Below, piece by piece: positions 1 through 64,000 of a stretch of 64,000 bases of DNA (its first letter is position 1; the number at the start of each line of letters is the position of its first letter). The stretch covers positions 1-64,000 of the forward strand of contig MGQB01000017.1 of the NCBI GenBank assembly GCA_001797675.1, read 5' to 3'. The position numbers and the translations under genes were made by a program. This DNA comes from Deltaproteobacteria bacterium RBG_13_43_22 (lineage in GTDB: Bacteria > Desulfobacterota > RBG-13-43-22). The notes beneath the pieces are model-generated. The model did not search any database and was not told the origin of the DNA. It saw only the letters and a list, made by a program, of their open reading frames with translations.

Positions 1-140
1 TCGTGCTTCACACACTACCAGAAAATCCCATCATGTCCTGCTGTTATCTAAAGTGGTGCACTTGCAAGTAGAATCTGCCTATTACACTCCTCGGGATTCT
101 CTTCCTGGCAATTATTTTCTTTACTTATGTCTACCCCAGT

Positions 141-632
141 GTGAAGGCTCGGATCGTCATCTTTTCCGGATTATTTGCCTATCTTTCCCTCTATAACGCC
201 GTCTTCTGCTACCAAAAAATTCCTATGTTGCTACAACAAAAAAATTGGTTTTTGTTCTGGGTGTTTCTCATCCCGGGATTATGGTGGGCCTTTAGAGCCT
301 TGTACACCCTTTTGATCGAAACCGTCATTCTGGATTTAATGCAAGCCTCCATCGTCCAGGGGTTAACTTTTCTCATAGGGATCGGCAGCGCTATCACCCT
401 TTATATGGGATTGGCGATACTCAACTCCCAAAGACTTAAACGGGAACTTCAGAAGGCCTTGGAAGAGGTAAAGACCTTAAGGGGGATTATCCCCATTTGT
501 ACCTCTTGCAAGAAGATCAGGGATGACCGGGGTTATTGGAATCAACTGGAATCCTATGTCCGGGCCCATTCGGAAGCGGAATTCACCCATAGTCTCTGTC
601 CGGAATGCCAGGCCAAACTTTATCCTAAATAA
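141..632 (+). CDS. Membrane protein with C-terminal four-cysteine 'CTSC...CPEC' module
   Basis: A 163-residue protein with about three hydrophobic segments (residues 5-25, 35-60, 70-95), a short basic coiled stretch (100-112) and a C-terminal module with two cysteine pairs, CTSCKKI and LCPEC, around a conserved RDDRGYW. This module is common at the C-terminus of deltaproteobacterial sensory and PAS-type proteins, usually after a signalling domain; here it sits directly on membrane helices. The call starts at GTG 141, but the frame is open back to position 72 and would add another hydrophobic segment. No ATG or clear ribosome site is visible there, so the N-terminus may be truncated. Function unknown; a zinc-binding or redox role is only an inference. 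Confidence 0.6.
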   Translation: MKARIVIFSGLFAYLSLYNAVFCYQKIPMLLQQKNWFLFWVFLIPGLWWAFRALYTLLIETVILDLMQASIVQGLTFLIGIGSAITLYMGLAILNSQRLKRELQKALEEVKTLRGIIPICTSCKKIRDDRGYWNQLESYVRAHSEAEFTHSLCPECQAKLYPK

Positions 633-903
633 TAACTAAACATATCTGAAATTTTGGTCTATAGGGGTTTTGTTTTTTGAGGTTGTCCAAAAGGTGATTC
701 ATCGCCTTATCCCGGCCCAAAAGCTAACTTGATTGGAAGCAGGGCATTCACCCAAAGCCTGTTTCGAACAATGGAGAGGGCCTTCTCTCGGACTAATGTT
801 CAGTTTTTGGGCCCGGCAAAGAAGCTCATGGCGTTTTGGTGGATAACATCAAAAAACAAGACCCCTATAGACTGGAAAAAAGCAGATCTGGAGGGATCTA
901 TTC

Positions 904-2292
904 ATGAAACGAAATTCAATAGCCCTGTCCTTTATTCTTCTGGTAATAGGCCTTTCACTGGCCGGGTCCCTTCGGGCGGGAGCCGCCCCTTCGGCCGAAG
1001 AAGTCTACCGAATCGGTGTGCAAACTTACATTTTGGGGTACCCGCTGGTTCTGACGGAAGTGACCCGTCAGGTCTTTTTAAAGCGTTTTCCAGTGAATAC
1101 TTTTAGCCACGCGGCAGCCTTCCCTCCGCCATCGGCCCGAACCGTGATCAGACCCAATTGTGATACCCTCTATTCCTCGGCCTGGCTGGACTTATCTCAA
1201 GAGCCGATCATCCTCTCCGTACCGGACACGGGGGGACGCTACTATCTGGTCCAGATCATGGACGCCTGGACAGAAACCCTTGCTGTCCCAGGAAAAAGGA
1301 CCACCGGCACCAAACCAGGACAATTCGCCATTGTCGGTCCCAATTGGAAAGGAACCCTGCCGCCGAATCTCCCGGTAATCAAGTCCTCCACCAACACGGT
1401 CTGGATCATCGCCCGCACCCAGACCAATACTGCCACCGATTATGCCTATGTCCATACCGTTCAGAAAGGATTTAAACTGACCCTATTAAAGGCTTTGGGG
1501 AGAGAAGAACCGCCGGCCCCTTCCCCCGGAGTTTTGCCGCCCATACCCCTGAGCAGCAATTTGACACCCCCGGCACAAGTAGCTCAGATGAGTGCTGAAA
1601 CCTTTTATAAAACCTTGACCGCCCTGCTCCGGGACAACGCCCCCCATCCCGAGGACGTCCCTTTCCTGGTCGAACTGAAAAAGATCGGCCTTGTCCCTGG
1701 GAAACCTTTTGATTTTGAAGCATTCGATCCGGAAACCAGGCCGGCCCTTGAACGTGCCGTCCAAGACGCCCGAAAACGGATGGTTGAGCAGGCGAGAATC
1801 ATTGGTCGGGAACGGAAGGGCTGGGGAACGAACCTCGATATCGGCCGCTATGGAACGGATTACCTGACCCGCGCGGTGACGGCCTTGAAGGGGCTGGGTG
1901 CCTTACCGCCTGAAGAGGCCATCTACTTTGGTACGGGCATGGACAGGGAGGGCAAACCCCTTGATGGGAGCAAACGATATGTACTTCACCTAGAAAAATC
2001 GGAGATCCCGCCGGTGAATGCCTTTTGGTCGGTCACACTATACGACCGGGAGGGGTATTTCGTTCCCAATCCCCTGAACCGTTTTGCCATCGGGGACCGT
2101 GACCCCCTCCGGTTTAACCCTGAGGGCTCTTTGGACCTTTATATCCAGCATCAAAGGCCGGGAGAAGACCTGGTGGCGAATTGGCTGCCGGCACCGGCGG
2201 GTGTTTTCAACCTCTCTTTACGTTTATACTGGCCGAAACCGGAGGTAATAAACAGAAAGTGGACTCCTCCAGAGATTCAACGTCTCGATTAG
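904..2292 (+). CDS. DUF1254/DUF1214 domain protein, exported
   Basis: A 462-residue protein with an N-terminal signal peptide (residues 1-28, hydrophobic core followed by AGAAPS). It then has the DUF1254 region (about 45-180, with the typical YILGYPLVL and RPNCDTLYSSAWLDLS patterns) and the C-terminal DUF1214 region (about 345-455, with FWSVTLYD and NRFAIGDRD). Family members are periplasmic or secreted, full length is usually 430-480 residues, and their biochemical function is not established. It stands alone, with no clear operon partner; the next gene is convergent. ATG 904 is chosen because it gives the full signal peptide. Confidence 0.9.
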   Translation: MKRNSIALSFILLVIGLSLAGSLRAGAAPSAEEVYRIGVQTYILGYPLVLTEVTRQVFLKRFPVNTFSHAAAFPPPSARTVIRPNCDTLYSSAWLDLSQEPIILSVPDTGGRYYLVQIMDAWTETLAVPGKRTTGTKPGQFAIVGPNWKGTLPPNLPVIKSSTNTVWIIARTQTNTATDYAYVHTVQKGFKLTLLKALGREEPPAPSPGVLPPIPLSSNLTPPAQVAQMSAETFYKTLTALLRDNAPHPEDVPFLVELKKIGLVPGKPFDFEAFDPETRPALERAVQDARKRMVEQARIIGRERKGWGTNLDIGRYGTDYLTRAVTALKGLGALPPEEAIYFGTGMDREGKPLDGSKRYVLHLEKSEIPPVNAFWSVTLYDREGYFVPNPLNRFAIGDRDPLRFNPEGSLDLYIQHQRPGEDLVANWLPAPAGVFNLSLRLYWPKPEVINRKWTPPEIQRLD

Positions 2293-2400
2293 TTTTCGAG
2301 GATCAGCGATTGAAATATTGAGAAGATAAACGCAGAAAATAGTACACGGGGATATCCTGTTTTAACCCTGTCAAGTCAAAAGATCCCCCCCAAATGGGGT

Positions 2401-4134
2401 TTATCCGTTACGGATTTCATCCTTTTCCCGGCCTTCTTCCCCTTCCGCGGCCTCATTCGGAGAGTCCGGCGGTTGATCATTTTGCTGCGGCGGCCCATCC
2501 AGACAGCGGATGCCTTTGGATAATTCATCAAAAATAATCAGATCGATATTCCGAATTATTTCACTGAGCTGTTGAAAACCGCTTAACAATTCCAAGTGAA
2601 GATTGCTGCTCTCCTCGCTTTCCTTCATCCCCTCGGTCAGACGGTGAATATGGTTTTGTCTGAATTCAAGGATCAAAGCCACGTTCCTGGGATGCTGGAT
2701 GACGGCATCTTCGGCCAGGCAGGAATTGTTCTGAACCAGGGCCTTATGAGTCATACGCATCCCCCGCATCAGGGCTTCCATCAGAATCATCAACTCTTCT
2801 TTGCCCAGTGAGGAAAAATCAACCCCCTGGTTAAGTTTGGTCTCGATCCGGTACTTGATGTCCCGTTCCACCATATCGTTGATCTTTTCCAAACTGTCGA
2901 GGATGCGGATCAATCCCATGGCATACCCCTGCTCGTCCTGGTTCAGGGGCTGACGAAGGACCCGGGTCAAATAATCCACAGCGGCTCGGAATAAGGCATC
3001 CATGACTTTTTCCTTATAGGCGATCCGATCCATATAATCCGGATTGCCGGTTTCCAATGCCCGTTTAATATACCAAACCATTCGCAGGGTGCCCGCTGAA
3101 ATGCGGATGGTCTCTTTATGAGCCAGTCCGATGGCCACGGAGGGCATCGTAATAACCTCTTCCCGGAGAAACTTGGGTTCCTGTTCCGGGATTTTTTTCT
3201 CGGGCAAGAACCAGGTGATAAAGCGGGACCCCAGGTTGCTGAAAGGAAGAAAGAGAGCGGTCAAACCCACATTAAAAAAGGTGTGGGCATTGGCCACCTG
3301 GAAGGTCACCGAATGGGTCAAAGAAGCCAGAAATAAGCTGAACCAGGGTACGAAAGGAAAAAAAATAGCGGTGCCGCCGAGTTTGGATAAGAAATGGGCC
3401 AAAGCCACCCGTTGAGCTTCCCTCCGGGAACCGATACTGGCCAGCAGTGCGGTAAAGGAAGTCCCCATATTACTTCCCAATAGCAGATAGACAGCGGCAT
3501 TCAGGTCAATCAGACCATAACCGGCCAGAACCATGATGATCCCCATCACCGCCGCACTGCTGTGGATTAAAAAGGTGACTGCAGCCGAAGCCGCTACGGC
3601 CAGCAAAGGAGACCGGCTGACGAACAACAGAACCTCGGTGAAGGCCGGAGAAGACTGAAGAGGCTTCAGGGAATCCCCGATTATTTTAAGACCCAGGAAT
3701 AAAAAACCGAATCCGACCAGGGTCTGACCAAAACGGAGATGGCGGTCCTTTTTGGCGAAAAAGGCGATAGGGGCCCCGATACCCACAATCAATAGAGAGA
3801 GCTCGGTAAATTTGAGGGCAATCAACTGGGCAGTGACGGTCGTCCCGATATCGGCGCCCAGAATTACCGGCATGGATTGCCGGAGCGTAATCACCGCCGC
3901 ATTGGTCAGCCCCACCAGAATAACCGTTGTCGCCGTACTGCTCTGGAAAAGGATGGTGATCAGGACCCCGGCCAGAACCCCGAGGATGGGTTTTTTGGTG
4001 ATGGATTCCAAAAGAGTTCGAAGCTGGCGGCCAAGGATTTTTTGCAGGCCGTCGCCCATGACCTGGATCCCGTAAAGCAGGATGCCAATACCACCGAAGA
4101 ATCCAAAAAAGACGTATAACCAGTTGGTCTTCAT
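2401..4134 (-). CDS. Na+/phosphate cotransporter family protein with PhoU-like C-terminus
   Basis: This 577-residue inner-membrane protein has two internally repeated Na/Pi-cotransporter domains, each carrying the family motif: QSSTATTVILVGL near residue 65 and HSSAAVMGIIMVLAG near 190. The first 310 residues hold about eight to ten membrane helices. The remaining part (about 340-540) is helical and PhoU-like, as in bacterial NptA/YjbB-type proteins, and the last 35 residues are acidic and low-complexity. The family exports or imports phosphate with sodium. The gene lies 10 bases downstream of the universal stress protein gene on the same strand, so the two are probably co-transcribed. Confidence 0.92.
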   Translation of the reverse strand: MKTNWLYVFFGFFGGIGILLYGIQVMGDGLQKILGRQLRTLLESITKKPILGVLAGVLITILFQSSTATTVILVGLTNAAVITLRQSMPVILGADIGTTVTAQLIALKFTELSLLIVGIGAPIAFFAKKDRHLRFGQTLVGFGFLFLGLKIIGDSLKPLQSSPAFTEVLLFVSRSPLLAVAASAAVTFLIHSSAAVMGIIMVLAGYGLIDLNAAVYLLLGSNMGTSFTALLASIGSRREAQRVALAHFLSKLGGTAIFFPFVPWFSLFLASLTHSVTFQVANAHTFFNVGLTALFLPFSNLGSRFITWFLPEKKIPEQEPKFLREEVITMPSVAIGLAHKETIRISAGTLRMVWYIKRALETGNPDYMDRIAYKEKVMDALFRAAVDYLTRVLRQPLNQDEQGYAMGLIRILDSLEKINDMVERDIKYRIETKLNQGVDFSSLGKEELMILMEALMRGMRMTHKALVQNNSCLAEDAVIQHPRNVALILEFRQNHIHRLTEGMKESEESSNLHLELLSGFQQLSEIIRNIDLIIFDELSKGIRCLDGPPQQNDQPPDSPNEAAEGEEGREKDEIRNG

Positions 4135-4144
4135 CAGGGCATCT

Positions 4145-4612
4145 TTATTTGACGATAAGAACAGGTAATCGACTTTGGCTTAATACTTTTTGACTTACGC
4201 TCCCCAACAAGGCCCCTTTTATACGACCGACCCCACGGCGGCCCATCACAATGAGATCGCATTGTCTCTTTTCGGCGTTTTCAATTATTTTTTCGGCCGG
4301 CTCTCCGGGGACCACCACGGTTTCCACTTTTATGGGCCCTTTTTTCATGAGGTCCTGGCAACCGGCTTGGGCTTCCATTAATATTTCTTGTCCTTTCTTG
4401 AAAGCGGTTTCCAGGGCCTGACGTTCTTCTTCCGGTGCCTGGTCCAGATTGCTTCCATGTCCCTGAAACCACTCCAGGTCGGCCTGGGGTTTGGCGACAT
4501 AAAGAAAAATCAATATCCCGGATTCATTCGGGCATAAAATCTTGGCCCCCAGACGGGCAGCCCGGAAGGAAAAGGAAGAACCGTCCACCGCCACTAAGAT
4601 CTGATTAATCAC
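4145..4612 (-). CDS. Universal stress protein, UspA family
   Basis: A single Usp domain of 155 residues. It opens with the typical ILVAVDGSSFSFRAA strand-loop and ends with the nucleotide-binding signature GRRGVGRIKGALLGSVSQ followed by LPVLIVK. This is the ATP-binding type of Usp fold (G-2x-G-9x-G-S). GTG 4612 is chosen as start because a strong AAGGAGG lies seven to eight bases upstream; the ATG at 4642 would add ten residues and has no such site. It is upstream of, and probably transcribed with, the Na/Pi cotransporter. A regulatory role for transport during stress is inference. Confidence 0.9.
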   Translation of the reverse strand: MINQILVAVDGSSFSFRAARLGAKILCPNESGILIFLYVAKPQADLEWFQGHGSNLDQAPEEERQALETAFKKGQEILMEAQAGCQDLMKKGPIKVETVVVPGEPAEKIIENAEKRQCDLIVMGRRGVGRIKGALLGSVSQKVLSQSRLPVLIVK

Positions 4613-4657
4613 GAGGTCCTCCTTAAGATTTGTTTTTTTCATAATCTGATTATTCTA

Positions 4658-4683
4658 TGTATCATATCGATGGGATTGATACA
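4658..4683. promoter_or_regulatory. Inverted repeat in the divergent usp/methyltransferase intergenic region
   Basis: Two exact 7-base arms, TGTATCA and TGATACA, separated by 12 bases lie in the AT-rich gap between two divergently transcribed genes. Spacing and position fit a binding site for a dimeric regulator of the usp gene. No regulator gene is next to it, so this is only a suggestion. Confidence 0.3.
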
Positions 4684-4774
4684 AGCCATCCGGAATAAAA
4701 TTTTTCCTTTCTATCATAGTTATGACCATTTATAATATAATTCGAATTGGGAAAAAAAAGACCAGGAGCATCCA

Positions 4775-5452
4775 ATGAGAACCTGTCGATTATGTCACAA
4801 TCCGGCGCATCTTGTTTTTGAAGAGGTCCGCCCCTTTTTTGCCTGCAATGTTTGTGGGTTGATTTTTTCCGATTGCTTTATTTCGGCTGAAGCAATTGAG
4901 AAACATTATAAGGATCAGCATAACAATGTATTTAATTGGAAGAAGGAAGCGGGATTTTTTATTGAGTGGCTAAAAAATTTGGAATGGTCCTTACCGTTAT
5001 CATCGTTATCTTTTTTAGACTACGGCTCCGGCGGCGGGTTTTTAACTGAAGAATTAAGAAGAATGGGGTATGCGGTGGATTGTTATGAGCCCATGCTTCA
5101 TGGAGAATTCAACCCAAATAAATATTCGAAAGCCTATGACGTTATTATTATGAATGAAGTGGTCGAACACTTGGAAGATATCAACAAAACCCTCGATATT
5201 ATTTGTAGCCTTCTGGCGGACAACGGTGTTGTTATTATCAAAACCCTTTTAACCGATCGGATCATCAATGATCCGGAAAATTTCAAGGAGTCGTTTACCC
5301 GCTGGTGGTATAAAGATGATCCTACCCATATCTCTTTTTTTAATTTTATGACCATCGAGTACCTCTGCCACGATCGGGGCAGGAATCTTATGGTCCGGGC
5401 GATTTCTTCCACAGATAATTGTGTTGTGCTACAAAAAATGGAAGGATCTTGA
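4775..5452 (+). CDS. Class I SAM-dependent methyltransferase with N-terminal zinc-ribbon-like motif
   Basis: This 225-residue protein starts with a CRLC...CNVC four-cysteine motif (residues 4-30). A Rossmann-type methyltransferase follows, with motif I LDYGSGGGFLTEEL near residue 80, then IIMNEVVEHLED near 125. The pattern of an N-terminal CxxC pair before a Methyltransf_23 domain is frequent in proteins that methylate sugars or lipids in surface-glycan clusters, but the substrate cannot be read here. The gene is AT-richer than its neighbours and sits beside the selC islet. Its stop codon is 18 bases before the tRNA-Sec fragment at 5470. Confidence 0.8.
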   Translation: MRTCRLCHNPAHLVFEEVRPFFACNVCGLIFSDCFISAEAIEKHYKDQHNNVFNWKKEAGFFIEWLKNLEWSLPLSSLSFLDYGSGGGFLTEELRRMGYAVDCYEPMLHGEFNPNKYSKAYDVIIMNEVVEHLEDINKTLDIICSLLADNGVVIIKTLLTDRIINDPENFKESFTRWWYKDDPTHISFFNFMTIEYLCHDRGRNLMVRAISSTDNCVVLQKMEGS

Positions 5453-5469
5453 TCGAGATCAAAATAAGG

Positions 5470-5528
5470 ATGGCAGAAGTGCATGGGAATCAAACCCAAC
5501 TGACGCCCTCTTCAGACGGCACACCGGA
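5470..5528 (-). repeat. Degenerate copy of the 3' part of the tRNA-Sec gene (att-like site)
   Basis: These 59 bases match 7229-7287 in the same orientation, with four mismatches. The matched part of the tRNA runs from the 3' end including CCA, through the acceptor and T arms and the long variable arm, to the 3' side of the anticodon stem, and stops at the anticodon loop. This is how integrative elements leave an att duplication at a tRNA gene. The mismatches show that the copy is old or non-functional. The hipBA genes lie exactly between the copy and the intact tRNA. Confidence 0.85.
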
Positions 5529-5652
5529 GCGGATTGCAATATTTCCAGATAAATTGATATGTTATTCCTATCGATCAAATTTTTTTGAAAAATCCCCCCT
5601 CTTTGGGTTCCTTTACCTTATAAAATTACAGATGGGACAGAAAAATATCACG

Positions 5653-5722
5653 ATAAATGCATTTTTTATAATGCAAAATATTATTGACAAGCATAAATGC
5701 ATTATATATAATTCATTTATGC
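5653..5722 (+). promoter_or_regulatory. hipBA promoter with two operator-like repeats
   Basis: A full-consensus sigma70-type promoter is visible: TTGACA at 5684-5689, 17 bases, TATAAT at 5707-5712. It lies in a 32-base near-perfect palindrome (5691-5722, 15 of 16 pairs) with arms GCATAAATG and CATTTATGC that also covers the hipB start codon. The 11-mer ATAAATGCATT of the palindrome recurs exactly 40 bases upstream (5653-5663), within a second TGCATT-N6-AATGCA inverted repeat. The layout fits HipB autorepression at two sites on the same helix face. The expected transcript start falls at or within one or two bases of the ATG, so the mRNA is probably leaderless. Confidence 0.8.
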
Positions 5723-5964
5723 TTTTCTATATCGGTAAAGAAATTCGACAAGCACGAAAAAATCGCAAGGTCTCCCAGACTAAGCTGGCGAAAGCCCTGG
5801 GCATGAGCCGTACCACCATCGGGCAGATCGAAAACGGTTCTGTACAGGAGATTGGTGTGCGAAAACTGATCCGGGTGCTCGAATTCCTGGGGCTGGAACT
5901 GCGTGTCCGGCCTGCAGGCAGGCCTCCGACGATGGAGGAACTTCGTGAAGAGGGGGCCCTTTAA
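5719..5964 (+). CDS. hipB: HipB-like antitoxin, XRE-family helix-turn-helix
   Basis: An 81-residue protein with an XRE/Cro-type helix-turn-helix (about residues 5-60: IGKEIRQARKNRKVSQTKLA, then SRTTIGQIENG) and a short polar tail. In the HipBA family this protein binds the toxin kinase and represses the operon. The frame is open upstream to 5419, but ATG 5719 fits the domain start and sits at the end of the promoter palindrome. There is no ribosome-binding site before it, consistent with leaderless translation. Its stop codon overlaps the hipA start as TAATG. Confidence 0.88.
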   Translation: MLFYIGKEIRQARKNRKVSQTKLAKALGMSRTTIGQIENGSVQEIGVRKLIRVLEFLGLELRVRPAGRPPTMEELREEGAL

Positions 5965-7160
5965 TGTCGGATATAACATCACTTGCTGTATGGGGCGCAG
6001 ACAAACGGTCCGGCCTTCTTGCCCGTGAACTGCGCCAGGAATATGTGTTCGCCTATTCTCCGGATGCCGACACCGTTGCCCAGGTATCCCTGACCATGCC
6101 GGTGCGCCTGCAGAGTTGGGTGAGCCGCGAACTGCACCCCATATTCCAGATGAACCTGCCGGAGGGTGCACTTCTGGAGGCCATCCGCCGGGCCGTTGCC
6201 AAGGTGATCGGGGAAGATGACCTGTCTATTCTCCGGGTTACCGGGGGAAATCAGGTAGGGAAAAACCGGTTCGCACTCCCCGGCGAGGGGTCGCCGCATA
6301 TTGAGGAATCGCCGGAATCTCTGGATGAATTGCTCACCTATTCAAACACCAGGGAGCTTTTTCATGAACTGGTTGACAGATATGCCCTCCATTCCGGGAT
6401 TTCGGGAGTCCAGCCGAAAGTCATGCTGGATGCCACGGAACGTGGCACGTTAGCGTCGTCAGGCTACATCGTCAAGTCCTGGGGCACAGATTATCCATAC
6501 CTGGCCGCCAACGAGTATTTCTGTATGACAGCGGCAAAACGGGCCGGTCTGCCGACGCCGGAATTCTTCCTCTCGGATAATGGTGGCCTCTTCATTATGC
6601 GTCGCTTCGACGTCACTCCCGACGGGGCCGCCATCGGCTTCGAGGATATGTGCAGCCTCCAGGCCCTAGGGACCGCGCAGAAATACTCAAGCAGCTATGA
6701 ACGTGTAGCGAAGAGCATCAGGGACTTTGTATCCGGTGACCGCCTGATGGCGGCCAGGGAGCAGTTATTTGCAACGCTGGTGTTGTCGGTCATGCTGCGA
6801 AACGGCGACGCCCACTTGAAAAACTTCGGTGTGCTCTACGATTCACCCCTGGGCGCTGTTACCCTCGCACCGGTGTATGACGTGGTGACCACGACGGCCT
6901 ATATCAGAAAAGACGTGCCGGCGCTCTCCCTTTCGGGAACAAAGAAGTGGTGGCCGCGCAAAGTACTGGAGCGCTTTGCCGTGGCTTATCTTTTCCTAAC
7001 GGGGGGAACGGTTTCCGCCACTTTCAGCCGCATGGCCGAAGCCGTAACGGAAACGCGGGGAATGATCCCCGGCTACATAGCCGAACATCCGGAATTCCGC
7101 GAAATCGGTGAACGAATGATGGCGGAGTGGGACGAAGGAGTCAATGGACTGGGTGGCTGA
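5964..7160 (+). CDS. hipA: HipA-like serine/threonine kinase toxin
   Basis: This 398-residue HipA-family kinase has an N-terminal couple_hipA region (about 10-105) and a C-terminal HipA kinase core. Visible motifs are GISGVQPKVML (P-loop-like, about 150), the catalytic NGDAHLKNF near 290 (HipA pattern N-G-D-x-H-x-K-N) and the metal-binding APVYD near 312. In E. coli, HipA phosphorylates glutamyl-tRNA synthetase and causes growth arrest and persistence; the target here is unknown. It is translationally coupled to hipB by a one-base overlap. No inactivating change is seen. Base composition is GC-richer than the flanking methyltransferase gene, and the pair sits at a tRNA integration site, so transfer is likely. 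Confidence 0.92.
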   Translation: MSDITSLAVWGADKRSGLLARELRQEYVFAYSPDADTVAQVSLTMPVRLQSWVSRELHPIFQMNLPEGALLEAIRRAVAKVIGEDDLSILRVTGGNQVGKNRFALPGEGSPHIEESPESLDELLTYSNTRELFHELVDRYALHSGISGVQPKVMLDATERGTLASSGYIVKSWGTDYPYLAANEYFCMTAAKRAGLPTPEFFLSDNGGLFIMRRFDVTPDGAAIGFEDMCSLQALGTAQKYSSSYERVAKSIRDFVSGDRLMAAREQLFATLVLSVMLRNGDAHLKNFGVLYDSPLGAVTLAPVYDVVTTTAYIRKDVPALSLSGTKKWWPRKVLERFAVAYLFLTGGTVSATFSRMAEAVTETRGMIPGYIAEHPEFREIGERMMAEWDEGVNGLGG

Positions 7161-7229
7161 ATGATCATGGGAGATGGTGAGGCCAGAGGCGGTATATCTC
7201 GATCTTGAACTTCCTTCCGAAATAAATCA

Positions 7230-7327
7230 TGGCGGAAGTGCATGGGAATCGAACCCACCTGCCGCCCTCTTCAGACGGCACACCGGATTTGAAGTCCGGG
7301 AGCCCCACCAGTGAGCTTTCCACTTCC
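7230..7327 (-). tRNA. selC: tRNA-Sec (anticodon TCA)
   Basis: The minus strand folds as a selenocysteine tRNA of 98 bases. It has an acceptor stem GGAAGTG/CACTTCC, an anticodon stem CCGGA/TCCGG around the loop CTTCAAA (anticodon TCA), a long variable arm (GTGCCGTCTGAAGAGGGCGGC) and a T arm GTGGG/CCCAT with TTCGATT, and CCA is encoded. The eighth acceptor pair appears mismatched. The gene reads UGA as selenocysteine, so some reading frames in this genome should contain in-frame TGA codons. Its 3' end faces the hipBA islet. Confidence 0.96.
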
Positions 7328-7436
7328 GTTAACCGAAATATAAAATATCCGGTTGGAATAGTCAAGCCGAGGTTTTTCCCCAAAAAAAGATTTCTTTGTG
7401 CTAAAATATCGTTAAGTTATTCTAAAATTGCTTTAT

Positions 7437-8408
7437 ATGAAAATTGGATCTCACTTCATATCTTTTCCGTATATCCTGGCCCCCATGGCCGGATATACGG
7501 ACCTGCCCTTTCGTTTGCTGGTTCGAAGGTTAGGTTGTGAGTTGGCCTGCACCGAAATGGTCAGCGCTGAAGGGCTGGTCCGACACATCTCCTTAACCCG
7601 GGCGATTCTTAAAACCGTTCCGGAGGACCACCCGTTATCAATTCAGCTGTTCGGTTCCAACCCGGAAGTCATGGCCCAGGCCGCTCTCCTGGCCGGGGAG
7701 GCCGGGGCGGACATTATTGATATCAACATGGGCTGTTCCGTAAAAAAGGTGGTCAAATCAGGATCAGGAGCGGCTTTATTGAAGGATGTAAAAAAAACGG
7801 AAGGGTTAATAAGGGCCGTTCGAAAAGCCACCCGTCTTCCTCTGACCATTAAGATACGCTCCGGTTGGAAAGAAGGGGAACTCACCTACCGGACCATGGC
7901 CCAAGTCGCCGAGGATCTCGGGGTGGATGCCCTGGTTATCCATCCCCGTTATGCGGTCCAGGGTTTTTCCGGTCAGGCGGACTGGTCTATCGTAACCGAA
8001 CTAAAAAAACGGATGCGTATCCCGGTTATCGGCAGCGGAGATATCGATTCCCCGGCACAGGCCCTGGACCTCAAAAGGCAAACGGGTTGTGACGGAATTA
8101 TGATAGGCCGTCAAGCCTTAAGAACTCCCTGGATCTTCAACCAGATAAGGGAAATCGAGGCCGGAGGACCCCCGGTCCAACCCGATTTGGAGGATAGGCG
8201 GAATTGGCTCTTATCCTACTGGAAATGGATTGAAGAAAATTATCAGGGGCCAGCGCAAATCAAGGCCTTACGAAGGACCTTATTCGTCCTGACCCGAGGG
8301 CTGCCTGCCTCGGGCGAGTTCAGACAAAATGTGGCTCTGGCCCGAACCCAGGAAAGACTAAGGACCCTTTTTGAAGAATATTTTGATTCTCTGGCCTCAT
8401 TGGAGTAA
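7437..8408 (+). CDS. dusB: tRNA-dihydrouridine synthase, DusB-like
   Basis: An FMN-dependent enzyme that reduces uridine to dihydrouridine in the tRNA D-loop. The 323-residue TIM-barrel shows APMAGYTDLPFR at the N-terminus, EMVSAEG, QLFGSNPEVMA, DINMGCSVKKV with the catalytic-type cysteine (serine replaces the usual proline after it), and IPVIGSGDI and GCDGIMIGR of the FMN phosphate site. ATG 7437 is preferred over TTG 7428. The gene is followed after nine bases by the ispH-ubiA fusion and is probably transcribed with it. Confidence 0.92.
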   Translation: MKIGSHFISFPYILAPMAGYTDLPFRLLVRRLGCELACTEMVSAEGLVRHISLTRAILKTVPEDHPLSIQLFGSNPEVMAQAALLAGEAGADIIDINMGCSVKKVVKSGSGAALLKDVKKTEGLIRAVRKATRLPLTIKIRSGWKEGELTYRTMAQVAEDLGVDALVIHPRYAVQGFSGQADWSIVTELKKRMRIPVIGSGDIDSPAQALDLKRQTGCDGIMIGRQALRTPWIFNQIREIEAGGPPVQPDLEDRRNWLLSYWKWIEENYQGPAQIKALRRTLFVLTRGLPASGEFRQNVALARTQERLRTLFEEYFDSLASLE

Positions 8409-8417
8409 AGTGCAGTT

Positions 8418-10145
8418 ATGAAAGTCCGTCTGGCAAAAAAGGCAGGGTTTTGTATGGGAGTCCGCCGGGCCATGGAACTGGCCCTGGAGGCCAATTACCA
8501 CTATCCCGATCCTATTTACACCTTTGGACCCTTGATCCATAACCCCCAGGTTTTATCGATGCTCGAACAAAAAGGGATCCATATCCTGGACCCCAATCAG
8601 GATCAACAAACCGGTACGGTCGTTATCAGGGCTCACGGCATCCCCCCTCAGGACCACGAACGATTGAGAAAGAACGGCTGTACTATAGTGGACGCCACTT
8701 GTCCAAGGGTGATTAAGGTCCAGGCCATTATCAAAAAATATGCTCAGGAAGGATACACCTCGATCATTGTCGGAGATCGGGATCATCCGGAAGTCATCGG
8801 ACTGCTGGGCTATTCTCAAAACCAGGGGATTGTCCTGACCCATCCCGATCAGGTCGAAGATCTGCCGGAGTTGAACAAGGTGATTGTGGTGGCCCAAACG
8901 ACTCAGGATGAATCCCTCTTTCAGAGGGCCGTTAAAAAATTAAGAAAGCGGTTTCCCGATAGTCTTATTTTCAATACGATTTGTAATGCCACCCATGAAC
9001 GTCAGGAAGAGGTGCACAACCTGGCCCGGCAGGTGGATGGGCTGGTTATCGTAGGGGGTTATAACAGCGGGAATACCCGACGACTGGTGGGAATCACCGA
9101 ATCCGTAGGTACCCCCTGTTTCCATGTCGAAACAGAAGATCAATTAGATAAGCAGGAAATCCGACGATTCAAGACCATCGGGGTTACCGCTGGGGCTTCA
9201 ACCCCCAATTGGATGATACGAAAGGTGGTCCAGGAACTGGAAGGGATCAAGGGTCAGGGAGAATATTGGTGGAGTGCAATTCTTTTTCGTTGTGTCCGTT
9301 TCCTTTTAAAAAGTAATCTAATGATAGCCTTGGGGGCCGGGTGTTTGACCCTGGCGGCCGCCCGGTTACGACAAACCCCTTTAAACGGGATTTATTTTGC
9401 CGTAACCTTCTTCCATATTTATGCCATGCACATTTTGAATCATCTCCTGGATCGGGGGGCTGCAGAATACAACGACCCGGATCGCTCTCAATTTTATCGG
9501 CGATATCGACCGGCCTTCTTCATTTCAGGGACAGGAGCCGCCTTATTTTCCCTGGCCCTGGCCTTGACCCTGGGCTGGGCACCGTTCCTTTTCTTGATCG
9601 CCATGAGTACCCTGGGCATCCTATACAGCTTTCAGATCGTACCGGCTGTTTGGCAGCGGTTTACGAAAATGAAAAAGATTAAAGACATCCCGGCCTCCAA
9701 GACCCTTTCGGTGGCCCTGGGTTGGGGCGGTGTAACCACTTTGATTCCGGCCATGGCGGAACATCAGCCTTTCAGTTTTTCTCTGATTATTATCTTTTTG
9801 ATCATTTGTGCTTTTGTCTATATTCGCTCCGGCCTTTTTGATGTCTTGGATATACAGGGAGACCTGATCGTAGGCAAGGAAACCTTGCCGATTATTATTG
9901 GAGAAGAAAAAACCATCCGTCTCCTGAAAGGGTTAAGCCTGGCGACGATGATCAGTTTATCGGCAGGATCCCTTTGGGGTCTTCTGCCTCTTTGGAGTCT
10001 GTGGCTGCTGATCAGCCTTCTGTTTCAGTTTGGTTTTTTGATCATTTACGAAAAAAATCGGGCTTTGCCAGGAAGCGTTTTTTTCGAGGCAATGGTGGAA
10101 TCCGGTTTTATCCTGGCCGGATTGACAGCTCTGTTAATACCTTAG
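8418..10145 (+). CDS. ispH: Fusion of IspH (HMBPP reductase) with a UbiA-type prenyltransferase
   Basis: This 575-residue protein is about twice the length of IspH. Residues 1-280 are a complete IspH: KAGFCMGVRRA, DATCPRV and FNTICNATHERQ supply the three iron-sulfur cysteines, and HPEV, AQTTQ and GGYNSGNTRRL are also present. IspH makes IPP and DMAPP in the last step of the MEP pathway. Residues 290-575 form about eight membrane helices with the two aspartate-rich motifs of UbiA prenyltransferases, NHLLDRGAAEYND and FDVLDIQGD. No stop or frameshift separates the halves. The fusion would tether a [4Fe-4S] cytosolic reductase to the membrane and link isoprenoid supply to prenyl transfer; the acceptor is unknown. 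Confidence 0.9.
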   Translation: MKVRLAKKAGFCMGVRRAMELALEANYHYPDPIYTFGPLIHNPQVLSMLEQKGIHILDPNQDQQTGTVVIRAHGIPPQDHERLRKNGCTIVDATCPRVIKVQAIIKKYAQEGYTSIIVGDRDHPEVIGLLGYSQNQGIVLTHPDQVEDLPELNKVIVVAQTTQDESLFQRAVKKLRKRFPDSLIFNTICNATHERQEEVHNLARQVDGLVIVGGYNSGNTRRLVGITESVGTPCFHVETEDQLDKQEIRRFKTIGVTAGASTPNWMIRKVVQELEGIKGQGEYWWSAILFRCVRFLLKSNLMIALGAGCLTLAAARLRQTPLNGIYFAVTFFHIYAMHILNHLLDRGAAEYNDPDRSQFYRRYRPAFFISGTGAALFSLALALTLGWAPFLFLIAMSTLGILYSFQIVPAVWQRFTKMKKIKDIPASKTLSVALGWGGVTTLIPAMAEHQPFSFSLIIIFLIICAFVYIRSGLFDVLDIQGDLIVGKETLPIIIGEEKTIRLLKGLSLATMISLSAGSLWGLLPLWSLWLLISLLFQFGFLIIYEKNRALPGSVFFEAMVESGFILAGLTALLIP

Positions 10146-10149
10146 AAAA

Positions 10150-10293
10150 GTGACCAGTGACCAGTGGCCAGTGATATTTCCGGGGAAATCAGGAATGAAA
10201 AACGAGGTACGATATTGAGCTTTAATCCCACAACCCTATTCTTTCGTCCATCGTCTTTCTTTTTTCAACCCTCGTCACTCGTTACTCGTCACC
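10150..10293. repeat. Intergenic word-repeat block with inverted arms
   Basis: The left part (10150-10174) repeats GTGACCAGTGACCAG-like words, and the right part (10271-10293) repeats CTCGTCACTCGTTACTCG-like words, which are approximately the reverse complement. Together they form a long imperfect hairpin between the ispH-ubiA stop and the glycosyltransferase start. Other intergenic gaps in this window hold blocks of the same architecture but different words. Confidence 0.55.
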
Positions 10294-10312
10294 CGACACT
10301 TTTTAGGCTGAA

Positions 10313-11170
10313 ATGTCCCTTCCCCTCGTAAGCGTCATTATCCCGACCTACAACCGGTCTTCCTTTGTCATGGAGGCGGTTGATTCTGTCTTCAAACAAA
10401 CTTTTGGGAATTTTGAGTTGATCGTGGTCGATGACGGGTCCACTGATGGTACGGCAGAGTTCTTAAGCCGATATCAAGGAGGTTTCATTTACACCTTCCA
10501 GAACAATCAGGGGGTCAGCACAGCCAGAAATCGAGGGCTTCAAATGGCATGCGGGAAATGGATTGCCTTTTTAGATTCCGATGATCTCTGGCTTCCCGGG
10601 AAATTAGAAGCCCAGATCCGTTTCCTTTCCAAAAACCCGGGAGCAATGATTTGCCAGACCGAAGAGATCTGGATTCGCAACGGGCGCCGTTTGAATCCAG
10701 GGAAAAAACATCAAAAAATTTCCGGAGATATTTTTGCTCCCTCTCTCCTTCTTTGTCTGGTAAGCCCCTCGGCCGTTATGATCAAAAGGGAAGTATTTGA
10801 GCGGGTGGGTTATTTTGACGAGGGCCTCCCGGCCTGTGAGGATTATGACCTCTGGCTCAGAATTTCTGCGCACTTTCCCGTTTTTTTGATCGACCAGCCC
10901 TTGGTAATCAAACGGGGAGGACATTCGGACCAGCTTTCCCGAACCATACCGGGCTTGGACCGCTTTCGTATCCGGGCCCTGGTAAAAATTTTGAGTTCGG
11001 GCCGGTTATCTGCCGGGCAATACGACCTGGCCTCTAAAGAACTGAAAACCAAATGCCGTATTTACGGTCAGGGGTGTCTAAAGCGGGGCAAGACGGAAGA
11101 AGGGAATTTTTATCTCGACCTGCCGGGGTCTTTGATGGAAAATACCCGCAACAATATTTTGAAATTTTAG
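10313..11170 (+). CDS. Glycosyltransferase family 2
   Basis: A 285-residue GT-A enzyme. It begins with PLVSVIIPTYNRSSFVMEAV and has the nucleotide-binding IVVDDGSTDGT, the DxD-type FLDSDDLW near residue 90, and the acceptor-site ED motif in CEDYDLWLRIS near 185. GT2 enzymes transfer sugars from nucleotide donors to lipids, polysaccharides or proteins. No membrane segment is seen, so it is a soluble or peripheral enzyme. It has no glycan-cluster neighbours, so donor and acceptor cannot be inferred. Confidence 0.9.
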   Translation: MSLPLVSVIIPTYNRSSFVMEAVDSVFKQTFGNFELIVVDDGSTDGTAEFLSRYQGGFIYTFQNNQGVSTARNRGLQMACGKWIAFLDSDDLWLPGKLEAQIRFLSKNPGAMICQTEEIWIRNGRRLNPGKKHQKISGDIFAPSLLLCLVSPSAVMIKREVFERVGYFDEGLPACEDYDLWLRISAHFPVFLIDQPLVIKRGGHSDQLSRTIPGLDRFRIRALVKILSSGRLSAGQYDLASKELKTKCRIYGQGCLKRGKTEEGNFYLDLPGSLMENTRNNILKF

Positions 11171-11197
11171 AATCCAGTATGAACTTTTAAAGATGAT

Positions 11198-11274
11198 TTG
11201 ACATTTTTATTTCGGATTCTCTATAGTAGGCCATAGGATTCAAACCACCTCTATTGGTTAAAAACGCAGAGGTG
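11198..11274 (+). promoter_or_regulatory. Promoter and structured leader of the L,D-transpeptidase gene
   Basis: TTGACA (11198-11203) and TATAGT (11222-11227) with an 18-base spacer form a good sigma70-type promoter. The leader of about 90 bases contains a hairpin with exact 7-base arms CACCTCT (11246-11252) and AGAGGTG (11268-11274), flanked by GGATT and AATCC that could extend it. No known riboswitch class is recognised. Confidence 0.5.
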
Positions 11275-11320
11275 CCATTTCAAAATCCGAGGAGTAAGAA
11301 TCGATAAAAACCCAAAGCGC

Positions 11321-12022
11321 ATGAACAACCAATCTTCAATCAACGATTTCTATGTTGGTTTGCCCAAATTGTTGCTTTTCCTTTTGTCGACTTTGATATT
11401 TCTGGGATTTTTGTCCTGTCGTCAGGTGATCCCTCCTCCCCAAACAGCGATTGCCCTTCCTTCTCCTCCGGGACCGCTTTCAACACCTGCCCGGCCTTCG
11501 CCCGAGGAAACGGCTTTGACTGCCCGGGCCGTGGTGGACATTCCTCCCCCAGTCCCGATACTGCCTCCTCTGGAAGATAAGATTAAACTCCTTCCCCCGG
11601 AGTCATGGAAAATCGTGATCAAAAAAAACCAAAGAAAGCTCCTCCTCTTTCAGCAAGGGGAATTGATGAAAATATATCCGGTTGATCTGGGAGAAAAACC
11701 TATAGGACCGAAACTCCACCACGGGGACATGAAGACTCCCGAAGGGGAATACCGGGTTATTGCCAAAAAAGAACAGGAGCAAACCAAATATTATTTGGCC
11801 TTCCTTTTGGACTACCCCAATGAGTCGGATCGAATTCGTTATGAACTGGCCCTGAAAAACAACCGGCTTCCCAAAGATATAGGGATTGGCGGTCTAATTG
11901 AGATTCATGGGGGCGGGAAAGGGGTCGATTGGACTCAAGGTTGTATTGCCTTGCTTAATCCCCACATGGTGGAACTGTTTAATCAAATCCCGGTTGGGAC
12001 CACGGTCTGGATCGAACCTTGA
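11321..12022 (+). CDS. L,D-transpeptidase (YkuD domain), probable lipoprotein
   Basis: This 233-residue protein has a membrane-targeting segment (15-32) ending in a lipobox-like FLSC, a proline-rich linker (35-85) and a YkuD catalytic domain. The active-site pattern H-G-x-G-(x7)-T-Q-G-C is visible as IHGGGKGVDWTQGCIAL near residues 190-207. These enzymes form 3-3 crosslinks in peptidoglycan or attach proteins to it, in the periplasm. The domain resembles the ErfK/YafK type, with the substrate-side HHGDMKTPEGEY. It is a single gene with its own promoter. Confidence 0.9.
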   Translation: MNNQSSINDFYVGLPKLLLFLLSTLIFLGFLSCRQVIPPPQTAIALPSPPGPLSTPARPSPEETALTARAVVDIPPPVPILPPLEDKIKLLPPESWKIVIKKNQRKLLLFQQGELMKIYPVDLGEKPIGPKLHHGDMKTPEGEYRVIAKKEQEQTKYYLAFLLDYPNESDRIRYELALKNNRLPKDIGIGGLIEIHGGGKGVDWTQGCIALLNPHMVELFNQIPVGTTVWIEP

Positions 12023-12427
12023 AACGGCCGGACTTGCCCCTTCACTTTTCCCCAACTATTTATGGTAACACTATTTTTAGGACCGGGGGCAAGAGGGATT
12101 TTCTTCAGAGTTGCCAACCCAAAGACTCCGGACCTTTATCCCCGAGCCAAGTTTTGAAATATTGACAAAGCAGGCCGAACAAAAACTCCAAAAAAGCAAA
12201 GATCAATAGCTATTTTCCAATCCACATAAATATCAGGGCCGGCATATAAATAGTAGGTTGCCTTTTGGACAACCCTGAAGAAAAGCCCCCCCGCCCCCGG
12301 GAAAACAGATCAGGCGACGGAAGTGACCAAAAGTGAAGGGGGAGCAGAACAACCGGCCTCTTGACAAAAGGGGATTGATTATTATCTTGTAAACAGTTAA
12401 GTTGTGGTAGACGAAGGAGGATAGTAT
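12023..12427. other. Gene-free intergenic stretch upstream of fmdB
   Basis: No supported gene in about 400 bases. A probable fmdB promoter is present: TTGACA at 12361-12366, 16 bases, TATCTT at 12383-12388, then AAGGAGG before the ATG. A CCCTTCACTTTT sequence near 12040 recurs in inverted orientation near 12330. Nothing else stands out. Confidence 0.4.
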
Positions 12428-12637
12428 ATGCCTATTTATGAATATCGCTGTCAAAACTGTTCCCAGGTATTCGAAAAAATTACCTGGAATTCAAAAAATG
12501 AATTAATAAAATGCCCTTATTGTAATGGAGCGAAGGTCCATCGACTGCTATCGACTTTTTCCAAGGCCGGCAGTCAGACCGGTGATGGAATTTCGATGCC
12601 CTCCACCTGCGGACCGTCTTCCTCAGGATTTTCTTGA
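12428..12637 (+). CDS. FmdB family zinc-ribbon protein
   Basis: A 69-residue protein with the FmdB signature: MPIYEYRCQNCSQVFE at the N-terminus and a second CPYC pair near residue 35, giving a CxxC-CxxC zinc ribbon, then a glycine/serine-rich tail. First named as a putative regulator of formamidase in Methylophilus; its real function is unknown in most bacteria. It has a strong AAGGAGG ribosome site. A 29-codon membrane-peptide gene follows 43 bases later. Confidence 0.9.
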   Translation: MPIYEYRCQNCSQVFEKITWNSKNELIKCPYCNGAKVHRLLSTFSKAGSQTGDGISMPSTCGPSSSGFS

Positions 12638-12680
12638 GCTTCATAACTTTAAAGAACCGGGCGTTCTTTAGGAAGGAAAA

Positions 12681-12770
12681 ATGAAAACTGTTTTCTGGTT
12701 ACTAATCGTTATTGCCGGCTGGTATGCCCTGAATCGGTGGGTCTTCCCGAAACTTGGAATACAGGGTTGA
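12681..12770 (+). CDS. Small membrane peptide (29 residues) beside fmdB
   Basis: ATG at 12681 after GGAAGGAAAA opens a 29-codon frame: one hydrophobic helix (VFWLLIVIAGWYALN) followed by RWVFPKLGIQG and a TGA stop. The ribosome site, the transmembrane pattern and the conserved-looking aromatic/RW end support a real gene; peptides of this kind beside fmdB occur in other Deltaproteobacteria to my recollection. Function unknown. Confidence 0.55.
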   Translation: MKTVFWLLIVIAGWYALNRWVFPKLGIQG

Positions 12771-12845
12771 ATGTCTTCCTCTTCTTGCCAGGTTGAAGGG
12801 CAAGACAAAGAAAAAGGTTTTAACAAAGATAGTTGAAATTTATCG

Positions 12846-12921
12846 GTTGCGAGGTGCGGGTTACGAGTTGTGAGTTTTTAGAGGCAAGGTTTCGATTTTT
12901 TAACCCGCAACCCGTAACACC
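12846..12921. repeat. Intergenic word-repeat block with inverted arms
   Basis: The left arm (12846-12874) is built of GGTGCGGGTTACGAG-like words. The right arm (12902-12921), AACCCGCAACCCGTAACACC, is their approximate reverse complement. It has the same design as the blocks near 10.2, 23.05, 41.5 and 57.3 kb but a different vocabulary. Confidence 0.5.
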
Positions 12922-13020
12922 AAACTATAATTAAAGTTAGAGATAAATTTTTAGATAACACTTTGTAAGAATCTAACCAAAAATATTTGGAACTGAGATC
13001 GTTTTTTAAAGCTCTTACGA

Positions 13021-16000
13021 CTAACCCAGCACCTCTCTAATCTTCTTCGATAATTCACCTATATTGAATGGTTTCTGAATAAATCCGTTGCAGCCCTTTT
13101 TCATGATGCGGATGGCCTGCCCATTCAGACTGTAACCGCTCGAAAGAATTACCTTAACCCGGGGATTGATCTTTTTCAAGGCGTCATAGATTTCTCCGCC
13201 GTTCATAATCGGCATAACCATATCCAGGATGACCAGATCGATTTTGTCTTTACCTTGTTCATAAAGGATCAGGGCATCCTCACCGCTCTTCGCCAAGGAA
13301 ACCGTATAGCCGAGTTTTTGTAATATGGCCATCCCCACTTTAAGAACAGCCTCCTGGTCATCAACCAGCAGAATGGTTTCGGTGCCCTGCAACACTTGAT
13401 CGGGGATTATATTATCTTTAACCCATGTTTTTTCTGAAGCCGGCAGGTAAATGGTAAAGGTCGTTCCTTTCCCTTTTTCACTGTAGACATTGATAGTACC
13501 GCCATGGTTCTTAATCACACCGTAGGCGGAGGCCAATCCCAGTCCGGTTCCTCTCCCCATTTCTTTGGTGGTAAAGAAAGGTTCAAATATTCTCTGCCGG
13601 GTTGCTTCATCCATACCGGCCCCGGTATCGGTTATGGAGACCTTCACGTATTTCCCGGGTTTCATGGAGTAGAGACTGCAATAGACTTCATCGAGAACGA
13701 TATTTCTGGTTTCCAGGTAGAGTTCTCCTCCTGCCGGCATGGCTTGCCAGGCATTGACGAAGAGATTCAAGAGAACCTGCTCAATCTGTCCCCGGTCCAC
13801 TTCGACGGGCCAGAGATCTTCCTCGTGTTTCAGGAAGATACTGATCTCCTTTTTCGTCCTGCCGAACATTTCCGATGACCTGGCAAGCAGTTCACTTAAA
13901 TGGGTCGGTTTGATTTCGTACTTGCCTCCACGGGCAAATCCCAAAAGCTGTTTGGTAAGGTCCGCCCCGCTCTGAATTTGTCCTTCGATAATTTTCAATT
14001 TTTCGTAATCGGGATGATGGGGGTCCTTATCCATGAGCATCAGGGAGGTATAACCGAGGATGGTCATCAGCAGATTATTAAAGTCATGGGCAATACCGCC
14101 GGCCAAGGTACCTATGGCTTCCATTTTTTGCGATTGAAGAAGCTGCCCTTCAAGACGTTTTTGTATGGTAATGTCTTCACAGGTCATCAGAATTTCGCCG
14201 GTATTCAACCGCCCGAACACAAACCTGATTTCCCGCTTCGTTCCGCTTTTATCGGCCACTGTATAAATCTTCGATCTCTTAAAAACCGGATTCGGATCCT
14301 TTAAATCAGAAACCCATTCGGAAATAACCCTCTTTCTGTAATCGGGATCCGGGTAGGCCTTTTTAAACCAGGTTCTCCCATTGGGAACATCCGTCAAATC
14401 ATAACCCAGAATTTCCTTGAACCGCGGATTGATATAGGTATAAATTCCCTGGTTATCGATCAAAACCATTCCAAAGGGGGCATTGTCGGCGAGGGCTTGA
14501 AACCGCTCTCTCTCGTTATTCAGAGCTTCTTCATCTCGTTTTCGGTCGGTAATATCCAATAAGGTTCCAATGATTGCGGGTCTTCCTTGATAAATCGTCC
14601 GGGAACCATAGGCCTCAACCGTGATGATTTTTTTGTTTTTGGTAATTTCCCTGAATTCGAAGTGAAGGGATTCGACTTCTCCAGACAAACGTTTTCTGGT
14701 GTTTTCCTCCACCATAGGCCAGTCTTCGGGTAAGATCAGATCCTTAGGTCCTTTTTTATCCAGGAGTTCTTCGACCGTGTATCCGTGTATTTCAGCATTT
14801 TTTGCATTAATATACTTAAAAATACCATCCTGAAGGAGGTAAACCCCAACCAGGGATTTCTCCACCAAATCTCTGAATTTTTGTTCGGATTCCCTTATAG
14901 CCTCTTCTGAGCGCTTGCGTTCGTTGATCTCCTTCCTGATAATCTCCTCGGCCTGTTGACGTTCGGCGTTCTTTATCTCCAGGGTTTCGGCCATCTCGTC
15001 AAAGGCCTTGGCCAACTCACCCAATTCATCATTTTGATAGTTCAACCCGGTTCGGGTTGTTAAATCTCCTTGCTCCAATTTACGCGAAGCATCAACCAGT
15101 TTATTGAGCCGTTTGACGATGATGGCATTTCCCAAAAACCAGGCCGAGATCACAGCAACAATGAAAGCGATGCCCAGGAGCAACACATTAACGGTTAAAG
15201 CCTTTTTGGCCTGATAGAGGGCTTTTTCTTCCGGAATGCCGACCCTGATAAAAGCATAAGGGGGATCGTTTTCCCTCAAACGCATCGTTTGATAGGCAAT
15301 AAGGCGTTTTGATCCATCCTCCCCTCTGAAAGGAAAGACCCCTTCCCTGGCTTGGGTCGACATATAAGCGATTATCTCGGGAAGATCGGGCTTCGGTTTA
15401 TTGTCTTCCTTGCCCGGGTAACGGAATAAAAGGGTGCCCTGGTGATCACTGAAAGATAAGGTGGTTCCCTGGGGTAATTTATTCATGGGAAACATCCGAG
15501 CATAACGGGCAAGATCCAGAGAAACACCGATAATCCCACTGACCCGGCCCGCGGTATCGACTATGGGATAGGCGAAATGGAGTACCGGTCGTTTTACGGC
15601 CGGGCAGATGGCATATTCACCTACAGAGAATTCCTTGCTCCTTACCGTGTCCTGAAAATATTTTCTTTGAGCCACGCTTACCGGGGCAGGCGGCAGGGGA
15701 TGGGCCGAGGAGCACACAATTCCTTCTGCGTTAACAATAAAAAGGGTACTGTACAAAGGATTCTGTTTCAGCAATTCACCGAGCAAACTATTACTGACCG
15801 GTGTTTTAATATTTTGTATTTCCGGGACGTTGGCCAAAGTCATCAGAAACTGGCGGGTGCTTTGCACAGCCCGTTCGTGGTCGTAAAAAAAGTTTTTCAC
15901 CACTCCCAGGGCATCTGACTTGGCCATGTCAACGGCATGATATTTTTGTTCTATTCCCGAATAGATGATAATTCCCAAGGCGGGGAGAATCGAAATAAAA

Positions 16001-16083
16001 ACCAGTAACAAGAGGTGTCTTCTGATACTCCTGAAAAATAAAAATTCCACGGAATTCTCCTTAAAAGAAATCCCTGAGCTCAA
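13021..16083 (-). CDS. Hybrid sensor histidine kinase (Cache, HAMP, two PAS, receiver)
   Basis: This 1020-residue membrane sensor has a first helix near 20-45, a periplasmic Cache-type domain (about 50-285), a second helix (295-320) and a HAMP linker (320-375). PAS domains follow at about 400-520 and 525-640. The HisKA helix carries [18 protein letters not shown] (phospho-histidine near 660), the HATPase has [20 protein letters not shown] and GTGLGLA, and a C-terminal receiver (about 895-1020) has phospho-acceptor LVILDMVMP. The ligand is unknown. No cognate response regulator is adjacent. Its own receiver suggests a phosphorelay or feedback. Confidence 0.94.
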
Positions 16084-16614
16084 GGAACCAAGGGGATCAA
16101 TCCTAAACCGCCCACTTACTCTTTATCAGGACCGATATTCTAACATGAAAATAGCGTTTGTCGTTAAGCGTTCGGGGTTCGTCGGAACCCATCTTCAGTT
16201 TCATCGCACCCGTCTCCACCAAGTCTGAGAGCCTACTCGGGAAACTTTGAAAACCTTCAATCCTTTTCAAGTTCTAGGAAGACGAAAATTTTAACCATAG
16301 GAATATATTTAGTATTTCGATGATTAACATTTCCATCGCTCTCAAAAATCGGATCAAGGTAGTCGCTTTTCAACACCTTTAATCTATTATCGGTTTTTTG
16401 CATCTATTCTGAAGGAATATGCCTTCATTTTTTGTATGACGAAGAGGGCCCCTCTCTTGGCGATCAGGGAGATGGTTTTGGGGTATGGGGGTATGATGGA
16501 TTGCCTCTGAAATTTGGCGTATAAAACAAGAAAAGAAAAGAAGACCATAATAAAAATGATCATCCTGGATAGGAATGAACTTGCATTTTTTAACCATTTT
16601 GATACTATGGACGG
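16084..16614. other. Gene-free intergenic stretch between divergent genes
   Basis: About 530 bases between the histidine kinase and the DUF4390 gene, transcribed away from each other, AT-rich in its second half. Short frames exist but none has a ribosome site or recognisable protein. It must contain both promoters; I could not place them with confidence. Confidence 0.4.
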
Positions 16615-17211
16615 ATGAAGCGAATTTTATTGAAAAATCAACCCCCTTTCCTCAAGGTCCTTGGCCTTTTTCTGCTGCTTTTTCCCCTGCTTCTTTCCGA
16701 TCCTAAACCGGTTTGGAGCAGACAGGCCCAAATTGCCGATAGTATTGTTACCAACAATCAAGAATATCTTTTGGTTTATTTTATTACCAAAGGCTGCTTC
16801 ACTCCGGAGATGAACAAAGCCATCCAGAATGGGATTCCCACCACCTTTACCTTCCTGATTGAATTGTATCAACCTCGTTCCTTCTGGCCCAATAAACGCA
16901 TCGCTTCCTTAAAATTGCATCATACCATTAAATACGATTCCCTGAGGGAGGAGTACTCCGTCCTTTTAAGTGAAAGAGGAAATCAGACGTTTACGGTCAA
17001 AGAATTCAGCAAAGCCCAGGAGATGATGGCCGATGTCAGCAATATTCAACTGATACTCCTTAAGAACCTGGAAAGAAACAACCAATATCAATTGCGGATC
17101 AAAGCGGAGCTTAACAAAGTCAGACTCCCTTTATATCTCCATTACCTTTTGTTTTTTGTTTCTTTGTGGGATTTTGAAACGGATTGGTATGTAGTCGATT
17201 TCATTTATTAA
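16615..17211 (+). CDS. DUF4390 domain protein
   Basis: A 198-residue protein with an N-terminal signal segment (residues 12-35), then the DUF4390 region in which LLVYFITKGCFTPEMNKAIQ and GIPTTFTFLIEL are visible, and a C-terminal hydrophobic stretch ending in FETDWYVVDFIY. The family is of unknown function and in Deltaproteobacteria typically precedes an NtrY-like kinase, exactly as here (28 bases apart). It is probably periplasmic or membrane-attached and may sense or tune signals for that kinase. Confidence 0.9.
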   Translation: MKRILLKNQPPFLKVLGLFLLLFPLLLSDPKPVWSRQAQIADSIVTNNQEYLLVYFITKGCFTPEMNKAIQNGIPTTFTFLIELYQPRSFWPNKRIASLKLHHTIKYDSLREEYSVLLSERGNQTFTVKEFSKAQEMMADVSNIQLILLKNLERNNQYQLRIKAELNKVRLPLYLHYLLFFVSLWDFETDWYVVDFIY

Positions 17212-17239
17212 CCAAGGAAATACCTTCCTCGACAGGTCT

Positions 17240-19471
17240 ATGGTCCCCCTTTTATCGGAAGAACAAAAAGAACAGCGGCGAAAAAAAAGAGAACGCCTGA
17301 TTATCTTTATCACCTTCCTGGTGGTTGTCGGACTGACGATCTGGGAAACCAATATCCTCCGGCCGGATTTTCCTTTTTCACTTTCCCAGCGGGTCATCCT
17401 TTTTGCATTAATCAACATCAATATTATCCTGCTCCTCTTGCTGATCTTTTTGGTTGTACGAAATCTCCTCAAACTGGTCACAGAGAGAAGGCGGAAGATT
17501 CTGGGATCAAAGATCCGAACCCGTTTGGTCATGGGATTTGTGACCTTATCTTTGGTGCCGACCATCGTCCTGTTTTTTATCGCCTATGAATTCATGGCCA
17601 TCGGGATGGACTACTGGTTCAACATCCATATCGAAAAGTCCTTGCAAGACTCCCTGGACGTGGGCCGGATCTATTATAAGGCTTCCCGACGGGGAACCCG
17701 GATCTATGCCCAACAGATCAGCCTAGATCTCAGTCAGTCCGGCCTTTTAATCAAAAACGATCAGGAAGGGATCATACAGAGTATCCGGGAGAAACAGAAG
17801 GAGTACAGTCTGGCCTGGGTCGGACTCTTTTTACCCAGTCTGGAAGAAAAGGTTCGTCTGGTTACCCCAGAGACCTATTCGCAATCCTTTAAAGATCCGC
17901 CGTTAAGTCTGATACAGAAAGGATTTCAACCCCAGGGAATTTCCGAGGTTCAATCCACCCCCGAAGGGGATTTTTTTATTGCCGGGGTTCCGGTCTGGGA
18001 TAATTCACAACATCGGAAAGCTTTGGCTACCGTGGTGGTCGCCTCCTATTTCCCGAGGGCCTTACTCAAGAAGATGGAAACCATTTCCACCGGCCTGGAA
18101 AGGTACCAGGAGATGCAGATGTTGAAAAATCCGATTAAATTCATCTACTTGATCATCCTTTCGATTGTCTCCTTATTGATTCTTTTTTCCGCCACCTGGT
18201 TTGGGTTTTATTTAGCCAAAGGGATGACGGTTCCGATCCAACGGCTTGCCGAAGGGACCTTGCGAATCGCCCAGGGAGACTATGAGTTTTCCGTCGATCT
18301 GGAGGCCAAAGATGAATTTGGGTTGTTGGTTAATTCTTTTAATAAAATGACCTCCGATTTGAGAAAAGGGAAGGAAGAGATCGAACGGACTTATCAAAAA
18401 TTATGGAAGAGCAACGAGGAACTCAATCAGCGAAAACAATACATGGAGACGGTCCTGGCCAATATTGGAACCGGGGTTATTTCTATAGACGCCGAAGAAC
18501 GGATCAGTACCATCAACCACTCAGCCAAAAAAATGCTTCGACTAAAACCCGAAGAGGTCCTTGGCCGACGCTATCAGGAGGTCTTGAGCCCGGAACAAAA
18601 GGTCCAGCTTCATGACATTTTGGCCAATCTGGACCTCATTAAAATAGGTACGCTCGAACGGACCGTTCAAGTCCCGCTTCAGGATAACACATTAACTCTA
18701 TTAGTAAAAGTTACCTTATTACAAGATGAGGAAAAAAGAAATTTAGGAATGGTCCTGGTCTTTGATGATTTAACCGAGATCGAGAAGGTCCAGAAGGTCT
18801 CGGCCTGGCGTGAGGTGGCCCGGAGATTGGCCCATGAAATAAAAAATCCGCTGACTCCTATTAAATTATCGGCCCAGCGTTTGCGGAAAAAATATTCTCA
18901 TCTCTTACCCGAGGGGAAAGAAAAAGAAATCTTTGATGATTGCACCCAGACCATTATTAATCAAGTGGACGAATTAATCGGGCTGGTCAATGAATTTTTT
19001 ACCTTTGCCCGTTTACCGGCAATAAGCCTTTCCTTGAATGACCTGAATGCCCTTATCCAAGAAATCTTTATTTTGTACCAGGAAAGCCATAAAAATATCG
19101 ATTTCTTGTTTCTGGCCGATCCGAGGATACCCAACTTCCCCCTGGACCGGGAACAGATGAAAAGGGTCATGATCAATTTACTGGATAATGCCGTGGCCGC
19201 CATTGAAACCAAAGGGACCGTAACGCTTAAGACCGATTTTGATCCTGTTTTAGACATGGTTCGCATTCAGGTTGAGGATACCGGTATCGGGATTGCACCC
19301 AGGGACCGGGATCGGTTATTTGAACCCTATTTTTCCACCAAAAAAGGGGGGACGGGTCTCGGATTGACTATTGTCAGCTCCATTATCTCGGATCATCATG
19401 GTCATATTCGGGTCAAAAATAATGACCCTCAAGGGACCATTTTCACCATTGAATTGCCCTTGGGGGCTTGA
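17240..19471 (+). CDS. NtrY-like sensor histidine kinase
   Basis: This 743-residue membrane kinase has three or four N-terminal helices (20-45, 55-80, 100-125) and a further one near 300-325, then HAMP (325-380), PAS (about 390-490), HisKA with LAHEIKNPLTPIKLSAQRLR (histidine near 535) and a HATPase domain with NLLDNAVAAIE, EDTGIGI and GTGLGLTIV. This is the NtrY architecture, linked to nitrogen or redox signalling in other bacteria. No NtrX-type regulator is next to it; NAD kinase follows instead, so the partner must be encoded elsewhere. Confidence 0.93.
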   Translation: MVPLLSEEQKEQRRKKRERLIIFITFLVVVGLTIWETNILRPDFPFSLSQRVILFALININIILLLLLIFLVVRNLLKLVTERRRKILGSKIRTRLVMGFVTLSLVPTIVLFFIAYEFMAIGMDYWFNIHIEKSLQDSLDVGRIYYKASRRGTRIYAQQISLDLSQSGLLIKNDQEGIIQSIREKQKEYSLAWVGLFLPSLEEKVRLVTPETYSQSFKDPPLSLIQKGFQPQGISEVQSTPEGDFFIAGVPVWDNSQHRKALATVVVASYFPRALLKKMETISTGLERYQEMQMLKNPIKFIYLIILSIVSLLILFSATWFGFYLAKGMTVPIQRLAEGTLRIAQGDYEFSVDLEAKDEFGLLVNSFNKMTSDLRKGKEEIERTYQKLWKSNEELNQRKQYMETVLANIGTGVISIDAEERISTINHSAKKMLRLKPEEVLGRRYQEVLSPEQKVQLHDILANLDLIKIGTLERTVQVPLQDNTLTLLVKVTLLQDEEKRNLGMVLVFDDLTEIEKVQKVSAWREVARRLAHEIKNPLTPIKLSAQRLRKKYSHLLPEGKEKEIFDDCTQTIINQVDELIGLVNEFFTFARLPAISLSLNDLNALIQEIFILYQESHKNIDFLFLADPRIPNFPLDREQMKRVMINLLDNAVAAIETKGTVTLKTDFDPVLDMVRIQVEDTGIGIAPRDRDRLFEPYFSTKKGGTGLGLTIVSSIISDHHGHIRVKNNDPQGTIFTIELPLGA

Positions 19472-19483
19472 AAAGGTTTGGAG

Positions 19484-20323
19484 ATGAAGTTGAAAAAGAT
19501 TCGATTGGTGGTAAAAAATAATTCCTTCGCTTATCAGGAAGCCTTAAAGATCAAGACCTGGCTGGAAAAGGAAAAGGGGCTTGGGGTTCAATGGGAGGAG
19601 CAGGAAGAATCTTCAAACCGCGAGCGTCCCCCATTCCCTGAAGAATTGGATCTGGTGGTGGTCTTGGGCGGTGACGGGACCCTGCTTAAAGCGGCCCGTT
19701 TATATGGCCATCAGGAGGCCCCCATCCTGGGGGTAAATTTGGGCGGGCTGGGGTTTTTAACGGAAATCGGTCTGGAAGAACTCCATCCTCTTTTTGAAAA
19801 AATCCTCAGGGGAGAGTATCAGACTGAAAACCGAATGGTATTGACGGGACAGATTATTCGGGACAAGGAAGACCTTCCTGCCGTTCCTTTTTTAAATGAC
19901 GCGGTCATCAATAAAGGGGCCTTGGCCCGAATCATCGATATAGAAACCAGCATTGGCGGGCAATTCCTGACCTCCTATCGCGGGGATGGCCTGATTGTGG
20001 CCACCCCGACAGGCTCTACGGCTTATAATCTATCCGCCGGCGGACCGATCCTGCATCCGTCCTTGAAGACTATTCTCATTACCCCCATATGCCCCTTCAC
20101 GCTGACCAATCGTCCGATTATCCTTCAGGACGATGCGGTCATTGATATTCGATTGGTGTCCAAGGTCAGTGAGGTCTGGTTGACTTTTGACGGGCAGGTG
20201 GGATATCCTTTAAAAGCCGGAGATCTGGTGCGGGTTCAAAAGACGGTCAAGTCCATTCACTTGATCAAGTCCCCTTTTAAAAACTATTTTGAAATCCTTC
20301 GGACAAAATTAAAATGGGGGTGA
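19484..20323 (+). CDS. nadK: NAD kinase
   Basis: Phosphorylates NAD+ to NADP+. The 279-residue protein carries the diagnostic LVVVLGGDGTLLKAARLYG loop, the NDAVINKGALARI motif and the substrate-binding GDGLIVATPTGSTAYNLSAG. ATG 19484 is used; a TTG six bases upstream is also possible. It follows ntrY after 12 bases and is followed at 13 bases by an exported protein, so a DUF4390-ntrY-nadK operon is likely. Confidence 0.95.
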   Translation: MKLKKIRLVVKNNSFAYQEALKIKTWLEKEKGLGVQWEEQEESSNRERPPFPEELDLVVVLGGDGTLLKAARLYGHQEAPILGVNLGGLGFLTEIGLEELHPLFEKILRGEYQTENRMVLTGQIIRDKEDLPAVPFLNDAVINKGALARIIDIETSIGGQFLTSYRGDGLIVATPTGSTAYNLSAGGPILHPSLKTILITPICPFTLTNRPIILQDDAVIDIRLVSKVSEVWLTFDGQVGYPLKAGDLVRVQKTVKSIHLIKSPFKNYFEILRTKLKWG

Positions 20324-20336
20324 AGGAGAAAGGAAC

Positions 20337-20789
20337 ATGGGTATGAGGTTTCGATTTAGCCTGATTTGCCTGGTTATGGCCGCTTTTTTTTTACTGGGTA
20401 TGGGTAAATTGGATCAAACGGAAAAACCGGGAGAGATCCCCGTTCCCGACCAGGAGGTCTCGGTCATCATTACTGATATCGAAGGTCTGACCCTGAATTT
20501 GACCCAATTCAGTATAAACGGCCAAACCTATTTGAACGGGAAATTAGGGGCCGGCCGGGTGGCTTTGCCTTTTGGCCAGATAAGGATTATCGTCCTTTCT
20601 TCAGAGACTAAAGGAATAATCGCCCGGGTGGAACTGGTCGACCGAACTCAAATGAATCTACACCTGGAAAAAGGGCTAATGGCTTACGGAAGGATCAAGG
20701 TTGGGACCTACCAAATCCTTTTGGACCAGCTGAAGAAAATTGAGATTCAGGGAATAACCGAAAGGAAAAGGGGGAAAGACCGGATTTAG
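20337..20789 (+). CDS. Hypothetical exported protein
   Basis: A 150-residue protein with a clear N-terminal hydrophobic signal (residues 5-23), preceded by AAGGAGAAAGGAAC. The mature part is predicted beta-rich (SVIITDIEGLTLNLTQFSIN, then alternating hydrophobic strands) and ends in a basic tail. I do not recognise a family. It is last in the DUF4390-ntrY-nadK operon. Confidence 0.7.
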   Translation: MGMRFRFSLICLVMAAFFLLGMGKLDQTEKPGEIPVPDQEVSVIITDIEGLTLNLTQFSINGQTYLNGKLGAGRVALPFGQIRIIVLSSETKGIIARVELVDRTQMNLHLEKGLMAYGRIKVGTYQILLDQLKKIEIQGITERKRGKDRI

Positions 20790-20807
20790 ATTATTTCTTT
20801 AATCTAA
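20786..20807 (+). terminator. AT-rich hairpin at the end of the nadK operon
   Basis: TTAGATT (20786-20792) and AATCTAA (20801-20807) form a 7-pair hairpin that overlaps the stop codon of the last gene. It has few GC pairs and no clean T-run, so termination is uncertain. The gap to 20914 also holds TTTGAA/TTTCGGA-type word repeats. Confidence 0.3.
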
Positions 20808-20914
20808 ATGACCAAAACAAAAACGTTTTGAATTTTGAAATTTAATCATTTAAATTTGTTTCGGATTTCGAAATTCGGATTTCGTATTTTAACCAAAAAT
20901 GAAAATATTTTGGG

Positions 20915-21583
20915 TTAGTTTTTTCTGAAGGGCCTAAAGGCCCGGATTAATATGATCCCGGTTATAAAACCCCCCACATGGGCGTACCAGGCCACCGATC
21001 CTCCTCCGCTTCCGGCGTTTAACAACTGAAACAAAAACCACAGCCCAAGAATCAATACGGCCGGAACCTTGATGATCTTGAAAAAGATAATAAAAATGAA
21101 CAGGGTGGATACATTGGCCCGGGGGAAAAGCACCAGGTAGGCCCCGAGGATACCGGCGATGGCCCCGCTGGCCCCGATCATGGGGATAGGGGAGTTGATT
21201 TCCGAAAGGGTATGAATGAAAGCGGCAAAAAAACCGGAAATCAGATAGAAAATAATAAATTTGACATGGCCCAGATAATCTTCCACGTTGTTTCCAAAGA
21301 CCCAAAGATAGAGCATATTTCCGAGTAAATGGATTAACCCCCCATGTATAAACATAGAGCTGAAAATGGTCAAGGCATAGGGGATGGTCTGGCCGGAGGA
21401 ATAGTCCTGAAGTAATGGGTGGATTAACCGGCCGGGAATAGCTCCGTAGCGAAGGATGAAATACTCAAGTCCCTCAGCCGACAAGGTGAGTTGATATAAA
21501 TAAACCAGAATATTAAACCCAATAATGACGATGGTAACCAGTGGGAAGGTTTGAGTTGGGTTGTCGTCCTTGAGGGGGATCAT
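20915..21583 (-). CDS. Rhomboid family intramembrane serine protease
   Basis: This 222-residue protein has six or seven membrane helices. The catalytic serine lies in GASGAIAGILGAYLV (near 125) and the catalytic histidine in YAHVGGFITG (near 205); the HGGLIHLLGNMLYLWVFG segment after helix 1 is typical. It cleaves membrane-embedded substrates within the bilayer. It is a single gene, convergent with the nadK operon and divergent from miaB. Substrate unknown. Confidence 0.93.
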   Translation of the reverse strand: MIPLKDDNPTQTFPLVTIVIIGFNILVYLYQLTLSAEGLEYFILRYGAIPGRLIHPLLQDYSSGQTIPYALTIFSSMFIHGGLIHLLGNMLYLWVFGNNVEDYLGHVKFIIFYLISGFFAAFIHTLSEINSPIPMIGASGAIAGILGAYLVLFPRANVSTLFIFIIFFKIIKVPAVLILGLWFLFQLLNAGSGGGSVAWYAHVGGFITGIILIRAFRPFRKN

Positions 21584-21700
21584 ATCATTTCCTGCCGGTA
21601 AATTTCCTACCCTTGTATCCTTTCCACTGAATATGTCAAGGAAATTTTGTCAACCTTTTCTTCCTTGAAATTTCATTAGATTTTAGCTACTATCTAATTC

Positions 21701-23020
21701 ATGAGACAGGTCCATATTACCACCTTTGGCTGCCAGATGAATGAAAAAGATTCCCAGACGATTGCCCGAATCATGGCCTCTTATGATTACCAGGTCACCG
21801 AGAAAGTCGAGCAAGCGGATTTAATCCTGGTCAACACCTGTAGTATCCGCCAAAAGGCCGAAGAAAAGACTTACAGTCTTTTAGGACGCTTGAAGCAGTT
21901 AAAGAACAGCAATCCCGGTCTGATTATTGGGGTCGGAGGGTGTGTGGCCCAACAGGAAGGGAAACGTTTATTGGAAAGGGTGCCCCACCTGGATTTGGTT
22001 TTTGGGACCCGATTGATCCATCAACTTCCCGACCTGATCGAAAAGGTCAGGAGGGAGAGATCCCGCCTGTCCCGCACCGAGATGGACCCGGGAGAACCTT
22101 ATCTCAATCCACTGCCCGCGGTCCCCGGTTTTTTCCAAGGGGTTAAGGCCTCGGTGACCATTATGCAGGGCTGCAACAATTATTGTGCCTATTGCGTGGT
22201 CCCATTGGTACGAGGCCCTGAGGAAAGCCGTCCAAGCCAGGATATACTTTCCGAGGTGAAAACCCTGGCGGCCAACGGAGTCAGGGAGACCCTCCTTTTG
22301 GGACAGAACGTCAATTCTTTTGGTCAGAATCGGATGGGAGAAATTTCCTTTGCCCTTTTATTACATCGACTAAAAAAGATTCCCGGGCTGGAACGAATCC
22401 GTTTTACCACTTCCCACCCCAAGGACCTTTCTGCGGAGCTTATCAATTGTTTTGGGCGAATAGCAAATTTGTGTGAACATATTCATTTGCCTGTCCAGTC
22501 AGGCTCGAACCGCATCCTGAGAAAAATGAACCGGTATTATACCCGTGAAACCTACCTGGAAAAGATCGTTCAACTCAGGGAAGGATGTCCTGGTTTGGCC
22601 ATAACCAGCGATGTAATTGTCGGATTTCCCGGAGAGACCGATGCCGATTTTGAGGAGACGATGGATCTGATCCGAACAGTCCAGTATGACGATCTATTTT
22701 CCTTTAAATACTCGAATCGGCCTAAAACGCCGGCCTCAAATTTTCCAGACCCGGTGCCTGAGGAGGAAAAGAGCCGCCGTTTAAATGAGCTCCAGGCCTA
22801 TCAGAAAAAAGTTACCCTTTCAAAACATCAGGCCATGGAAGGGACGGTGCAACAGGTATTGGTTGAAGGAACCAGCAAAAAAACCACCCAGGACTGGATG
22901 GGGAGAACCCGTACCAATAAAATCGTCAATTTTCCCGGCCCTTCCGACCTTTTGGGGAAAACCGTTCCGGTTCGGATTGAAAAAGCTTATGTCCATTCAT
23001 TGAAAGGAAGTTTGGAATAA
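21701..23020 (+). CDS. miaB: tRNA-2-methylthio-N6-dimethylallyladenosine synthase
   Basis: A radical SAM methylthiotransferase that converts i6A37 to ms2i6A37 in tRNAs reading UNN codons. The 439-residue protein has the N-terminal UPF0004 domain (TFGCQMNEKDS, NTCSIRQKAEEK, GVGGCVAQQEG, three cluster cysteines), the radical SAM motif GCNNYCAYCVVPLVRGPE, and a C-terminal TRAM domain. The gap downstream contains a word-repeat hairpin, after which three apparently coupled genes begin. Confidence 0.96.
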   Translation: MRQVHITTFGCQMNEKDSQTIARIMASYDYQVTEKVEQADLILVNTCSIRQKAEEKTYSLLGRLKQLKNSNPGLIIGVGGCVAQQEGKRLLERVPHLDLVFGTRLIHQLPDLIEKVRRERSRLSRTEMDPGEPYLNPLPAVPGFFQGVKASVTIMQGCNNYCAYCVVPLVRGPEESRPSQDILSEVKTLAANGVRETLLLGQNVNSFGQNRMGEISFALLLHRLKKIPGLERIRFTTSHPKDLSAELINCFGRIANLCEHIHLPVQSGSNRILRKMNRYYTRETYLEKIVQLREGCPGLAITSDVIVGFPGETDADFEETMDLIRTVQYDDLFSFKYSNRPKTPASNFPDPVPEEEKSRRLNELQAYQKKVTLSKHQAMEGTVQQVLVEGTSKKTTQDWMGRTRTNKIVNFPGPSDLLGKTVPVRIEKAYVHSLKGSLE

Positions 23021-23031
23021 AAGACGAGGCC

Positions 23032-23110
23032 GGATGAATGATACAGGATGCGGGAATAAATTTTAGGCAGGATTTTTTATCGTGTATCATGTATCCTGCA
23101 TCGTGAATCG
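23032..23110. repeat. Intergenic word-repeat block with inverted arms
   Basis: GGATGAATGATACAGGATGC-like words at 23032-23054 face ATCATGTATCCTGCATCGTG-like words at 23085-23106, an approximate inverted copy. The T-rich centre includes GATTTTTTATC. It lies between miaB and the next gene. The word GGATGCAGGAT is close to that of the block at 57.24 kb. Confidence 0.5.
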
Positions 23111-23128
23111 TTTACCATTGGAGGTAAT

Positions 23129-23626
23129 ATGCCCATTCGAATGAAGGTTTTCGGGTTGACCATTGACCCTTTGACCAACAGCCCGATTTTGATCCTTAAG
23201 GATCTGGAAGGAGATAAAACGATCCCGGTTTGGATTGGGCTTTTGGAAGCCACGGCCATTGCCAGTGAACTGGAAAAAATAAAATTTTCCAGACCAATGA
23301 CCCATGATTTAATGAAAAATCTGATGGACCAACTGGGAATAAAACTGGCCAAGGTTGAAATTTGCGACCTTCGGGATAATACCTTTTTTGCGCTCATGTA
23401 TCTGATCCTAAAGGACAAGGAATTCACTATGGATGCCCGCCCTAGTGACGCCATCGCCTTGGCCTTGCGGGCCGAAGCCCCCATTTATGTCGATGAAGCG
23501 GTTATTCAAAAATCCAAGGACGTGGATATGGGTGCCAAAGAAGAAATCCAATCCGCCGAGGGCAAGAAGTGGACGGAAATCCTGGAATCCCTCTCTCCTG
23601 ACGAATTCGGGAAATATAAAATGTGA
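23129..23626 (+). CDS. Bifunctional nuclease family protein (DUF151)
   Basis: This 165-residue protein matches the BFN/DUF151 pattern: VFGLTIDPLTNSPILILKD, IPVWIGLLEATAIASELE, RPMTHDLMKNL and DARPSDAIALALRAEAPIYV. Plant homologues have RNase and DNase activity; bacterial ones are mostly uncharacterised. The stop overlaps the GTG start of the VanZ gene, so the two are coupled. Confidence 0.93.
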   Translation: MPIRMKVFGLTIDPLTNSPILILKDLEGDKTIPVWIGLLEATAIASELEKIKFSRPMTHDLMKNLMDQLGIKLAKVEICDLRDNTFFALMYLILKDKEFTMDARPSDAIALALRAEAPIYVDEAVIQKSKDVDMGAKEEIQSAEGKKWTEILESLSPDEFGKYKM

Positions 23627-24072
23627 GGTTGACCATTCCGATTTTTTCCTATTCCCATAGATTTTATTTCTCCCCCCAGGCCTCCCGCCGCTGGTGGTTT
23701 TATCTTTTTCCCTTATTGGGATATGCGGCCTTGATCTTTTTTCTGTCAAGTCAAAGCCGATGGTTTTTTGAGCCCCCTGATTTTTTTTCTTCCGATAAAG
23801 TCTATCATTTTCTGGAATACGGAATTTTGGGGATTTTGCTGGCCAGAGTGATGGAAGAATTTGGGTTTTTCTCTTTAGACCAAAAGAAAATTTCCTGGGT
23901 GCTGATCATCAGTTTTCTTTATGGACTTGGTGACGAATTTCATCAATGGTTTGTCCCCGGACGCTTTGCGACCTTCGGTGATGTGCTGTCAGACAGTTTG
24001 GGGGGATGGTCTGGCGGTTGGCTCTTTTTTAAATTCAAAAGAAAGAATTTCCGGTTTAAGAAACGACCATGA
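23623..24072 (+). CDS. VanZ family membrane protein
   Basis: A 149-residue protein with four hydrophobic segments. It shows the VanZ signature: SSQSRWFFEPPDFFSSDKVYHFLEYGILG, then YGLGDEFHQWFVPGRFATFGDVL in pieces across residues 48-125. It starts at GTG 23623 overlapping the preceding stop. VanZ of the glycopeptide-resistance operon gives low-level teicoplanin resistance; chromosomal homologues are of unknown function, probably in the cell envelope. Confidence 0.88.
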   Translation: MRLTIPIFSYSHRFYFSPQASRRWWFYLFPLLGYAALIFFLSSQSRWFFEPPDFFSSDKVYHFLEYGILGILLARVMEEFGFFSLDQKKISWVLIISFLYGLGDEFHQWFVPGRFATFGDVLSDSLGGWSGGWLFFKFKRKNFRFKKRP

Positions 24073-24725
24073 TCGATCTTCACACGCATTCTCTACTCAG
24101 TGATGGGGTTCTCCTGCCTTCGGAACTGGTCAGGAGGGCCGAAGTCAAAGGCTATCAATATTGGGCCATTACCGATCACGCCGATGTCTCCAACCTGGAT
24201 CATGTTGTTCCCCGAATCGTCTCAGCAGCACGAGAAGTCAATGCCCATTGGAATATCAAAGTCATTCCCGGAGTTGAATTGACGCATGTTCCGCCTGAGA
24301 CCATTGCCGGTCTGGTTCAAAAAGCCATAGGCCTTGGTGCCCGTCTCATAGTCGTTCATGGGGAAACCATTGCCGAGCCGGTACCTCCGGGAACCAACCG
24401 GGCGGCCATCGAGGCCGGGATCAATATCCTGGCCCATCCGGGTTTAATAACCTTGGACGAGGTTCGCCGGGCAGGTGAAAAAGGGGTTTTCCTGGAGATC
24501 ACTTCCCGTAAAGGTCACAGCCTGACCAATGGTCATGTTGCTCGTCTGGCTCAAAAGGCAAGGGCCGGTCTGGTATTAAATTCCGACACCCATTCACCGG
24601 AAGATATTGTTTCCTTGGATCAACGGGCAAGAATCGTGGAAGGGGCCGGTTTGGATAAGGAAGCCTTGCAACAAATGGATGAAGCAGCCACCCGCCTTTT
24701 TCATCAGTTGCTGGCTACCCTGTGA
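24069..24725 (+). CDS. PHP-domain phosphoesterase (histidinol-phosphatase-like)
   Basis: A 218-residue PHP protein. It shows the metal-binding motifs in order: DLHTHSLLSDG (start), AITDHADVS (about 40), PGVELTHV (about 75), VVHGET, ILAHPGL and LNSDTHSPED. The family hydrolyses phosphate mono- or diesters with a trinuclear metal site. This subgroup is annotated as histidinol-phosphate phosphatase domain protein, but no his gene is near, so the substrate is open. It overlaps the vanZ stop by four bases (ATGA). Confidence 0.88.
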   Translation: MIDLHTHSLLSDGVLLPSELVRRAEVKGYQYWAITDHADVSNLDHVVPRIVSAAREVNAHWNIKVIPGVELTHVPPETIAGLVQKAIGLGARLIVVHGETIAEPVPPGTNRAAIEAGINILAHPGLITLDEVRRAGEKGVFLEITSRKGHSLTNGHVARLAQKARAGLVLNSDTHSPEDIVSLDQRARIVEGAGLDKEALQQMDEAATRLFHQLLATL

Positions 24726-25329
24726 GTTTTTTTCCTGAGGGAAACGGGAGAAATTCAGCCAGGAGACGCTCATTGTGCTGGCAACCAAAGCCGGTATTCC
24801 TATCCGTCTGAAAAGGGCTGTTTAAGTTTTTTCCGAGAGTTAGCGAGCAAAACCGCAACAAAATGATAATGTTCCTTTCATTCATTTAAAGAGTTCCAGA
24901 ATATTGTCACCGGAAGTCTTCAAAATCCATGATCGCTATAGTCCTAAAGCAGAGGCGTGGATCAAAAAACTCAAAAGCGGCAACAGCCCGGCGCCAGTAC
25001 TCTGCTCTACCTTGAGCTTGGGTGTAATTAAGATTTGCCCCATCCTTTTCTCTGCTCTAACTTTTTTAAATTTTAAACCTATTTACTTATTTACGGACGT
25101 CCCCTTCAACCATGGTCCGACCCCGTTAATTCCTAAATAAATCCCCTGTCTCCTACCTATTTCAAGAGTTACCCTTATTACTATTCCACCTTAAAATCCT
25201 TGCTTTTAAATTCTTTTCTATTTAAAATTATAATAAATTTTTAACCCCTTTTTTACCACACCTGTTTTTTGAAAGTTTTATCAAAAATAGGGTACTGAGG
25301 AATTACTAACATAATAAGGAGGATGGGGG
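24726..25329. other. Gene-poor stretch with probable gene remnants and the hydrogenase promoter region
   Basis: Two short stretches look like decayed coding sequence. One is 24764-24826, reading ETLIVLATKAGIPIRLKRAV before a stop; the other is around 24904-25010, reading DRYSPKAEAWIKKLKSGN. Neither has a start or a recognised family. From 25020 the sequence is very AT-rich; a TATAAT lies at 25229-25234 without a good -35. AAGGAGGATGGGGG precedes the first hydrogenase-operon gene. Confidence 0.35.
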
Positions 25330-27120
25330 ATGTGGCAAACAATCCATAAAGGCTCGGCCAGTGTTGAACCGGCCATTAGGCAATTTTTACCCCCTTGCCA
25401 GATGCAGTGTCCGATCAATGAGGATATTCAACGGACCAACGTTCTTATTTCTCTCCTCCCCGACGACCTCGAACTGGCGCGTGAGGGGATCATCCAGATC
25501 GGAGACTATCTCTATGAAAAGAACCCTTTGTTTACGGTCTGCGGGTACGTCTGCGGTTTATGCGAACTGGAATGTAATTACCAGGCCAAGGGGGGGGCCA
25601 TCCGAAGGAGACTGTTGAAAAGATTTATCTCGGACACCTATACCTACCATTTAAATCAAAAGGAAGAATTAAATCTGGTTAAGCAAAAAGAAAATATCGC
25701 TGTGGTCGGGGGAGGCCCCGGCGGGCTGATGTGTGCCTATGATCTCAGCAAAAGAGGATACCGGGTAACCATCTTTGAGGCTTCGGATCGATTGGGAGGG
25801 GCACTGTGGTTGATACCCCGTTATCGTTTGCCCGAGAAAGTTTTGACCTCGGCCATCGATAATCTTATTCGAATCGTTGGGATTGATGTCAAATACAATG
25901 CCAATGTAAGCGAAGGGAAATTGACCCTCGAAAAACTCAGAAACGAAGGCTACAAGGCCGTTTTTATTGCCAAGGGCACACCGGCCCCCCGGATCTTGAC
26001 CTTCGGTAGGGAAAAGGTGGAAGGCCAGTCCCTGTCAGGCGTTATGTACGGGTCCACCTTTCTTTACGAAGTCAGTCACGGTAATATTAAACCCAATTAT
26101 TTTGTGGGTAAAAAAGTGCTGGTTATCGGGGGCGGCAACGTGGCTTTTGATGTGGCCAGGTCTGCTCGAAGACTGGGAGGAGAAACCAAGATCATCTGTT
26201 TGGAGTCCGAAGACAAAAATTCAAAGGACAGAATACCGGCCGACTGGGAAGAAATCAGGGGGGCCTGGGAAGAAGGGATCCATATTTTATATTCCCGCGG
26301 GGTGAGTAGAATTATTGGAGAGAGCGAGCGGGTCAAAAAGATTGAATGTCCCCTTTGTGTCAGTGTTTTTGACGAAACCGGCTTTAACCCCGAATTCGAC
26401 CTGTCCGATACCATCACCCTGGAAGGGGATATATTAATCATTACCGTCGGCCAAGGCCCGGACAAGGTATCTTTACAGGACGATCACCTGTTGGATGAAA
26501 AAGGTGCCCTGGCTTTGGATCTTTTGACCCTGCAGAGCCAGAACATGGAGTGGATATTTATCGGCGGGGACCTCAGAAAGATCGGCTTTATGGCCGATGC
26601 CATGAAGGACGGACTGACCGCGGCCGAATCGATTGAGCGCTATTTGAGGGGAATGGATATAAAGGAAGGGCGCAAAAGGGAGTATGAGGCCCAGGATATT
26701 CCCCAGAGGGAATATTACCAGTCCGAGCCGGAGGTTCTGTGGATTCCCCCGGAAAAACGAATGCATTTTCAGTTGTTTGAAAGAGGATTCACCTTACCGG
26801 AGGCTATCGAAGAGGCCAAGCGGTGTCTGACCTGCGGCCCATGTATCTCCTGCAAGGCGTGTCTGTCCATTGAAATTCAGGAATCCTTACCTGCTGTGGA
26901 AGTCAATAAGGATCGCTGCAGCGGTTGTGGGATTTGTGTCTCGGTCTGCAACTATGAATCGGCCCAGCTCAGGGCGGTTGAAACCAAGCGGGTTTCCACC
27001 ACCGATATGTTCAAGTGTAAGTCCTGCGGCCTGTGTATCGTCGCCTGCCCTTCCAACGCCAGGAAGCTGATAGGGGATCATATGGAAAAGAGGATCGAAG
27101 CCGTATATGCCTCGCTATGA
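25330..27120 (+). CDS. FAD/NAD(P)-binding iron-sulfur oxidoreductase of the hydrogenase operon (GltD-like)
   Basis: This 596-residue protein has an N-terminal Fer4-type region with cysteines in CQMQCPINEDIQ and CGYVCGLCELECNYQ (residues 18-95). A flavin-binding GGGPGGLMCAYDLSKRGYRV lies near 125 and an NAD(P)-binding VLVIGGGNVAFDVARSARRLG near 260. The C-terminal third has about four cysteine clusters (CLTCGPCISCKAC, CSGCGICVSVC, CKSCGLCIVAC), enough for several [4Fe-4S] centres. It resembles the GltD/NfnB-type diaphorase subunits and probably passes electrons between NAD(P)H or ferredoxin and the hydrogenase encoded next to it. Confidence 0.88.
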   Translation: MWQTIHKGSASVEPAIRQFLPPCQMQCPINEDIQRTNVLISLLPDDLELAREGIIQIGDYLYEKNPLFTVCGYVCGLCELECNYQAKGGAIRRRLLKRFISDTYTYHLNQKEELNLVKQKENIAVVGGGPGGLMCAYDLSKRGYRVTIFEASDRLGGALWLIPRYRLPEKVLTSAIDNLIRIVGIDVKYNANVSEGKLTLEKLRNEGYKAVFIAKGTPAPRILTFGREKVEGQSLSGVMYGSTFLYEVSHGNIKPNYFVGKKVLVIGGGNVAFDVARSARRLGGETKIICLESEDKNSKDRIPADWEEIRGAWEEGIHILYSRGVSRIIGESERVKKIECPLCVSVFDETGFNPEFDLSDTITLEGDILIITVGQGPDKVSLQDDHLLDEKGALALDLLTLQSQNMEWIFIGGDLRKIGFMADAMKDGLTAAESIERYLRGMDIKEGRKREYEAQDIPQREYYQSEPEVLWIPPEKRMHFQLFERGFTLPEAIEEAKRCLTCGPCISCKACLSIEIQESLPAVEVNKDRCSGCGICVSVCNYESAQLRAVETKRVSTTDMFKCKSCGLCIVACPSNARKLIGDHMEKRIEAVYASL

Positions 27121-27246
27121 ATCCGAGGGAAACAAACCCAGCGGTGGTCATGAAATACGGAGGAATTTATCATAATGGCCGATGCAGGATAAAAAATCCG
27201 GTTTCAGGAATCCCGGATCAGGCATCATTTCAAAAGGAGTGGAACC

Positions 27247-27642
27247 ATGGCTGAAAGTAATCCCAAATTAGTTTGTTTTTCTTGTAAGTTCGGCTGGGGG
27301 TATTTGTCTGAAGAATCCGCACTGGCCTCCAAGATCACCAATTGGATACCCGTGGTTTGCAGCGGAAAAATTGATACCAGTCACATCCTTAAGGCCTTTC
27401 GGGCAGGGGCCGATGGGGTGCTGATTCTTGGCTGCTCCGAAGGTCATTGTCATTTTCAGGATGGAAACATTCAAACCGAGAAAAAGGTGCTTCTCCTTCA
27501 GAAGGTGCTGGAAACCTTTGGGATTGAACAAGAACGGTTGGAGATTCAACTTTCCATGGATCCCGATGGGCAGAATATCCCCCTTCTCATAAAAAAGATG
27601 GAGGAAAATCTTATCAAATTAGGTCCGATTAAACGGTTATAA
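27247..27642 (+). CDS. MvhD-like hydrogenase iron-sulfur subunit
   Basis: A 131-residue protein of the MvhD/FlpD family: LVCFSCKFGWGYLSEES, then VVCSGKIDTSHILKAFRAGADGVLILGCSEGHCHFQDGN with paired cysteines for a [2Fe-2S] cluster. In methanogens MvhD links [NiFe] hydrogenase to heterodisulfide reductase, and a cysteine can be selenocysteine; here all are ordinary cysteine codons. It likely bridges the flavin subunit and the hydrogenase subunits. It has the ribosome site AAAAGGAG and is 20 bases from the small-subunit gene. Confidence 0.88.
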   Translation: MAESNPKLVCFSCKFGWGYLSEESALASKITNWIPVVCSGKIDTSHILKAFRAGADGVLILGCSEGHCHFQDGNIQTEKKVLLLQKVLETFGIEQERLEIQLSMDPDGQNIPLLIKKMEENLIKLGPIKRL

Positions 27643-27662
27643 CCTATAAGGAGGGATGCAAA

Positions 27663-28646
27663 ATGGCCGATAAGCCCAAAGTAGCCGTTTATTGGTTGGG
27701 CGCCTGTGCCGGATGCGATGAGTCCATCGTGGATTTGAATGAAACGCTGCTGCAATTGGCCCAAGTCGTAGATATTGTTCTTTGGCCGGTAGCCATGGAT
27801 TTCAAATATGCCCATATAGAAGCCCTGAAGGATGGAGAAATCAGTTTAAGCATTCTTAGCGGATCGGTGCGAAATTCGGATCATGAGGAGATGGCCGGGC
27901 TGCTAAGGAAGAAATCTAAACTGGTTTTAGCCCTTGGCGCCTGCGCCTGTTTTGGTGGAACAGCCGGCCTGGCCAATTTTAAAACCAAGGAAGAAATTTT
28001 TTCCTGGGTTTATTTAGACGCTCCTACGGTGGTCAATCCCGAAGCCAGGTTTCCCCAAACCGAAACCCGGGTTGACGGAAAGGTCCTGACCCTTCCGGAA
28101 TTTTATGATCATGTCTATACCCTCGACCAGATCATTGAAGTGGATTATTATCTGCCCGGATGTCCCCCCCCGCCCGATTTGATCGCCAATGCCGTCAATT
28201 CCGTGCTGACCGGAGATCTTCCCCCCATCGGGTCCACCCTGGCCCCGCGTATGGCCTTATGCGACACTTGTTCAAGGAATAAAAAGAAACCCTCCAAGAT
28301 GGAAATAACCCAAATTAAAAGGATCCATGAAGTGGAGGCGGATCCGGATTCCTGCTTTCTGGCCGAAGGCATCATTTGTATGGGCCCGGCCACCCGGACC
28401 GGGTGTGGAGAAACCTGTATGAAAACAAATCTTCCCTGCCGGGGTTGTTTCGGCCCTCCCCCCGGGGTGGTTGGAGCCGGGCCCAAATATCTGTCGGCTT
28501 TAACTTCCTTAATCAAAGCCGAAAAAACGGAGGAGATCCACGAGATCATCAAGGACATTGTGGATCCCGCCGGATATTTTTATCGATTCACCCAACCCTC
28601 TTCAATTTTGGGGAGAAAAAAACCCAAGAAGCAGATGGAGGAATAA
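27663..28646 (+). CDS. [NiFe] hydrogenase small subunit, group 3 (MvhG-like)
   Basis: This 327-residue protein begins with YWLGACAGCDESIVDL, which gives the first two ligands of the proximal [4Fe-4S] cluster. It continues with LALGACACFGG and LPGCPPPPDLI (the remaining ligands). A C-terminal cysteine set, GCGETCMKTNLPCRGCFGP, supplies further clusters, as in F420-non-reducing (Mvh) and related cytosolic hydrogenases. It lacks a Tat signal, so it is cytoplasmic. It transfers electrons from the NiFe site in the large subunit to the MvhD-like and flavin subunits. Confidence 0.93.
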   Translation: MADKPKVAVYWLGACAGCDESIVDLNETLLQLAQVVDIVLWPVAMDFKYAHIEALKDGEISLSILSGSVRNSDHEEMAGLLRKKSKLVLALGACACFGGTAGLANFKTKEEIFSWVYLDAPTVVNPEARFPQTETRVDGKVLTLPEFYDHVYTLDQIIEVDYYLPGCPPPPDLIANAVNSVLTGDLPPIGSTLAPRMALCDTCSRNKKKPSKMEITQIKRIHEVEADPDSCFLAEGIICMGPATRTGCGETCMKTNLPCRGCFGPPPGVVGAGPKYLSALTSLIKAEKTEEIHEIIKDIVDPAGYFYRFTQPSSILGRKKPKKQMEE

Positions 28647-28648
28647 GG

Positions 28649-30112
28649 ATGTCAGAAAAAATAACCATCAATCCGATCACTCGGTTGGAAGGCCATGGGA
28701 AAATAGAGATTTTTCTCAATGACCGGGGGGAAGTGGAAGATGCCTACTGGCAGGTAACGGAGTTAAGGGGGTTTGAGAGATTTTGCATAGGCCGACCGGC
28801 AGAGGAAATGACCCGGATCGTCCCGAATATCTGCGGCGTGTGTCCTTCAGCGCACCATATGGCCGCCACCAAGGCCTTGGACGACTTGTATGGAGTCGAA
28901 CCTACGGTCACGGCCAAATTGATCAGGCAGCTCGAATACAATGCTTTTTATATTGAAGATCATTATATCCATTTTTTCTTCCTGGCCGCCCCGGATTTCG
29001 TGGTCGGTCCTGATGCCGATCCTTCTGAAAGGAATATCCTGGGGGTTCTGGGAAAGGTGGGCCAGGAGGTCGGATCAAAGGTCATTGAAGTTCGTAAAAG
29101 GAATCGGGAGATCATCCGGCTTATTTTCAGCAAGGCCCCTCATCCTGAAGGAGGGCTGCCCGGAGGTGTTCCCCGGGGCATTTCCGATGAAGAAAGAAAA
29201 TGGATTAAGGCCACAGCCGATTATTCCGTCGAATTTGCCCAGTATGCCATAAAGCTTTTTAAGGATCTGGTCCTGGAGAACAAAAGCTATCTGGACATGA
29301 TCCTCAGCGAAGCCTATAGTCTTAAGACTTATTATATGTCCCTGGTCGATGAACATAATGAGGTAACTTTTTATGACGGCAAAGTTCGGATTATTGATCC
29401 GAAGGGAAACGAATATGCCCTCTTCGATCCCAAGGACTATACGGAATATATCGGCGAATGGGTGGAACCCTGGACTTATATTAAACTGAATCATTTAAGA
29501 AAGCTGGGTTGGAAAGGATTGATCGAAGGAGATGAGACTTCCCTCTACCGGGTAGCCCCTTTAGCCAGACTCAATGTGGCCGATGGTATGGCCACCCCCA
29601 TAGCCCAAAAGGAATATGAACACATGTTCGACATCCTGGGGGGGAAGCCGGCTCATCATACCCTGGCCATGCACTGGGCCCGGCTGATCTGCGCTCTTCA
29701 AGCCGCCGAACACAATCAGATCATTGCCGATGCTGCGCTGTTGACCAGTAAAGACATCCGGAACATGCATTTTAAATTAAAAAAGAAGGGGATCGGTTGT
29801 GTCGAAGCCCCGCGGGGGACCCTTTTCCATCATTATGAAACTGATGACCAGGGGATTTTGACCAAGGTAAATTTGATTGTGGCCACCCAAAACAATGCCG
29901 CACCGATATGTTTATCAATCAAAAAAGCGGCCCGGGAATTTATTAAAGGAACCGAGGTCAAAGAAGGGTTGTTGAACCGGGTGGAAATGGCCTTTAGGGC
30001 TTATGATCCCTGCCTGTCTTGCGCCACTCATGCCTTGCCGGGCCGAATAACCTTGAACATTAATATTCGAGACCAGGAAGGAAAGATTATTAAGACCGTG
30101 GACAGTGAATAA
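28649..30112 (+). CDS. [NiFe] hydrogenase large subunit, group 3 (MvhA-like)
   Basis: This 487-residue catalytic subunit binds the NiFe(CN)2CO site. The N-terminal motif is NPITRLEGHGKIEIFL, with the first CxxC in NICGVCPSAHHMAATKALDD (near 65) and the second in DPCLSCATHALPG near 460. All four ligands are cysteine codons, so it is not an NiFeSe enzyme. About 25 residues after the histidine of the C-terminal motif form the extension removed by a maturation protease, which is encoded next. The start at 28649 follows the small-subunit stop by two bases. Confidence 0.94.
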   Translation: MSEKITINPITRLEGHGKIEIFLNDRGEVEDAYWQVTELRGFERFCIGRPAEEMTRIVPNICGVCPSAHHMAATKALDDLYGVEPTVTAKLIRQLEYNAFYIEDHYIHFFFLAAPDFVVGPDADPSERNILGVLGKVGQEVGSKVIEVRKRNREIIRLIFSKAPHPEGGLPGGVPRGISDEERKWIKATADYSVEFAQYAIKLFKDLVLENKSYLDMILSEAYSLKTYYMSLVDEHNEVTFYDGKVRIIDPKGNEYALFDPKDYTEYIGEWVEPWTYIKLNHLRKLGWKGLIEGDETSLYRVAPLARLNVADGMATPIAQKEYEHMFDILGGKPAHHTLAMHWARLICALQAAEHNQIIADAALLTSKDIRNMHFKLKKKGIGCVEAPRGTLFHHYETDDQGILTKVNLIVATQNNAAPICLSIKKAAREFIKGTEVKEGLLNRVEMAFRAYDPCLSCATHALPGRITLNINIRDQEGKIIKTVDSE

Positions 30113-30177
30113 TGAGCGGTAATAGAATCCCTAATAAACTATTTTCTAGGCCCTGAGGCCTGTTCATTTTCCGCGTA

Positions 30178-30642
30178 ATGATGATGAAGACTTTAATTTT
30201 AGGCCTGGGCAGCCCAATCCTGTCCGATGATGGAGTGGGATTGGTTATTGCCCGGGCCCTTAAGGGAAAGATTCCACAGGCGGATGTGATGACCACTCCG
30301 CTGGTCGGCCTTAATCTGCTGGATTTGTTTCTGGATTACGATAAACTTTTTTTGATCGATGCCCTTGTTTCAAAAAATCCCCATCCCGGTGAACTGAAAA
30401 AATTAGAACCCGGAGAAGGAACGGTCCATCTTTTCACCTCCCACGGTCTGGATTTTTTTTACCTCCTTGATCTGGGAAAGCAATTAGGGTTCAACCTCCC
30501 GGAAGTTGGGGCGATTTATGGTATTGAAATAGAAGCCCCAGTCTCTTTCGGAGAAGCATTGTCTCCCGCTTTGTTTCAAAAACTCCCCTCCCTCATCCGA
30601 TTTATTACTAAGGATATTGAAGATTCCCTGCAATCCGCTTAA
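30178..30642 (+). CDS. Hydrogenase maturation protease (HyaD/HycI family)
   Basis: A 154-residue nickel-dependent endopeptidase. It shows LILGLGSPILSDDGVGLVIARAL (metal-binding acidic residue in DDGVG), LFLIDALVSKNPHPGE (second acidic ligand) and FTSHGLDFFYLLDL (histidine ligand). It cleaves the C-terminal extension of the large subunit after nickel insertion. It is the last gene of the operon; the hyp genes are not in this window. Confidence 0.92.
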   Translation: MMMKTLILGLGSPILSDDGVGLVIARALKGKIPQADVMTTPLVGLNLLDLFLDYDKLFLIDALVSKNPHPGELKKLEPGEGTVHLFTSHGLDFFYLLDLGKQLGFNLPEVGAIYGIEIEAPVSFGEALSPALFQKLPSLIRFITKDIEDSLQSA

Positions 30643-30741
30643 GAGGACGGGCCCGCTTGTTCTCCTTGAAGGCCCAGCAGATGCGTTCGGAGGTCAGGGG
30701 CAGTTCGTTAAGGTCAACCAGTGGGATTCCGTATAGACTTA
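30608..30741 (-). pseudogene. Possible C-terminal remnant of a molybdenum hydroxylase-like gene
   Basis: On the minus strand a frame without start ends at a stop at 30608 and reads GIPLVDLNELPLTSERICWA, then FKENKR. This resembles the last residues of xanthine-dehydrogenase/aldehyde-oxidoreductase large subunits (pattern PLTPE-x-V/I-x-x-A-L/F-K). It overlaps the end of the hydrogenase protease gene and has an in-frame stop on its upstream side. The match is short and rests on memory only. Confidence 0.22.
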
Positions 30742-30812
30742 TCTATAATACGGATCACTTCCTCTGCGTTTATTTGATGTTTCCTATTAATTTCTGTTTT
30801 ATTCCAGGGCAA

Positions 30813-32321
30813 TTAATTAAATTGTTCCCGAAGCACCCGTTTTAAAATCTTTCCCGTCGGTGTTCGAGGAATGGTATCGGCAAAAACCACTGACTTGGGG
30901 ATCTTAAACCGGCCGATCTTCCCCTGGCACCATTCGATGAGTTCCTGTTCGGTTAGGGTTTCTCCCGGGTTGATGACCACAATGGCCTTAACCGCCTCGC
31001 CCCATTTTTCATGGGCATAGCCGATGACGCCCACATCCGCTATTTTGGGATGGTGTAACAGGGCATCTTCGACCTCGGCCGGATAAATATTTTCACCGCC
31101 CGAAATGATCATGTCTTTCTTTCGATCAAGGATATATAAAAATCCCTCCTGGTCCATTTTCCCGATGTCGCCGGTATAAAGCCAGCCGTCTTTAATGGTT
31201 GCCGCCGTATCCTTGGGCCGGTTCCAGTATCCTTTCATGATATTGGGCATGCGTAATAGTATCTCTCCATTGGTTTCCGGTCCTATATCTTTTCCTTCTT
31301 CATCCACCACCCGAACTTCAGTATGAAAGAAGGGCTTGCCGCACGAGCCAACTTTGGCCAAAGCGTTTTCCGGGTCCAGGACCGTGGCAGTATTACCCTC
31401 GGTCAGTCCGTATAATTGACGGACCTCAATCCCGGCCTCGGCATATTCCTTAATCAGGGTTACCGGCACCGGGGCGGCATAAACCAGGATGGTCCTGACC
31501 GAACTCCAGTCATATTTTTCGAAATTCGGGACCCATTTCAGGATATCCAATAGGGCCGGCACTGACCCGAAAACGGTGACCTTTTCCTCCTGAAGGAGTT
31601 CCAGAAAACGCTGAGGGTCCAGGCTTCTGAGCAGGACCACCTTCCCGCCGGAGTGGACTATACATGGCGGTATGGCCAGGGCCCCGATGTGAAACAAGGG
31701 TAAGGCAACCAAGGTGGTATTGCCGATATCCAGGCCCAGGGTGCACATCAGTTGGACCGAGTTCCAATAATAGTAGTTATGGGTTAGTTCAGCCCCCTTG
31801 GGCCGTCCGGTTGTTCCCGAGGTGTAGAGAATTGTTAGGGTGTCGTCGTCCCCGCCGGTGATTTCCGGCTCTTGACCGGAAGAATTATCCATTAAGGATT
31901 GATAGGATTTTGCCCCTTCCACCGGCTCATCGCTGATGGCGATCAAATGCTCGGCCGGGATATCCTTTCGTATGGAATCCACGATCTCCTTGTACTCCTT
32001 ACCGAAGATAAATACCTTGGCCGAACAGTCCGTCAGAATAAACTGGATTTCCGGTCCGGCCAGGCGGTAGTTGACCGGCACCAGAATGACGCCGATTTTT
32101 CCCAAACCGAAGTACAGGTCATAATACTCCGGTTCATTCAGTGCCAGCAAACCCACCCGGTCCCCGTGGCCCACCCCCAGGGCTTTCATGGCATTGGCCA
32201 ATCGGTTGGCCCGTTCGTTAAGTTCTTGATAAGTCCGACGGACTTTCTCGCAAACCAAACCTTCTCGGTCAGGGGTTAAAAAAGATCGCTTGGTTAAAAA
32301 TTCTCCGATGTTGATCTTCAT
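30813..32321 (-). CDS. Acyl-CoA synthetase (AMP-dependent ligase)
   Basis: This 502-residue ANL-superfamily enzyme activates a carboxylic acid with ATP and attaches CoA. The phosphate-binding loop TILYTSGTTGRPKGAELTHN is near residue 165. QLYGLTEGNTATVLD (A5), WLYTGDIGKMDQEGFLYILDRKKDMIISGGENIYPAEVE (A7/A8, read in pieces) and the C-terminal catalytic lysine in PRTPTGKILKRVLREQ are all present. Length and motifs fit medium- or long-chain fatty acyl or aromatic acyl substrates; the specificity cannot be read. It is a single gene with a GGAGG site. Confidence 0.92.
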   Translation of the reverse strand: MKINIGEFLTKRSFLTPDREGLVCEKVRRTYQELNERANRLANAMKALGVGHGDRVGLLALNEPEYYDLYFGLGKIGVILVPVNYRLAGPEIQFILTDCSAKVFIFGKEYKEIVDSIRKDIPAEHLIAISDEPVEGAKSYQSLMDNSSGQEPEITGGDDDTLTILYTSGTTGRPKGAELTHNYYYWNSVQLMCTLGLDIGNTTLVALPLFHIGALAIPPCIVHSGGKVVLLRSLDPQRFLELLQEEKVTVFGSVPALLDILKWVPNFEKYDWSSVRTILVYAAPVPVTLIKEYAEAGIEVRQLYGLTEGNTATVLDPENALAKVGSCGKPFFHTEVRVVDEEGKDIGPETNGEILLRMPNIMKGYWNRPKDTAATIKDGWLYTGDIGKMDQEGFLYILDRKKDMIISGGENIYPAEVEDALLHHPKIADVGVIGYAHEKWGEAVKAIVVINPGETLTEQELIEWCQGKIGRFKIPKSVVFADTIPRTPTGKILKRVLREQFN

Positions 32322-32401
32322 GACGGGCTCCTCCTTATGGTTTTATTTTTCGGTGAGGGTTGAGTCAATAGATAGGTTGACTTTTTACGAACTTGGCAGC
32401 C

Positions 32402-32746
32402 TTATTTACCACAGCATTTTTTATATTTATTCCCGCTTCCACAAGGGCAAGGCTCATTGCGTCCCACTTTTTTTCCGACTGTCGTTGGTTTTAATGGACT
32501 CAGCAATCTTTCTAAATCGGTAATATCCTCTGGTTGATCCGGTTCCAATCCAATGGTATATTTCCAATTGTTTTCTTTAAATATTATTGTTACTTCCTTC
32601 AATTTTTCTTCTGTTTGTACACGAACAACAGCCGGATTCTTTTCAGTCCCTAATTTTGCCGTTTTTTTAACAGTAAAAGTTCTTGTCCTCTTTTCCCCAT
32701 CAAAAGTATTCGCAGCCTTGGTACCATCAATAAATATTTTCCCCAT
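32402..32746 (-). CDS. SWIM/SEC-C metal-binding motif protein (PBPRA1643-like)
   Basis: A 114-residue protein ending in the SEC-C zinc motif [21 protein letters not shown]. The N-terminal part has [15 protein letters not shown] and a predicted beta-rich region, as in the small PBPRA1643 family. SEC-C motifs bind zinc and in SecA contact SecB or ribosomes; this family's role is unknown. A 41-codon frame lies just upstream on the same strand. Confidence 0.85.
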
Positions 32747-32791
32747 CTTGTCCCCTTTAAAAGTATTATAGGATTCAACTACCGCCTGACC

Positions 32792-32917
32792 TCAACCGGT
32801 AGGAGCACCAATTGGCGCCGCCTGCATAGCCTGGTTAGCCTCCCGGTCTCTCTGAAGTTCCGGTACCAGGTATGTGACTCCGTCAAGACTTACCGTCTTG
32901 ACACCATTAATCCCCAT
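32792..32917 (-). CDS. Possible small protein (41 residues)
   Basis: ATG 32917 opens a 41-codon frame on the minus strand: MGINGVKTVSLDGVTYLVPE, then QRDREANQAMQAAPIGAPTG. The sequence reads like protein rather than chance, but no ribosome site is obvious and the region upstream reads like decayed coding sequence, so this may be the end of a broken gene. Its stop lies 45 bases before the SEC-C gene. No family recognised. Confidence 0.3.
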   Translation of the reverse strand: MGINGVKTVSLDGVTYLVPELQRDREANQAMQAAPIGAPTG

Positions 32918-33290
32918 GTTTTATTGAAAGCCCTCCGAGGCGGAACCGATCGACTTCGCCGGTCCATCAAGGGGCATGACCATATAGATTGACCCTGAAA
33001 AGTGTAAAGCTCGAGGAGACCACCTATCCGGGGAATCCAGGGCGAACTCCTCACAAGACGCGAGGGTCTCCCGGGCTTTCCCAAGAGGCCTCAAGCCTGG
33101 AGGGACCTCCGGACTAGCGTGTTAAAACAAGGCGTTTTTTTATGGTGCCGAACCTCACCTTAGGTGAATCCCTGAAATCCCATATGGATTCCTTTAAAGA
33201 CCAGGTTACATAAATTGAGGTAACCTTTGCGTTCTGTTTTTATGCAACGCTTAGGTCTATTGTGAAGCGGTCACCTCACCCTGTTTTCTG
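32918..33290. other. Gene-free stretch, probably degenerate coding sequence
   Basis: About 370 bases with relatively high GC in the first half and no intact gene. The minus strand reads SGSIYMVMPLDGPAKSIGSA in one frame, interrupted by stops before the 41-codon frame. A hairpin AGGTTAC (33203-33209) with GTAACCT (33220-33226) lies downstream of the small basic protein gene and might end its transcript. Confidence 0.3.
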
Positions 33291-33401
33291 TCAAGGTTTT
33301 CTTTTCGGTTGCTTGGCCAGCTTATTTTTTGTTTTTTGGTCCTGTCTGTTTGTCTTCTGTTTTTGCCCCTTGTCCTTATCCTTCTTGCCTTTGTCTCCCA
33401 T
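33291..33401 (-). CDS. Small, extremely basic lysine/glutamine-rich protein (36 residues)
   Basis: On the minus strand AAAGGAGATACCC precedes an ATG at 33401 and a 36-codon frame composed almost only of K, D, Q, N, R and G: MGDKGKKDKDKGQKQKTNRQ, then QKTKNKLAKQPKRKP. The strong ribosome site and patterned composition make it a convincing gene. Similar short KDKGQKQK proteins occur in other Deltaproteobacteria to my recollection. Function unknown; the charge would suit nucleic-acid or ribosome association. Confidence 0.7.
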   Translation of the reverse strand: MGDKGKKDKDKGQKQKTNRQDQKTKNKLAKQPKRKP

Positions 33402-33637
33402 TGGGTATCTCCTTTCCGTTTTGTCATTCATCTTTTCACTGCGAAGGCCCGGCGGCATTTTGCCGCGGACCTCGTAAGTGAGTCATAAAAATAGTCAGTC
33501 TTTGCCTCTTTCTTATTAAAAAATGGGCTTTTCGGTCATTAATCTTAATCTCCGGTCCTCGGCCAGAAAATATAAATAGGGTGATGCCCTCGTAATACCG
33601 AGAAGAAAAGATCAAATCTGCTCTTGACTCATGTTGT

Positions 33638-33779
33638 GAGACCTTTGAAAAAAGCCCCCTTTTGCCCAATCTCTGTGTTAGGCTCAAATTTCAATCCTCG
33701 AAATATTCCATATAATCCTGTGGTTGAAATTTTCGCCTTCCTTGACCTTGAGAAAAACTGAACATTTTTCAAAGGTCTC
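33638..33779. mobile_element. MITE-like element with 15-bp terminal inverted repeats
   Basis: A 142-base unit bounded by perfect terminal inverted repeats, GAGACCTTTGAAAAA (33638-33652) and TTTTTCAAAGGTCTC (33765-33779). There is no coding capacity. GAGACCTTTG ends are typical of a family of transposase genes and their non-autonomous derivatives in Desulfobacterota to my recollection. No clear target-site duplication is visible. No transposase is present in this window to mobilise it. Confidence 0.75.
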
Positions 33780-33860
33780 CTAGTAAATTGGAGCCTTCTT
33801 TTAACATTTAAATAAGGTCGGGAAAATGAGGCAAGGTTCAGAAAGTTTTCCCGGAACCCT

Positions 33861-34508
33861 CTAATCCGCTCGGGCCGATTGTTCTTTTTCCATGCTTTCG
33901 ATGATGATTTCTGCGGCGATTCTGGCGCCCAGACCGGGTGCCAGCGGGCATTTTTCCCGGGCCCGGGCCTTGTTGAAGGCTTGAAAGTTTTCGCCTCCAG
34001 CCATGGGATCATAATATTTTCCGAGAAGGAGGGTCTGTATGTCCGAGCAGAGCAAACTTCCGAAGGCATCCTCGAAACGCCGGAGATATTTACGGGCGAA
34101 TAAATAAGTCCGAGTATCCTGATAGTCCGTCAGGTCCGGGCCAGAAAAATAGAGACTCAAGGCCATTAAACCGCCGGAAACCGGTCCGCAGATCCCGCCG
34201 CTCATGGCGATTCCCGGGAAGGGATTGAGTCCTCTAATGATTTCCATGTTCCCCAATCCGAATTCCTCGAAAAGGGCTGTGGCCGATCCCTTGGCACAAT
34301 TACGGGTCAGATAGCAGTATTCCTCGCCTTTAAGCTGAACCCGATCCAGGATTTCATCTTTATGTTTGATGACCTCCCTGGGATCGAGCGTTTTGCTCGG
34401 TATGCCTTCATCGACCAATTTATTAAACCGTGTCTTGATAGCAGACAGGTTCCAGTCTCGAAGGGCCAATTCGTCAATTTTGTCCTTAAGCGCTTCAAGA
34501 TCAGGCAT
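33861..34508 (-). CDS. C_GCAxxG_C_C-type redox family protein
   Basis: A 215-residue protein starting at ATG 34508 after AAGGAGGACATC. The core has EEYCYLTRNCAKGSATALFE followed by NPFPGIAMSGGICGPVSGGLMAL, which fits the putative redox-active C_GCAxxG_C_C family, although the GCA triplet reads NCA here. Further cysteines lie at SLLCSDIQTLLLG and EKCPLAPG. Family members are often encoded near iron-sulfur and anaerobic genes, but their activity is not established. Confidence 0.65.
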   Translation of the reverse strand: MPDLEALKDKIDELALRDWNLSAIKTRFNKLVDEGIPSKTLDPREVIKHKDEILDRVQLKGEEYCYLTRNCAKGSATALFEEFGLGNMEIIRGLNPFPGIAMSGGICGPVSGGLMALSLYFSGPDLTDYQDTRTYLFARKYLRRFEDAFGSLLCSDIQTLLLGKYYDPMAGGENFQAFNKARAREKCPLAPGLGARIAAEIIIESMEKEQSARAD

Positions 34509-34744
34509 GATGTCCTCCTTCCTTGATCGAATCTTAAGGATATATTTCAAAAAATGCAAATGTTTCTTTAAAATAAGACCGGGAGAAACTAAGGACATCC
34601 TATCCTGTCCCTGTCAAGAGGAAAAAACATCGTCAGTGGGGCCAGTTAATGATAAAAAAGTATTTTTTTCAGATTCATTGTCTTGATTTCTGCCCTTTAT
34701 AAATAGTACAATTATTCATATTTTTCCTAAGAAAAGGACATAAC

Positions 34745-35521
34745 ATGACGCAAATTAAAATCAGCGCTGAATTGTCCCATCTCTGCCCGTTGGCGGAAAT
34801 CGTCCGACAGGCCAGGGTTCTTGAAGATAAAGGGTTTTACCGGGTCTGGGTCCCGGATACGATGGTATCGCCATGGGAGGCCTGGCTGGCGGCTTCTCTG
34901 ATCATCCAAAATACCTCCAGGCTAAGAATCGGGCTTGGGGTTACCAATCCCTACACGCGGCATCCGTTGGTTATGGCCCAGATGGCCTGTACCCTTCAGG
35001 TTTTGAGCAAAGGGAGATTAACCCTTTCCATCGGCAAGGGGATTGCCCGTTTCCTGGAAAAGGTAGGTACAAGACAACATGAAAAGGCGGTTGAGGAATG
35101 CCTGACCATCCTCCGTCATTTGACCAACGGCGAACGATTCAGCTTTGAGGGGCAGGTTTTTCGACTGGATGCCATTAGATTGAGGGGGGATCCTCCAGAA
35201 ACGAAAATTCCCATTTATCTGGCGGCAGTAGGCCCTCCCGGTTGGGAAAAGGCCGCCCGGTTTGCCGATGGCGTATCAACGTTCTGGGGTGAAAAGATTA
35301 AAGATTTGTGTCAGCAATACCTGGACGGGAACCCGCTCCCAGTGGCTGTACTGGTCCCATTCTCGGTAACCAAGCCCGATTTTTTCCCCAATCAGCTTCA
35401 ATCGATCGAAATGTTGGCAGGGCGGGTGGCTGAACTGGAAGAGGCGGGCTTTGATGAAATCATCATCGCCTATGGTGATAGGAAGGACCTGGAATTGGTC
35501 GCGGCCAGGTTTGGAGAATAG
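34745..35521 (+). CDS. LLM-class flavin-dependent oxidoreductase (luciferase-like, possibly F420-dependent)
   Basis: A 258-residue TIM-barrel of the bacterial luciferase-like superfamily. It has VWVPDTMVSPWEAWLAA, RLRIGLGVTNPYTRHPLVMAQMA (read in pieces, near residue 60) and RLTLSIGKGIARFLEKVG, the pattern shared with F420-dependent methylene-tetrahydromethanopterin reductase. It is shorter than the usual 320-340 residues at the C-terminus. The cofactor could be FMN or F420. It is a single gene; a weak promoter (TTGATT, TACAAT) lies just upstream. Confidence 0.8.
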   Translation: MTQIKISAELSHLCPLAEIVRQARVLEDKGFYRVWVPDTMVSPWEAWLAASLIIQNTSRLRIGLGVTNPYTRHPLVMAQMACTLQVLSKGRLTLSIGKGIARFLEKVGTRQHEKAVEECLTILRHLTNGERFSFEGQVFRLDAIRLRGDPPETKIPIYLAAVGPPGWEKAARFADGVSTFWGEKIKDLCQQYLDGNPLPVAVLVPFSVTKPDFFPNQLQSIEMLAGRVAELEEAGFDEIIIAYGDRKDLELVAARFGE

Positions 35522-35693
35522 CGGGTTCTGTTAACCGTTTTTAAAGAGCGCAAAATAATCTGGACTCGCCAGGCAGCTTTTTCTTCCGCCTGAGGCTTTA
35601 GAAAAACCTGCCCGGGGATTATTAAATCGAGTCTTCACTGTTTTGTAGATATTATTATGACCATCGGAATAAAATTTTATCAAGGAATCGGTT

Positions 35694-36329
35694 ATGACTG
35701 ACAAACCTTCTATCTTTGAAGAAACTTATCAAAATTATCTGACCCAGGTGGCCGGGATCGATTTTGCTTCCAGGGCTGAAATCTTAGGGATTGAAATAAG
35801 GGATAGAGAAGCTTTTATTCCATTGATGGAAAAGATCTATCGGGTCTCGCCGAAAGGGGTTTTTGATCCTTCGGGACAGGAGCCGAACCATGCCCTGAGC
35901 ATTTTGCTTTGTAGATATCTTCTCTTATGCCCCGAGAGGGAACCCAAAGGAGATCATTGGGTCACCTATAAGGATTTCAGGGATGCCGCCCCCTTTGTCG
36001 GCGGATTCGTCACCAATACCGAAAAGGCCCTGGTGAAATATTTTTCCAACAGACTTGAAGCTCTGAAAAAAGCCTGTCAAAAATTGGGGGGCAGACCGGT
36101 CGACCTGGAATTGTCTTATCATATCGTATCCCGGTTCGATGTCCTGCCCAAAATCCCGATCCTTCTTTTGTTCAACGATGAGGATGAGGAATTCCCGGCC
36201 CAAGGGTCTTTACTTTTCCAGAAAAAAGCGGCTGGATATCTGGACATGGAATGCCTGGCTATCCTGGGATGGTTTTTAACCGATGTCTTGCATCAGTCGG
36301 CCGGGAGTTCAATCACAACGATCATGTAA
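35694..36329 (+). CDS. DUF3786 domain protein
   Basis: This 211-residue protein has the DUF3786 pattern: HWVTYKDFRDAAPFVGGF near residue 88, KKACQKLGGRPVDLELSYHI near 128, then KIPILLLFNDEDEEFPAQGSLLFQKKA and YLDMECLAILGWFLTDVL. The family occurs mainly in anaerobes and its function is unknown. It is a single gene with a weak ribosome site. Confidence 0.85.
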   Translation: MTDKPSIFEETYQNYLTQVAGIDFASRAEILGIEIRDREAFIPLMEKIYRVSPKGVFDPSGQEPNHALSILLCRYLLLCPEREPKGDHWVTYKDFRDAAPFVGGFVTNTEKALVKYFSNRLEALKKACQKLGGRPVDLELSYHIVSRFDVLPKIPILLLFNDEDEEFPAQGSLLFQKKAAGYLDMECLAILGWFLTDVLHQSAGSSITTIM

Positions 36330-36361
36330 AAAATTTTTACTAACCCATAAGGAGAAAACCA

Positions 36362-37063
36362 ATGACCTCATCCCTCCCTTTTACCGGATTTCCCAAACAG
36401 AGTGTTACTTTTTTCCGCAAGCTTGCCCATAATAACAACAAAATGTGGTTTGACCAAAACAAGGAGATGTATGAACAGCAGGTTTTGGTTCCGGCCCGGG
36501 ATTTTATAATGGCCTTGGGCCTCAAGCTGAAAAAAATCGCGCCAGGGGTGCAGGCCGACCCGCGGGTTAACAAGTCCATTTTCCGCCTCAACCGGGATAT
36601 CCGCTTCAGCCATGATAAAACTCCCTATAAGACCCATCTGGGCATCTGGTTCTGGGAAGGTTCCCGGCCGAGGATGGAGTGTTCCGGATTTTATTTTCAC
36701 CTGGAACCGGAGCGATTCATGCTGGGGGTCGGGTTGTATGCTTTCCCCAAGGATCTCTTGGATGCCTATCGTCAATCGGTAGTCCATCCTCTACACGGAC
36801 CGGCCTTAACCAAGGCGGTTTCAGCGATCAAAAAAAACCGGGATTATTATATAGGCGGACAGCATTTTAAAAAGACCCCTCATGGTTATGACCCCTCACA
36901 TAAAAATTCCGAGTTTCTGCTTTATGACGGACTTTATGCCGGAGTGGAACTGCCCGTTTCATCGGATCTGTTTTCCGAAGCGTTGGTGGAATTATGCTTC
37001 GATCACTATAAAAATATGCTTTCCCTGCATCGCTGGCTCCTGGCCCTGACCAAACGGGTTTAA
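36362..37063 (+). CDS. DUF2461 (TIGR02453) family protein
   Basis: A 233-residue protein with the DUF2461 signature: FFRKLAHNNNKMWFDQNKEMYEQ near the N-terminus (in pieces), NKSIFRLNRDIRFSHDKTPY (near 75) and HLEPERFMLGVGLYAFPKDLLDAYR. It is widely distributed and of unknown function. AAGGAGAAAACC precedes the ATG. Full length for the family. Confidence 0.88.
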   Translation: MTSSLPFTGFPKQSVTFFRKLAHNNNKMWFDQNKEMYEQQVLVPARDFIMALGLKLKKIAPGVQADPRVNKSIFRLNRDIRFSHDKTPYKTHLGIWFWEGSRPRMECSGFYFHLEPERFMLGVGLYAFPKDLLDAYRQSVVHPLHGPALTKAVSAIKKNRDYYIGGQHFKKTPHGYDPSHKNSEFLLYDGLYAGVELPVSSDLFSEALVELCFDHYKNMLSLHRWLLALTKRV

Positions 37064-37252
37064 GGTAGTTTACTAATTGTTTTAATGTGGAACCCTCAGG
37101 CCCTTCCGCTATGAGTTCTACGTGACAGGAAACGAACATTGAACCTTGACTATTGAACGTCGAAGGAGTTTTTCGTTTAAGTTCCCCTTGTATTCTCAGA
37201 AAAAAGCCTTACCTTTAAAAAAATCTATTTTGTGAAAAAGGATGTAATCAGG

Positions 37253-37375
37253 ATGACGGCCCTATTTAGAAGCGCCGTGAGGTGTTGTATTGTTGCCGGC
37301 TTACTGGTGGTGCTTGCGGCCTGCCTACCATCCGCAGAATCAAGAGATGGGGTAAAAAAAAACGATGCATATTGA
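37253..37375 (+). pseudogene. Lipoprotein signal segment out of frame with msrAB
   Basis: From ATG 37253 (or GTG 37232) a frame reads a typical lipoprotein signal: basic start, hydrophobic core IVAGLLVVLAAC with a lipobox, then [14 protein letters not shown], and stops at 37375. Its end overlaps the msrAB start in another frame. The two meet at a run of nine A residues (37354-37362); one A fewer would join the signal directly to msrAB. This is either a disrupted or phase-variable N-terminus, or a sequencing error. Confidence 0.6.
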
Positions 37376-38378
37376 AAGTTCTAATAAAAAAATTGCCACC
37401 TTTGCCGGTGGCTGTTTTTGGTGCAGTGAAGCCGATTTCGAAAAAATACCCGGGGTGATTGATGTCATTTCAGGTTATATCGGCGGGGATAAAAAGGATC
37501 CTACCTATCAGGAGGTTTGCGAAGGATCTACGGGACACCTGGAAGCGATTCAAGTCCGTTATGATCCGACGAAAATATCGTATCAAGGTCTGCTAAATGT
37601 TTTTTGGAAACATATCGATCCCACAGATCCTGGAGGCCAGTTCGCAGACCGGGGTTCACAGTACCAAACGGCTATTTTTTATCACGACGGGGAACAAAAA
37701 AAAATGGCTGAAAATTCCAAAGAGGCATTGAGCCGTTCTGGAAAATTCGCCAAACCCATCGTTACGGAGATCAGACCGGCAGTTAACTTTTATAAGGCTG
37801 AATCGTATCATCAGAATTATTGTCAAAGAAATCCCTTGAAATACCGGAACTACCGCTGGGGATCGGGAAGAGACCGGTTCATTGTAGAGAACTGGGCGGA
37901 GAAGAAGCCAATTCCTCCTGCCGAAGGGGAAATTGGGTGCCGGAAACCGGATGAAGCCGAGCTGCGAAAAAAAATCACACCTTTACAATTCGAGGTGACC
38001 CAGAAAAACGGCACCGAGCCGGCTTTTCAAAATCCTTACTGGGACAATAAAAAAGAAGGGATTTACGTGGACGTGGTCTCCGGTGAACCCCTGTTCAGTT
38101 CTCTGGATAAGTATGATTCCGGGACCGGCTGGCCGAGTTTCACCAAGCCCTTGGAGCCGAACCATATCGTCGAAAAGGAAGTCTCGAGCTTTTTTATGCG
38201 GCGCACCGAAGTCAAAAGCAGGGATGGTGATTCCCATTTGGGCCATGTCTTTAACGACGGACCTCAACCAACCGGGCTTCGCTATTGTATGAATTCAGCC
38301 GCCTTGCGCTTTGTTTCCAAAGAAAATTTGGAAAAGGAGGGGTATGGAGAATTTAAAGGGTTATTTGTGAAAAATTAA
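37365..38378 (+). CDS. msrAB: Bifunctional peptide-methionine sulfoxide reductase MsrA/MsrB
   Basis: A 337-residue fusion that repairs both epimers of methionine sulfoxide. MsrA (1-160) carries the catalytic cysteine in [19 protein letters not shown] and then [15 protein letters not shown]. MsrB (about 195-335) has [26 protein letters not shown] with the catalytic cysteine in [11 protein letters not shown], and lacks the zinc-binding CxxC pairs. As annotated it starts at ATG 37365 without a signal or a good ribosome site and would be cytosolic. A lipoprotein signal lies immediately upstream out of frame, suggesting an exported form. Confidence 0.94.
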
Positions 38379-38417
38379 ACCCCGTTGACAACCGATTGAA
38401 CTCATTGTGATTCATCC

Positions 38418-39029
38418 TCAGATTTTTTGATCCACCTGGGCAAAGCAGGGGATACAAAGGGTTCGCCCTTCATATCTTCTGGTCCGGGACTCCATGGTCA
38501 TCTCCCCGCAAGTCTCACAGGCCAGACTCTGTAACACCCTGGCCGGTCTTGGGGCCGGAGTGGGGAGTTTTGTGACGGAAAACATCTCCTTTAGGCCGGC
38601 ATTCAAATAGGTGTCCGGAAGGGTTTTGCGCAACTCTTCAGAACGCTTTTGTTCCTGGTCCGAAATCGTTCCATCGGCTGCCTTTTTCATCAGTGCCCGT
38701 AATTCCTTCCCGGTTTCTCCCTGAATGCCGGGGTTGAACAAGGCCCGGAATCCTTTCCCTCCCTTGCGGTCGAAAAAGCTGAAGGCCATTTTCCCATAAT
38801 CCCGATGGATCAAATTCCCTTTGCCGAAGGTACACCCGGTGAGCACCTGAATGGCGTCCACCCCGCACATATCGGTTTCCACCACCGCCACGAGGTCGGT
38901 TTTTTCCGGCGGACCCAATTCTTGAATCGCCAGTTCAGCCGCCCGAATGCCAATGGCCAACCCTGGACACCAATGACCGTGAAAATCTTTGGTTTTTTCA
39001 ATCAATGCTTTGCTGATAGAACACGGCAT
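38418..39029 (-). CDS. FmdE family protein with C-terminal zinc finger
   Basis: A 203-residue protein with the FmdE core: FHGHWCPGLAIGIRAAELA, VVETDMCGVDAIQVLTGCTFGKGNLIHRDYGKMAFSF (in pieces) and a C-terminal TraR/DksA-like finger CETCGEMTMESR...LCIPCF. FmdE proteins accompany formylmethanofuran dehydrogenase in methanogens, and in bacteria many are stand-alone and possibly molybdenum- or tungsten-related. The conserved H, C and D residues suggest metal binding. No fmd/fwd genes are nearby. Confidence 0.88.
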   Translation of the reverse strand: MPCSISKALIEKTKDFHGHWCPGLAIGIRAAELAIQELGPPEKTDLVAVVETDMCGVDAIQVLTGCTFGKGNLIHRDYGKMAFSFFDRKGGKGFRALFNPGIQGETGKELRALMKKAADGTISDQEQKRSEELRKTLPDTYLNAGLKEMFSVTKLPTPAPRPARVLQSLACETCGEMTMESRTRRYEGRTLCIPCFAQVDQKI

Positions 39030-39218
39030 GATTTGTTCCTTCTCTTGTCTGTGGAAATTGTGGAATGATCATAATGGTAAAACCAAGAGACTCAAAAATC
39101 AACCATGAATGAATTCGCTCTTCCCCGTTTTAACCGTCAAACAATATAATCCCTTGCTTTCATCCTCCCTTAAGGTATTATAGCTTTATCAGCTGCATGG
39201 ATGGAAGGACCAGGGGTA

Positions 39219-39407
39219 ATGATAAAGGTGGCGGCCGCTATTCAACTGCTCTTCATCCTCTTAATCGTAGGATTCAGTACTTATCAGTTATTTCAGGGAC
39301 GCTTCGATTTGGCCCTGGGCGTTCTTCCCTTTCTGATGGCCTTTTACGTTTTCGTCACTGTTCGAAACAAGAGAAAACCAACCCCCAAAGAAGATCATGA
39401 GTCATAA
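39219..39407 (+). CDS. Small two-helix membrane protein
   Basis: A 62-residue protein (ATG 39219; an upstream ATG at 39201 would add six residues) with two hydrophobic helices, VAAAIQLLFILLIVGFSTYQL and LALGVLPFLMAFYVFVTV (in order), and a basic, proline-containing tail. Such short proteins are common in Deltaproteobacteria and of unknown function. It is convergent with the HdrD-like gene. Confidence 0.65.
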   Translation: MIKVAAAIQLLFILLIVGFSTYQLFQGRFDLALGVLPFLMAFYVFVTVRNKRKPTPKEDHES

Positions 39408-39421
39408 AAAGAGGGCCTGTC

Positions 39422-40675
39422 TTATTGAACCAAAGCCTCGGCGATCATGGATGAAAGGAATTGGACATTCATTCCCATCTGGTAATGATCGTTTAAATTA
39501 CTGAGCTGGGTATGGCAGTTTTCGCAGGCTGTGGCCAGAATTTTGGCCCCGGTTTTTTGGACCTGATCCACCTTCACTTTAGCCGATTTCATGCGAAAAT
39601 CCAGGGTGTCCTCCCCCAGGGCCACCAGTCCCCCGCCCCCGCCGCAGCACCAGTTATAGCGGACGTCGTCGGTCATCTCCCGGAAATCGTGGGTCAGGTT
39701 CTGTAAAATATACCGGGGTTCATCAATCACACCGGCATTCCGGGCGATCTGACAGGGATCATGATAGGTAACCGGATCTTTAAATTTTTCCTTATCCAGC
39801 CTAATCCTTCCCTCCCGCAGATAACGAGCATGAACCTCGGTTATGGAGCTGACCTTGAAAGGCTGTTTCCCGGATAATTGCTTCATGACCCGGAAAGCCG
39901 TTCCGCATTCACAGATACAGACCTCTTTGACTTTGAGACGCACCGCTTCATTGATTATGCGATCCAGGATCAGCTTGGTCCGGGAAGGATCGCCGACAAA
40001 GGCCCCGAAGTTGACAGCCTCGAAAAAACTTAAGGTCCAATTTTCTCCGGCAGCATTGAAAATGGCCGCTGCCGGGATAATCGAATGGGCACCGGCCAGG
40101 GCTACATACAAAAGATCCGCGCCCTCCTGATCCATCGGGATCGGGTTTTGACCGGCCTCCACCTGCCACTTTTCCACCACCTGAGACTCCAAGTTTTTTA
40201 TGGCTGTCAGAAAACCCTCTTTAAACAGATCCAAAGACTTGCCCTTCTCTATGGAAGAGTCGGCCAGCATACTCAATATCTCCGGTTCCTCATTTGCACC
40301 GACCAATAACAGCTTGGCGATGGACATGAGCATCTGTGTGTCGATTCCGTGGGGACAATAGACCATACAGCGGCGGCAGCCGGTGCAGGAATAGGCGGCC
40401 TCGTATAATTCCTCCAGGGCCAGTTCGGTCAATTCTTTAGGTTCACCCAGGGCCGAAGCCAGTTTGCCCTGGCCCTTAAAATACTTTTTGTAAATCCGTC
40501 GTACGATTTCATGGCGATAAGCGGCGATATGCTTGACCTGACCCGTCGAAGCATAGACATGACAGGCCTCGGTACAGGTTCCGCACCGGGAACAGGTTTC
40601 CAAGTACAGTCTCATGGCTTGGTTTAACTTTGACTGGAATAGTTTTAAAAGATCTTCACGGGTTTGGGTATCCAT
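39422..40675 (-). CDS. HdrD/DsrK-like iron-sulfur reductase subunit
   Basis: A 417-residue cytoplasmic protein with two N-terminal [4Fe-4S] ferredoxin motifs, CSRCGTCTEACHVYAS (near 23) and CTGCRRCMVYCPHG (near 96). A canonical C-terminal CCG domain follows: DPCQIARNAG, then NWCCGGGGGLVALGE and ACENCHTQL. The more N-terminal CCG copy is degenerate (CECGTAF). CCG domains carry the noncubane cluster that reduces disulfides in HdrB/HdrD. It is encoded two bases after its probable membrane partner, so the pair resembles HdrED or DsrMK, passing quinol electrons to a thiol/disulfide substrate. The substrate here is unknown. Confidence 0.88.
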   Translation of the reverse strand: MDTQTREDLLKLFQSKLNQAMRLYLETCSRCGTCTEACHVYASTGQVKHIAAYRHEIVRRIYKKYFKGQGKLASALGEPKELTELALEELYEAAYSCTGCRRCMVYCPHGIDTQMLMSIAKLLLVGANEEPEILSMLADSSIEKGKSLDLFKEGFLTAIKNLESQVVEKWQVEAGQNPIPMDQEGADLLYVALAGAHSIIPAAAIFNAAGENWTLSFFEAVNFGAFVGDPSRTKLILDRIINEAVRLKVKEVCICECGTAFRVMKQLSGKQPFKVSSITEVHARYLREGRIRLDKEKFKDPVTYHDPCQIARNAGVIDEPRYILQNLTHDFREMTDDVRYNWCCGGGGGLVALGEDTLDFRMKSAKVKVDQVQKTGAKILATACENCHTQLSNLNDHYQMGMNVQFLSSMIAEALVQ

Positions 40676-40677
40676 GG

Positions 40678-41388
40678 TTAACCCCTCCTTAACCTGTTCA
40701 TGGGGATGGAAAAGAAAGAATGCATGATCTTGCTGAAGGGGAAGAACATAATAAAGAGGTTGGCAAAGAAGACATGCAAGACCAGCATAAATGAATGCCC
40801 GGTCTGATAGACCGCAGAAGGCAGTTCCGGTCGAAAAAATAATAGGCTGGTCAGATAAGTCTGATAATCACTGGGCGACAGTTCGGCGTAACCATACCAG
40901 CGGCGGGCCCAGTCCATCTGACTGCCGAAAAGAACGGTTAAAAAAATGAGAATCAAAAGATAATAATCTTCTGGAATCGAAATCTGACGAGTAGGCGAGG
41001 CAAATCTGCGGAAGAGCAGATAGAGCAGGGCAATGATCATAGTCAGGCCGACGAAACCTTTACCCAGGAAGATCTCGTGTTCCCAAAATTGGAAAAAGGT
41101 GAATCCTTTAAACAGTTCCAAATGCCCGATGATCAGGAGCAAGAGGGCAATATGGAAGATCATCAAAAAAAACCATAGGACCGGATTGTGCTTCCGGACG
41201 GTCGGCAAAAGAAAGCTGTCGTGAAGGGCCCAGAGCCATTTAGGTTTTTTCTCCGGAAAAATTTGAAGGGTGGTTGGCTGCACGGGGGCCCGCCAGATCT
41301 TGACCATCCGGCTGATGATCCCGAGCACAAAAATCAGATAGGCCAGATAGACCATGGGGACCAGTATTAAATAGGTAATCGTTTGCAT
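40678..41388 (-). CDS. HdrE/DsrM-like cytochrome b subunit (NarI family)
   Basis: A 236-residue membrane protein starting at ATG 41388 after AAGGAGGATCCT; the frame is open further upstream only into a word-repeat block. It has about six hydrophobic segments with histidines that could bind heme b (WALHDSFLLPTVRKHNPVLW, FHIALLLLIIGHLE and TGHSFMLVLHVFFANLF). This is the NarI/DsrM/HdrE type, moving electrons between the quinone pool and the iron-sulfur partner encoded immediately downstream. Confidence 0.86.
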   Translation of the reverse strand: MQTITYLILVPMVYLAYLIFVLGIISRMVKIWRAPVQPTTLQIFPEKKPKWLWALHDSFLLPTVRKHNPVLWFFLMIFHIALLLLIIGHLELFKGFTFFQFWEHEIFLGKGFVGLTMIIALLYLLFRRFASPTRQISIPEDYYLLILIFLTVLFGSQMDWARRWYGYAELSPSDYQTYLTSLLFFRPELPSAVYQTGHSFMLVLHVFFANLFIMFFPFSKIMHSFFSIPMNRLRRG

Positions 41389-41474
41389 AGGATCCTCCTT
41401 AGCTCCCTTGTCTTCTCTGTTAAACCCAAATTCTCCTTTGTGGTGGGAAAAATTAAACAGAAAAATGAATTTGG

Positions 41475-41557
41475 GATTATAGGCAATAGGCAATGGGCAA
41501 AAGGCTATAGGTAAAAGCTTTTCCTCCTCAGTATTTGCTGCCCATAGCCTATCGCCC
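41475..41557. repeat. Intergenic word-repeat block forming a hairpin inside an operon
   Basis: TAGGCAATAGGCAATGGGC and AAAAGGCTATAGG words (41478-41511) face TGCTGCCCATAGCCTATCGC (41537-41556), which is nearly their reverse complement; T6 follows at 41558. It separates tusA from the hdrE-like gene. The same GGCAATAG/GATAGGC vocabulary recurs at 54471-54500. Confidence 0.55.
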
Positions 41558-41569
41558 TTTTTTGAAAAA

Positions 41570-41809
41570 TTATTTATCCCTTTTGATATAAATTTTGATA
41601 ACCCCATCCCCCTGATCGGTTTTGAGGATCTCATTGCCGCTGGTCCTGGCCCAGGCCGGGAAATCCGCCAAGGCCCCCGGGTCGGTCGTTATGGCTTCAA
41701 TAACTTGTCCCACCTGGACCTCTTTTATCCCTTTGCTGACCTTGACCACCGGCATGGGACAGGGAAGCCCTTTCAGATCCATCACTTTGTCGACTTTGAT
41801 TTCTTCCAT
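41570..41809 (-). CDS. tusA: TusA-family sulfur carrier
   Basis: A 79-residue protein with the TusA/SirA fold and the persulfide-bearing cysteine in DLKGLPCPMPVVKVSKGI (CPxP motif). TusA passes persulfide sulfur to DsrEFH or other acceptors. It is encoded between a DsrE-like protein and an HdrE/HdrD-like pair, which suggests that this operon handles low-oxidation-state sulfur or thiol-bound sulfur in the cytoplasm. Ribosome site AAGGAGGAAAA. Confidence 0.92.
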   Translation of the reverse strand: MEEIKVDKVMDLKGLPCPMPVVKVSKGIKEVQVGQVIEAITTDPGALADFPAWARTSGNEILKTDQGDGVIKIYIKRDK

Positions 41810-41828
41810 GAATTTTTCCTCCTTACCG

Positions 41829-42377
41829 CTATATGAATAATTGTATTTTACTATGCATGGCTTCTTCCAGAAATTTGGCCACCCCGCAATAGGTTAAGTC
41901 AGGATAATTGATCATCTCTTCCCGTTTAAAACCCATCAGATCCATAGACATTTCACATACAAAAATCTTAACCCCCAGTTCCCCAGCCATCTCAAGCATC
42001 TGTTCCAGGGAAGCGACATTTTTCTTTTTCATCAGCGATTTCATCATGGCCGTTCCCATGCCGGCCATATTCATCTTGGATAACTTGACCTGCCCGGTCC
42101 CTTTAGGCAGCATGGTTCCGAACATGGCTCCCATCATATCTTTCCCTGCGACTTTCTTTAGCTTGTCCCTCAACAGCGGGGTACCCCAGAAGGTAAAAAA
42201 CATAACCACCTCCAACCCCATGGCCACAGCGCCGGTGGCAATAACAAAGGCGGCCAGTGCTTTATCCAGATCACCGCTGAAAACGATCATAGAAATTTTA
42301 TTTTCCGCTTGATTAACGGCCAGATTCTCCAGTTGAGCTTTCAGGCCTGCTATCTGGTTTTGAAGTTCTTCTTCCAT
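41829..42377 (-). CDS. DsrE/DsrF/DrsH-like sulfur-transfer family protein
   Basis: A 182-residue protein of the DsrE2/DrsH-like type. It has an N-terminal helical segment (1-28), then KISMIVFSGDLDKALAAFVIATGAVAMGLEVVMFFTFWG (in pieces), a methionine-rich insert (GKDMMGAMFGTML, KMNMAGMGTAMMKSLM) and KIFVCEMSMDLMGFKREEM with the conserved cysteine. Such proteins take sulfur from TusA. The tusA gene follows 19 bases downstream, so the two are a functional pair. Confidence 0.9.
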   Translation of the reverse strand: MEEELQNQIAGLKAQLENLAVNQAENKISMIVFSGDLDKALAAFVIATGAVAMGLEVVMFFTFWGTPLLRDKLKKVAGKDMMGAMFGTMLPKGTGQVKLSKMNMAGMGTAMMKSLMKKKNVASLEQMLEMAGELGVKIFVCEMSMDLMGFKREEMINYPDLTYCGVAKFLEEAMHSKIQLFI

Positions 42378-42439
42378 TGAAACCCCCTCGTTTAGTAATT
42401 AATAGTTATTAGTATTAACAAATTATTGATTCTTCTCAT

Positions 42440-42919
42440 TCAAAATAATTTTGCCTTAACCACCTTCATGGAAGATCGAAGCAATTCCAACGAATGAAGG
42501 ACCGATTTCCGGTCTTCCGGTTTCAAATTCATCAATAATTCATTATGGATCTCTTTGATAAAATTGTCGATTTCCGAAGTTTTTTTCAAGCCGGAGGTCG
42601 TCAGGCTGAATAACTTGACCCGGGCATCTTCAGGATCATCGATAGACTGGACCAGCTTTTTGTTTAGTAATCCTTCCATAATTTTGGTCACCCGGCTTTT
42701 GGCCACTTCCAATTTCTGAGCAATCCCTTTTACCGTCAGATATTTTTCGTTATGAAACAAGAGGAGGCAACGGAGTTCGGCCGGTGTAAGAAGAAATTTA
42801 TGCGACTGAAACAACACTCTTTCCTGACAACAGTGAATGATTTCTTCTATCAAATCTCTTAGATGCCCTGCCTGAAATACAATCAAGCTTTCAGCATTAT
42901 TTCTGTAAATCTTGTTCAT
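42440..42919 (-). CDS. MarR family transcriptional regulator
   Basis: A 159-residue winged-helix regulator. It has LTPAELRCLLLFHNEKYLTVKGIAQKL (in pieces, residues 50-80), the recognition helix VAKSRVTKIMEGLLNKKLV, and the wing DDPEDARVKLFSLTTSGLKK. ATG 42919 is chosen because a good promoter ends ten bases before it. It is followed on the same strand, after 62 bases, by the dsrE-tusA-hdrED-like genes and probably controls them and itself; the divergent LarA-like gene could also be a target. Confidence 0.9.
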   Translation of the reverse strand: MNKIYRNNAESLIVFQAGHLRDLIEEIIHCCQERVLFQSHKFLLTPAELRCLLLFHNEKYLTVKGIAQKLEVAKSRVTKIMEGLLNKKLVQSIDDPEDARVKLFSLTTSGLKKTSEIDNFIKEIHNELLMNLKPEDRKSVLHSLELLRSSMKVVKAKLF

Positions 42920-42929
42920 AGTGTTAACA

Positions 42930-42958
42930 ATAATAAGATCGTTTGGTTTTGTTGTCAA
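42930..42958 (-). promoter_or_regulatory. Promoter of the marR-dsrE-tusA-hdr operon
   Basis: On the minus strand TTGACA (42958-42953) and TATTAT (42935-42930) are separated by 17 bases. The ATG of marR begins ten bases after the -10 box, so the 5' leader would be only three or four bases. TTGTT and AACAA halves around the start codon suggest an autoregulatory site. Confidence 0.65.
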
Positions 42959-43098
42959 GAGAAAAGTGAACGGATCTTTTCGCTTGACTATTTAAAGGCT
43001 TAGGTTTTCATTGACAGAGAAATCCTTCTTAACCTATACTCGTTCTCATTCATAATAAAATACACCTCATGAACCATCTTCAGCAGGAGGAAACAAAT

Positions 43099-44355
43099 AT
43101 GCAAAAAATTTCTGTGCCATCCCGCCTTTGGTATGAGAATCAAGAACGAGAATTGACCTTTCCGGATCGATGGATGGTCGAAAATCTCAACTCTCCCGGT
43201 TTTGAAAAAACCGGTCTGACTTCCCGACAAATTAAAGAAAAAATTGATAACCCCATAGAAGGGCCGCCTTTGGAAGAATTAGCCCAGAGGAAAAAACAGG
43301 CAGTCATTGTCTTTGACGATATGACCCGTCCCACACCGGTCAAGGACATTGCCTCCCATATCGTCGCAGCTCTCCATAGGGCCGGTCTAAAAAAAGACCA
43401 GATCCGTTTTATCTGGGCCTTGGGCGGACATGGGGCTTATGACATGATCAATGCCCGCAAGAAATTGGGGGAAGCAATCGTGGAAAACTATGTTGTCTTC
43501 AATCATGACCCTTTTCAGAACACCGTTCGGGTCGGAAAGACCCCGACCGGGGTGGAACTCTGGTTCAACCGGGAATTTATGGCTTGTGACCTGAAGATCG
43601 GTATCGGCTGTATCACCCCACATGTCCATGTGGGCTTCGGCGGAGGGGCCAAGCTGATCCTCCCCGGGGTGGCCGGGATCGAAACCATCAACCAGTTCCA
43701 TAATCAGCTTTCCAGGGATCCATCGCGTACCGGCCTGGGCAACTTCGAAAATAACATCCTTCGGGCTGAGTGTGATGCCGCCGGGGATGCGGTGGGACTC
43801 AATTTCAAAGTGGATTGCCTGGTCAACCGCCGGGGCGAGATCACCAATCTCTTTGCCGGCCCTTTCCGGGCCACCCACGAAGCCGGAGGGCAAGAGGGGA
43901 AGGAACATTACGGGATTCCCTTTTGTAACGGGTTTGATCTGACGGTCAGCAACGCCTATGGAAAGGCCAATGAATCGGCTATCGCCCTGGGTCTGGGTTT
44001 GCAGACCTTGAAACCCGGGGTAGGGGTTGTAGTCTTGATCTCCGATGCTCCTGAGGGACAGGTCCCCCATTATGTGTTTCGTGCCTGGGGTTCGGATTAC
44101 GGGGGACGCCAATATACACCCCGGACTAAAGGTCTCATCCCCCATTTGACTAAAAAATTGATCGTTTTGGCCCCTTATCCTGATCGAACAAGTTTGGACC
44201 TGATCTGTCATGTCGATGACGCCGTTTTTGTAAAAACCTGGCCGGAGTGCCTGGATATGCTGGAAAAGGAGTTTCCCGGAGAGGCCAGGGTGGCCGTGAT
44301 TCAAGACGGGACCATGCAATATATGAAAACAGTAAAAACGGGTAACACAGAATAA
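43099..44355 (+). CDS. LarA-like protein (DUF2088 domain)
   Basis: A 418-residue protein of the lactate-racemase LarA/DUF2088 superfamily. It has AVIVFDDMTRPTPVKDIASH, the glycine/histidine region WALGGHGAYDMINARKKLGE, VFNHDPF, GIGCITPHVHVGFGGGAKLI (histidines and lysine that in LarA hold the nickel-pincer cofactor) and LPGVAGIETI. Relatives racemise or epimerise 2-hydroxy acids. No larB, larC or larE is seen in the window. ATG 43099 follows CAGGAGGAAACAAAT; an upstream in-frame ATG at 43069 lacks such a site. The ECF transporter genes follow on the same strand. Confidence 0.85.
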   Translation: MQKISVPSRLWYENQERELTFPDRWMVENLNSPGFEKTGLTSRQIKEKIDNPIEGPPLEELAQRKKQAVIVFDDMTRPTPVKDIASHIVAALHRAGLKKDQIRFIWALGGHGAYDMINARKKLGEAIVENYVVFNHDPFQNTVRVGKTPTGVELWFNREFMACDLKIGIGCITPHVHVGFGGGAKLILPGVAGIETINQFHNQLSRDPSRTGLGNFENNILRAECDAAGDAVGLNFKVDCLVNRRGEITNLFAGPFRATHEAGGQEGKEHYGIPFCNGFDLTVSNAYGKANESAIALGLGLQTLKPGVGVVVLISDAPEGQVPHYVFRAWGSDYGGRQYTPRTKGLIPHLTKKLIVLAPYPDRTSLDLICHVDDAVFVKTWPECLDMLEKEFPGEARVAVIQDGTMQYMKTVKTGNTE

Positions 44356-44408
44356 TCTCGCATCCGCCTGTGGGGACCATTTAACGTGAAAAAGGATTCC
44401 AGGATTCA

Positions 44409-44459
44409 AGGGGTCAAGGATTCAAGTGAAAGGCATGGCAGTTAAAACCCTTGACCCCT
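44409..44459. repeat. Hairpin of word repeats upstream of the ECF S-component
   Basis: AGGGGTCAAGG (44409-44419) and CCTTGACCCCT (44449-44459) are an exact 11-base inverted repeat with a 29-base loop, and the left flank repeats GGATTCAAGG words. It may end transcription of the LarA-like gene or be a leader structure of the transporter gene 28 bases downstream. No known riboswitch class is recognised. Confidence 0.5.
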
Positions 44460-44487
44460 ATTTTCGAACTTAGGAAAGGAGGATATC

Positions 44488-45234
44488 ATGAAAGGCATTT
44501 TTACCATGTGGAAAAACACCCGGATGATCATCCTGACTGCGGTTTGTGCGGCCATCTACAGCGCCGCCCTGCTGGCCTTTAAAACCGCCATTCCCCTGAT
44601 CCCCGGCATCACCGAGGTCAGGGTGGGCAACATTTTTCCTATGCCCTTTGGGCTGATGTTCGGACCGGCCGGTGCCTGGGGGTCGGCCATCGGCAATCTG
44701 ATCGGCGACATCTTCGGCGGAACACTGACCCCTTCTTCTCTGGCCGGTTTTGTGGGGAATTTCCTTCTCGGCTATCTGCCCTATACGCTTTGGACCAACC
44801 TGGTTCCCTTTCATCATAAAACATTCCGTTGGGAAGCTGGCGCCTGGCTTAATTGGGTGGCCTATTTCATTATAGCTTTTATCTCCTCAACGGCCTGTGC
44901 TGTGGTCATCAGTATTTTTGTCGATTTCATGGGCGTGGTTCCTTATAAGGTCCTGGTCAAAATTATCACCCTGAATAATACTCTGGGTAGTTTCATCGGG
45001 GTTATTTTACTAACCTCGGTCTTTAAGCTGGTCAAAGACCACCTTCAACTATATTGGGGTGATGTTATGGAAGAGGCCGACCAGGGTAAACCCATAGCCG
45101 GACCCTTGGGAGCCTGGCTGGTCACCATAGCCTCTCTGTTTGGTCTATTCGGAGGGCTGTTGGCTGATTTTCAGGTGGGTATCCTGGGCTGGATTTCTAC
45201 CGCAGCTATCTTGATCGGAAGTTTTTTACTTTAA
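44488..45234 (+). CDS. ECF transporter substrate-binding (S) component, QueT-like
   Basis: A 248-residue membrane protein with about six or seven helices. The pattern IPLIPGITEVRVGNIFPMPFGLMFGPAGAWGSAIGNLIGD (in pieces, residues 35-75), followed by GFVGNFLLGYLPYTLW, is that of QueT-type S components, annotated for queuosine-precursor or related uptake. It is longer than typical QueT at the C-terminus. It has a strong GGAAAGGAGGATATC site. The ATPase and T-component genes follow, so the module is complete; the substrate is not certain. Confidence 0.83.
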   Translation: MKGIFTMWKNTRMIILTAVCAAIYSAALLAFKTAIPLIPGITEVRVGNIFPMPFGLMFGPAGAWGSAIGNLIGDIFGGTLTPSSLAGFVGNFLLGYLPYTLWTNLVPFHHKTFRWEAGAWLNWVAYFIIAFISSTACAVVISIFVDFMGVVPYKVLVKIITLNNTLGSFIGVILLTSVFKLVKDHLQLYWGDVMEEADQGKPIAGPLGAWLVTIASLFGLFGGLLADFQVGILGWISTAAILIGSFLL

Positions 45235-45351
45235 CATCAAACGGAAGAACCAAGAATCCAGAAGCTAGAAGCCAGAAAAAAAGGCTGATTAAGAATCATG
45301 CAAAAATTATTTTAAGATTGGTCAGGAATCCTATCACCCGTCGCTTTGATT

Positions 45352-47025
45352 ATGAGCATCGCTGTTTCCATCGAAAACCTGTCTTTTACCTATACCGGGA
45401 AAGAAACCCCGGCTTTAAAAAACATCCAGGCGCAGGTTGAAGACGGTTCGTTGGTCTGTATCATGGGGCATGGAGGGGCCGGAAAATCGTCTCTTTGTTA
45501 TACCCTGAATGCCCTGATCCCAAAATTTTTCCGGGGCGTTTATCAGGGCCGGGTCCTGGTTAAAGGGAAAGAGGCCGCGGGATCGACGGTTGCCGGTCTA
45601 TCCCGCCAGGTAGGACTGGTCTTTCAGGATTTTGAGTCGCAGCTCTTTTCCACCAATGTAGAGTTGGAAATGGCCTTTGGTCCGGAAAACCACGGCTTCC
45701 CGCGTCCTGATATAGAAAGACGAATTAAGCGATATCTGGGAGCCGTCCATCTGGACCACCTCAGGGGGCGCCAGCCGGCCACCCTCTCCGGCGGACAGAA
45801 ACAACGTCTGGCTATCGGTTCGGTCCTGACCTTGGAACCCGATATCCTGGTCCTGGATGAACCGACCACCGATCTGGATCCTCTGGGAGCGGAAGAGGTG
45901 CTGGTCATAGCCCGGAAGCTAAGAGAAGAGGGCCGCACCTTGGTGATGGTAGCCCCGGAGCCGGAAATGGTCGTAGATGCCGATCAAATATGGTTGATGC
46001 GGGAGGGGGAACTGGTTTCTCGGGGGTCCCCCGAAGAGATTCTGAAAGATTTTTCAAGGCTGTCGTCTTCCGGAATCAAACCTCCAGCCCTGATGGAGCT
46101 GTTTCAAAACATGGGCTGGCCCGGGCAGCCCATGACAGTAACAGAGGCTATGGCCCTGATTGACCGTAATGACTGGGTCCAAAAACGGGATACTCCTACA
46201 CCGGGAACCTCCCTTCGGTCGGGAGACCCGTTTATCCTGCAAACCGAGGAGTTGGAATATTGTTATCCCCTTCAGGAAGTTAAGGCCCTGCGGGGAATCA
46301 ACTGGAACGTTAGAGAAGGTGAATTTGTGGCCCTTTTGGGCCAGAATGGCTCCGGTAAGACCACCCTGGCCAAACACTGTAATGGTCTGTTAAAGCCCAC
46401 AGGAGGCCGCATGCTGGTTCGGGGAAAACCAACGGCGGCTTTCAGCCATAAGGATCTGGCTCAAGAAGTGGGATACGTTTTTCAAAATCCGGATCATCAG
46501 ATCTTCGCCAAAACGGTTGAAGAGGAAATCAGCTTTGGTCCGAAGGTCTTGGGTATGGACCCCAAAACAATCCGGGAGCGGATGGCCGAGGCCCTGGAAG
46601 TCGTTGAGTTGCAGGGTTATGAAAAGCAGCTCCCTTTTACACTCACCAAGGGGGAAAGGCAGCGAGTAGCCGTAGCCTCTGTACTGGCTGTACAGCCCCA
46701 GGTCATTATCCTGGATGAACCGACCACCGGACTGGATTATCTCCATCAGCGGAGCATGATGGACCTTCTAAGGCGTTTGAATCAAAAAGGGCACACCATT
46801 ATTATCATCACCCATTCCATGTGGGTGGCGGCCGAGTATGCCCACCGAACCGTTGTCTTAAAAGAGGGGGCGATTATCCTGGATGGCCCTACCCGCCAGG
46901 TTTTTGCCCAGGAATCCATATTGGCCGGGGCTTCTCTGGCTCCACCTCCCCTGGTGCAAATCAGCAACCGGATCGGCCTCCAGGCCCTGACCCTGGAACA
47001 AATGGTTCAGGAACTCAAAGAATGA
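45352..47025 (+). CDS. ECF transporter ATPase, two fused ATP-binding domains (EcfA1-EcfA2)
   Basis: A 557-residue protein with two complete ABC ATPase domains. Domain 1 has Walker A GHGGAGKSSLCY, signature LSGGQKQRLAIG and Walker B ILVLDEPTTDLD. Domain 2 has GQNGSGKTTLAKHCN, LTKGERQRVAVAS (signature slightly changed from LSGG) and VIILDEPTTGLD. Each has the Q-loop phrase VGLVFQDFESQLFS or VGYVFQNPDHQIFA, typical of EcfA. Fused ATPases are a known variant of the usual EcfA1/EcfA2 pair. Its last codons overlap the start of the T component (ATGA). Confidence 0.94.
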   Translation: MSIAVSIENLSFTYTGKETPALKNIQAQVEDGSLVCIMGHGGAGKSSLCYTLNALIPKFFRGVYQGRVLVKGKEAAGSTVAGLSRQVGLVFQDFESQLFSTNVELEMAFGPENHGFPRPDIERRIKRYLGAVHLDHLRGRQPATLSGGQKQRLAIGSVLTLEPDILVLDEPTTDLDPLGAEEVLVIARKLREEGRTLVMVAPEPEMVVDADQIWLMREGELVSRGSPEEILKDFSRLSSSGIKPPALMELFQNMGWPGQPMTVTEAMALIDRNDWVQKRDTPTPGTSLRSGDPFILQTEELEYCYPLQEVKALRGINWNVREGEFVALLGQNGSGKTTLAKHCNGLLKPTGGRMLVRGKPTAAFSHKDLAQEVGYVFQNPDHQIFAKTVEEEISFGPKVLGMDPKTIRERMAEALEVVELQGYEKQLPFTLTKGERQRVAVASVLAVQPQVIILDEPTTGLDYLHQRSMMDLLRRLNQKGHTIIIITHSMWVAAEYAHRTVVLKEGAIILDGPTRQVFAQESILAGASLAPPPLVQISNRIGLQALTLEQMVQELKE

Positions 47026-47816
47026 ATATATTCCTTTATCTTGATGAAAATACCCTGATCCACCGCTTAGATCCGCGGACCAAGCTGGTTTCCGCCGTGA
47101 TTCTTTTCGGCATCTGTCTGTGTTTTAATCATCCTTTATATTTGGCCTTCATAAGCGGGGGGGTGGTACTGACGGCCCTCTGGGCCAGGGCCCTACCCAA
47201 TTTCTGGAGGCTTCGCTATATCCTTTTACTGCTCATCCTTTTCAGCTTTGTCTTGTGGCCTTTTTTTGTCCCCGGGCCGACCCGGTGGTGGGCCTGGGGA
47301 CCCTTTCAGGTCAGCCGGGAATCGGTCCTTTATGGCCTGGCCATGGGCCTGAGGTTGGCCACCTTTGTCGGGATCGGGCTGATCTTTCTTTCCACGACCC
47401 GCAATGAGGAACTGACCAACGGCTTGATCCGCATGGGGGTTCCCTATCCACTGGCCTTTGCCCTTTCCACGGCCCTGCGATTAGTGCCGACCTTTGCCGG
47501 GGCCGGGGCGACGATCATTCAGGCCCAAGTTTCCCGCGGTCTTGATCTGGAATCGGGGAGTATCTTTAAACGGATGGGTAAATTCATTCCCCAGGCCGTG
47601 CCCCTTTTTATTTATGCCATTCATCACACCAACACCCTGGCCATGGCCTTGGAGTCCAAAGGATTCGATCCCCAGGCCAAACGGACTTTTTATTACGAAC
47701 CCCGGATGCAGCGGGTTGATTATTGGGTAATAGGTTTTTTCATCCTGCTTCTGACGGCTCTGCTTTATCTGCGGTTGGGAATGGGATTAGGGGTGGTTAT
47801 CAGGGGCAGGCTTTGA
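47022..47816 (+). CDS. ECF transporter transmembrane (T) component
   Basis: A 264-residue EcfT protein with about five or six helices. It has LDPRTKLVSAVILF at the N-terminus and the coupling-helix regions near residues 170-200 (GGATIIQAQVSRGLDLESG-like, with an Ala-Arg-Gly-type motif reading QVSRGLDLE). It joins the S component to the ATPases and transmits ATP-driven motion. Its start is coupled to the ATPase stop. Confidence 0.9.
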   Translation: MNIFLYLDENTLIHRLDPRTKLVSAVILFGICLCFNHPLYLAFISGGVVLTALWARALPNFWRLRYILLLLILFSFVLWPFFVPGPTRWWAWGPFQVSRESVLYGLAMGLRLATFVGIGLIFLSTTRNEELTNGLIRMGVPYPLAFALSTALRLVPTFAGAGATIIQAQVSRGLDLESGSIFKRMGKFIPQAVPLFIYAIHHTNTLAMALESKGFDPQAKRTFYYEPRMQRVDYWVIGFFILLLTALLYLRLGMGLGVVIRGRL

Positions 47817-47949
47817 AAATAAGAAGGAAATAGAGGGATTTCGGACCGCATTTTTTCTTCCTTGCCTGTCTTCCCATTTAATGGTATTCATATATAAAAA
47901 CTATCCATCTGTCTAAACGGATTCATAGTTTCATTAAATAAACTTTCGT

Positions 47950-47995
47950 CATCGCCCGCATTTCCTTGAACAAATATAGGCCAATGCGGGCGATG
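47950..47995. promoter_or_regulatory. Strong perfect hairpin upstream of the MATE-like gene
   Basis: CATCGCCCGCATT (47950-47962) and AATGCGGGCGATG (47983-47995) are a perfect 13-base inverted repeat with a 20-base loop, followed by TCTCTTTT. A second, smaller hairpin AAACTAT/ATAGTTT lies at 47898-47931. It could be the terminator of the ECF operon, an attenuator, or an operator for the gene starting at 48034. Its GC-rich arms stand out from the AT-rich surroundings. Confidence 0.6.
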
Positions 47996-48033
47996 TCTCT
48001 TTTGGCCCGTTATTATGCGGGAATGAGATATTC

Positions 48034-49362
48034 ATGGACTCCGGCACCTCCAACCTGACCTATAAACAAATTTTCCTGTTCTGGCTCCCCCTGGAATCCA
48101 CCTGGCTGATGATGGCCATGGAAGGGGCTCTGATGAGCGCCATTATCGCCCGTATGGCCGCCCCCAAATTCAATCTGGCTGCTTTTGGGGTGGCCTTTTC
48201 CTTTCTCCTGATTCTGGAGGCCCCGATCATGATGATCATCAGCGCCACAACCGCTCTGGTGATCGATAAGGATTCATTTTTAAAAATGCGGCGATTTACT
48301 TTTATCCTGACTATAATCGTCACTTTAATGATGGGAATTACTGTTTTGCCGCCTGTTTTTTCCTTCTTTTGCCAAAAGCTGATCGGCCTGCCGGATCATG
48401 TCACCCGACTTACCTATACGGCCGTTCTTATTTTCATTCCCGTTCCCTGGGCCATAGGGTACCGTCGTTTTTATCAGGGGGTCTTGATACGCCACAATCA
48501 AACCCGTTTTGTTGCCTTTGGAACAGCCATCCGGTTGAGCGGTCTGACTTTTTGCGGATTGGCTCTTTATCGGTTTTCCTTACTGGATGGGGTGGCTGTT
48601 GGAGCCTTTAGCCTTTTATCCGCTGTTATCCTGGAAGCGTTTTCCAGCCGGATCATGGCCCAGGGTATTATTCGCCGTCTGCTTTCGGAGATCGAACTTA
48701 AAGGGGCACCCAAGCAGGAGACTTTGACCTATCCGGCCATTGTCAAGTTTTATTTGCCCTTGGCCATGACCTCCCTCTTGGCTTTGGGAGTTCAGCCTGC
48801 GGTGACCTTCTTTGTCGGGAAAAGTCGTCTGGCCATCGAATCTCTGGCTGTGCTTCCAGTTATTTCCGGGCTACTCTTTCTTTTTATGAGCTGCGGTATG
48901 TCCTATCATGAGGTCGGTATCGCCCTGCTGGGAAATCAGAATCGAAATTATAAGAAATTGGGTAGCTTTGCTTTGGGTCTGGGTGTGATTACCGTTTTGC
49001 TGCTGGTCTGTATCGGATTCACTCCTTTATCTCATTTCTGGTTCCGCAGGGTTTCGGGGCTGTCTGTTGAATTAACCCAATTCGCCGTGTCCCCAATAAA
49101 AATATTGACCATTATGCCCGGATTATGGATGCTGCTCTCTTTTCAGCGTTCGGTCCTAGTCAGTAACCGAAATACCGGGCCAATGACTTACGCTACCGGG
49201 CTGGAACTGCTGATTGTCCTGGCTACCCTTTTCGTTGCCGTAAGCTACTTGAATGCCGTCGGGGCTATTGCGGCGGCTGTGGCCCTCATTCTGGGTCGAA
49301 TCGGCGGCATACTATGTCTTGTTCGGCCTTTTTTACGGGTCCTTAAAAGAACCGAAGCATAA
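48034..49362 (+). CDS. MATE/polysaccharide-flippase-like membrane protein
   Basis: A 442-residue protein with about twelve hydrophobic segments and the general layout of MATE or MOP-superfamily flippases (LFWLPLESTWLMMAMEGALMSAIIARM at the start, and a second half opening with YPAIVKFYLPLAMTSLLALGVQPAVTFFVG). It could export a drug or a lipid-linked compound. It is a single gene after a strong hairpin. I place it in the superfamily but not in a defined subfamily. Confidence 0.7.
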   Translation: MDSGTSNLTYKQIFLFWLPLESTWLMMAMEGALMSAIIARMAAPKFNLAAFGVAFSFLLILEAPIMMIISATTALVIDKDSFLKMRRFTFILTIIVTLMMGITVLPPVFSFFCQKLIGLPDHVTRLTYTAVLIFIPVPWAIGYRRFYQGVLIRHNQTRFVAFGTAIRLSGLTFCGLALYRFSLLDGVAVGAFSLLSAVILEAFSSRIMAQGIIRRLLSEIELKGAPKQETLTYPAIVKFYLPLAMTSLLALGVQPAVTFFVGKSRLAIESLAVLPVISGLLFLFMSCGMSYHEVGIALLGNQNRNYKKLGSFALGLGVITVLLLVCIGFTPLSHFWFRRVSGLSVELTQFAVSPIKILTIMPGLWMLLSFQRSVLVSNRNTGPMTYATGLELLIVLATLFVAVSYLNAVGAIAAAVALILGRIGGILCLVRPFLRVLKRTEA

Positions 49363-49413
49363 ATTCCTTAAACATCGGGATTTTGAAGCTTCTAAAAATG
49401 GAGGGAAAAACAC

Positions 49414-49875
49414 ATGAAAACTCAAAAATCAAGAAAAGCCATTTCTATGTTAATCATGGCAATATTTTTAGGGATGGGAACCTTTTCCTATGCCGATCAA
49501 ACCGAGGCGGATAAGACGAAGCCTGAAGACCTGAAGGAAAAAGCGACGGAAACGTTTCAAGCTTTCAAAAAATTTACCACTGCTCAGCGGAATGAAGCCG
49601 TAAAGAAGGCCAAAGACGCTTTGGATGATCTGGACGCCCAAATCGACCATCTGGAATCGGAGCTTAATAAGAAATGGGATCAAATGGATCAAACGGCCCG
49701 CAAAAAGACCACGGATGCATTAACGACCCTCAGGAAACAACGCAACGTCGTCGCCGAATGGTACGGAGGCCTAAAACAGAGCTCCGGCAAGGCCTGGGAG
49801 GAGGTTAAGCAAGCTTTTGTGAAGAGCTACCAGGACCTTCGCGATGCTTTTATGAAGGCGCGGGGGGCATTCTAA
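49414..49875 (+). CDS. Exported coiled-coil stress-type protein (sll1863-like)
   Basis: A 153-residue protein with a signal peptide (1-27, ending SYADQ). A long charged, mainly helical region follows, with heptad-like patterns (DALDDLDAQIDHLESELNKK, then MDQTARKKTTDALTTLRKQR) and a conserved-looking AEWYGGLKQSSGKAWEEVKQ. This matches small periplasmic 'sll1863 family stress response' proteins. Function unknown. A CTCCCA/TGGGAG hairpin at 49905-49922 may end the transcript. Confidence 0.7.
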   Translation: MKTQKSRKAISMLIMAIFLGMGTFSYADQTEADKTKPEDLKEKATETFQAFKKFTTAQRNEAVKKAKDALDDLDAQIDHLESELNKKWDQMDQTARKKTTDALTTLRKQRNVVAEWYGGLKQSSGKAWEEVKQAFVKSYQDLRDAFMKARGAF

Positions 49876-49943
49876 GACAAGGAACGCCTTCACTGCCCCC
49901 TTTCCTCCCATCTAATTGGGAGAAGAACCACTTGTTTTTTTGG

Positions 49944-49972
49944 TTGACAAAAATTACTCAAAATGTTAAATT
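49944..49972 (+). promoter_or_regulatory. Promoter of the rplU-rpmA operon
   Basis: TTGACA (49944-49949) is followed after 16 bases by TTAAAT (49966-49971), about 35 bases before the L21 start codon. The surroundings are AT-rich. This fits a strong constitutive promoter for the ribosomal genes. Confidence 0.6.
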
Positions 49973-50004
49973 TTTTATTTAAAAATTTTTATGAGGTAAT
50001 ATCC

Positions 50005-50319
50005 ATGTATGCCATTATTCAAACCGGGGGAAAACAGTATCAGGTAGCCCCCGGAGATGTGATTCGGATCGAAACCTTAGAGGGCGAAAAAGGGGACACG
50101 GTTTCCATCCCCAAGGTGCTGTTCGTTGCCCGGGACCAGGAGATTCTGGTAGGCAAACCCTATCTGGAAGGAGTTTCCGTGGTTGGAGAAGTCCTTCATC
50201 AGGGCCGTGACCGGAAGATACTGATTTTTAAACATAAAAGAAGAAAAGGGTATAAGAAAATGGTCGGTCACCGGCAGCCTTATACCCAGTTTAAAATTAA
50301 AGAAATCCAAGGGGTTTAG
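50005..50319 (+). CDS. rplU: 50S ribosomal protein L21
   Basis: A 104-residue protein starting [20 protein letters not shown] and ending in the conserved [26 protein letters not shown]-type block. L21 binds 23S rRNA in the large subunit. ATG 50005 with GAGGTAAT upstream is preferred to an earlier in-frame start that would add a non-conserved tail. The L27 gene follows after 10 bases. Confidence 0.97.
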
Positions 50320-50329
50320 AGGGGTTTAT

Positions 50330-50578
50330 ATGGCACATAAAAAAGCCGGGGGCAGTTCCAGAAACGGCAGGGATAGCGCGGGACAACGTTTTGGGGTCAA
50401 GCGATATGCCGGTCAGAAAGTCAAGGCCGGGAATATCCTGGTCCGGCAGGTCGGCACTCAGTTTCATCCGGGTGAAAATGTGGGGTTAGGAAAAGATTAT
50501 ACCATTTTTGCCAAAATAGATGGGGTGGTTACCTTCGAACGCTGGGGGAAAGACCGAAAAAGGATTAGCGTATATTAA
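50330..50578 (+). CDS. rpmA: 50S ribosomal protein L27
   Basis: An 82-residue protein: [20 protein letters not shown], then [22 protein letters not shown]. Its N-terminus reaches the peptidyl-transferase centre. It directly follows rplU, as in nearly all bacteria; obgE comes next after a 257-base gap with no clear gene. Confidence 0.97.
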
Positions 50579-50835
50579 ATCTCCGAAGGATTCAAGGATT
50601 GAAGCATTCCGACTAAAAGTCGAGAGCTTCCCGGTAAGGTAAATATTATTTATTGAAATCTTCTTTTCTCGGCCCAAAAAGCATGGTCTTCGAAAAGCAT
50701 CCCGGTCGAGGGGGCAGGGAAGGGCATTTCGCATTTTACCTTAATTTTTAAGTCCTTAAATTCTTTTGAGATATCCAACCGCGTCGGGTTAATTTTATCA
50801 AACCATAAATATTCATATTTTCCTTCCAGATATCT

Positions 50836-51861
50836 TTGAAATTCTTCGATGAGGCCAAAATTTTTGTTCGTTCCGGAGACGGGGGCAATGGCTGCCTCAG
50901 CTTTCGCCGGGAGAAGTTTAAACCCCGTGGGGGTCCGGATGGCGGCAACGGGGGTAAGGGCGGCGATATCCTGATTACCGCCTCGGCTCAGTGTCAGACC
51001 TTACAGGATTATCACTTCCGACAGCATTTTAAGGCCCCCAAAGGAGCCCACGGTCAGGGAAATGACCGAAACGGCAGAAAGGGTCCGGACATTCGACTCA
51101 TCGTTCCCTTAGGAACCCTGGTTCGAGAGGCGGAGACAGGACAGATCCTCGCTGATTTAATCACCGAAGGACAGACCTTTGCTGTTGCTCAGGGGGGAAG
51201 AGGGGGTAAGGGGAATAAACATTTTGCCACCGCCACCCATCGGACTCCGAGATTCGCCCAAAAAGGAGAGCCGGGCACCGAGGTCTGGTTGTTCCTGGAG
51301 CTGAAGGTATTGGCCCATATAGGGCTGGTAGGCCTGCCCAATGCCGGGAAATCTACCCTCCTTTCCAGGCTTTCAGCGGCCAAACCCAAAATCTCAGACT
51401 ATCCTTTTACTACTCTGACCCCCAACCTGGGGATTCTTGAAAATAATCATGGACAGCGCTTGACTATAGCCGATATTCCTGGGATTATTGCCGGTGCCAG
51501 CCAAGGGGCCGGCTTGGGGCTTAAATTCCTCAAGCACATTGAACGGACCCAGGTCTTGGTCTTTTTATTGGACGGCTCTCTAAAAGGGGAGGAACCTTAC
51601 CTTTCCTATCAGACCCTGGTTAAAGAAATGGAAGCCTATGATCCGGCTCTTTTGGCCAAACCACGGTTGGTTGTGGTCAACAAGATGGACCTGCCCTCAT
51701 CGAAGGACAATTTTAAAAGGGTCCAGAATAACTTGAAAAAGCTTCGGTTGGATGCGATTTTTATATCGGCCAAAACCGGAGAAGGGATTCCCCTTTTGAT
51801 TAATTACCTTTTTATGGCCATTGAGACCAGGGACCATGAAGAATCAAAGCGAATTGATTGA
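50836..51861 (+). CDS. obgE: GTPase ObgE/CgtA
   Basis: A 341-residue essential GTPase linked to 50S assembly. It has the glycine-rich Obg fold (FVRSGDGGNGCLSFRREKF, GGPDGGNGGKGGD), then the G domain with G1 GLPNAGKSTLLS, G2 region SDYPFTTLTPN, G3 DIPGII, G4 NKMD and G5 SAKTGEG. The start is TTG 50836, because no ATG is in frame and the sequence then begins as in all Obg proteins. It overlaps the proB start by 26 bases. Confidence 0.95.
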   Translation: MKFFDEAKIFVRSGDGGNGCLSFRREKFKPRGGPDGGNGGKGGDILITASAQCQTLQDYHFRQHFKAPKGAHGQGNDRNGRKGPDIRLIVPLGTLVREAETGQILADLITEGQTFAVAQGGRGGKGNKHFATATHRTPRFAQKGEPGTEVWLFLELKVLAHIGLVGLPNAGKSTLLSRLSAAKPKISDYPFTTLTPNLGILENNHGQRLTIADIPGIIAGASQGAGLGLKFLKHIERTQVLVFLLDGSLKGEEPYLSYQTLVKEMEAYDPALLAKPRLVVVNKMDLPSSKDNFKRVQNNLKKLRLDAIFISAKTGEGIPLLINYLFMAIETRDHEESKRID

Positions 51862-52993
51862 TCAACGGAAAGCCCTCTTTAAGGGGATAAAAAAAATCGT
51901 CATCAAAATCGGCAGTGCCGTCCTGACCGATAACGGGGTTTTACACCGTCCGGCGATTGCCCGCTTGGTCGACGAGGTTGCTTTTCTCAAAAAGAAAGGG
52001 TATCAAACGGCCATGGTCAGTTCCGGGGCCATTGCTTCCGGGGTGGGAAAGATGGGCCTGGGCCGAAAACCGGACACCATTCCCCGAAAACAGGCCGTAG
52101 CGGCTATCGGACAAGGGAGCCTGATGCATGCTTATGAAGAAGCGTTCGATAGGCACCAAATGTTGGTGGCCCAGATCCTGCTGACCCGTGAAGATCTAAC
52201 AAACCGGCAGCGGTATCTGAATGCCAACAATACCTTGATTACCCTCCTGGAATGGGGGATTATACCGATCATCAATGAAAATGATACGGTGGCGGTGGAT
52301 GAAATCAAGTTCGGCGACAACGATAACCTTTCCGCCCTTATCGCCCATCTGATAGACAGTGACCTTTTAATCATTTTGACGGATACGGAAGGACTTTATG
52401 AGCGCGATCCGCGGGAAGATTCCAAGGCCCGTTTGATTTCTGTGGTGGAACATATTGATGGACAGGTCGTTGAATATACATCCAAATATTCAGGGGAATG
52501 GGGCTTGGGGGGGATGCGCTCCAAAATTATGGCTGCTCGAAAGGCCACGGCCAGCGGTATTCCGGTGATTATAGCCAACGGAAGGAAAGAGGCGGTTTTA
52601 AAAGAGATCATAAAAGGGAAACCTCTGGGTACCCTTTTTCTCCCTGAAAAACCGACCTTACGCCGGAAGAAACATTGGATTGCCTTTACCCTCAAACCCA
52701 AAGGGGAACTTGTCGTGGATGAAGGGGCTCAAAAGGCCTTGATGGAAAAGGGTAAGAGTTTGCTCCCTTCCGGGGTTGTTGACGTGCACGGGCGTTTTGG
52801 GGTCGGGGCCTGTGTTCGTCTGGTGGATCAGAAAGCCGAGGGGATCGGAAAAGGGCTGGTCAATTATTCCTCTTCGGATATAATAAAAATCCGTGGATTG
52901 AAGACCTCGGAAATTGAGAAACGGCTGGGGTTCAAACATACCGATGAGGTGATACACCGGGATAATATGGTTATAACCAAAACGGAAGGATAA
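51836..52993 (+). CDS. proB: Glutamate 5-kinase with PUA domain
   Basis: The first proline-biosynthesis enzyme. The 385-residue protein has the amino-acid kinase domain (VIKIGSAVLTDNG, MVSSGAIASGVGKMGL, NENDTVAVDEIKFGDND, LTDTEGLYERDPR, GGMRSKIMAARKATASG in order) and a C-terminal PUA domain (about 285-365). The ATG 51836 lies inside the end of obgE, giving a 26-base overlap; the longer frame from 51821 adds only obgE-overlapping residues. proA follows after a word-repeat gap. Confidence 0.95.
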   Translation: MKNQSELIDQRKALFKGIKKIVIKIGSAVLTDNGVLHRPAIARLVDEVAFLKKKGYQTAMVSSGAIASGVGKMGLGRKPDTIPRKQAVAAIGQGSLMHAYEEAFDRHQMLVAQILLTREDLTNRQRYLNANNTLITLLEWGIIPIINENDTVAVDEIKFGDNDNLSALIAHLIDSDLLIILTDTEGLYERDPREDSKARLISVVEHIDGQVVEYTSKYSGEWGLGGMRSKIMAARKATASGIPVIIANGRKEAVLKEIIKGKPLGTLFLPEKPTLRRKKHWIAFTLKPKGELVVDEGAQKALMEKGKSLLPSGVVDVHGRFGVGACVRLVDQKAEGIGKGLVNYSSSDIIKIRGLKTSEIEKRLGFKHTDEVIHRDNMVITKTEG

Positions 52994-53131
52994 ACCATTC
53001 GGCATTCAGCGTTGAGCGTTCGTTGACCATTTCACTTCTTTCTCCATCCTCAGTGGTGTGGGGAGAGAAGTGGCGGGGGAAACCACAAACCATAAAATTA
53101 AGAAAACATAAGATCAACTAGTTAAAAGATT

Positions 53132-53176
53132 TTATTCTGAATTCTGACTCCTGAATTCTGGATTTTCGATTTTTTT
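53132..53176. repeat. Word-repeat block between proB and proA
   Basis: The sequence ATTCTGAATTCTGACTCCTG continues with AATTCTGGATTTTCG, a run of ATTCTGA/ATTCTGG words just before the proA ribosome site. It is the same type of block as elsewhere in the window, here without a clear inverted partner. Confidence 0.4.
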
Positions 53177-53198
53177 TTCGTATTAAGGGAGATTTTCG

Positions 53199-54464
53199 AT
53201 GGACCTTAAAAACCAAATTCTTCAGATAGCCGAAAACGCCAAAGAGGCTTGTCCGGTCCTGGGTGGGTTGAATTCCAGGCAAAAGAACCGGGTATTGGAA
53301 CGAATGGCCCAAACTTTACTCAAACAATCCAGGACCATCCTGAAAGAAAACAAAAAAGACCTGGAACAGGCCGAGAAAACCGGGCATCCCAATGCCTTTC
53401 TCGACCGCCTTCGCTTGACCGAGGAAACTCTCAAGGAAATGGCCCTGGGGCTTCAGGAAGTTGCCCTGTTACCCGATCCGGTCGGGGAAGTGAGCGGTTT
53501 GTGGACCCGCCCGAACGGACTGCAGGTGGGTCGCATGCGCATCCCCTTGGGGGTCATCGGATTCATTTACGAATCCCGACCCAATGTAACCGTGGATGCA
53601 GCCGGGCTTTGTCTGAAATCCGGCAATGCCGTCATCCTTAAAGGCGGGAGCGAAGCCATCCGGTCCAACCTGGTCTTAACCAAATCACTTCAAGAATGTC
53701 TGATTCAGGAAGGGATTCCCCAAGGGGCCGTTCAGACCATACCGACCACGGATCGGGAGGCCACAGCCGAATTGTTGAAATTGGAAGAATACATCGATTT
53801 GGTGATTCCAAGGGGCGGGGAGGGCTTGATCCGAATGGTAACGGCCCAGGCCCGTATGCCGGTTCTGAAGCACTATAAAGGGGTTTGCCATATTTTCGTC
53901 GATCAGGGGGCGGATATCCCGATGGCTTACCAGATCTGTATGAACGCCAAGATCCAACGCCCCGGGGTCTGCAATGCCATGGAAACCCTTCTGGTCCATA
54001 AGGAAACAGCCAAAGAATTCCTGCCCGGTATGGCGCATCGGCTCCGACAAGAAGGGGTGGAAATACGGGGCTGTCCCGCCACCCTTAAAATCATCGGGAA
54101 GGGAAAGGGGATTCGGGAAGCCAAGGAAGCGGATTGGTATGAAGAATATCTGGATCTGATCCTGGCGGTCCGGGTGGTGGGAAGTCTGAAAGAGGCCGTT
54201 GCTCATATTCATCAGTATGGGTCAAAACATACGGAAGCGATCATTACCCGGGATTACGAGCGGGCTCATGAGTTTTTAAAATCCGTTGATTCTTCGGTCG
54301 TTCTGGTCAACGCTTCGACCCGTTTCAACGATGGGTTTCAATTGGGTCTTGGGGCGGAAATCGGGATCAGCACCTCCAAACTGCATGCCTTCGGTCCTAT
54401 GGGTTTAAATGAATTGACAACCACCAAGTTTATTGTTTTTGGACAGGGACAGGTGAGGAGTTGA
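53199..54464 (+). CDS. proA: Gamma-glutamyl phosphate reductase
   Basis: The second proline-biosynthesis enzyme, reducing glutamyl-5-phosphate with NADPH. The 421-residue aldehyde-dehydrogenase-fold protein shows [40 protein letters not shown] (in pieces, near 115), the catalytic cysteine in [17 protein letters not shown] and the end [13 protein letters not shown]. It follows proB, which makes its unstable substrate. Confidence 0.96.
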
Positions 54465-54470
54465 ATAATT

Positions 54471-54562
54471 AGGCAATAGCCGATAGGCAAAGGGCAACAG
54501 AGACGAAGGGCTATCTAGCAAGAAAATATGGTACAAGGTATAAGGTACAAGGTTCAAGGTTC
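54471..54562. repeat. Word-repeat blocks at the nadD start
   Basis: Two vocabularies lie side by side: TAGGCAATAGCCGATAGGCAAAGGGC-like words (54471-54500, with GAAGGGCTATCTAGC as partial inverse) and GTACAAGGTATAAGGTACAAGGTTCAAGG-like words (54532-54562). The second block contains the only ATG available to nadD, so it may have supplied its N-terminus. Confidence 0.5.
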
Positions 54563-55295
54563 AAAGACCAGCACGGTCCCGAAACCTATTTCGGTTTTTG
54601 GCGAAAAAACCTCCTCCCCGCAATCCACCATCGCCAATCCGAAATCGCTACGCTTGGGTTTGTTCGGAGGGGCCTTTAATCCCATTCATTTGGGTCACCT
54701 CAGGGCCGCAACCGAAATTCAGGAGGCCTTTTCTTTGAGTCGGATCTTGTTTATTCCCACGGCTGTTCCGCCCCACAAAGTAACCTGGAACTTGCTTCCC
54801 TTTGCCCATCGTTTGAAGATGGTCCGTCTGGCCATTGCCGGACATCCTTTTTTAAAAGCCTCGGACATAGAAAAAAAAAGGGGAGGAAAATCCTATTCCA
54901 TCCGGACATTGCGTTATTTTAAACAGACTTTTGGGCCCAAGGTGGAGCTTTTTTTTATCATCGGGATAGACGCTTTTTTGGAGATCAACACCTGGAGAGA
55001 GTATTGTAATCTATTTAAGTTATGTCATTTTGTGGTCATGGATCGTCCGGGATACCACCGGAACCGTATCCAGGAATTTCTTCTTCGGGAAATTGATCCC
55101 GATATAATTTATTTTCCCAAAGAAAATCGTTTTCTGCACCCCAGCGGGTTGTCAATCTATCTATTCTCCATAACCCTGATGGATATTTCCTCAACCCGGA
55201 TTCGCCGGCTCCGGCAGATAAATCAGTCCATCCGGTATCTCTTGCCTGAACCGGTGGAAGACTATATAATCCGGAGAAATTTTTATGTCCCCTAA
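54528..55295 (+). CDS. nadD: Nicotinate-nucleotide adenylyltransferase
   Basis: Makes deamido-NAD from nicotinate mononucleotide and ATP. The core shows LGLFGGAFNPIHLGHLRAA (HxGH site), FIPTAVPPHK, IGIDAFLEINTWRE and DISSTRIRRL (ISSTxIR site). Family members begin at the GLFGG strand, but here about 40 residues precede it, from ATG 54528 through a word-repeat stretch (MVQGIRYKVQGSK). The alternative is a TTG near 54654. The end overlaps rsfS by 11 bases. Confidence 0.92.
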   Translation: MVQGIRYKVQGSKTSTVPKPISVFGEKTSSPQSTIANPKSLRLGLFGGAFNPIHLGHLRAATEIQEAFSLSRILFIPTAVPPHKVTWNLLPFAHRLKMVRLAIAGHPFLKASDIEKKRGGKSYSIRTLRYFKQTFGPKVELFFIIGIDAFLEINTWREYCNLFKLCHFVVMDRPGYHRNRIQEFLLREIDPDIIYFPKENRFLHPSGLSIYLFSITLMDISSTRIRRLRQINQSIRYLLPEPVEDYIIRRNFYVP

Positions 55296-55677
55296 ACGTT
55301 CCCCCAAATGGTCCGCTCAGGAAAAGGCCCTGTTGATGGCCCGTGCGGCCCTTCAAAAAAAACCCCGGGATCCTGTTTTGCTCGAAGTGGGGGAAAGCTG
55401 TTCCTTTGCCGATTTTTTTTTGATTTTAAGCGGAACCTCAACCCGCCAGACCCAGGCCCTGGCCGGTCATTTGGAAGAGACATTAAGAAAACAGGGAATC
55501 CGCCCCCGGGGGATAGAAGGGATGGAAACGGGACACTGGATTTTAATGGATTACGATGAAGTCATCGTCCATATCTTTTACGAGTCGGTCAGAGAATTCT
55601 ACGATTTGGAAGGATTGTGGATAGAAGCCCGGCACCTACCCCTCTTTTCGGACGATTCCCTTCCCGAGGTGTCGTAA
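55285..55677 (+). CDS. rsfS: Ribosomal silencing factor RsfS
   Basis: A 130-residue protein of the RsfS/Iojap family. It has VLEVGESCSFADFFLILSGTSTRQTQALAGHLEE (in pieces, residues 33-66) and HWILMDYDEVIVHIFYESVREFYDLEGLW. It binds L14 and blocks subunit joining in starved cells. It overlaps nadD upstream and gpmI downstream (TAATG), so the three are coupled. Confidence 0.95.
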   Translation: MSPKRSPKWSAQEKALLMARAALQKKPRDPVLLEVGESCSFADFFLILSGTSTRQTQALAGHLEETLRKQGIRPRGIEGMETGHWILMDYDEVIVHIFYESVREFYDLEGLWIEARHLPLFSDDSLPEVS

Positions 55678-57227
55678 TGTCTCCCCACCCTCTTATCCTC
55701 ATAATCTTGGACGGTTGGGGCATAGGTCCGATTTATTCGGGAAATGCCGTGGCCTTGGCCCGAACCCCGGTTTTGGACCTTCTATTTAATACCTGGCCTC
55801 ATGCGAAACTGAAATGTTGGGGTGAATCGGTCGGTCTGCCAGAGGGACAAATGGGCAATTCCGAAGTGGGTCATCTTAACCTTGGGGCCGGTCGTATTGT
55901 CTATCAGGATATAACCCGAATTGACCGGGCCATCCGAAGAGGTGATTTTTTTACCCATCCGGGGTTGCTGGAAATAATTCGGCGTTGCCGGGACGAGGGA
56001 ACAACGCTTCATCTCCTGGGCCTGGTTTCGGATGGCGGGGTTCACAGTCATATAAATCATCTTTTGGCTTTACTCCGTTTGGCTAAAAAAGAAAAATTGG
56101 AGCGGGTCATGATCCAGGTCATCACTGACGGACGCGACACCCCTCCCCAGATGGGTCTGGAGTTCATACGTCAATTACAGGAACAGGTTCAGGCAATCGG
56201 TGTGGGCCGGATTGCCACTATCTGCGGACGGTTCTATGCCATGGATCGGGACAATCGCTGGGAACGGGTGGAAAAGGCCTTTCGGGCCTTGACCGAAGGG
56301 GAAGGGATTCCTGACCCCGATCCTGTTCAAGCCATCCAGGAAGCCTACCAACATGGCGAAACGGATGAATTTATTGCCCCACGCATTTTGACGGGAGGGA
56401 CCGGCCTCCCAATAGGAATCATTCGAGATAACGATGCCGTTTTGTTCTTTAACTTCCGGGCTGACCGGGCCAGGGAGATCACCCGGGCCTTTATCGAGCA
56501 GGACTTTAAACCCTTTTCGGTTTCAAGGCGTCCCAGGATCGCCAGGTTTATGACCATGACCGAATACGATTCCCGTTTTTATCCTAGAGTAGAAGTGGCT
56601 TTTCCACCCCAAAATTTGGTCCATACTCTGGGAGAAACCATCAGTCGTCAGGGGATCCTTCAGCTCCGGATTGCCGAGACGGAAAAGTATGCCCATGTGA
56701 CCTATTTTTTCAACGGGGGGATAGAAACCCCCTTCCCGTTGGAGGAACGCTGTTTGATCCCTTCTGCCAAGGAAGTACCCACTTATGATTTAAAACCCGC
56801 CATGAGCGCCCCGGAAGTGACCCAGGAGGTCATCAACCGGATAAGATCGGATCGCTATGGATTTATCGTTTTGAATTTTGCCAATCTGGATATGGTCGGC
56901 CATACCGGCAAATTGGAAGCAGCCATCCGGGCCTGTGAGGTGGTGGATTCCTGTTTGGAGCAGGTGATCTCGGAAGGTGCCGATCATGGAGGCATTTTTT
57001 TGATCACCGGGGATCACGGCAATGCCGAGGAAATGATCGACCGTAAAAACGGAGAGCCCCATACGGCCCATACTTCAGCCAACCCGGTTCCGGTTTTATT
57101 AATCAATCCGGAGCGGCCCCAAGTGCGGCTGAAAAACGGGATCCTGGCTGATGTGGCTCCAACGATACTGGCACTTTTAAATATCCCGATTCCGGAGGAG
57201 ATGACCGGAACCTGTCTGATCGAATAA
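55677..57227 (+). CDS. gpmI: Phosphoglycerate mutase, cofactor-independent
   Basis: A 516-residue binuclear-metal enzyme interconverting 3- and 2-phosphoglycerate. It has LIILDGWGIG at the start, GQMGNSEVGHLNLGAGRIVYQD with the catalytic serine, SDGGVHSHINHL, TDGRDTPP, FFNFRADRAREITRAF, NGGIETPFP, LNFANLDMVGHTG and ITGDHGNAE. Full length for the family. Starts at ATG 55677 by one-base overlap with rsfS. Confidence 0.96.
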   Translation: MSPHPLILIILDGWGIGPIYSGNAVALARTPVLDLLFNTWPHAKLKCWGESVGLPEGQMGNSEVGHLNLGAGRIVYQDITRIDRAIRRGDFFTHPGLLEIIRRCRDEGTTLHLLGLVSDGGVHSHINHLLALLRLAKKEKLERVMIQVITDGRDTPPQMGLEFIRQLQEQVQAIGVGRIATICGRFYAMDRDNRWERVEKAFRALTEGEGIPDPDPVQAIQEAYQHGETDEFIAPRILTGGTGLPIGIIRDNDAVLFFNFRADRAREITRAFIEQDFKPFSVSRRPRIARFMTMTEYDSRFYPRVEVAFPPQNLVHTLGETISRQGILQLRIAETEKYAHVTYFFNGGIETPFPLEERCLIPSAKEVPTYDLKPAMSAPEVTQEVINRIRSDRYGFIVLNFANLDMVGHTGKLEAAIRACEVVDSCLEQVISEGADHGGIFLITGDHGNAEEMIDRKNGEPHTAHTSANPVPVLLINPERPQVRLKNGILADVAPTILALLNIPIPEEMTGTCLIE

Positions 57228-57234
57228 AAAATTG

Positions 57235-57335
57235 GATGCAGGATGCAAGAGGCCGGATGCAGGATACAGGAAGAGCGATGGATGGAGGTTTTGTTTTAGC
57301 CTGGATCTCTCATCGTGCATCCTGATTCAAGGTTT
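57235..57335. repeat. Intergenic word-repeat block with inverted arms
   Basis: GGATGCAGGATGCAAG and GGATGCAGGATACAGG words (57234-57270) face CTCATCGTGCATCCTGATTC (57309-57328), their approximate inverse. It lies between gpmI and the M48 peptidase gene and shares the GGATGCAGGAT word with the 23.05 kb block. Confidence 0.5.
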
Positions 57336-57347
57336 ATAAGGAATTGG

Positions 57348-58781
57348 ATGCGGAAAATTTTTCTTAAAATATTTTTTGGATTTATCGGGTTCCTCCTGTT
57401 TTTTCTTCCCAATCCCTGGATGCTTTTCAAGGCAGGGGATGTTTTTGCCCTGACCATCGGGGAGGAACGAACATTGGGGGAAGAGGTAGTCCAAGAGGTG
57501 GAAAGAAAATTTTCCATGATCCGGGATCCCCTGATTCTGGAATATGTTAATACCCTTGGGCAGGAGATTCTCAAACAAGCCGGACCTCAGCCTTACCCTT
57601 TTCGTTTTTACCTTTTTAAAGATCCCCAATTGAATGCCTTTTCTGTTCCCGGAGGGCATATCTTTGTCTCGACCGGTCTTTTGGAAATCATGGACTCGGA
57701 GGGTGAACTGGCCGGCTTACTCGGGCACGAAATCGCCCATGTCACCCGCCACCACATTTCCAACCAGATAGAAAAGCAAAAAAAGATCGGTCTGGCAACG
57801 ATGGCCGCAGCCTTGCTCGGTGTTTTTGCCGGGGACCCCAGAATAGCCGGTGCCGTGATTACCGGTTCTATGGCCACCGCACAGACCTTGTTTCTAAAAT
57901 ACAGCCGAGAAGACGAAGGGGAGGCGGATAATTATGGATTTAAATATATGTCCAAGGCGGGGTTCGATCCCAAGACAATGATCGATTTACTCGACAAGCT
58001 TCGACGCTGGGGATCTTTTGGTTCGGAAGGGATCCCGGCCTATATGCAGACCCATCCGCTGACCGGAGACCGCATGTCCCATATCGAAAATTTATTGCAC
58101 CAGTATGCGGATCAGGGTCACTGGGGGCGCAAGAGTTCCGATGAATTCCGCCGCATCCTGACCATCATCCTGACCAAATATGGGGACTTACAAAGGGCCC
58201 AAAATCATTTTCAGTCCTGGTCCAAGGACGCTCAATCTTTATTTTGGGTCCATTATGGTCAGGGCTGGATTGATATCCGGGAAGGGAGATTTGATGGAGC
58301 CGCCGGTCAATTCGAAAAGGCATTAACCATAAGGCCACAGGACACTTTTGTTTTAAGAGACCTGGGGCAGGTCTTGTTGTTGAAAGGGGATTTGGAACAG
58401 GCTGTTCAAAAACTGAGTCAGGCCTCCGTTCTTGATCCCAAAGACGGGACCACTGCCTTTTTCCTGGCCCGGGCTTATCAGGAAAAGGGGGAAAACCAGT
58501 TGGCCCTGGAAAACTTTCAAAGGGCCATGAATCTCGGTATGGAAGGTGAAGATCTTTATCACTATTTGGGGATTACCTACGGAAACTTGAACGATCTCGG
58601 ACCGGCCCATTATTATTTCGGTAAAATGTTCAAAATAAAGGGAGACCGGGGGAAAGCCATGTTTCATTTCCAAACCGCCTTGAGATATGTTGAAAAAGAT
58701 CCACGGCAGAAAGAACGGATTGAAAAAGAAATCAAAAACCTTGATCCGGGAAAAACAAGGGAAAAGAAACCCGATCATTGA
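57348..58781 (+). CDS. M48 family metallopeptidase with TPR repeats (BepA-like)
   Basis: A 477-residue periplasmic protein. It has a signal segment (1-30), an M48 domain with zinc-binding GHEIAHVTRHH near residue 130 and the downstream EDEGEADNYGFKYM glutamate, and a C-terminal half of about four to five TPR repeats (about 300-460). This architecture matches BepA/YfgC, which assembles or degrades outer-membrane proteins such as LptD. ATG 57348 after ATAAGGAATT is preferred over a GTG at 57315 in the repeat block. Confidence 0.93.
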   Translation: MRKIFLKIFFGFIGFLLFFLPNPWMLFKAGDVFALTIGEERTLGEEVVQEVERKFSMIRDPLILEYVNTLGQEILKQAGPQPYPFRFYLFKDPQLNAFSVPGGHIFVSTGLLEIMDSEGELAGLLGHEIAHVTRHHISNQIEKQKKIGLATMAAALLGVFAGDPRIAGAVITGSMATAQTLFLKYSREDEGEADNYGFKYMSKAGFDPKTMIDLLDKLRRWGSFGSEGIPAYMQTHPLTGDRMSHIENLLHQYADQGHWGRKSSDEFRRILTIILTKYGDLQRAQNHFQSWSKDAQSLFWVHYGQGWIDIREGRFDGAAGQFEKALTIRPQDTFVLRDLGQVLLLKGDLEQAVQKLSQASVLDPKDGTTAFFLARAYQEKGENQLALENFQRAMNLGMEGEDLYHYLGITYGNLNDLGPAHYYFGKMFKIKGDRGKAMFHFQTALRYVEKDPRQKERIEKEIKNLDPGKTREKKPDH

Positions 58782-58800
58782 AAACCGGGAAATTGCCTAA

Positions 58801-59823
58801 ATGAGAATAAAGTGGTTGTTTTTTATGTTATTCTGGTTGTTATTTCATAATGACCCAGCCGTTGCTTCAGACCCTGCTCGGCCTCAGGAAAGGGACCCTA
58901 TGAAGATCTCTGCCCGAACCATTGTTAAAACCTTAGGTGAACTGCAATCTTTTGGGAATCGGACCACTTGGGAAAAGCAGGATCAGGTGGCTGACTATCT
59001 TTACGGACAGCTTAAACAATACCAGGAGTTGGAAGTAAATTATCATTTTTATCAGTCAGGGGGAAAAACATGGAAAAACGTGGTGGCCCGCCTTCCGGGA
59101 AAAACCGATCCCCAAACCGCTTATATCTTCTGTGCCCATTACGATTCACACCCTTCTGGCTGGGAATCCCAGCGGTCGGCTCCCGGGGCCGACGATAATG
59201 GAACCGGGGTGGCCGTTTTACTGGAAGGGGCTCGACTCTTATCCGAAGCCCCCGGCAAGGCCACAATCGAATGGGTCTTTTTTTCCAATGAAGAACAGGG
59301 ACACAAAGGGAGCCAAGCCTATGTGCAGGAACTCAAGGCCCAGGGCCGCTCCCTTCATGGAGTCGTCAATGTCGATACCATCGGATATACGCAGCCTTCC
59401 TTGGTGGCTTGGTGGGGGGAGAACCAAGAGAAAAATCTCTTCCGGAAAGGGATTAATTTGGCCAAACAGATATTGAAAAGGCCGGTTTATTTTTTTCAAA
59501 CCGGATTTAAAAACCCTAATGAAATTTTGCTGGTCGGTGGGCGTCCGGTCAATGGTTCGTTCGTTGATAAAATATATTCCCGGTTAAAGGGGGCGGATAT
59601 TGGAGTGAAAAAAAATATCGGCCCCCAATGTGGTTGAGGGGATGAATTGTCCTTCTGGGAGAAGGGCTATCAGGCGGTGTTCATCTCTTCTTTATTCAAA
59701 AACCCCCACATGCACAGCGCGAAGGATACCCTGGATAAAATTAATGCCCAGTATCTTACCAGGGCCGCCCGGGCTATGATTGGACTGATGCGGGATCTGG
59801 CCAAAGAAGGAGGGGCTTCTTAA
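58801..59823 (+). CDS. M28-family aminopeptidase interrupted by in-frame TGA; candidate selenoprotein
   Basis: Exported (signal 1-23) zinc aminopeptidase-like protein. Metal ligands appear in order: FCAHYDS histidine, PGADDNGTG aspartate, FFSNEEQGHKG glutamates, VVNVDTIGY aspartate. The frame meets TGA at 59635-59637 after GPQCG, then continues for 61 codons: GDELSFWEKGYQAVFIS, NPHMHSAKDTLDKI (the last metal-ligand histidine), to TAA 59823. Without reading through, the enzyme would lack that ligand. Read through, it has 340 residues, normal for the family. The product would contain Cys-Gly-Sec just before the region that holds a Cys-Cys pair in Vibrio aminopeptidase. Alternatives are a TGG-to-TGA nonsense mutation or a sequence error. 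Confidence 0.7.
59646..59670 (+). promoter_or_regulatory. SECIS-like hairpin downstream of the in-frame TGA
   Basis: ATTGTCCTTCT (59646-59656) and AGAAGGGCTAT (59660-59670) pair in ten of eleven positions (one T-T mismatch, one G-T wobble) around a GGG loop. The loop starts 19 bases after the TGA. Bacterial SECIS elements have a short stem with a guanine early in a 3-14 base loop, roughly 16-37 bases after UGA, so position and shape fit. Caution: the stem lies in codons for a conserved FWEKG stretch and could arise by chance. Confidence 0.45.
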
Positions 59824-59838
59824 TTTGCCGCAGCTTTT

Positions 59839-60423
59839 TTAATTCCCCTTGGTGGCGGCTCCGCGATTGCCCTCCTGCACCGGAAGGCGTTCCAACCAGG
59901 CCTCGTGCCAGAAGAGAAAACAGGTGCGGTCGCAGCCAGCCCAGTCTTCTTCAATATTAGCCGGAAGTTCACAGAAAACCTCATCCAGAATAACGGTATC
60001 CTTGACCTTCAACATGCGCCAGCGGCGTTCGTCAAAGAACCAGTGGATGCGCTTGCGTACGGTATAAATCCCCCCGCAGTATTTTTTCATTTCCACGGTC
60101 ATAAACCCCAAGCCTCCGCAACGGCCTTCGGCGTTCAGGGTGTCATTAATTTCCTCCAATGACTTGACGCGGACCCTCTCGCCTCCCTTAAGACCAAGAA
60201 GGGGGACCGTTTTGGAACCCTCTTCTGAGGCACAAACTGCCGCCGCAGGATTTTTCCCCCCCAGCTTGGTTTCCAACTTACGGCGGACAATCAGGGGATC
60301 GGTGATGATTTTCCTGGCTGTATCCAAAAGGTAATGCTGCCGTTTACGCCACCAGAAACCGAACCGGTCGGCAACCGAGATAGGTTCCGGTGAACCATGG
60401 GACGCTTGCAGTTGACAGTTCAT
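59839..60423 (-). CDS. Uncharacterised conserved protein beside B12-radical SAM gene
   Basis: A 194-residue soluble protein starting at ATG 60423 after AGGAGGATTCCCGCT. It has GERVRVKSLEEINDTLNAEG, GRCGGLGFMTVEMKKYCGG and WAGCDRTCFLFWHEAWLERL, a cysteine-containing pattern I recall from hypothetical proteins in polysaccharide or peptide biosynthesis clusters, with no assigned function. The pairs of conserved cysteines near 100-115 and 165-170 suggest metal binding. It is 44 bases downstream of the radical SAM gene on the same strand. Confidence 0.65.
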   Translation of the reverse strand: MNCQLQASHGSPEPISVADRFGFWWRKRQHYLLDTARKIITDPLIVRRKLETKLGGKNPAAAVCASEEGSKTVPLLGLKGGERVRVKSLEEINDTLNAEGRCGGLGFMTVEMKKYCGGIYTVRKRIHWFFDERRWRMLKVKDTVILDEVFCELPANIEEDWAGCDRTCFLFWHEAWLERLPVQEGNRGAATKGN

Positions 60424-60467
60424 AGCGGGAATCCTCCTGTGTTCGAAGTCTGAGAACCTTACCGTTC

Positions 60468-61994
60468 TTAGGCCGACCCTTCCCGCCTACGGCCGGTCCT
60501 CTGACGGAGGGCCCGAACAGCGACCTGTAGGGTACCGAAAAGGCGCCGTTCCAAGGAAGGTGATACCGCGGACAGCCGCCGGGAAAAGATCAGTTGCCCG
60601 CTATGGATCATTCGAGAGATCCAGGGCCTGTTTTTTAGGTTGAATAGATACATAAACTGAAAAACATCGTAAATCGTCTCCTTGACCGCCTGGGGGTAAT
60701 GGAAGAAATCGGCATCCAGGACCGCACCCAGCGGAAAGACCCGGCACTCAAACAGAGAATGGGTTTTCAGGCGGGGGGGCTGATACCTCCGCTTGCCGTT
60801 CAACCACCAGTTTGCGAACCCATATTGATCTTTATATTTTTCGTATATCTCCGTGCCGGGAAAGGGAACCAGAATGGAGGCGATGGCCGGATGGAACTCC
60901 CGCAGGTAAGGGGCCAGTTCTTTCATAAAGGCCAGCGTTATCTTGGTCTCCTCTGTGCCTTCCCAGGGAAAACCGAGGATAAAAAAAACACAAGGATCTA
61001 TTCCGAATTTTGCGGTCAGCGGGATGGTTTTCTTGACCATGTCAAGGGTGTGAGGTTTATGGATCCTTTTCAATGTTTCTGGATTGCCGCTCTCCACCCC
61101 ATAGTCTATCCGGGTGCAACCGGATCGGGCGGCCAAATCCAGCAACGGTTCATCCAGCGAGTCCACCCGGGTCATCATACTCCAGGTGACGGCCAGTTTA
61201 CGGTCCATGATCCCCTGGCAGATCTGCATCATCCGGTCACGGTTCTGGGCCATGGTGTCATCAACGAAATGGAAGTGATCGGTCCCATACTGCCGGGTCA
61301 CCAGGGTGATTTCATCCAGGACATTCCCGGCTGAGCGGAACCGGAACCGTTTACCGAACAGCCCTCCGGCACAATAAGCGCATCGGGCCGGACAACCCCG
61401 TGAGCTGAAGAGGTTTCCAAACAACGGGGCCGGATTTGTTCCCCCATAATCGGCCGGATCAACCAGATGTCTCGCCGGGAAGGGCAGGCTGTCCAGATCG
61501 GTAACCAAAGGCCGATCTTCGTTCCGCTGATAACGACCTTCGGCGTCCACCCAGCTAAGTCCTTTTACCGATTCTTTGGGAATCCGTCCTAAGACGGCCT
61601 CGACCGCTTCCACCACAGTCGGTTCACCTTCCCCGGCTACAACGGTCTGAAAGCCGTGTAACAAGGGTTCTTCCGGCAAGAGTGTGGCATGGGGTCCGCC
61701 AGCGATCAGTTTCACCCCGCCGGTCGCCAGGCGCTCGGACAGATCATAGGCTTGGCGAACCAGGGGGGTTACCAAAGTGACTCCCACCACATCCGGATTG
61801 ATTCGCTGTATCTCTTCTACGACTTGATCGGCATTCCGTTGGTTGGCTGCGGCACAGGCATCGAGCAAACGGACCTCGAACCCCTGAGGTTCCAGTACGG
61901 CGGCCAGCATCAATAATCCGGCCGGGCAGGTGGTGTGGCGTTGGGTTTCGGACGGGGGGTAGAGCAGAAGGACGAGACCACGTTCCCGGTTCAT
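60468..61994 (-). CDS. B12-binding radical SAM protein
   Basis: A 508-residue protein. The N-terminal cobalamin-binding domain (residues 1-140; LLLYPPSETQR, VVGVTLVTP, AGGPHATLLPEE) is followed by a radical SAM core with SSRGCPARCAYCAGG (CxxxCxxC) near 205 and the SAM-binding region IDYGVESGNPETLKRIHK. Such class B enzymes methylate unactivated carbons or do other radical chemistry in cofactor, lipid and natural-product pathways. ATG 61994 with GGGAG upstream is preferred over ATG 62009. It is divergent from the CelD-type gene. Confidence 0.9.
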   Translation of the reverse strand: MNRERGLVLLLYPPSETQRHTTCPAGLLMLAAVLEPQGFEVRLLDACAAANQRNADQVVEEIQRINPDVVGVTLVTPLVRQAYDLSERLATGGVKLIAGGPHATLLPEEPLLHGFQTVVAGEGEPTVVEAVEAVLGRIPKESVKGLSWVDAEGRYQRNEDRPLVTDLDSLPFPARHLVDPADYGGTNPAPLFGNLFSSRGCPARCAYCAGGLFGKRFRFRSAGNVLDEITLVTRQYGTDHFHFVDDTMAQNRDRMMQICQGIMDRKLAVTWSMMTRVDSLDEPLLDLAARSGCTRIDYGVESGNPETLKRIHKPHTLDMVKKTIPLTAKFGIDPCVFFILGFPWEGTEETKITLAFMKELAPYLREFHPAIASILVPFPGTEIYEKYKDQYGFANWWLNGKRRYQPPRLKTHSLFECRVFPLGAVLDADFFHYPQAVKETIYDVFQFMYLFNLKNRPWISRMIHSGQLIFSRRLSAVSPSLERRLFGTLQVAVRALRQRTGRRREGSA

Positions 61995-62286
61995 GATTGC
62001 CACTCCCATCGAGGCGTTTAAACCCCTGGTTGTATTTTTATGGTCAAAATATTAAAAAAGCCTGGCTCAGAAGTCAAGGGGAAAACAATCTCTAAAAATG
62101 ATTGCTTGCAAATGGATTATGAGTTATACAATCTTAAACCGCCTTTTGGAATGACCAAGCTTTTAGATGCTTACTACGTGAATCTGAGAATGTATCGCTA
62201 AATATCTTTGATTAGGGTTAAGCACCTGGCCTCTGACAATTAAAATCTGCTTGCGGCCATTCAGCCTCAACCCAGATCGGCTCCAA

Positions 62287-63501
62287 ATGCCAGTTAAAGA
62301 CCGCGTTTCTATAGGGAACCTTGATATCTCCTTGGTAAAGGCACTCGAAGATCTCGATCCTCACGCCACGACCTGGAATGCCCTGGCCTTAAAGGCCCCT
62401 CATCATTTGCCGGACTTGTCCCACGCCTGGATCTCCTCTTATCTGGAACATCAATTAGAAGCCGGGGAGGATTGGTTTTGTATTTTTGTTCATCATAATT
62501 CAACTTTGGTCGGTGTGCTTCCGGTGATTGTCTCCCCTTTTAAACGAATGGGATTAAATTGTCATAAATTCCGAACTCCCTATAATGACCAAACCGCCTC
62601 AGTTGATTTCCTGGTTAAGCCGGGCATGGAAAAGCAGATTATCCCTTTACTCCTTTCGCAGCTCAAACAAATGCAGCCAGTTTGTTTCTGTTTTGAATTG
62701 AGACGACTCCCCGAATGTTCCCCTACTTTAGCGATTATCAACGATGGCTTAAAAAAATTTTTCCCGGTCTCTACCTTTGACGGCTATGGCTCCTTTGTTA
62801 AAATTGAAGGGAGCTTTGATGAATATAAGGCTCGATTAGGAACCAAATACACCAGGAACCTGCGTCGGCTGGAACGTAAATTATCGGCACTGCCCGGCGT
62901 GAAAATTTCCTTTTTGACAGGGGAATCCTTAACTGAACAAGCATTGTCTCGTTTCATGCAGGTGGAAGCTGCAAGTTGGAAGTGGGCCAAAGGAAGTGCT
63001 TTATGTCAATGCGAATCCTTGGGATTTTTTTATAAGGACCTGACCGACCGATTGGCGAATTTGGGTTGGCTCGAATGGCATTTTCTGGAAGCGGAAGGTA
63101 AACTCATTGCCGCTCACCTGGCCATTCGAGTGAACCGGTCCTTGATCGTCCTCAAAATATGCTACGACGAAGCTTATTCATCTTACTCCCCAGGCACAAT
63201 TTTGTTTGAAAAGATGTTCGAAAGGGCCTTTCATTCAGGGGAGGTAGATGAGGTTAATCTCCTGACTGATTATTCCTGGAACCAGAATTGGCAAGTGAGT
63301 AAAAGGCCTTATTATAATTTGTATTTGTTCCCTTTTAAGCCTTTGCCCATTATTGCTGGGTATATCCCAATACAAATGCGCCTTAGTTTTCGGCGAGTAC
63401 CGGCAGTACAAAAGGTTTACAATATTTGTTCACAGCATCTCCCCTGGGCGGGACAGAAAAGATCTTCAAAAGAAAAAGGGACTGCATTACATATTCTTTA
63501 G
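62287..63501 (+). CDS. GNAT-fold acyltransferase, CelD/BcsL type
   Basis: A 404-residue protein with two GNAT-like halves, as in CelD/BcsL and FemAB-like proteins of exopolysaccharide clusters. It has FVHHNSTLVGVLPVIVSPFK near residue 75, YTRNLRRLERKLSALPGVKI near 195, and HFLEAEGKLIAAHLAIRVNR near 275 (acyl-CoA or aminoacyl-tRNA site region). ATG 62287 is used; an upstream TTG at 62251 is less likely. It ends at TAG, after which the same frame stays open for about 75 codons. Confidence 0.8.
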   Translation: MPVKDRVSIGNLDISLVKALEDLDPHATTWNALALKAPHHLPDLSHAWISSYLEHQLEAGEDWFCIFVHHNSTLVGVLPVIVSPFKRMGLNCHKFRTPYNDQTASVDFLVKPGMEKQIIPLLLSQLKQMQPVCFCFELRRLPECSPTLAIINDGLKKFFPVSTFDGYGSFVKIEGSFDEYKARLGTKYTRNLRRLERKLSALPGVKISFLTGESLTEQALSRFMQVEAASWKWAKGSALCQCESLGFFYKDLTDRLANLGWLEWHFLEAEGKLIAAHLAIRVNRSLIVLKICYDEAYSSYSPGTILFEKMFERAFHSGEVDEVNLLTDYSWNQNWQVSKRPYYNLYLFPFKPLPIIAGYIPIQMRLSFRRVPAVQKVYNICSQHLPWAGQKRSSKEKGTALHIL

Positions 63502-63724
63502 ATAATCTTCCAATGTTTTTGGGGAAATAAAGCCGGGCAGGTATGGCGGGCCGCTTCCCTGTTGGCTTGGTCGGTCAGTATGGGCTTAATAAAAGGCCGT
63601 TTCCGAAAAGGACTGAGTTTAACCTCTTGGATATTGCATTTACCTTTGATTAAAAAGAAATCCAAAATCTTGAGCCGGGAAAAACAAGAAAGAAAATTGA
63701 ATAGAAATCACCCAAGGGCAGGAT

Positions 63725-64000
63725 ATGTCTGTTATTGATAAGATAAATTTCCTTTACCAGGACCTGCGGCAGTCGGCGGACCGTCAACGGAACGCCAAAC
63801 AATTCAAGCCGCTCTATGCATTAGCCTTCCTGACCTATCGATGTACCGGGAATTGTTTGTCCTGTAATATCAGAAAGCGGGAGAAGGGGGATGCAAAGAG
63901 AGAGTTGGGAATTGATGAATGGAGAATGATTGTCGATCGCTTGAAGCAAGGCGGGGTAACCGACCTGGAAATCTTCGGCGGTGATGCCCTGCTGAGAAAA
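63725..64000 (+). CDS. Radical SAM protein, N-terminal part (cut by window end)
   Basis: The frame from ATG 63725 after GGGCAGGAT runs to the window edge: 92 residues with FLTYRCTGNCLSCNIRKREK (the CxxxCxxC cluster motif near residue 42) and GVTDLEIFGGDALLRK, the GGE/GGD-type SAM contact. It is like SPASM/twitch-type radical SAM enzymes. It probably forms a biosynthetic cluster with the CelD-type transferase upstream. The rest is outside the window. Confidence 0.85.
   Translation, partial: MSVIDKINFLYQDLRQSADRQRNAKQFKPLYALAFLTYRCTGNCLSCNIRKREKGDAKRELGIDEWRMIVDRLKQGGVTDLEIFGGDALLRK

Follow-up and report, generated by a model that had tools for sequence, protein, structure and literature searches.

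On the forward strand of the window (the whole 64,000-nucleotide stretch of DNA that was analysed, from Deltaproteobacteria bacterium RBG_13_43_22), a gene of 575 residues at positions 8418-10145 joins an IspH (LYTB) domain and a UbiA domain in a single open frame, which starts at an ATG and holds no stop between the two halves. A sequence-only reading of this DNA had claimed a natural fusion of IspH with UbiA in one frame, and this claim stands: the boundaries are exact, the frame is uninterrupted and the fusion recurs in other assemblies. Neither a missed stop nor an assembly join, which that reading had named as grounds for doubt, accounts for the frame, and two sister genomes carry this fusion end to end at 85% and 83% identity.

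An IspH half and a UbiA-fold membrane half

The IspH half comprises residues 1-275 (positions 8418-9242, forward strand), as supported by the IspH family model TIGR00216 and by alignment of a predicted model to E. coli IspH. It scores 295.2 bits against TIGR00216, for which the curated cut-off is 187.85, and residues 3-275 match Pfam LYTB with 317.3 bits. The three expected cluster ligands, Cys12 (8451-8453), Cys95 (8700-8702) and Cys189 (8982-8984), are invariant in all 60 aligned fusions, in agreement with the earlier claim of an intact IspH with three cluster cysteines. Judged by its sequence, the IspH half is intact and predicted to be a working IspH. When we looked for separate ispH and ubiA genes, as had been proposed, no second IspH was matched in the source genome (3.23 Mb, 85.14% complete, 39 contigs), while ispG was found elsewhere in it. 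Thus, if the assembly is representative, the fusion must supply IPP and DMAPP. Apart from the fusion, a single gene of the UbiA family was matched in this genome, and the named models that fit it best are decaprenyl-phosphate phosphoribosyltransferases.

The membrane half spans residues 293-575 (9294-10142, forward strand). Residues 304-545 match PF01040 (UbiA) with 48.4 bits against a cut-off of 34.2, and 52 of the 60 aligned fusions match this family at E 0.001. Among NCBIfam models the half comes closest to prenyltransferases, though with scores well short of their cut-offs, and single-sequence and profile searches against solved structures gave weak matches, the best meaningful one at E 0.00056 (6m31). 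The full-length predicted structure (pLDDT 87.6, pTM 0.80) superimposes on E. coli IspH with a Z of 32.8 (rmsd 1.9 A over 281 residues) and on the Aeropyrum pernix UbiA 4od4 with a Z of 19.6 (rmsd 3.1 A over 256 residues), which points to a UbiA fold; the Z to UBIAD1 is lower, at 15.1.

The sequence-only reading had assigned both UbiA aspartate-rich motifs to this half, which is correct for the second but not for the first. The second motif, D475-D482 (DVLDIQGD; 9840-9863, forward strand), contains a complete DxxxD, D478-IQG-D482; D482 is found in all 65 full-length fusions and D478 in 44 of the 55 that form the main group. The first motif, N341-R356 (NHLLDRGAAEYNDPDR; 9438-9485, forward strand), is degenerate by alignment column counts. 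It reads N341-HLL-D345-RGA-A349 (NHLLDRGAA) and lacks the last Asp of the published first motif, NDxxDxxxD (PMC7839719, PMC9314443).

Distribution, losses and selection

Of 59 relatives, 55 match the fusion protein, 22 of them end to end (the source's own included). One of these 22, at locus L025 (G025:C37), has an intact IspH and two in-frame stops (TAA and TGA) early in the UbiA half, beyond which the remaining frame is still conserved. A profile of the UbiA half matched 114 of 296 sampled genomes of the phylum at E 1e-10, with 115 matches, 30 of which (loci L084-L113) were counted at the level of the match. Frames that could encode the fusion (565 residues or more) account for 110 of the 115, so the UbiA half was hardly ever found by itself. 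Among the five shorter matches, those in G173 and G213 begin no more than 8 bases from the edge of a contig, that in G033 is a separate 293-residue gene beside its fusion, and those in G085 and G253 are of 305 (a gene) and 264 residues. At locus L151 (5073-5951), in a genome that carries the fusion as well, a UbiA-type gene of 293 residues stands on its own and its first motif is complete (NRLTDVEED); of two standalone relatives of the fused UbiA half it scores the higher.

The fusion extends to Planctomycetota, to which a Candidatus Scalindua MAG belongs and in which 45 of 246 genomes gave 49 matches, 40 of these with frames of 569 residues or longer. We opened 33 loci, 29 from the Planctomycetota search and four others: in 32 a single frame encodes both IspH and the UbiA half, and the remaining one reaches the end of its contig. 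By record title the fusion also occurs in a Nitrospinota MAG and in Brocadiaceae. If the MAG labels are reliable, a restriction of the fusion to sulfate reducers no longer holds. Two candidate oddities were discarded, an apparent standalone UbiA half in G455, where the match runs to the contig edge, and recoding of an in-frame TGA, flagged in three genomes: in L164 and L165 this TGA is an ordinary terminal stop, and in L166 the pattern used yielded no frame. One genome (G549) has three full-length fusion-type matches, on contigs C53, C113 and C123, reflecting either contamination or real paralogues. At L174 (G035:C5:107110-109300) a 542-residue frame encodes IspH followed by about 260 residues of other hydrophobic sequence, in a genome with no UbiA-half match among the matches listed; it is possibly a further diverged or a different membrane fusion.

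In a quick tree of 88 IspH domains, in which 28 of 85 forks are weak, the fused rows fall together (7 changes, compared with 27.5 on average after shuffling) and enclose unfused ones; these sequences make a single origin of the fusion plausible. The membrane half has been lost cleanly at least once: at L069, from a Desulfobulbaceae MAG, an unfused IspH of about 290 residues lies in the same gene order as in fused relatives, and the UbiA half has no match in that genome, so IspH works there without it. Where the UbiA half is present it is kept by purifying selection, as its low dN/dS of 0.08-0.21 indicates (Nei-Gojobori; 16 of 17 close pairs with finite dS, with the values rough for the two to three pairs in which dS exceeds 1). 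The IspH half of the same 17 pairs gave a close range, 0.07-0.16.

Gene neighbourhood gave no guide to function. Across 26 loci compared, with selected neighbours family-scanned, no pathway is shared among the neighbours of the fusion: Dus and a glycosyltransferase lie at the source locus, and elsewhere arginyltransferase with FtsY, RadC with TadA, or Fur-like regulators. The window also holds a protein with DUF1254 and DUF1214 domains (904-2292), a helix-turn-helix gene (HTH_3) directly followed by a HipA-domain gene (Couple_hipA, HipA_C) in the layout of a HipBA-type toxin-antitoxin system (5419-7160), and a protein with a YkuD L,D-transpeptidase domain (11321-12022).

Aspartate-rich motifs across the fusion family

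We counted motif residues by alignment column in 55 of the 65 full-length fusions (53 distinct halves), keeping ten strongly diverged Thermodesulfobacteriaceae-type rows apart; the 65 do not include fused loci truncated by a contig end or a stop (L025, L065, L068, L076, L077, L081 and L083). In the first motif, position 1 is Asn in 54 of the 55 and position 13 is Asp or Glu in 51, while the middle Asp at position 5 is kept in 40 and gone from 15. The last Asp, at position 9, is kept in seven and lost from 48, with thirteen different residues in this column; both Asp 5 and Asp 9 are retained in just five fusions, which form one clade of the IspH tree. In the second motif, Asp occupies position 1 in 43, position 4 in 44 and position 8 in all 55. 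On the tree of the IspH half, the middle Asp of the first motif and the first Asp of DxxxD have each changed at least six times. All four core residues, that is Asn 1, Asp 5 and both Asps of DxxxD, are retained in 29 of the 55, the source protein included. A further 28 fusions showed the core set in three, Asp 5 in four and its absence in 24 (Glu in five, gaps in four), along with Asp 8 of the second motif in all 28.

As a control we took 50 distinct, separate UbiA-family genes of the same phylum, of which 48 carry an acidic residue (Asp or Glu) at position 5. The control pattern was run on 51 loci and located the first motif in 48; it misplaced the hit in L120, which was therefore read separately, and did not find the motif in L153 and L157, and L002 and L163 are the same gene, which leaves 50. 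An N...D...D pattern (41 of 44 loci) was rejected as a control, since what it hit in MenA-type genes was the second motif. MenA-type control genes have no Asp exactly at position 9, and the first motif reported for UBIAD1, NTYYDFSKG, is also without the last Asp (PMC9314443), although UBIAD1 is described as an active prenyltransferase that makes menaquinone-4 (PMC9314443, PMC8641950). Loss of the last Asp alone thus does not prove inactivity, and position 9 is a poorer criterion than position 5. We do not call the UbiA half of the source protein dead; at the level of the sequence alignment, it is the fusion family that does not maintain the site.

The ten Thermodesulfobacteriaceae-type halves go furthest: little is left of both motifs but Gln/His-x-Asp, and in all ten rows the sole Asp retained is the final one of the second motif. 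Their likeness to the main group in a profile comparison is weak and suggestive (probability 62.9, E 7.1e-05). The predicted model of such a half (pLDDT 90.2) has a UbiA fold and best fits UBIAD1 in 8djk (Z 16.4, rmsd 4.0 over 244 aligned residues), followed by archaeal UbiA (Z 15.9), with soluble prenyl synthases at a Z of 12.3 and below. Foldseek with this model returned no match at E 0.001 or lower, the best being 6m31 at 0.0023. The modelling suggests that the UbiA fold has persisted in Thermodesulfobacteriaceae although hardly anything of the motifs is left.

A proposed membrane platform for IspH and its alternatives

The question is what the membrane half does for the enzyme to which it is fused. 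We put at about even odds (roughly 0.5) the reading in which a working IspH is permanently fused to a UbiA-fold domain that holds it at the membrane and retains a pocket, and that is not an ordinary transferase. The common job of the membrane half would be to hold IspH at the membrane, and its conserved pocket (Y403, W436, R470, D482, E488 and T489) would bind an isoprenoid or a diphosphate. Ordinary Mg-dependent prenyl transfer would not be its common role, and residual or altered transferase chemistry may persist in some lineages, the source lineage included. Because metal ligands come and go while fold and pocket are under selection, and because one branch is nearly free of ligands, the half more likely serves IspH in place. 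Such a platform, with its pocket for a ligand, explains most of what was observed. Against it count the conserved pocket and the low dN/dS, which exceed what a bare anchor would require, and the 29 core-keeping fusions, source protein included, whose conserved pocket is explained just as well by a changed transferase. The departures of UBIAD1 and of the MenA-type genes at position 9, and the acid at position 13, which might stand in for the missing Asp, weigh against it too.

A true bifunctional enzyme, whose IspH half makes IPP and DMAPP and whose UbiA half transfers a prenyl group to a quinone or lipid through a remodelled first motif (N341, D345 and D/E353), is in our judgement rather unlikely. 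The second motif and the pocket residues are conserved as such an enzyme would need, MenA and UBIAD1 likewise depart from the classic first motif, the best named models of the half are prenyltransferases (far below their cut-offs, as noted), and the acid that nearly all fusions have at position 13 might substitute for the missing Asp. However, the middle Asp is lost from 15 and the first Asp of DxxxD from 11 of the 55, each with repeated changes on the tree, and the middle Asp is absent from 24 of the 28 further fusions, whereas separate UbiA genes nearly always keep an acid there. Moreover, the products of IspH are C5 compounds whereas most UbiA enzymes use longer donors, and the neighbouring genes reveal no pathway. 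The bifunctional enzyme is also the reading favoured by Rao et al. (PMC4746011), whose 'Rosetta stone' idea of 2015 was that the fusion links precursor supply to prenyl transfer. This idea may be wrong for much of the fusion family, since the domain persists while its supposed transferase metal site does not. The channelling of product to a quinone or lipid acceptor, as the sequence-only reading had it, is weakened by the same degeneration in part of the homologues; it is possible above all for the source protein, which keeps the four core residues. That reading had itself named dead C-terminal motifs across homologues as evidence against it, and such decay is seen in part of the family, with 29 of 55 keeping Asn 1, Asp 5 and both Asps of DxxxD. 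Its alternative, tethering of IspH to the membrane, fits better.

The boldest of the readings is a feedback sensor, in which the UbiA half would bind a prenyl diphosphate and adjust IspH, by analogy to UBIAD1, which is reported to relay geranylgeranyl signals to HMG-CoA reductase (PMC8641950). A UbiA fold with a retained pocket and a weakened catalytic motif is consistent with this, and UBIAD1 supplies the precedent; yet the model of the source protein is less similar to UBIAD1 than to archaeal UbiA (Z 15.1 against 19.6), and ligand control is putative, so that we regard a sensor as quite improbable. Its more specific form, a pseudo-transferase that has lost the first metal site, keeps the pocket under selection, senses prenyl diphosphates at the membrane and tunes IspH, would have a slim chance of being right; if a sensor it is, the fusion would be a one-chain bacterial counterpart of UBIAD1 with HMG-CoA reductase. 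An assembly or annotation artefact, or a functionless chance fusion, is scarcely credible: the source is one MAG-like draft assembly of 39 contigs, but the fusion is shared by many independent assemblies from at least two phyla, which already refutes it, and dN/dS is low in both halves.

The degenerate site thus makes for a clear question, whether the membrane half transfers a prenyl group or anchors and regulates IspH, and nature has provided experiments in the clean loss of the membrane half and in the almost motif-free Thermodesulfobacteriaceae branch.

As a kind, the IspH-UbiA fusion was already published in 2015, when Rao et al. (PMC4746011) described 47 'Rosetta stone' fusions, 'all in sulfate-reducing bacteria' and of unknown function, assigned the domain to PT_UbiA_5, reported two DXXXD repeats, tried three proteins from which full-length product was not obtained, and proposed membrane localisation with high local IPP/DMAPP. 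A search of the open-licence literature by title or abstract start found no later study. New here are the spread within the phylum and in Planctomycetota, the degeneration of the first motif, the purifying selection, the clean loss and the near-motifless branch. The source protein belongs with the fusions of Rao et al., sharing an N-terminal IspH, a C-terminal UbiA-like membrane domain in the same chain and a separate UbiA/MenA elsewhere. It differs in that only the second of the two DxxxD repeats (which they report but do not use as a definition) is present, the first being incomplete in most relatives as well, and the family now includes Planctomycetota MAGs (Scalindua, Brocadiaceae) and a Nitrospinota MAG. 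The IspH-RPS1 fusions (PMC4746011; NF000907) likewise have IspH as N-terminal half, and NF000907 matches residues 1-279, but their partner is the soluble ribosomal protein S1 and the score of 327.4 falls short of the cut-off of 624. Archaeal UbiA homologues (4od4/4od5, 4tq3-4tq6) and DGGGP synthase (6m31) share the fold, and the second motif aligns by profile to 6m31, whereas the first motif is degenerate in the fusion and identity is 12-16%. The UBIAD1-HMG-CoA reductase complex (8djk) also pairs a UbiA-fold membrane protein with an enzyme of isoprenoid precursor synthesis, but as separate chains, in eukaryotes and in the mevalonate pathway, whereas in the bacterial fusion the pairing is within one chain and any sensing is putative.

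Follow-up and report, generated by a model that had tools for sequence, protein, structure and literature searches.

An M28 aminopeptidase gene interrupted by a single TGA

Near the end of the window, by which we mean the whole stretch of 64,000 nucleotides analyzed here, an open reading frame on the plus strand (58801..59823) runs from an ATG at 58801 to a TAA at 59821-59823 and encodes an M28 aminopeptidase of 340 residues, provided that one in-frame TGA is translated as selenocysteine (Sec279). This TGA (59635..59637, plus strand) is codon 279 and the only one in the frame, and the translation bears out the initial annotation of this DNA in finding 61 open codons beyond it, with the segments FWEKGY and NPHMHSAKDT. 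The assignment as a zinc aminopeptidase likewise held, with Pfam PF04389 (M28) matching the protein at E=3.1e-31 (109 bits versus a gathering score of 21.3); the domain also exceeds the gathering score in three relatives (G001, G178 and G351) that share the TGA. The five predicted zinc ligands and the catalytic Glu/general base (H113, D132, E164, E165, D192, H305) are invariant among these four proteins. The last predicted ligand, His305 (59713..59715, plus strand), is invariant in 28 M28 proteins and is encoded 3′ of the TGA; without read-through there would be no active enzyme, as had been argued from the outset.

Modeled with AlphaFold2, the read-through protein reaches a mean pLDDT of 88, with high confidence after the TGA as well, and among solved structures the model best matches the Aeromonas/Vibrio aminopeptidase, Legionella LapA and the Aspergillus leucine aminopeptidase. 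LapA, an M28 aminopeptidase, is also the best curated family match (NCBIfam NF045908), but the window protein scores only 69.6 bits where the cut-off is 600. Aminopeptidase activity is inferred from family, fold and ligands, without data from purified protein. The N-terminus carries a signal-like hydrophobic segment and the G351 member has a lipobox-like IGAC at its start; going by these features, both read by eye, the protein is probably exported.

The gene is the last in a cluster with the order proB-proA-nadD-rsfS-gpmI-M48-M28, which is the same in the window and in G001. Directly upstream of it lies a gene for an M48 metallopeptidase with TPR (57315..58781, plus strand; Pfam M48), which ends at a normal TGA stop (58779-58781). 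A scan of the window for other single-gene TGA read-through candidates returned none of comparable kind. Elsewhere in the window, a single reading frame at 8418-10145 combines LytB (IspH) and UbiA prenyltransferase domains in an apparent fusion.

Conservation of the TGA in a distinct M28 subfamily

Close homologues had been proposed as the deciding comparison, Cys or TGA in the column supporting Sec and Trp a nonsense mutation. A search of 99 related genomes recovered an orthologue from the same genus (G001, 65% identity) with TGA at the same codon, and a profile search for distant members in 395 genomes of the phylum recovered two more from other families (G178 and G351), at about 30–32% identity and with TGA at the same column. 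The subfamily as found therefore has four members from three families, and all four carry the TGA. None of the three closest homologues of the window gene has Trp (TGG) at the codon, the clade yielded no TGG variant, and Trp, Leu and Phe appear only in the clade of ordinary M28 proteins; in 30 ordinary M28 genes the column holds Leu 11 times, Phe 11 times, Trp seven times and Arg once. The comparison thus came out on the side of Sec.

The segments around the TGA (QCGUGDELSFW, QCGUGDEMSFW, DCGUGDEGSFW and ACPUGDEASFW) share the motif C-[GP]-U-G-D-E-x-S-F-W. Its cysteine, Cys277 (59629..59631, plus strand), forms a conserved C-x-U motif with Sec279; it is invariant in the four members and absent from this column in ordinary M28 proteins (0 of 30 genes). 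We also searched with a degenerate DNA pattern, which permits Sec or Cys codons at the column and for which 0 matches are expected in the window. Across 394 genomes of the phylum it matched these subfamily genes only. A match in G417 from the class searches was rejected as spurious, with a stop inside the motif. No Cys form at the Sec column was found within the clade in about 450 genomes; scans of genome contigs gave no close member, only a distant M28 protein of Ignavibacteriae, while viral contigs had no motif match and plasmids had ordinary M28 genes only.

In the tree the four Sec members form one clade with support of 100/100, apart from 24 ordinary M28 proteins. Between the window gene and its G001 orthologue, dN/dS is 0.18 before the TGA and 0.16 after it, practically equal on either side, and purifying selection acts on the codons past the TGA as well. 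Judged from the sequences compared, the conservation of the TGA in three further genomes, down to 30–32% protein identity, is more than chance. It should be kept in mind that the subfamily has only four members, none of them Cys-containing in the same clade.

The selenocysteine machinery

A tRNA-Sec in the window, which the initial annotation had reported, was recovered with ARAGORN at 7230..7327 on the minus strand (anticodon UCA). Adjoining it, at 5419-7160, a HipA-like kinase gene follows straight after an HTH gene, likely a HipBA-type toxin-antitoxin pair. Of the three genes that had been recommended for checking, two were found in the window's genome alongside the tRNA: selA (622 bits) and a Sec-type selD with TGA at the canonical site. 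The latter (G000:C30:3228-4139) is itself a selenoprotein gene, the TGA falling at the canonical AAG-U-ASK site. Three queries for the third, selB, gave no hit in the window's own assembly, which is 85% complete.

The SelB C-terminal domain scores above the cut-off in all three of the other carriers, and selB also occurs in two more genomes of the family. Its neighbors in G001 and G002 are a gene for a Lon-like protease on one side and one for a GreA-like protein on the other (products named by eye), and the GreA-side region of the G001 locus has no DNA match in the window's assembly. Failure to find either selB or the genes next to it in G001 is consistent with an assembly gap, without being proof of one. 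Separately, two contigs of G351 each have a SelB-wing match (79 and 47 bits), and G002 contains another SelB-like sequence, split over a pair of frames (34% and 25% identity), which suggests that some of these bacteria possess a second, divergent SelB.

A candidate SECIS hairpin

A hairpin of ten pairs out of eleven had been placed 19 bases after the TGA and offered as a SECIS element. The distance is right for the apical loop (59657-59659), which begins 19 nt past the TGA; the contiguous stem starts at 11 nt and comprises 8 contiguous base pairs, GTCCTTCT-GGG-AGAAGGGC, so that the candidate bacterial SECIS hairpin spans 59649..59667 (plus strand), with the arms GTCCTTCT and AGAAGGGC closing a GGG loop. 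As had been hoped for in relatives, G001, G178 and G351 carry the hairpin together with the TGA: in four of four members the loop begins exactly 19 nt after the TGA and the stem core CCTTCT/AGAAGG is identical. The loop is GGG in the window and G001 and GGTC in G178 and G351. This difference of one base shifts the 3′ arm AGAAGG between two reading frames, in which it encodes Glu-Lys-Gly or Ser-Glu-Gly (EKG versus SEG), and the use of the same arm in both argues that the RNA arm itself is kept. In codons 280-289 the window and G001 are identical at 8 of 8 same-residue positions with synonyms, against about 57% elsewhere.

Bacterial SECIS elements have been described as having a loop of 3–9 nt, a stem of 4–16 bp, a G in the first two loop positions, a spacing of 16–37 nt and a minimum free energy of at most -7.5 kcal/mol (PMC13188914). 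All four hairpins meet the published geometry, without SelB-binding data. Elements of this type in bacteria tend to be species-specific. With an isolated stem energy of -8.9, those of the window and G001 meet every published criterion, while the isolated stems of G178 (-7.4 kcal/mol) and G351 (-5.5 kcal/mol) fall short of the energy limit; folds over 46 nt reach -17.4 and -11.6 kcal/mol, respectively. The controls were less favorable. The z-score of the window's local fold is -0.6 over 46 nt and -2.8 over 56 nt, weak values, and given its composition the fold shows no unusual stability. Synonymous recoding gave a stem at least as long in 5–18% of cases per gene, and in 9 of the 30 ordinary M28 genes a stem with at least 6 bp occurs at a spacing of 18–20, only 2 of them reaching -5.5 kcal/mol. 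A search of Rfam gave no significant match at the hairpin. The hairpin is weaker evidence than first supposed, chance hairpins at this place being common in ordinary M28 genes; after these controls we no longer treat it as main evidence, and by itself it is modest evidence for Sec.

How the TGA is probably decoded

We suggest, with a probability of roughly 0.93 and in the absence of protein data, that the gene encodes a selenoprotein, an exported co-catalytic-zinc aminopeptidase in which UGA 279 would be decoded as Sec by SelB and tRNA-Sec, aided by the SECIS hairpin just downstream. This reading is supported by a monophyletic subfamily that has kept both the TGA and the C-x-U motif, by purifying selection past the TGA and by the Sec machinery that the genomes encode. 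The draft state of the genome and the Trp at this column in 7 of 30 ordinary M28 genes could instead invite the explanation of a TGG-to-TGA nonsense mutation or a sequencing error, the gene being a pseudogene or an assembly artefact. A TGA shared by four genomes of three families down to 30% identity, the dN/dS of 0.16 after it and the retention of the zinc ligand H305 in all four leave this barely credible, and the conserved TGA effectively excludes mutation, error and pseudogene alike.

A different possibility is that the UGA is translated without SelB, either by a near-cognate tRNA (Trp) or under a reassigned code, for which one could cite the Trp of some M28 proteins and the failure to find selB in the window's own assembly. 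The other three carriers do have selB, and the TGA is fixed, with no TGG variant found in the clade, as is the Cys two residues before it. A reassigned code is ruled out by the adjacent M48 gene, which ends in TGA, and beyond the present case a recoded TGA was seen only at the canonical Sec of SelD. Decoding of this kind is thus very unlikely, and insertion of Sec remains the reading that we prefer.

Possible roles of Sec279

The closest guide to what the residue may do is the aminopeptidase of Vibrio (Aeromonas) proteolytica (M28; 1amp, 2anp, 3b3v), which resembles the window protein in fold (E=1e-20) and in its zinc-ligand set. The initial annotation had placed the Sec close to a cysteine of this enzyme, and profile alignment agrees, although the match is weak locally (8 bits): Cys227, numbered from its position just before S228A, the mutation in 3b3v, falls at the Sec279 column and Cys223 aligns with Cys277. 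The proteins differ in that the Vibrio enzyme has Cys-x3-Cys rather than Cys-x-Sec and SDH rather than GDE, at about 20% identity overall. The Vibrio pair presumably forms a disulfide near the S1 pocket, for which no support was found in the open-licence literature.

If Sec279 and Cys277 do occupy the sites of Cys227 and Cys223, they would be likely to form a selenenylsulfide on a loop that flanks the substrate pocket and runs on to the conserved Asp281. Such a bond, inferred like its position, would either lock this loop or serve as a reversible redox switch for the peptidase in its extracytoplasmic location; any structural or redox role of Sec279 is likewise inferred. That the inserted Sec is purely structural, a counterpart of the presumed Vibrio disulfide and neither switch nor catalytic residue, is a variant of the selenoprotein reading, not exclusive of it. 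The aligned Vibrio pair, presumably a structural disulfide near the substrate pocket, and the ordinary M28 fold would both fit; set against this, most M28 proteins lack such a pair, and Sec, being costly, is rarely retained where a bond is structural alone. We consider this variant possible, at a little below even odds.

A probable selenoprotein family absent from the lists checked

The initial annotation knew of no described M28 selenoprotein, and the open-licence literature gave no reason to revise this. M28 is absent from the 87 prokaryotic families in Table 1 of PMC9312934 and from the nine families added by deep-Sep (PMC12013277), and peptidases go unmentioned in a 2026 review (PMC13188914). 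No NCBIfam selenoprotein family matches, and no paper was found that brings together selenoprotein, M28 and SECIS, within open-licence literature only, so that an earlier description elsewhere is possible. This M28 subfamily appears to be a selenoprotein family missing from the published lists that could be checked. The Cys-x-Sec motif itself has precedents in a UshA-like protein, ferredoxin-thioredoxin reductase and thioredoxin-like Sec.1 (PMC9312934, Table 1), but their folds are unrelated to M28 and no metallopeptidase is among them. A Sec-containing protease has also been predicted from Global Ocean Sampling data; in contrast to the present case, it is a trypsin-like serine protease without zinc, unrelated to M28.

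Genes of this kind will be annotated as truncated M28 peptidases without a zinc ligand, and methods that depend on close Cys homologues can miss them. We tentatively propose, at somewhat less than an even chance, that in the new family, an exported zinc aminopeptidase, a Cys-x-Sec pair adjacent to the active site serves as a redox switch and would tie peptide breakdown outside the cytoplasm to redox state; as far as could be checked, no Sec-controlled metallopeptidase has been described. Among prokaryotic selenoproteins, thiol-based oxidoreductases form the majority. A selenocysteine that is fixed next to the catalytic center of a zinc peptidase, a hydrolytic enzyme, would be unexpected, and poses a directly testable question as to the role of selenium there.
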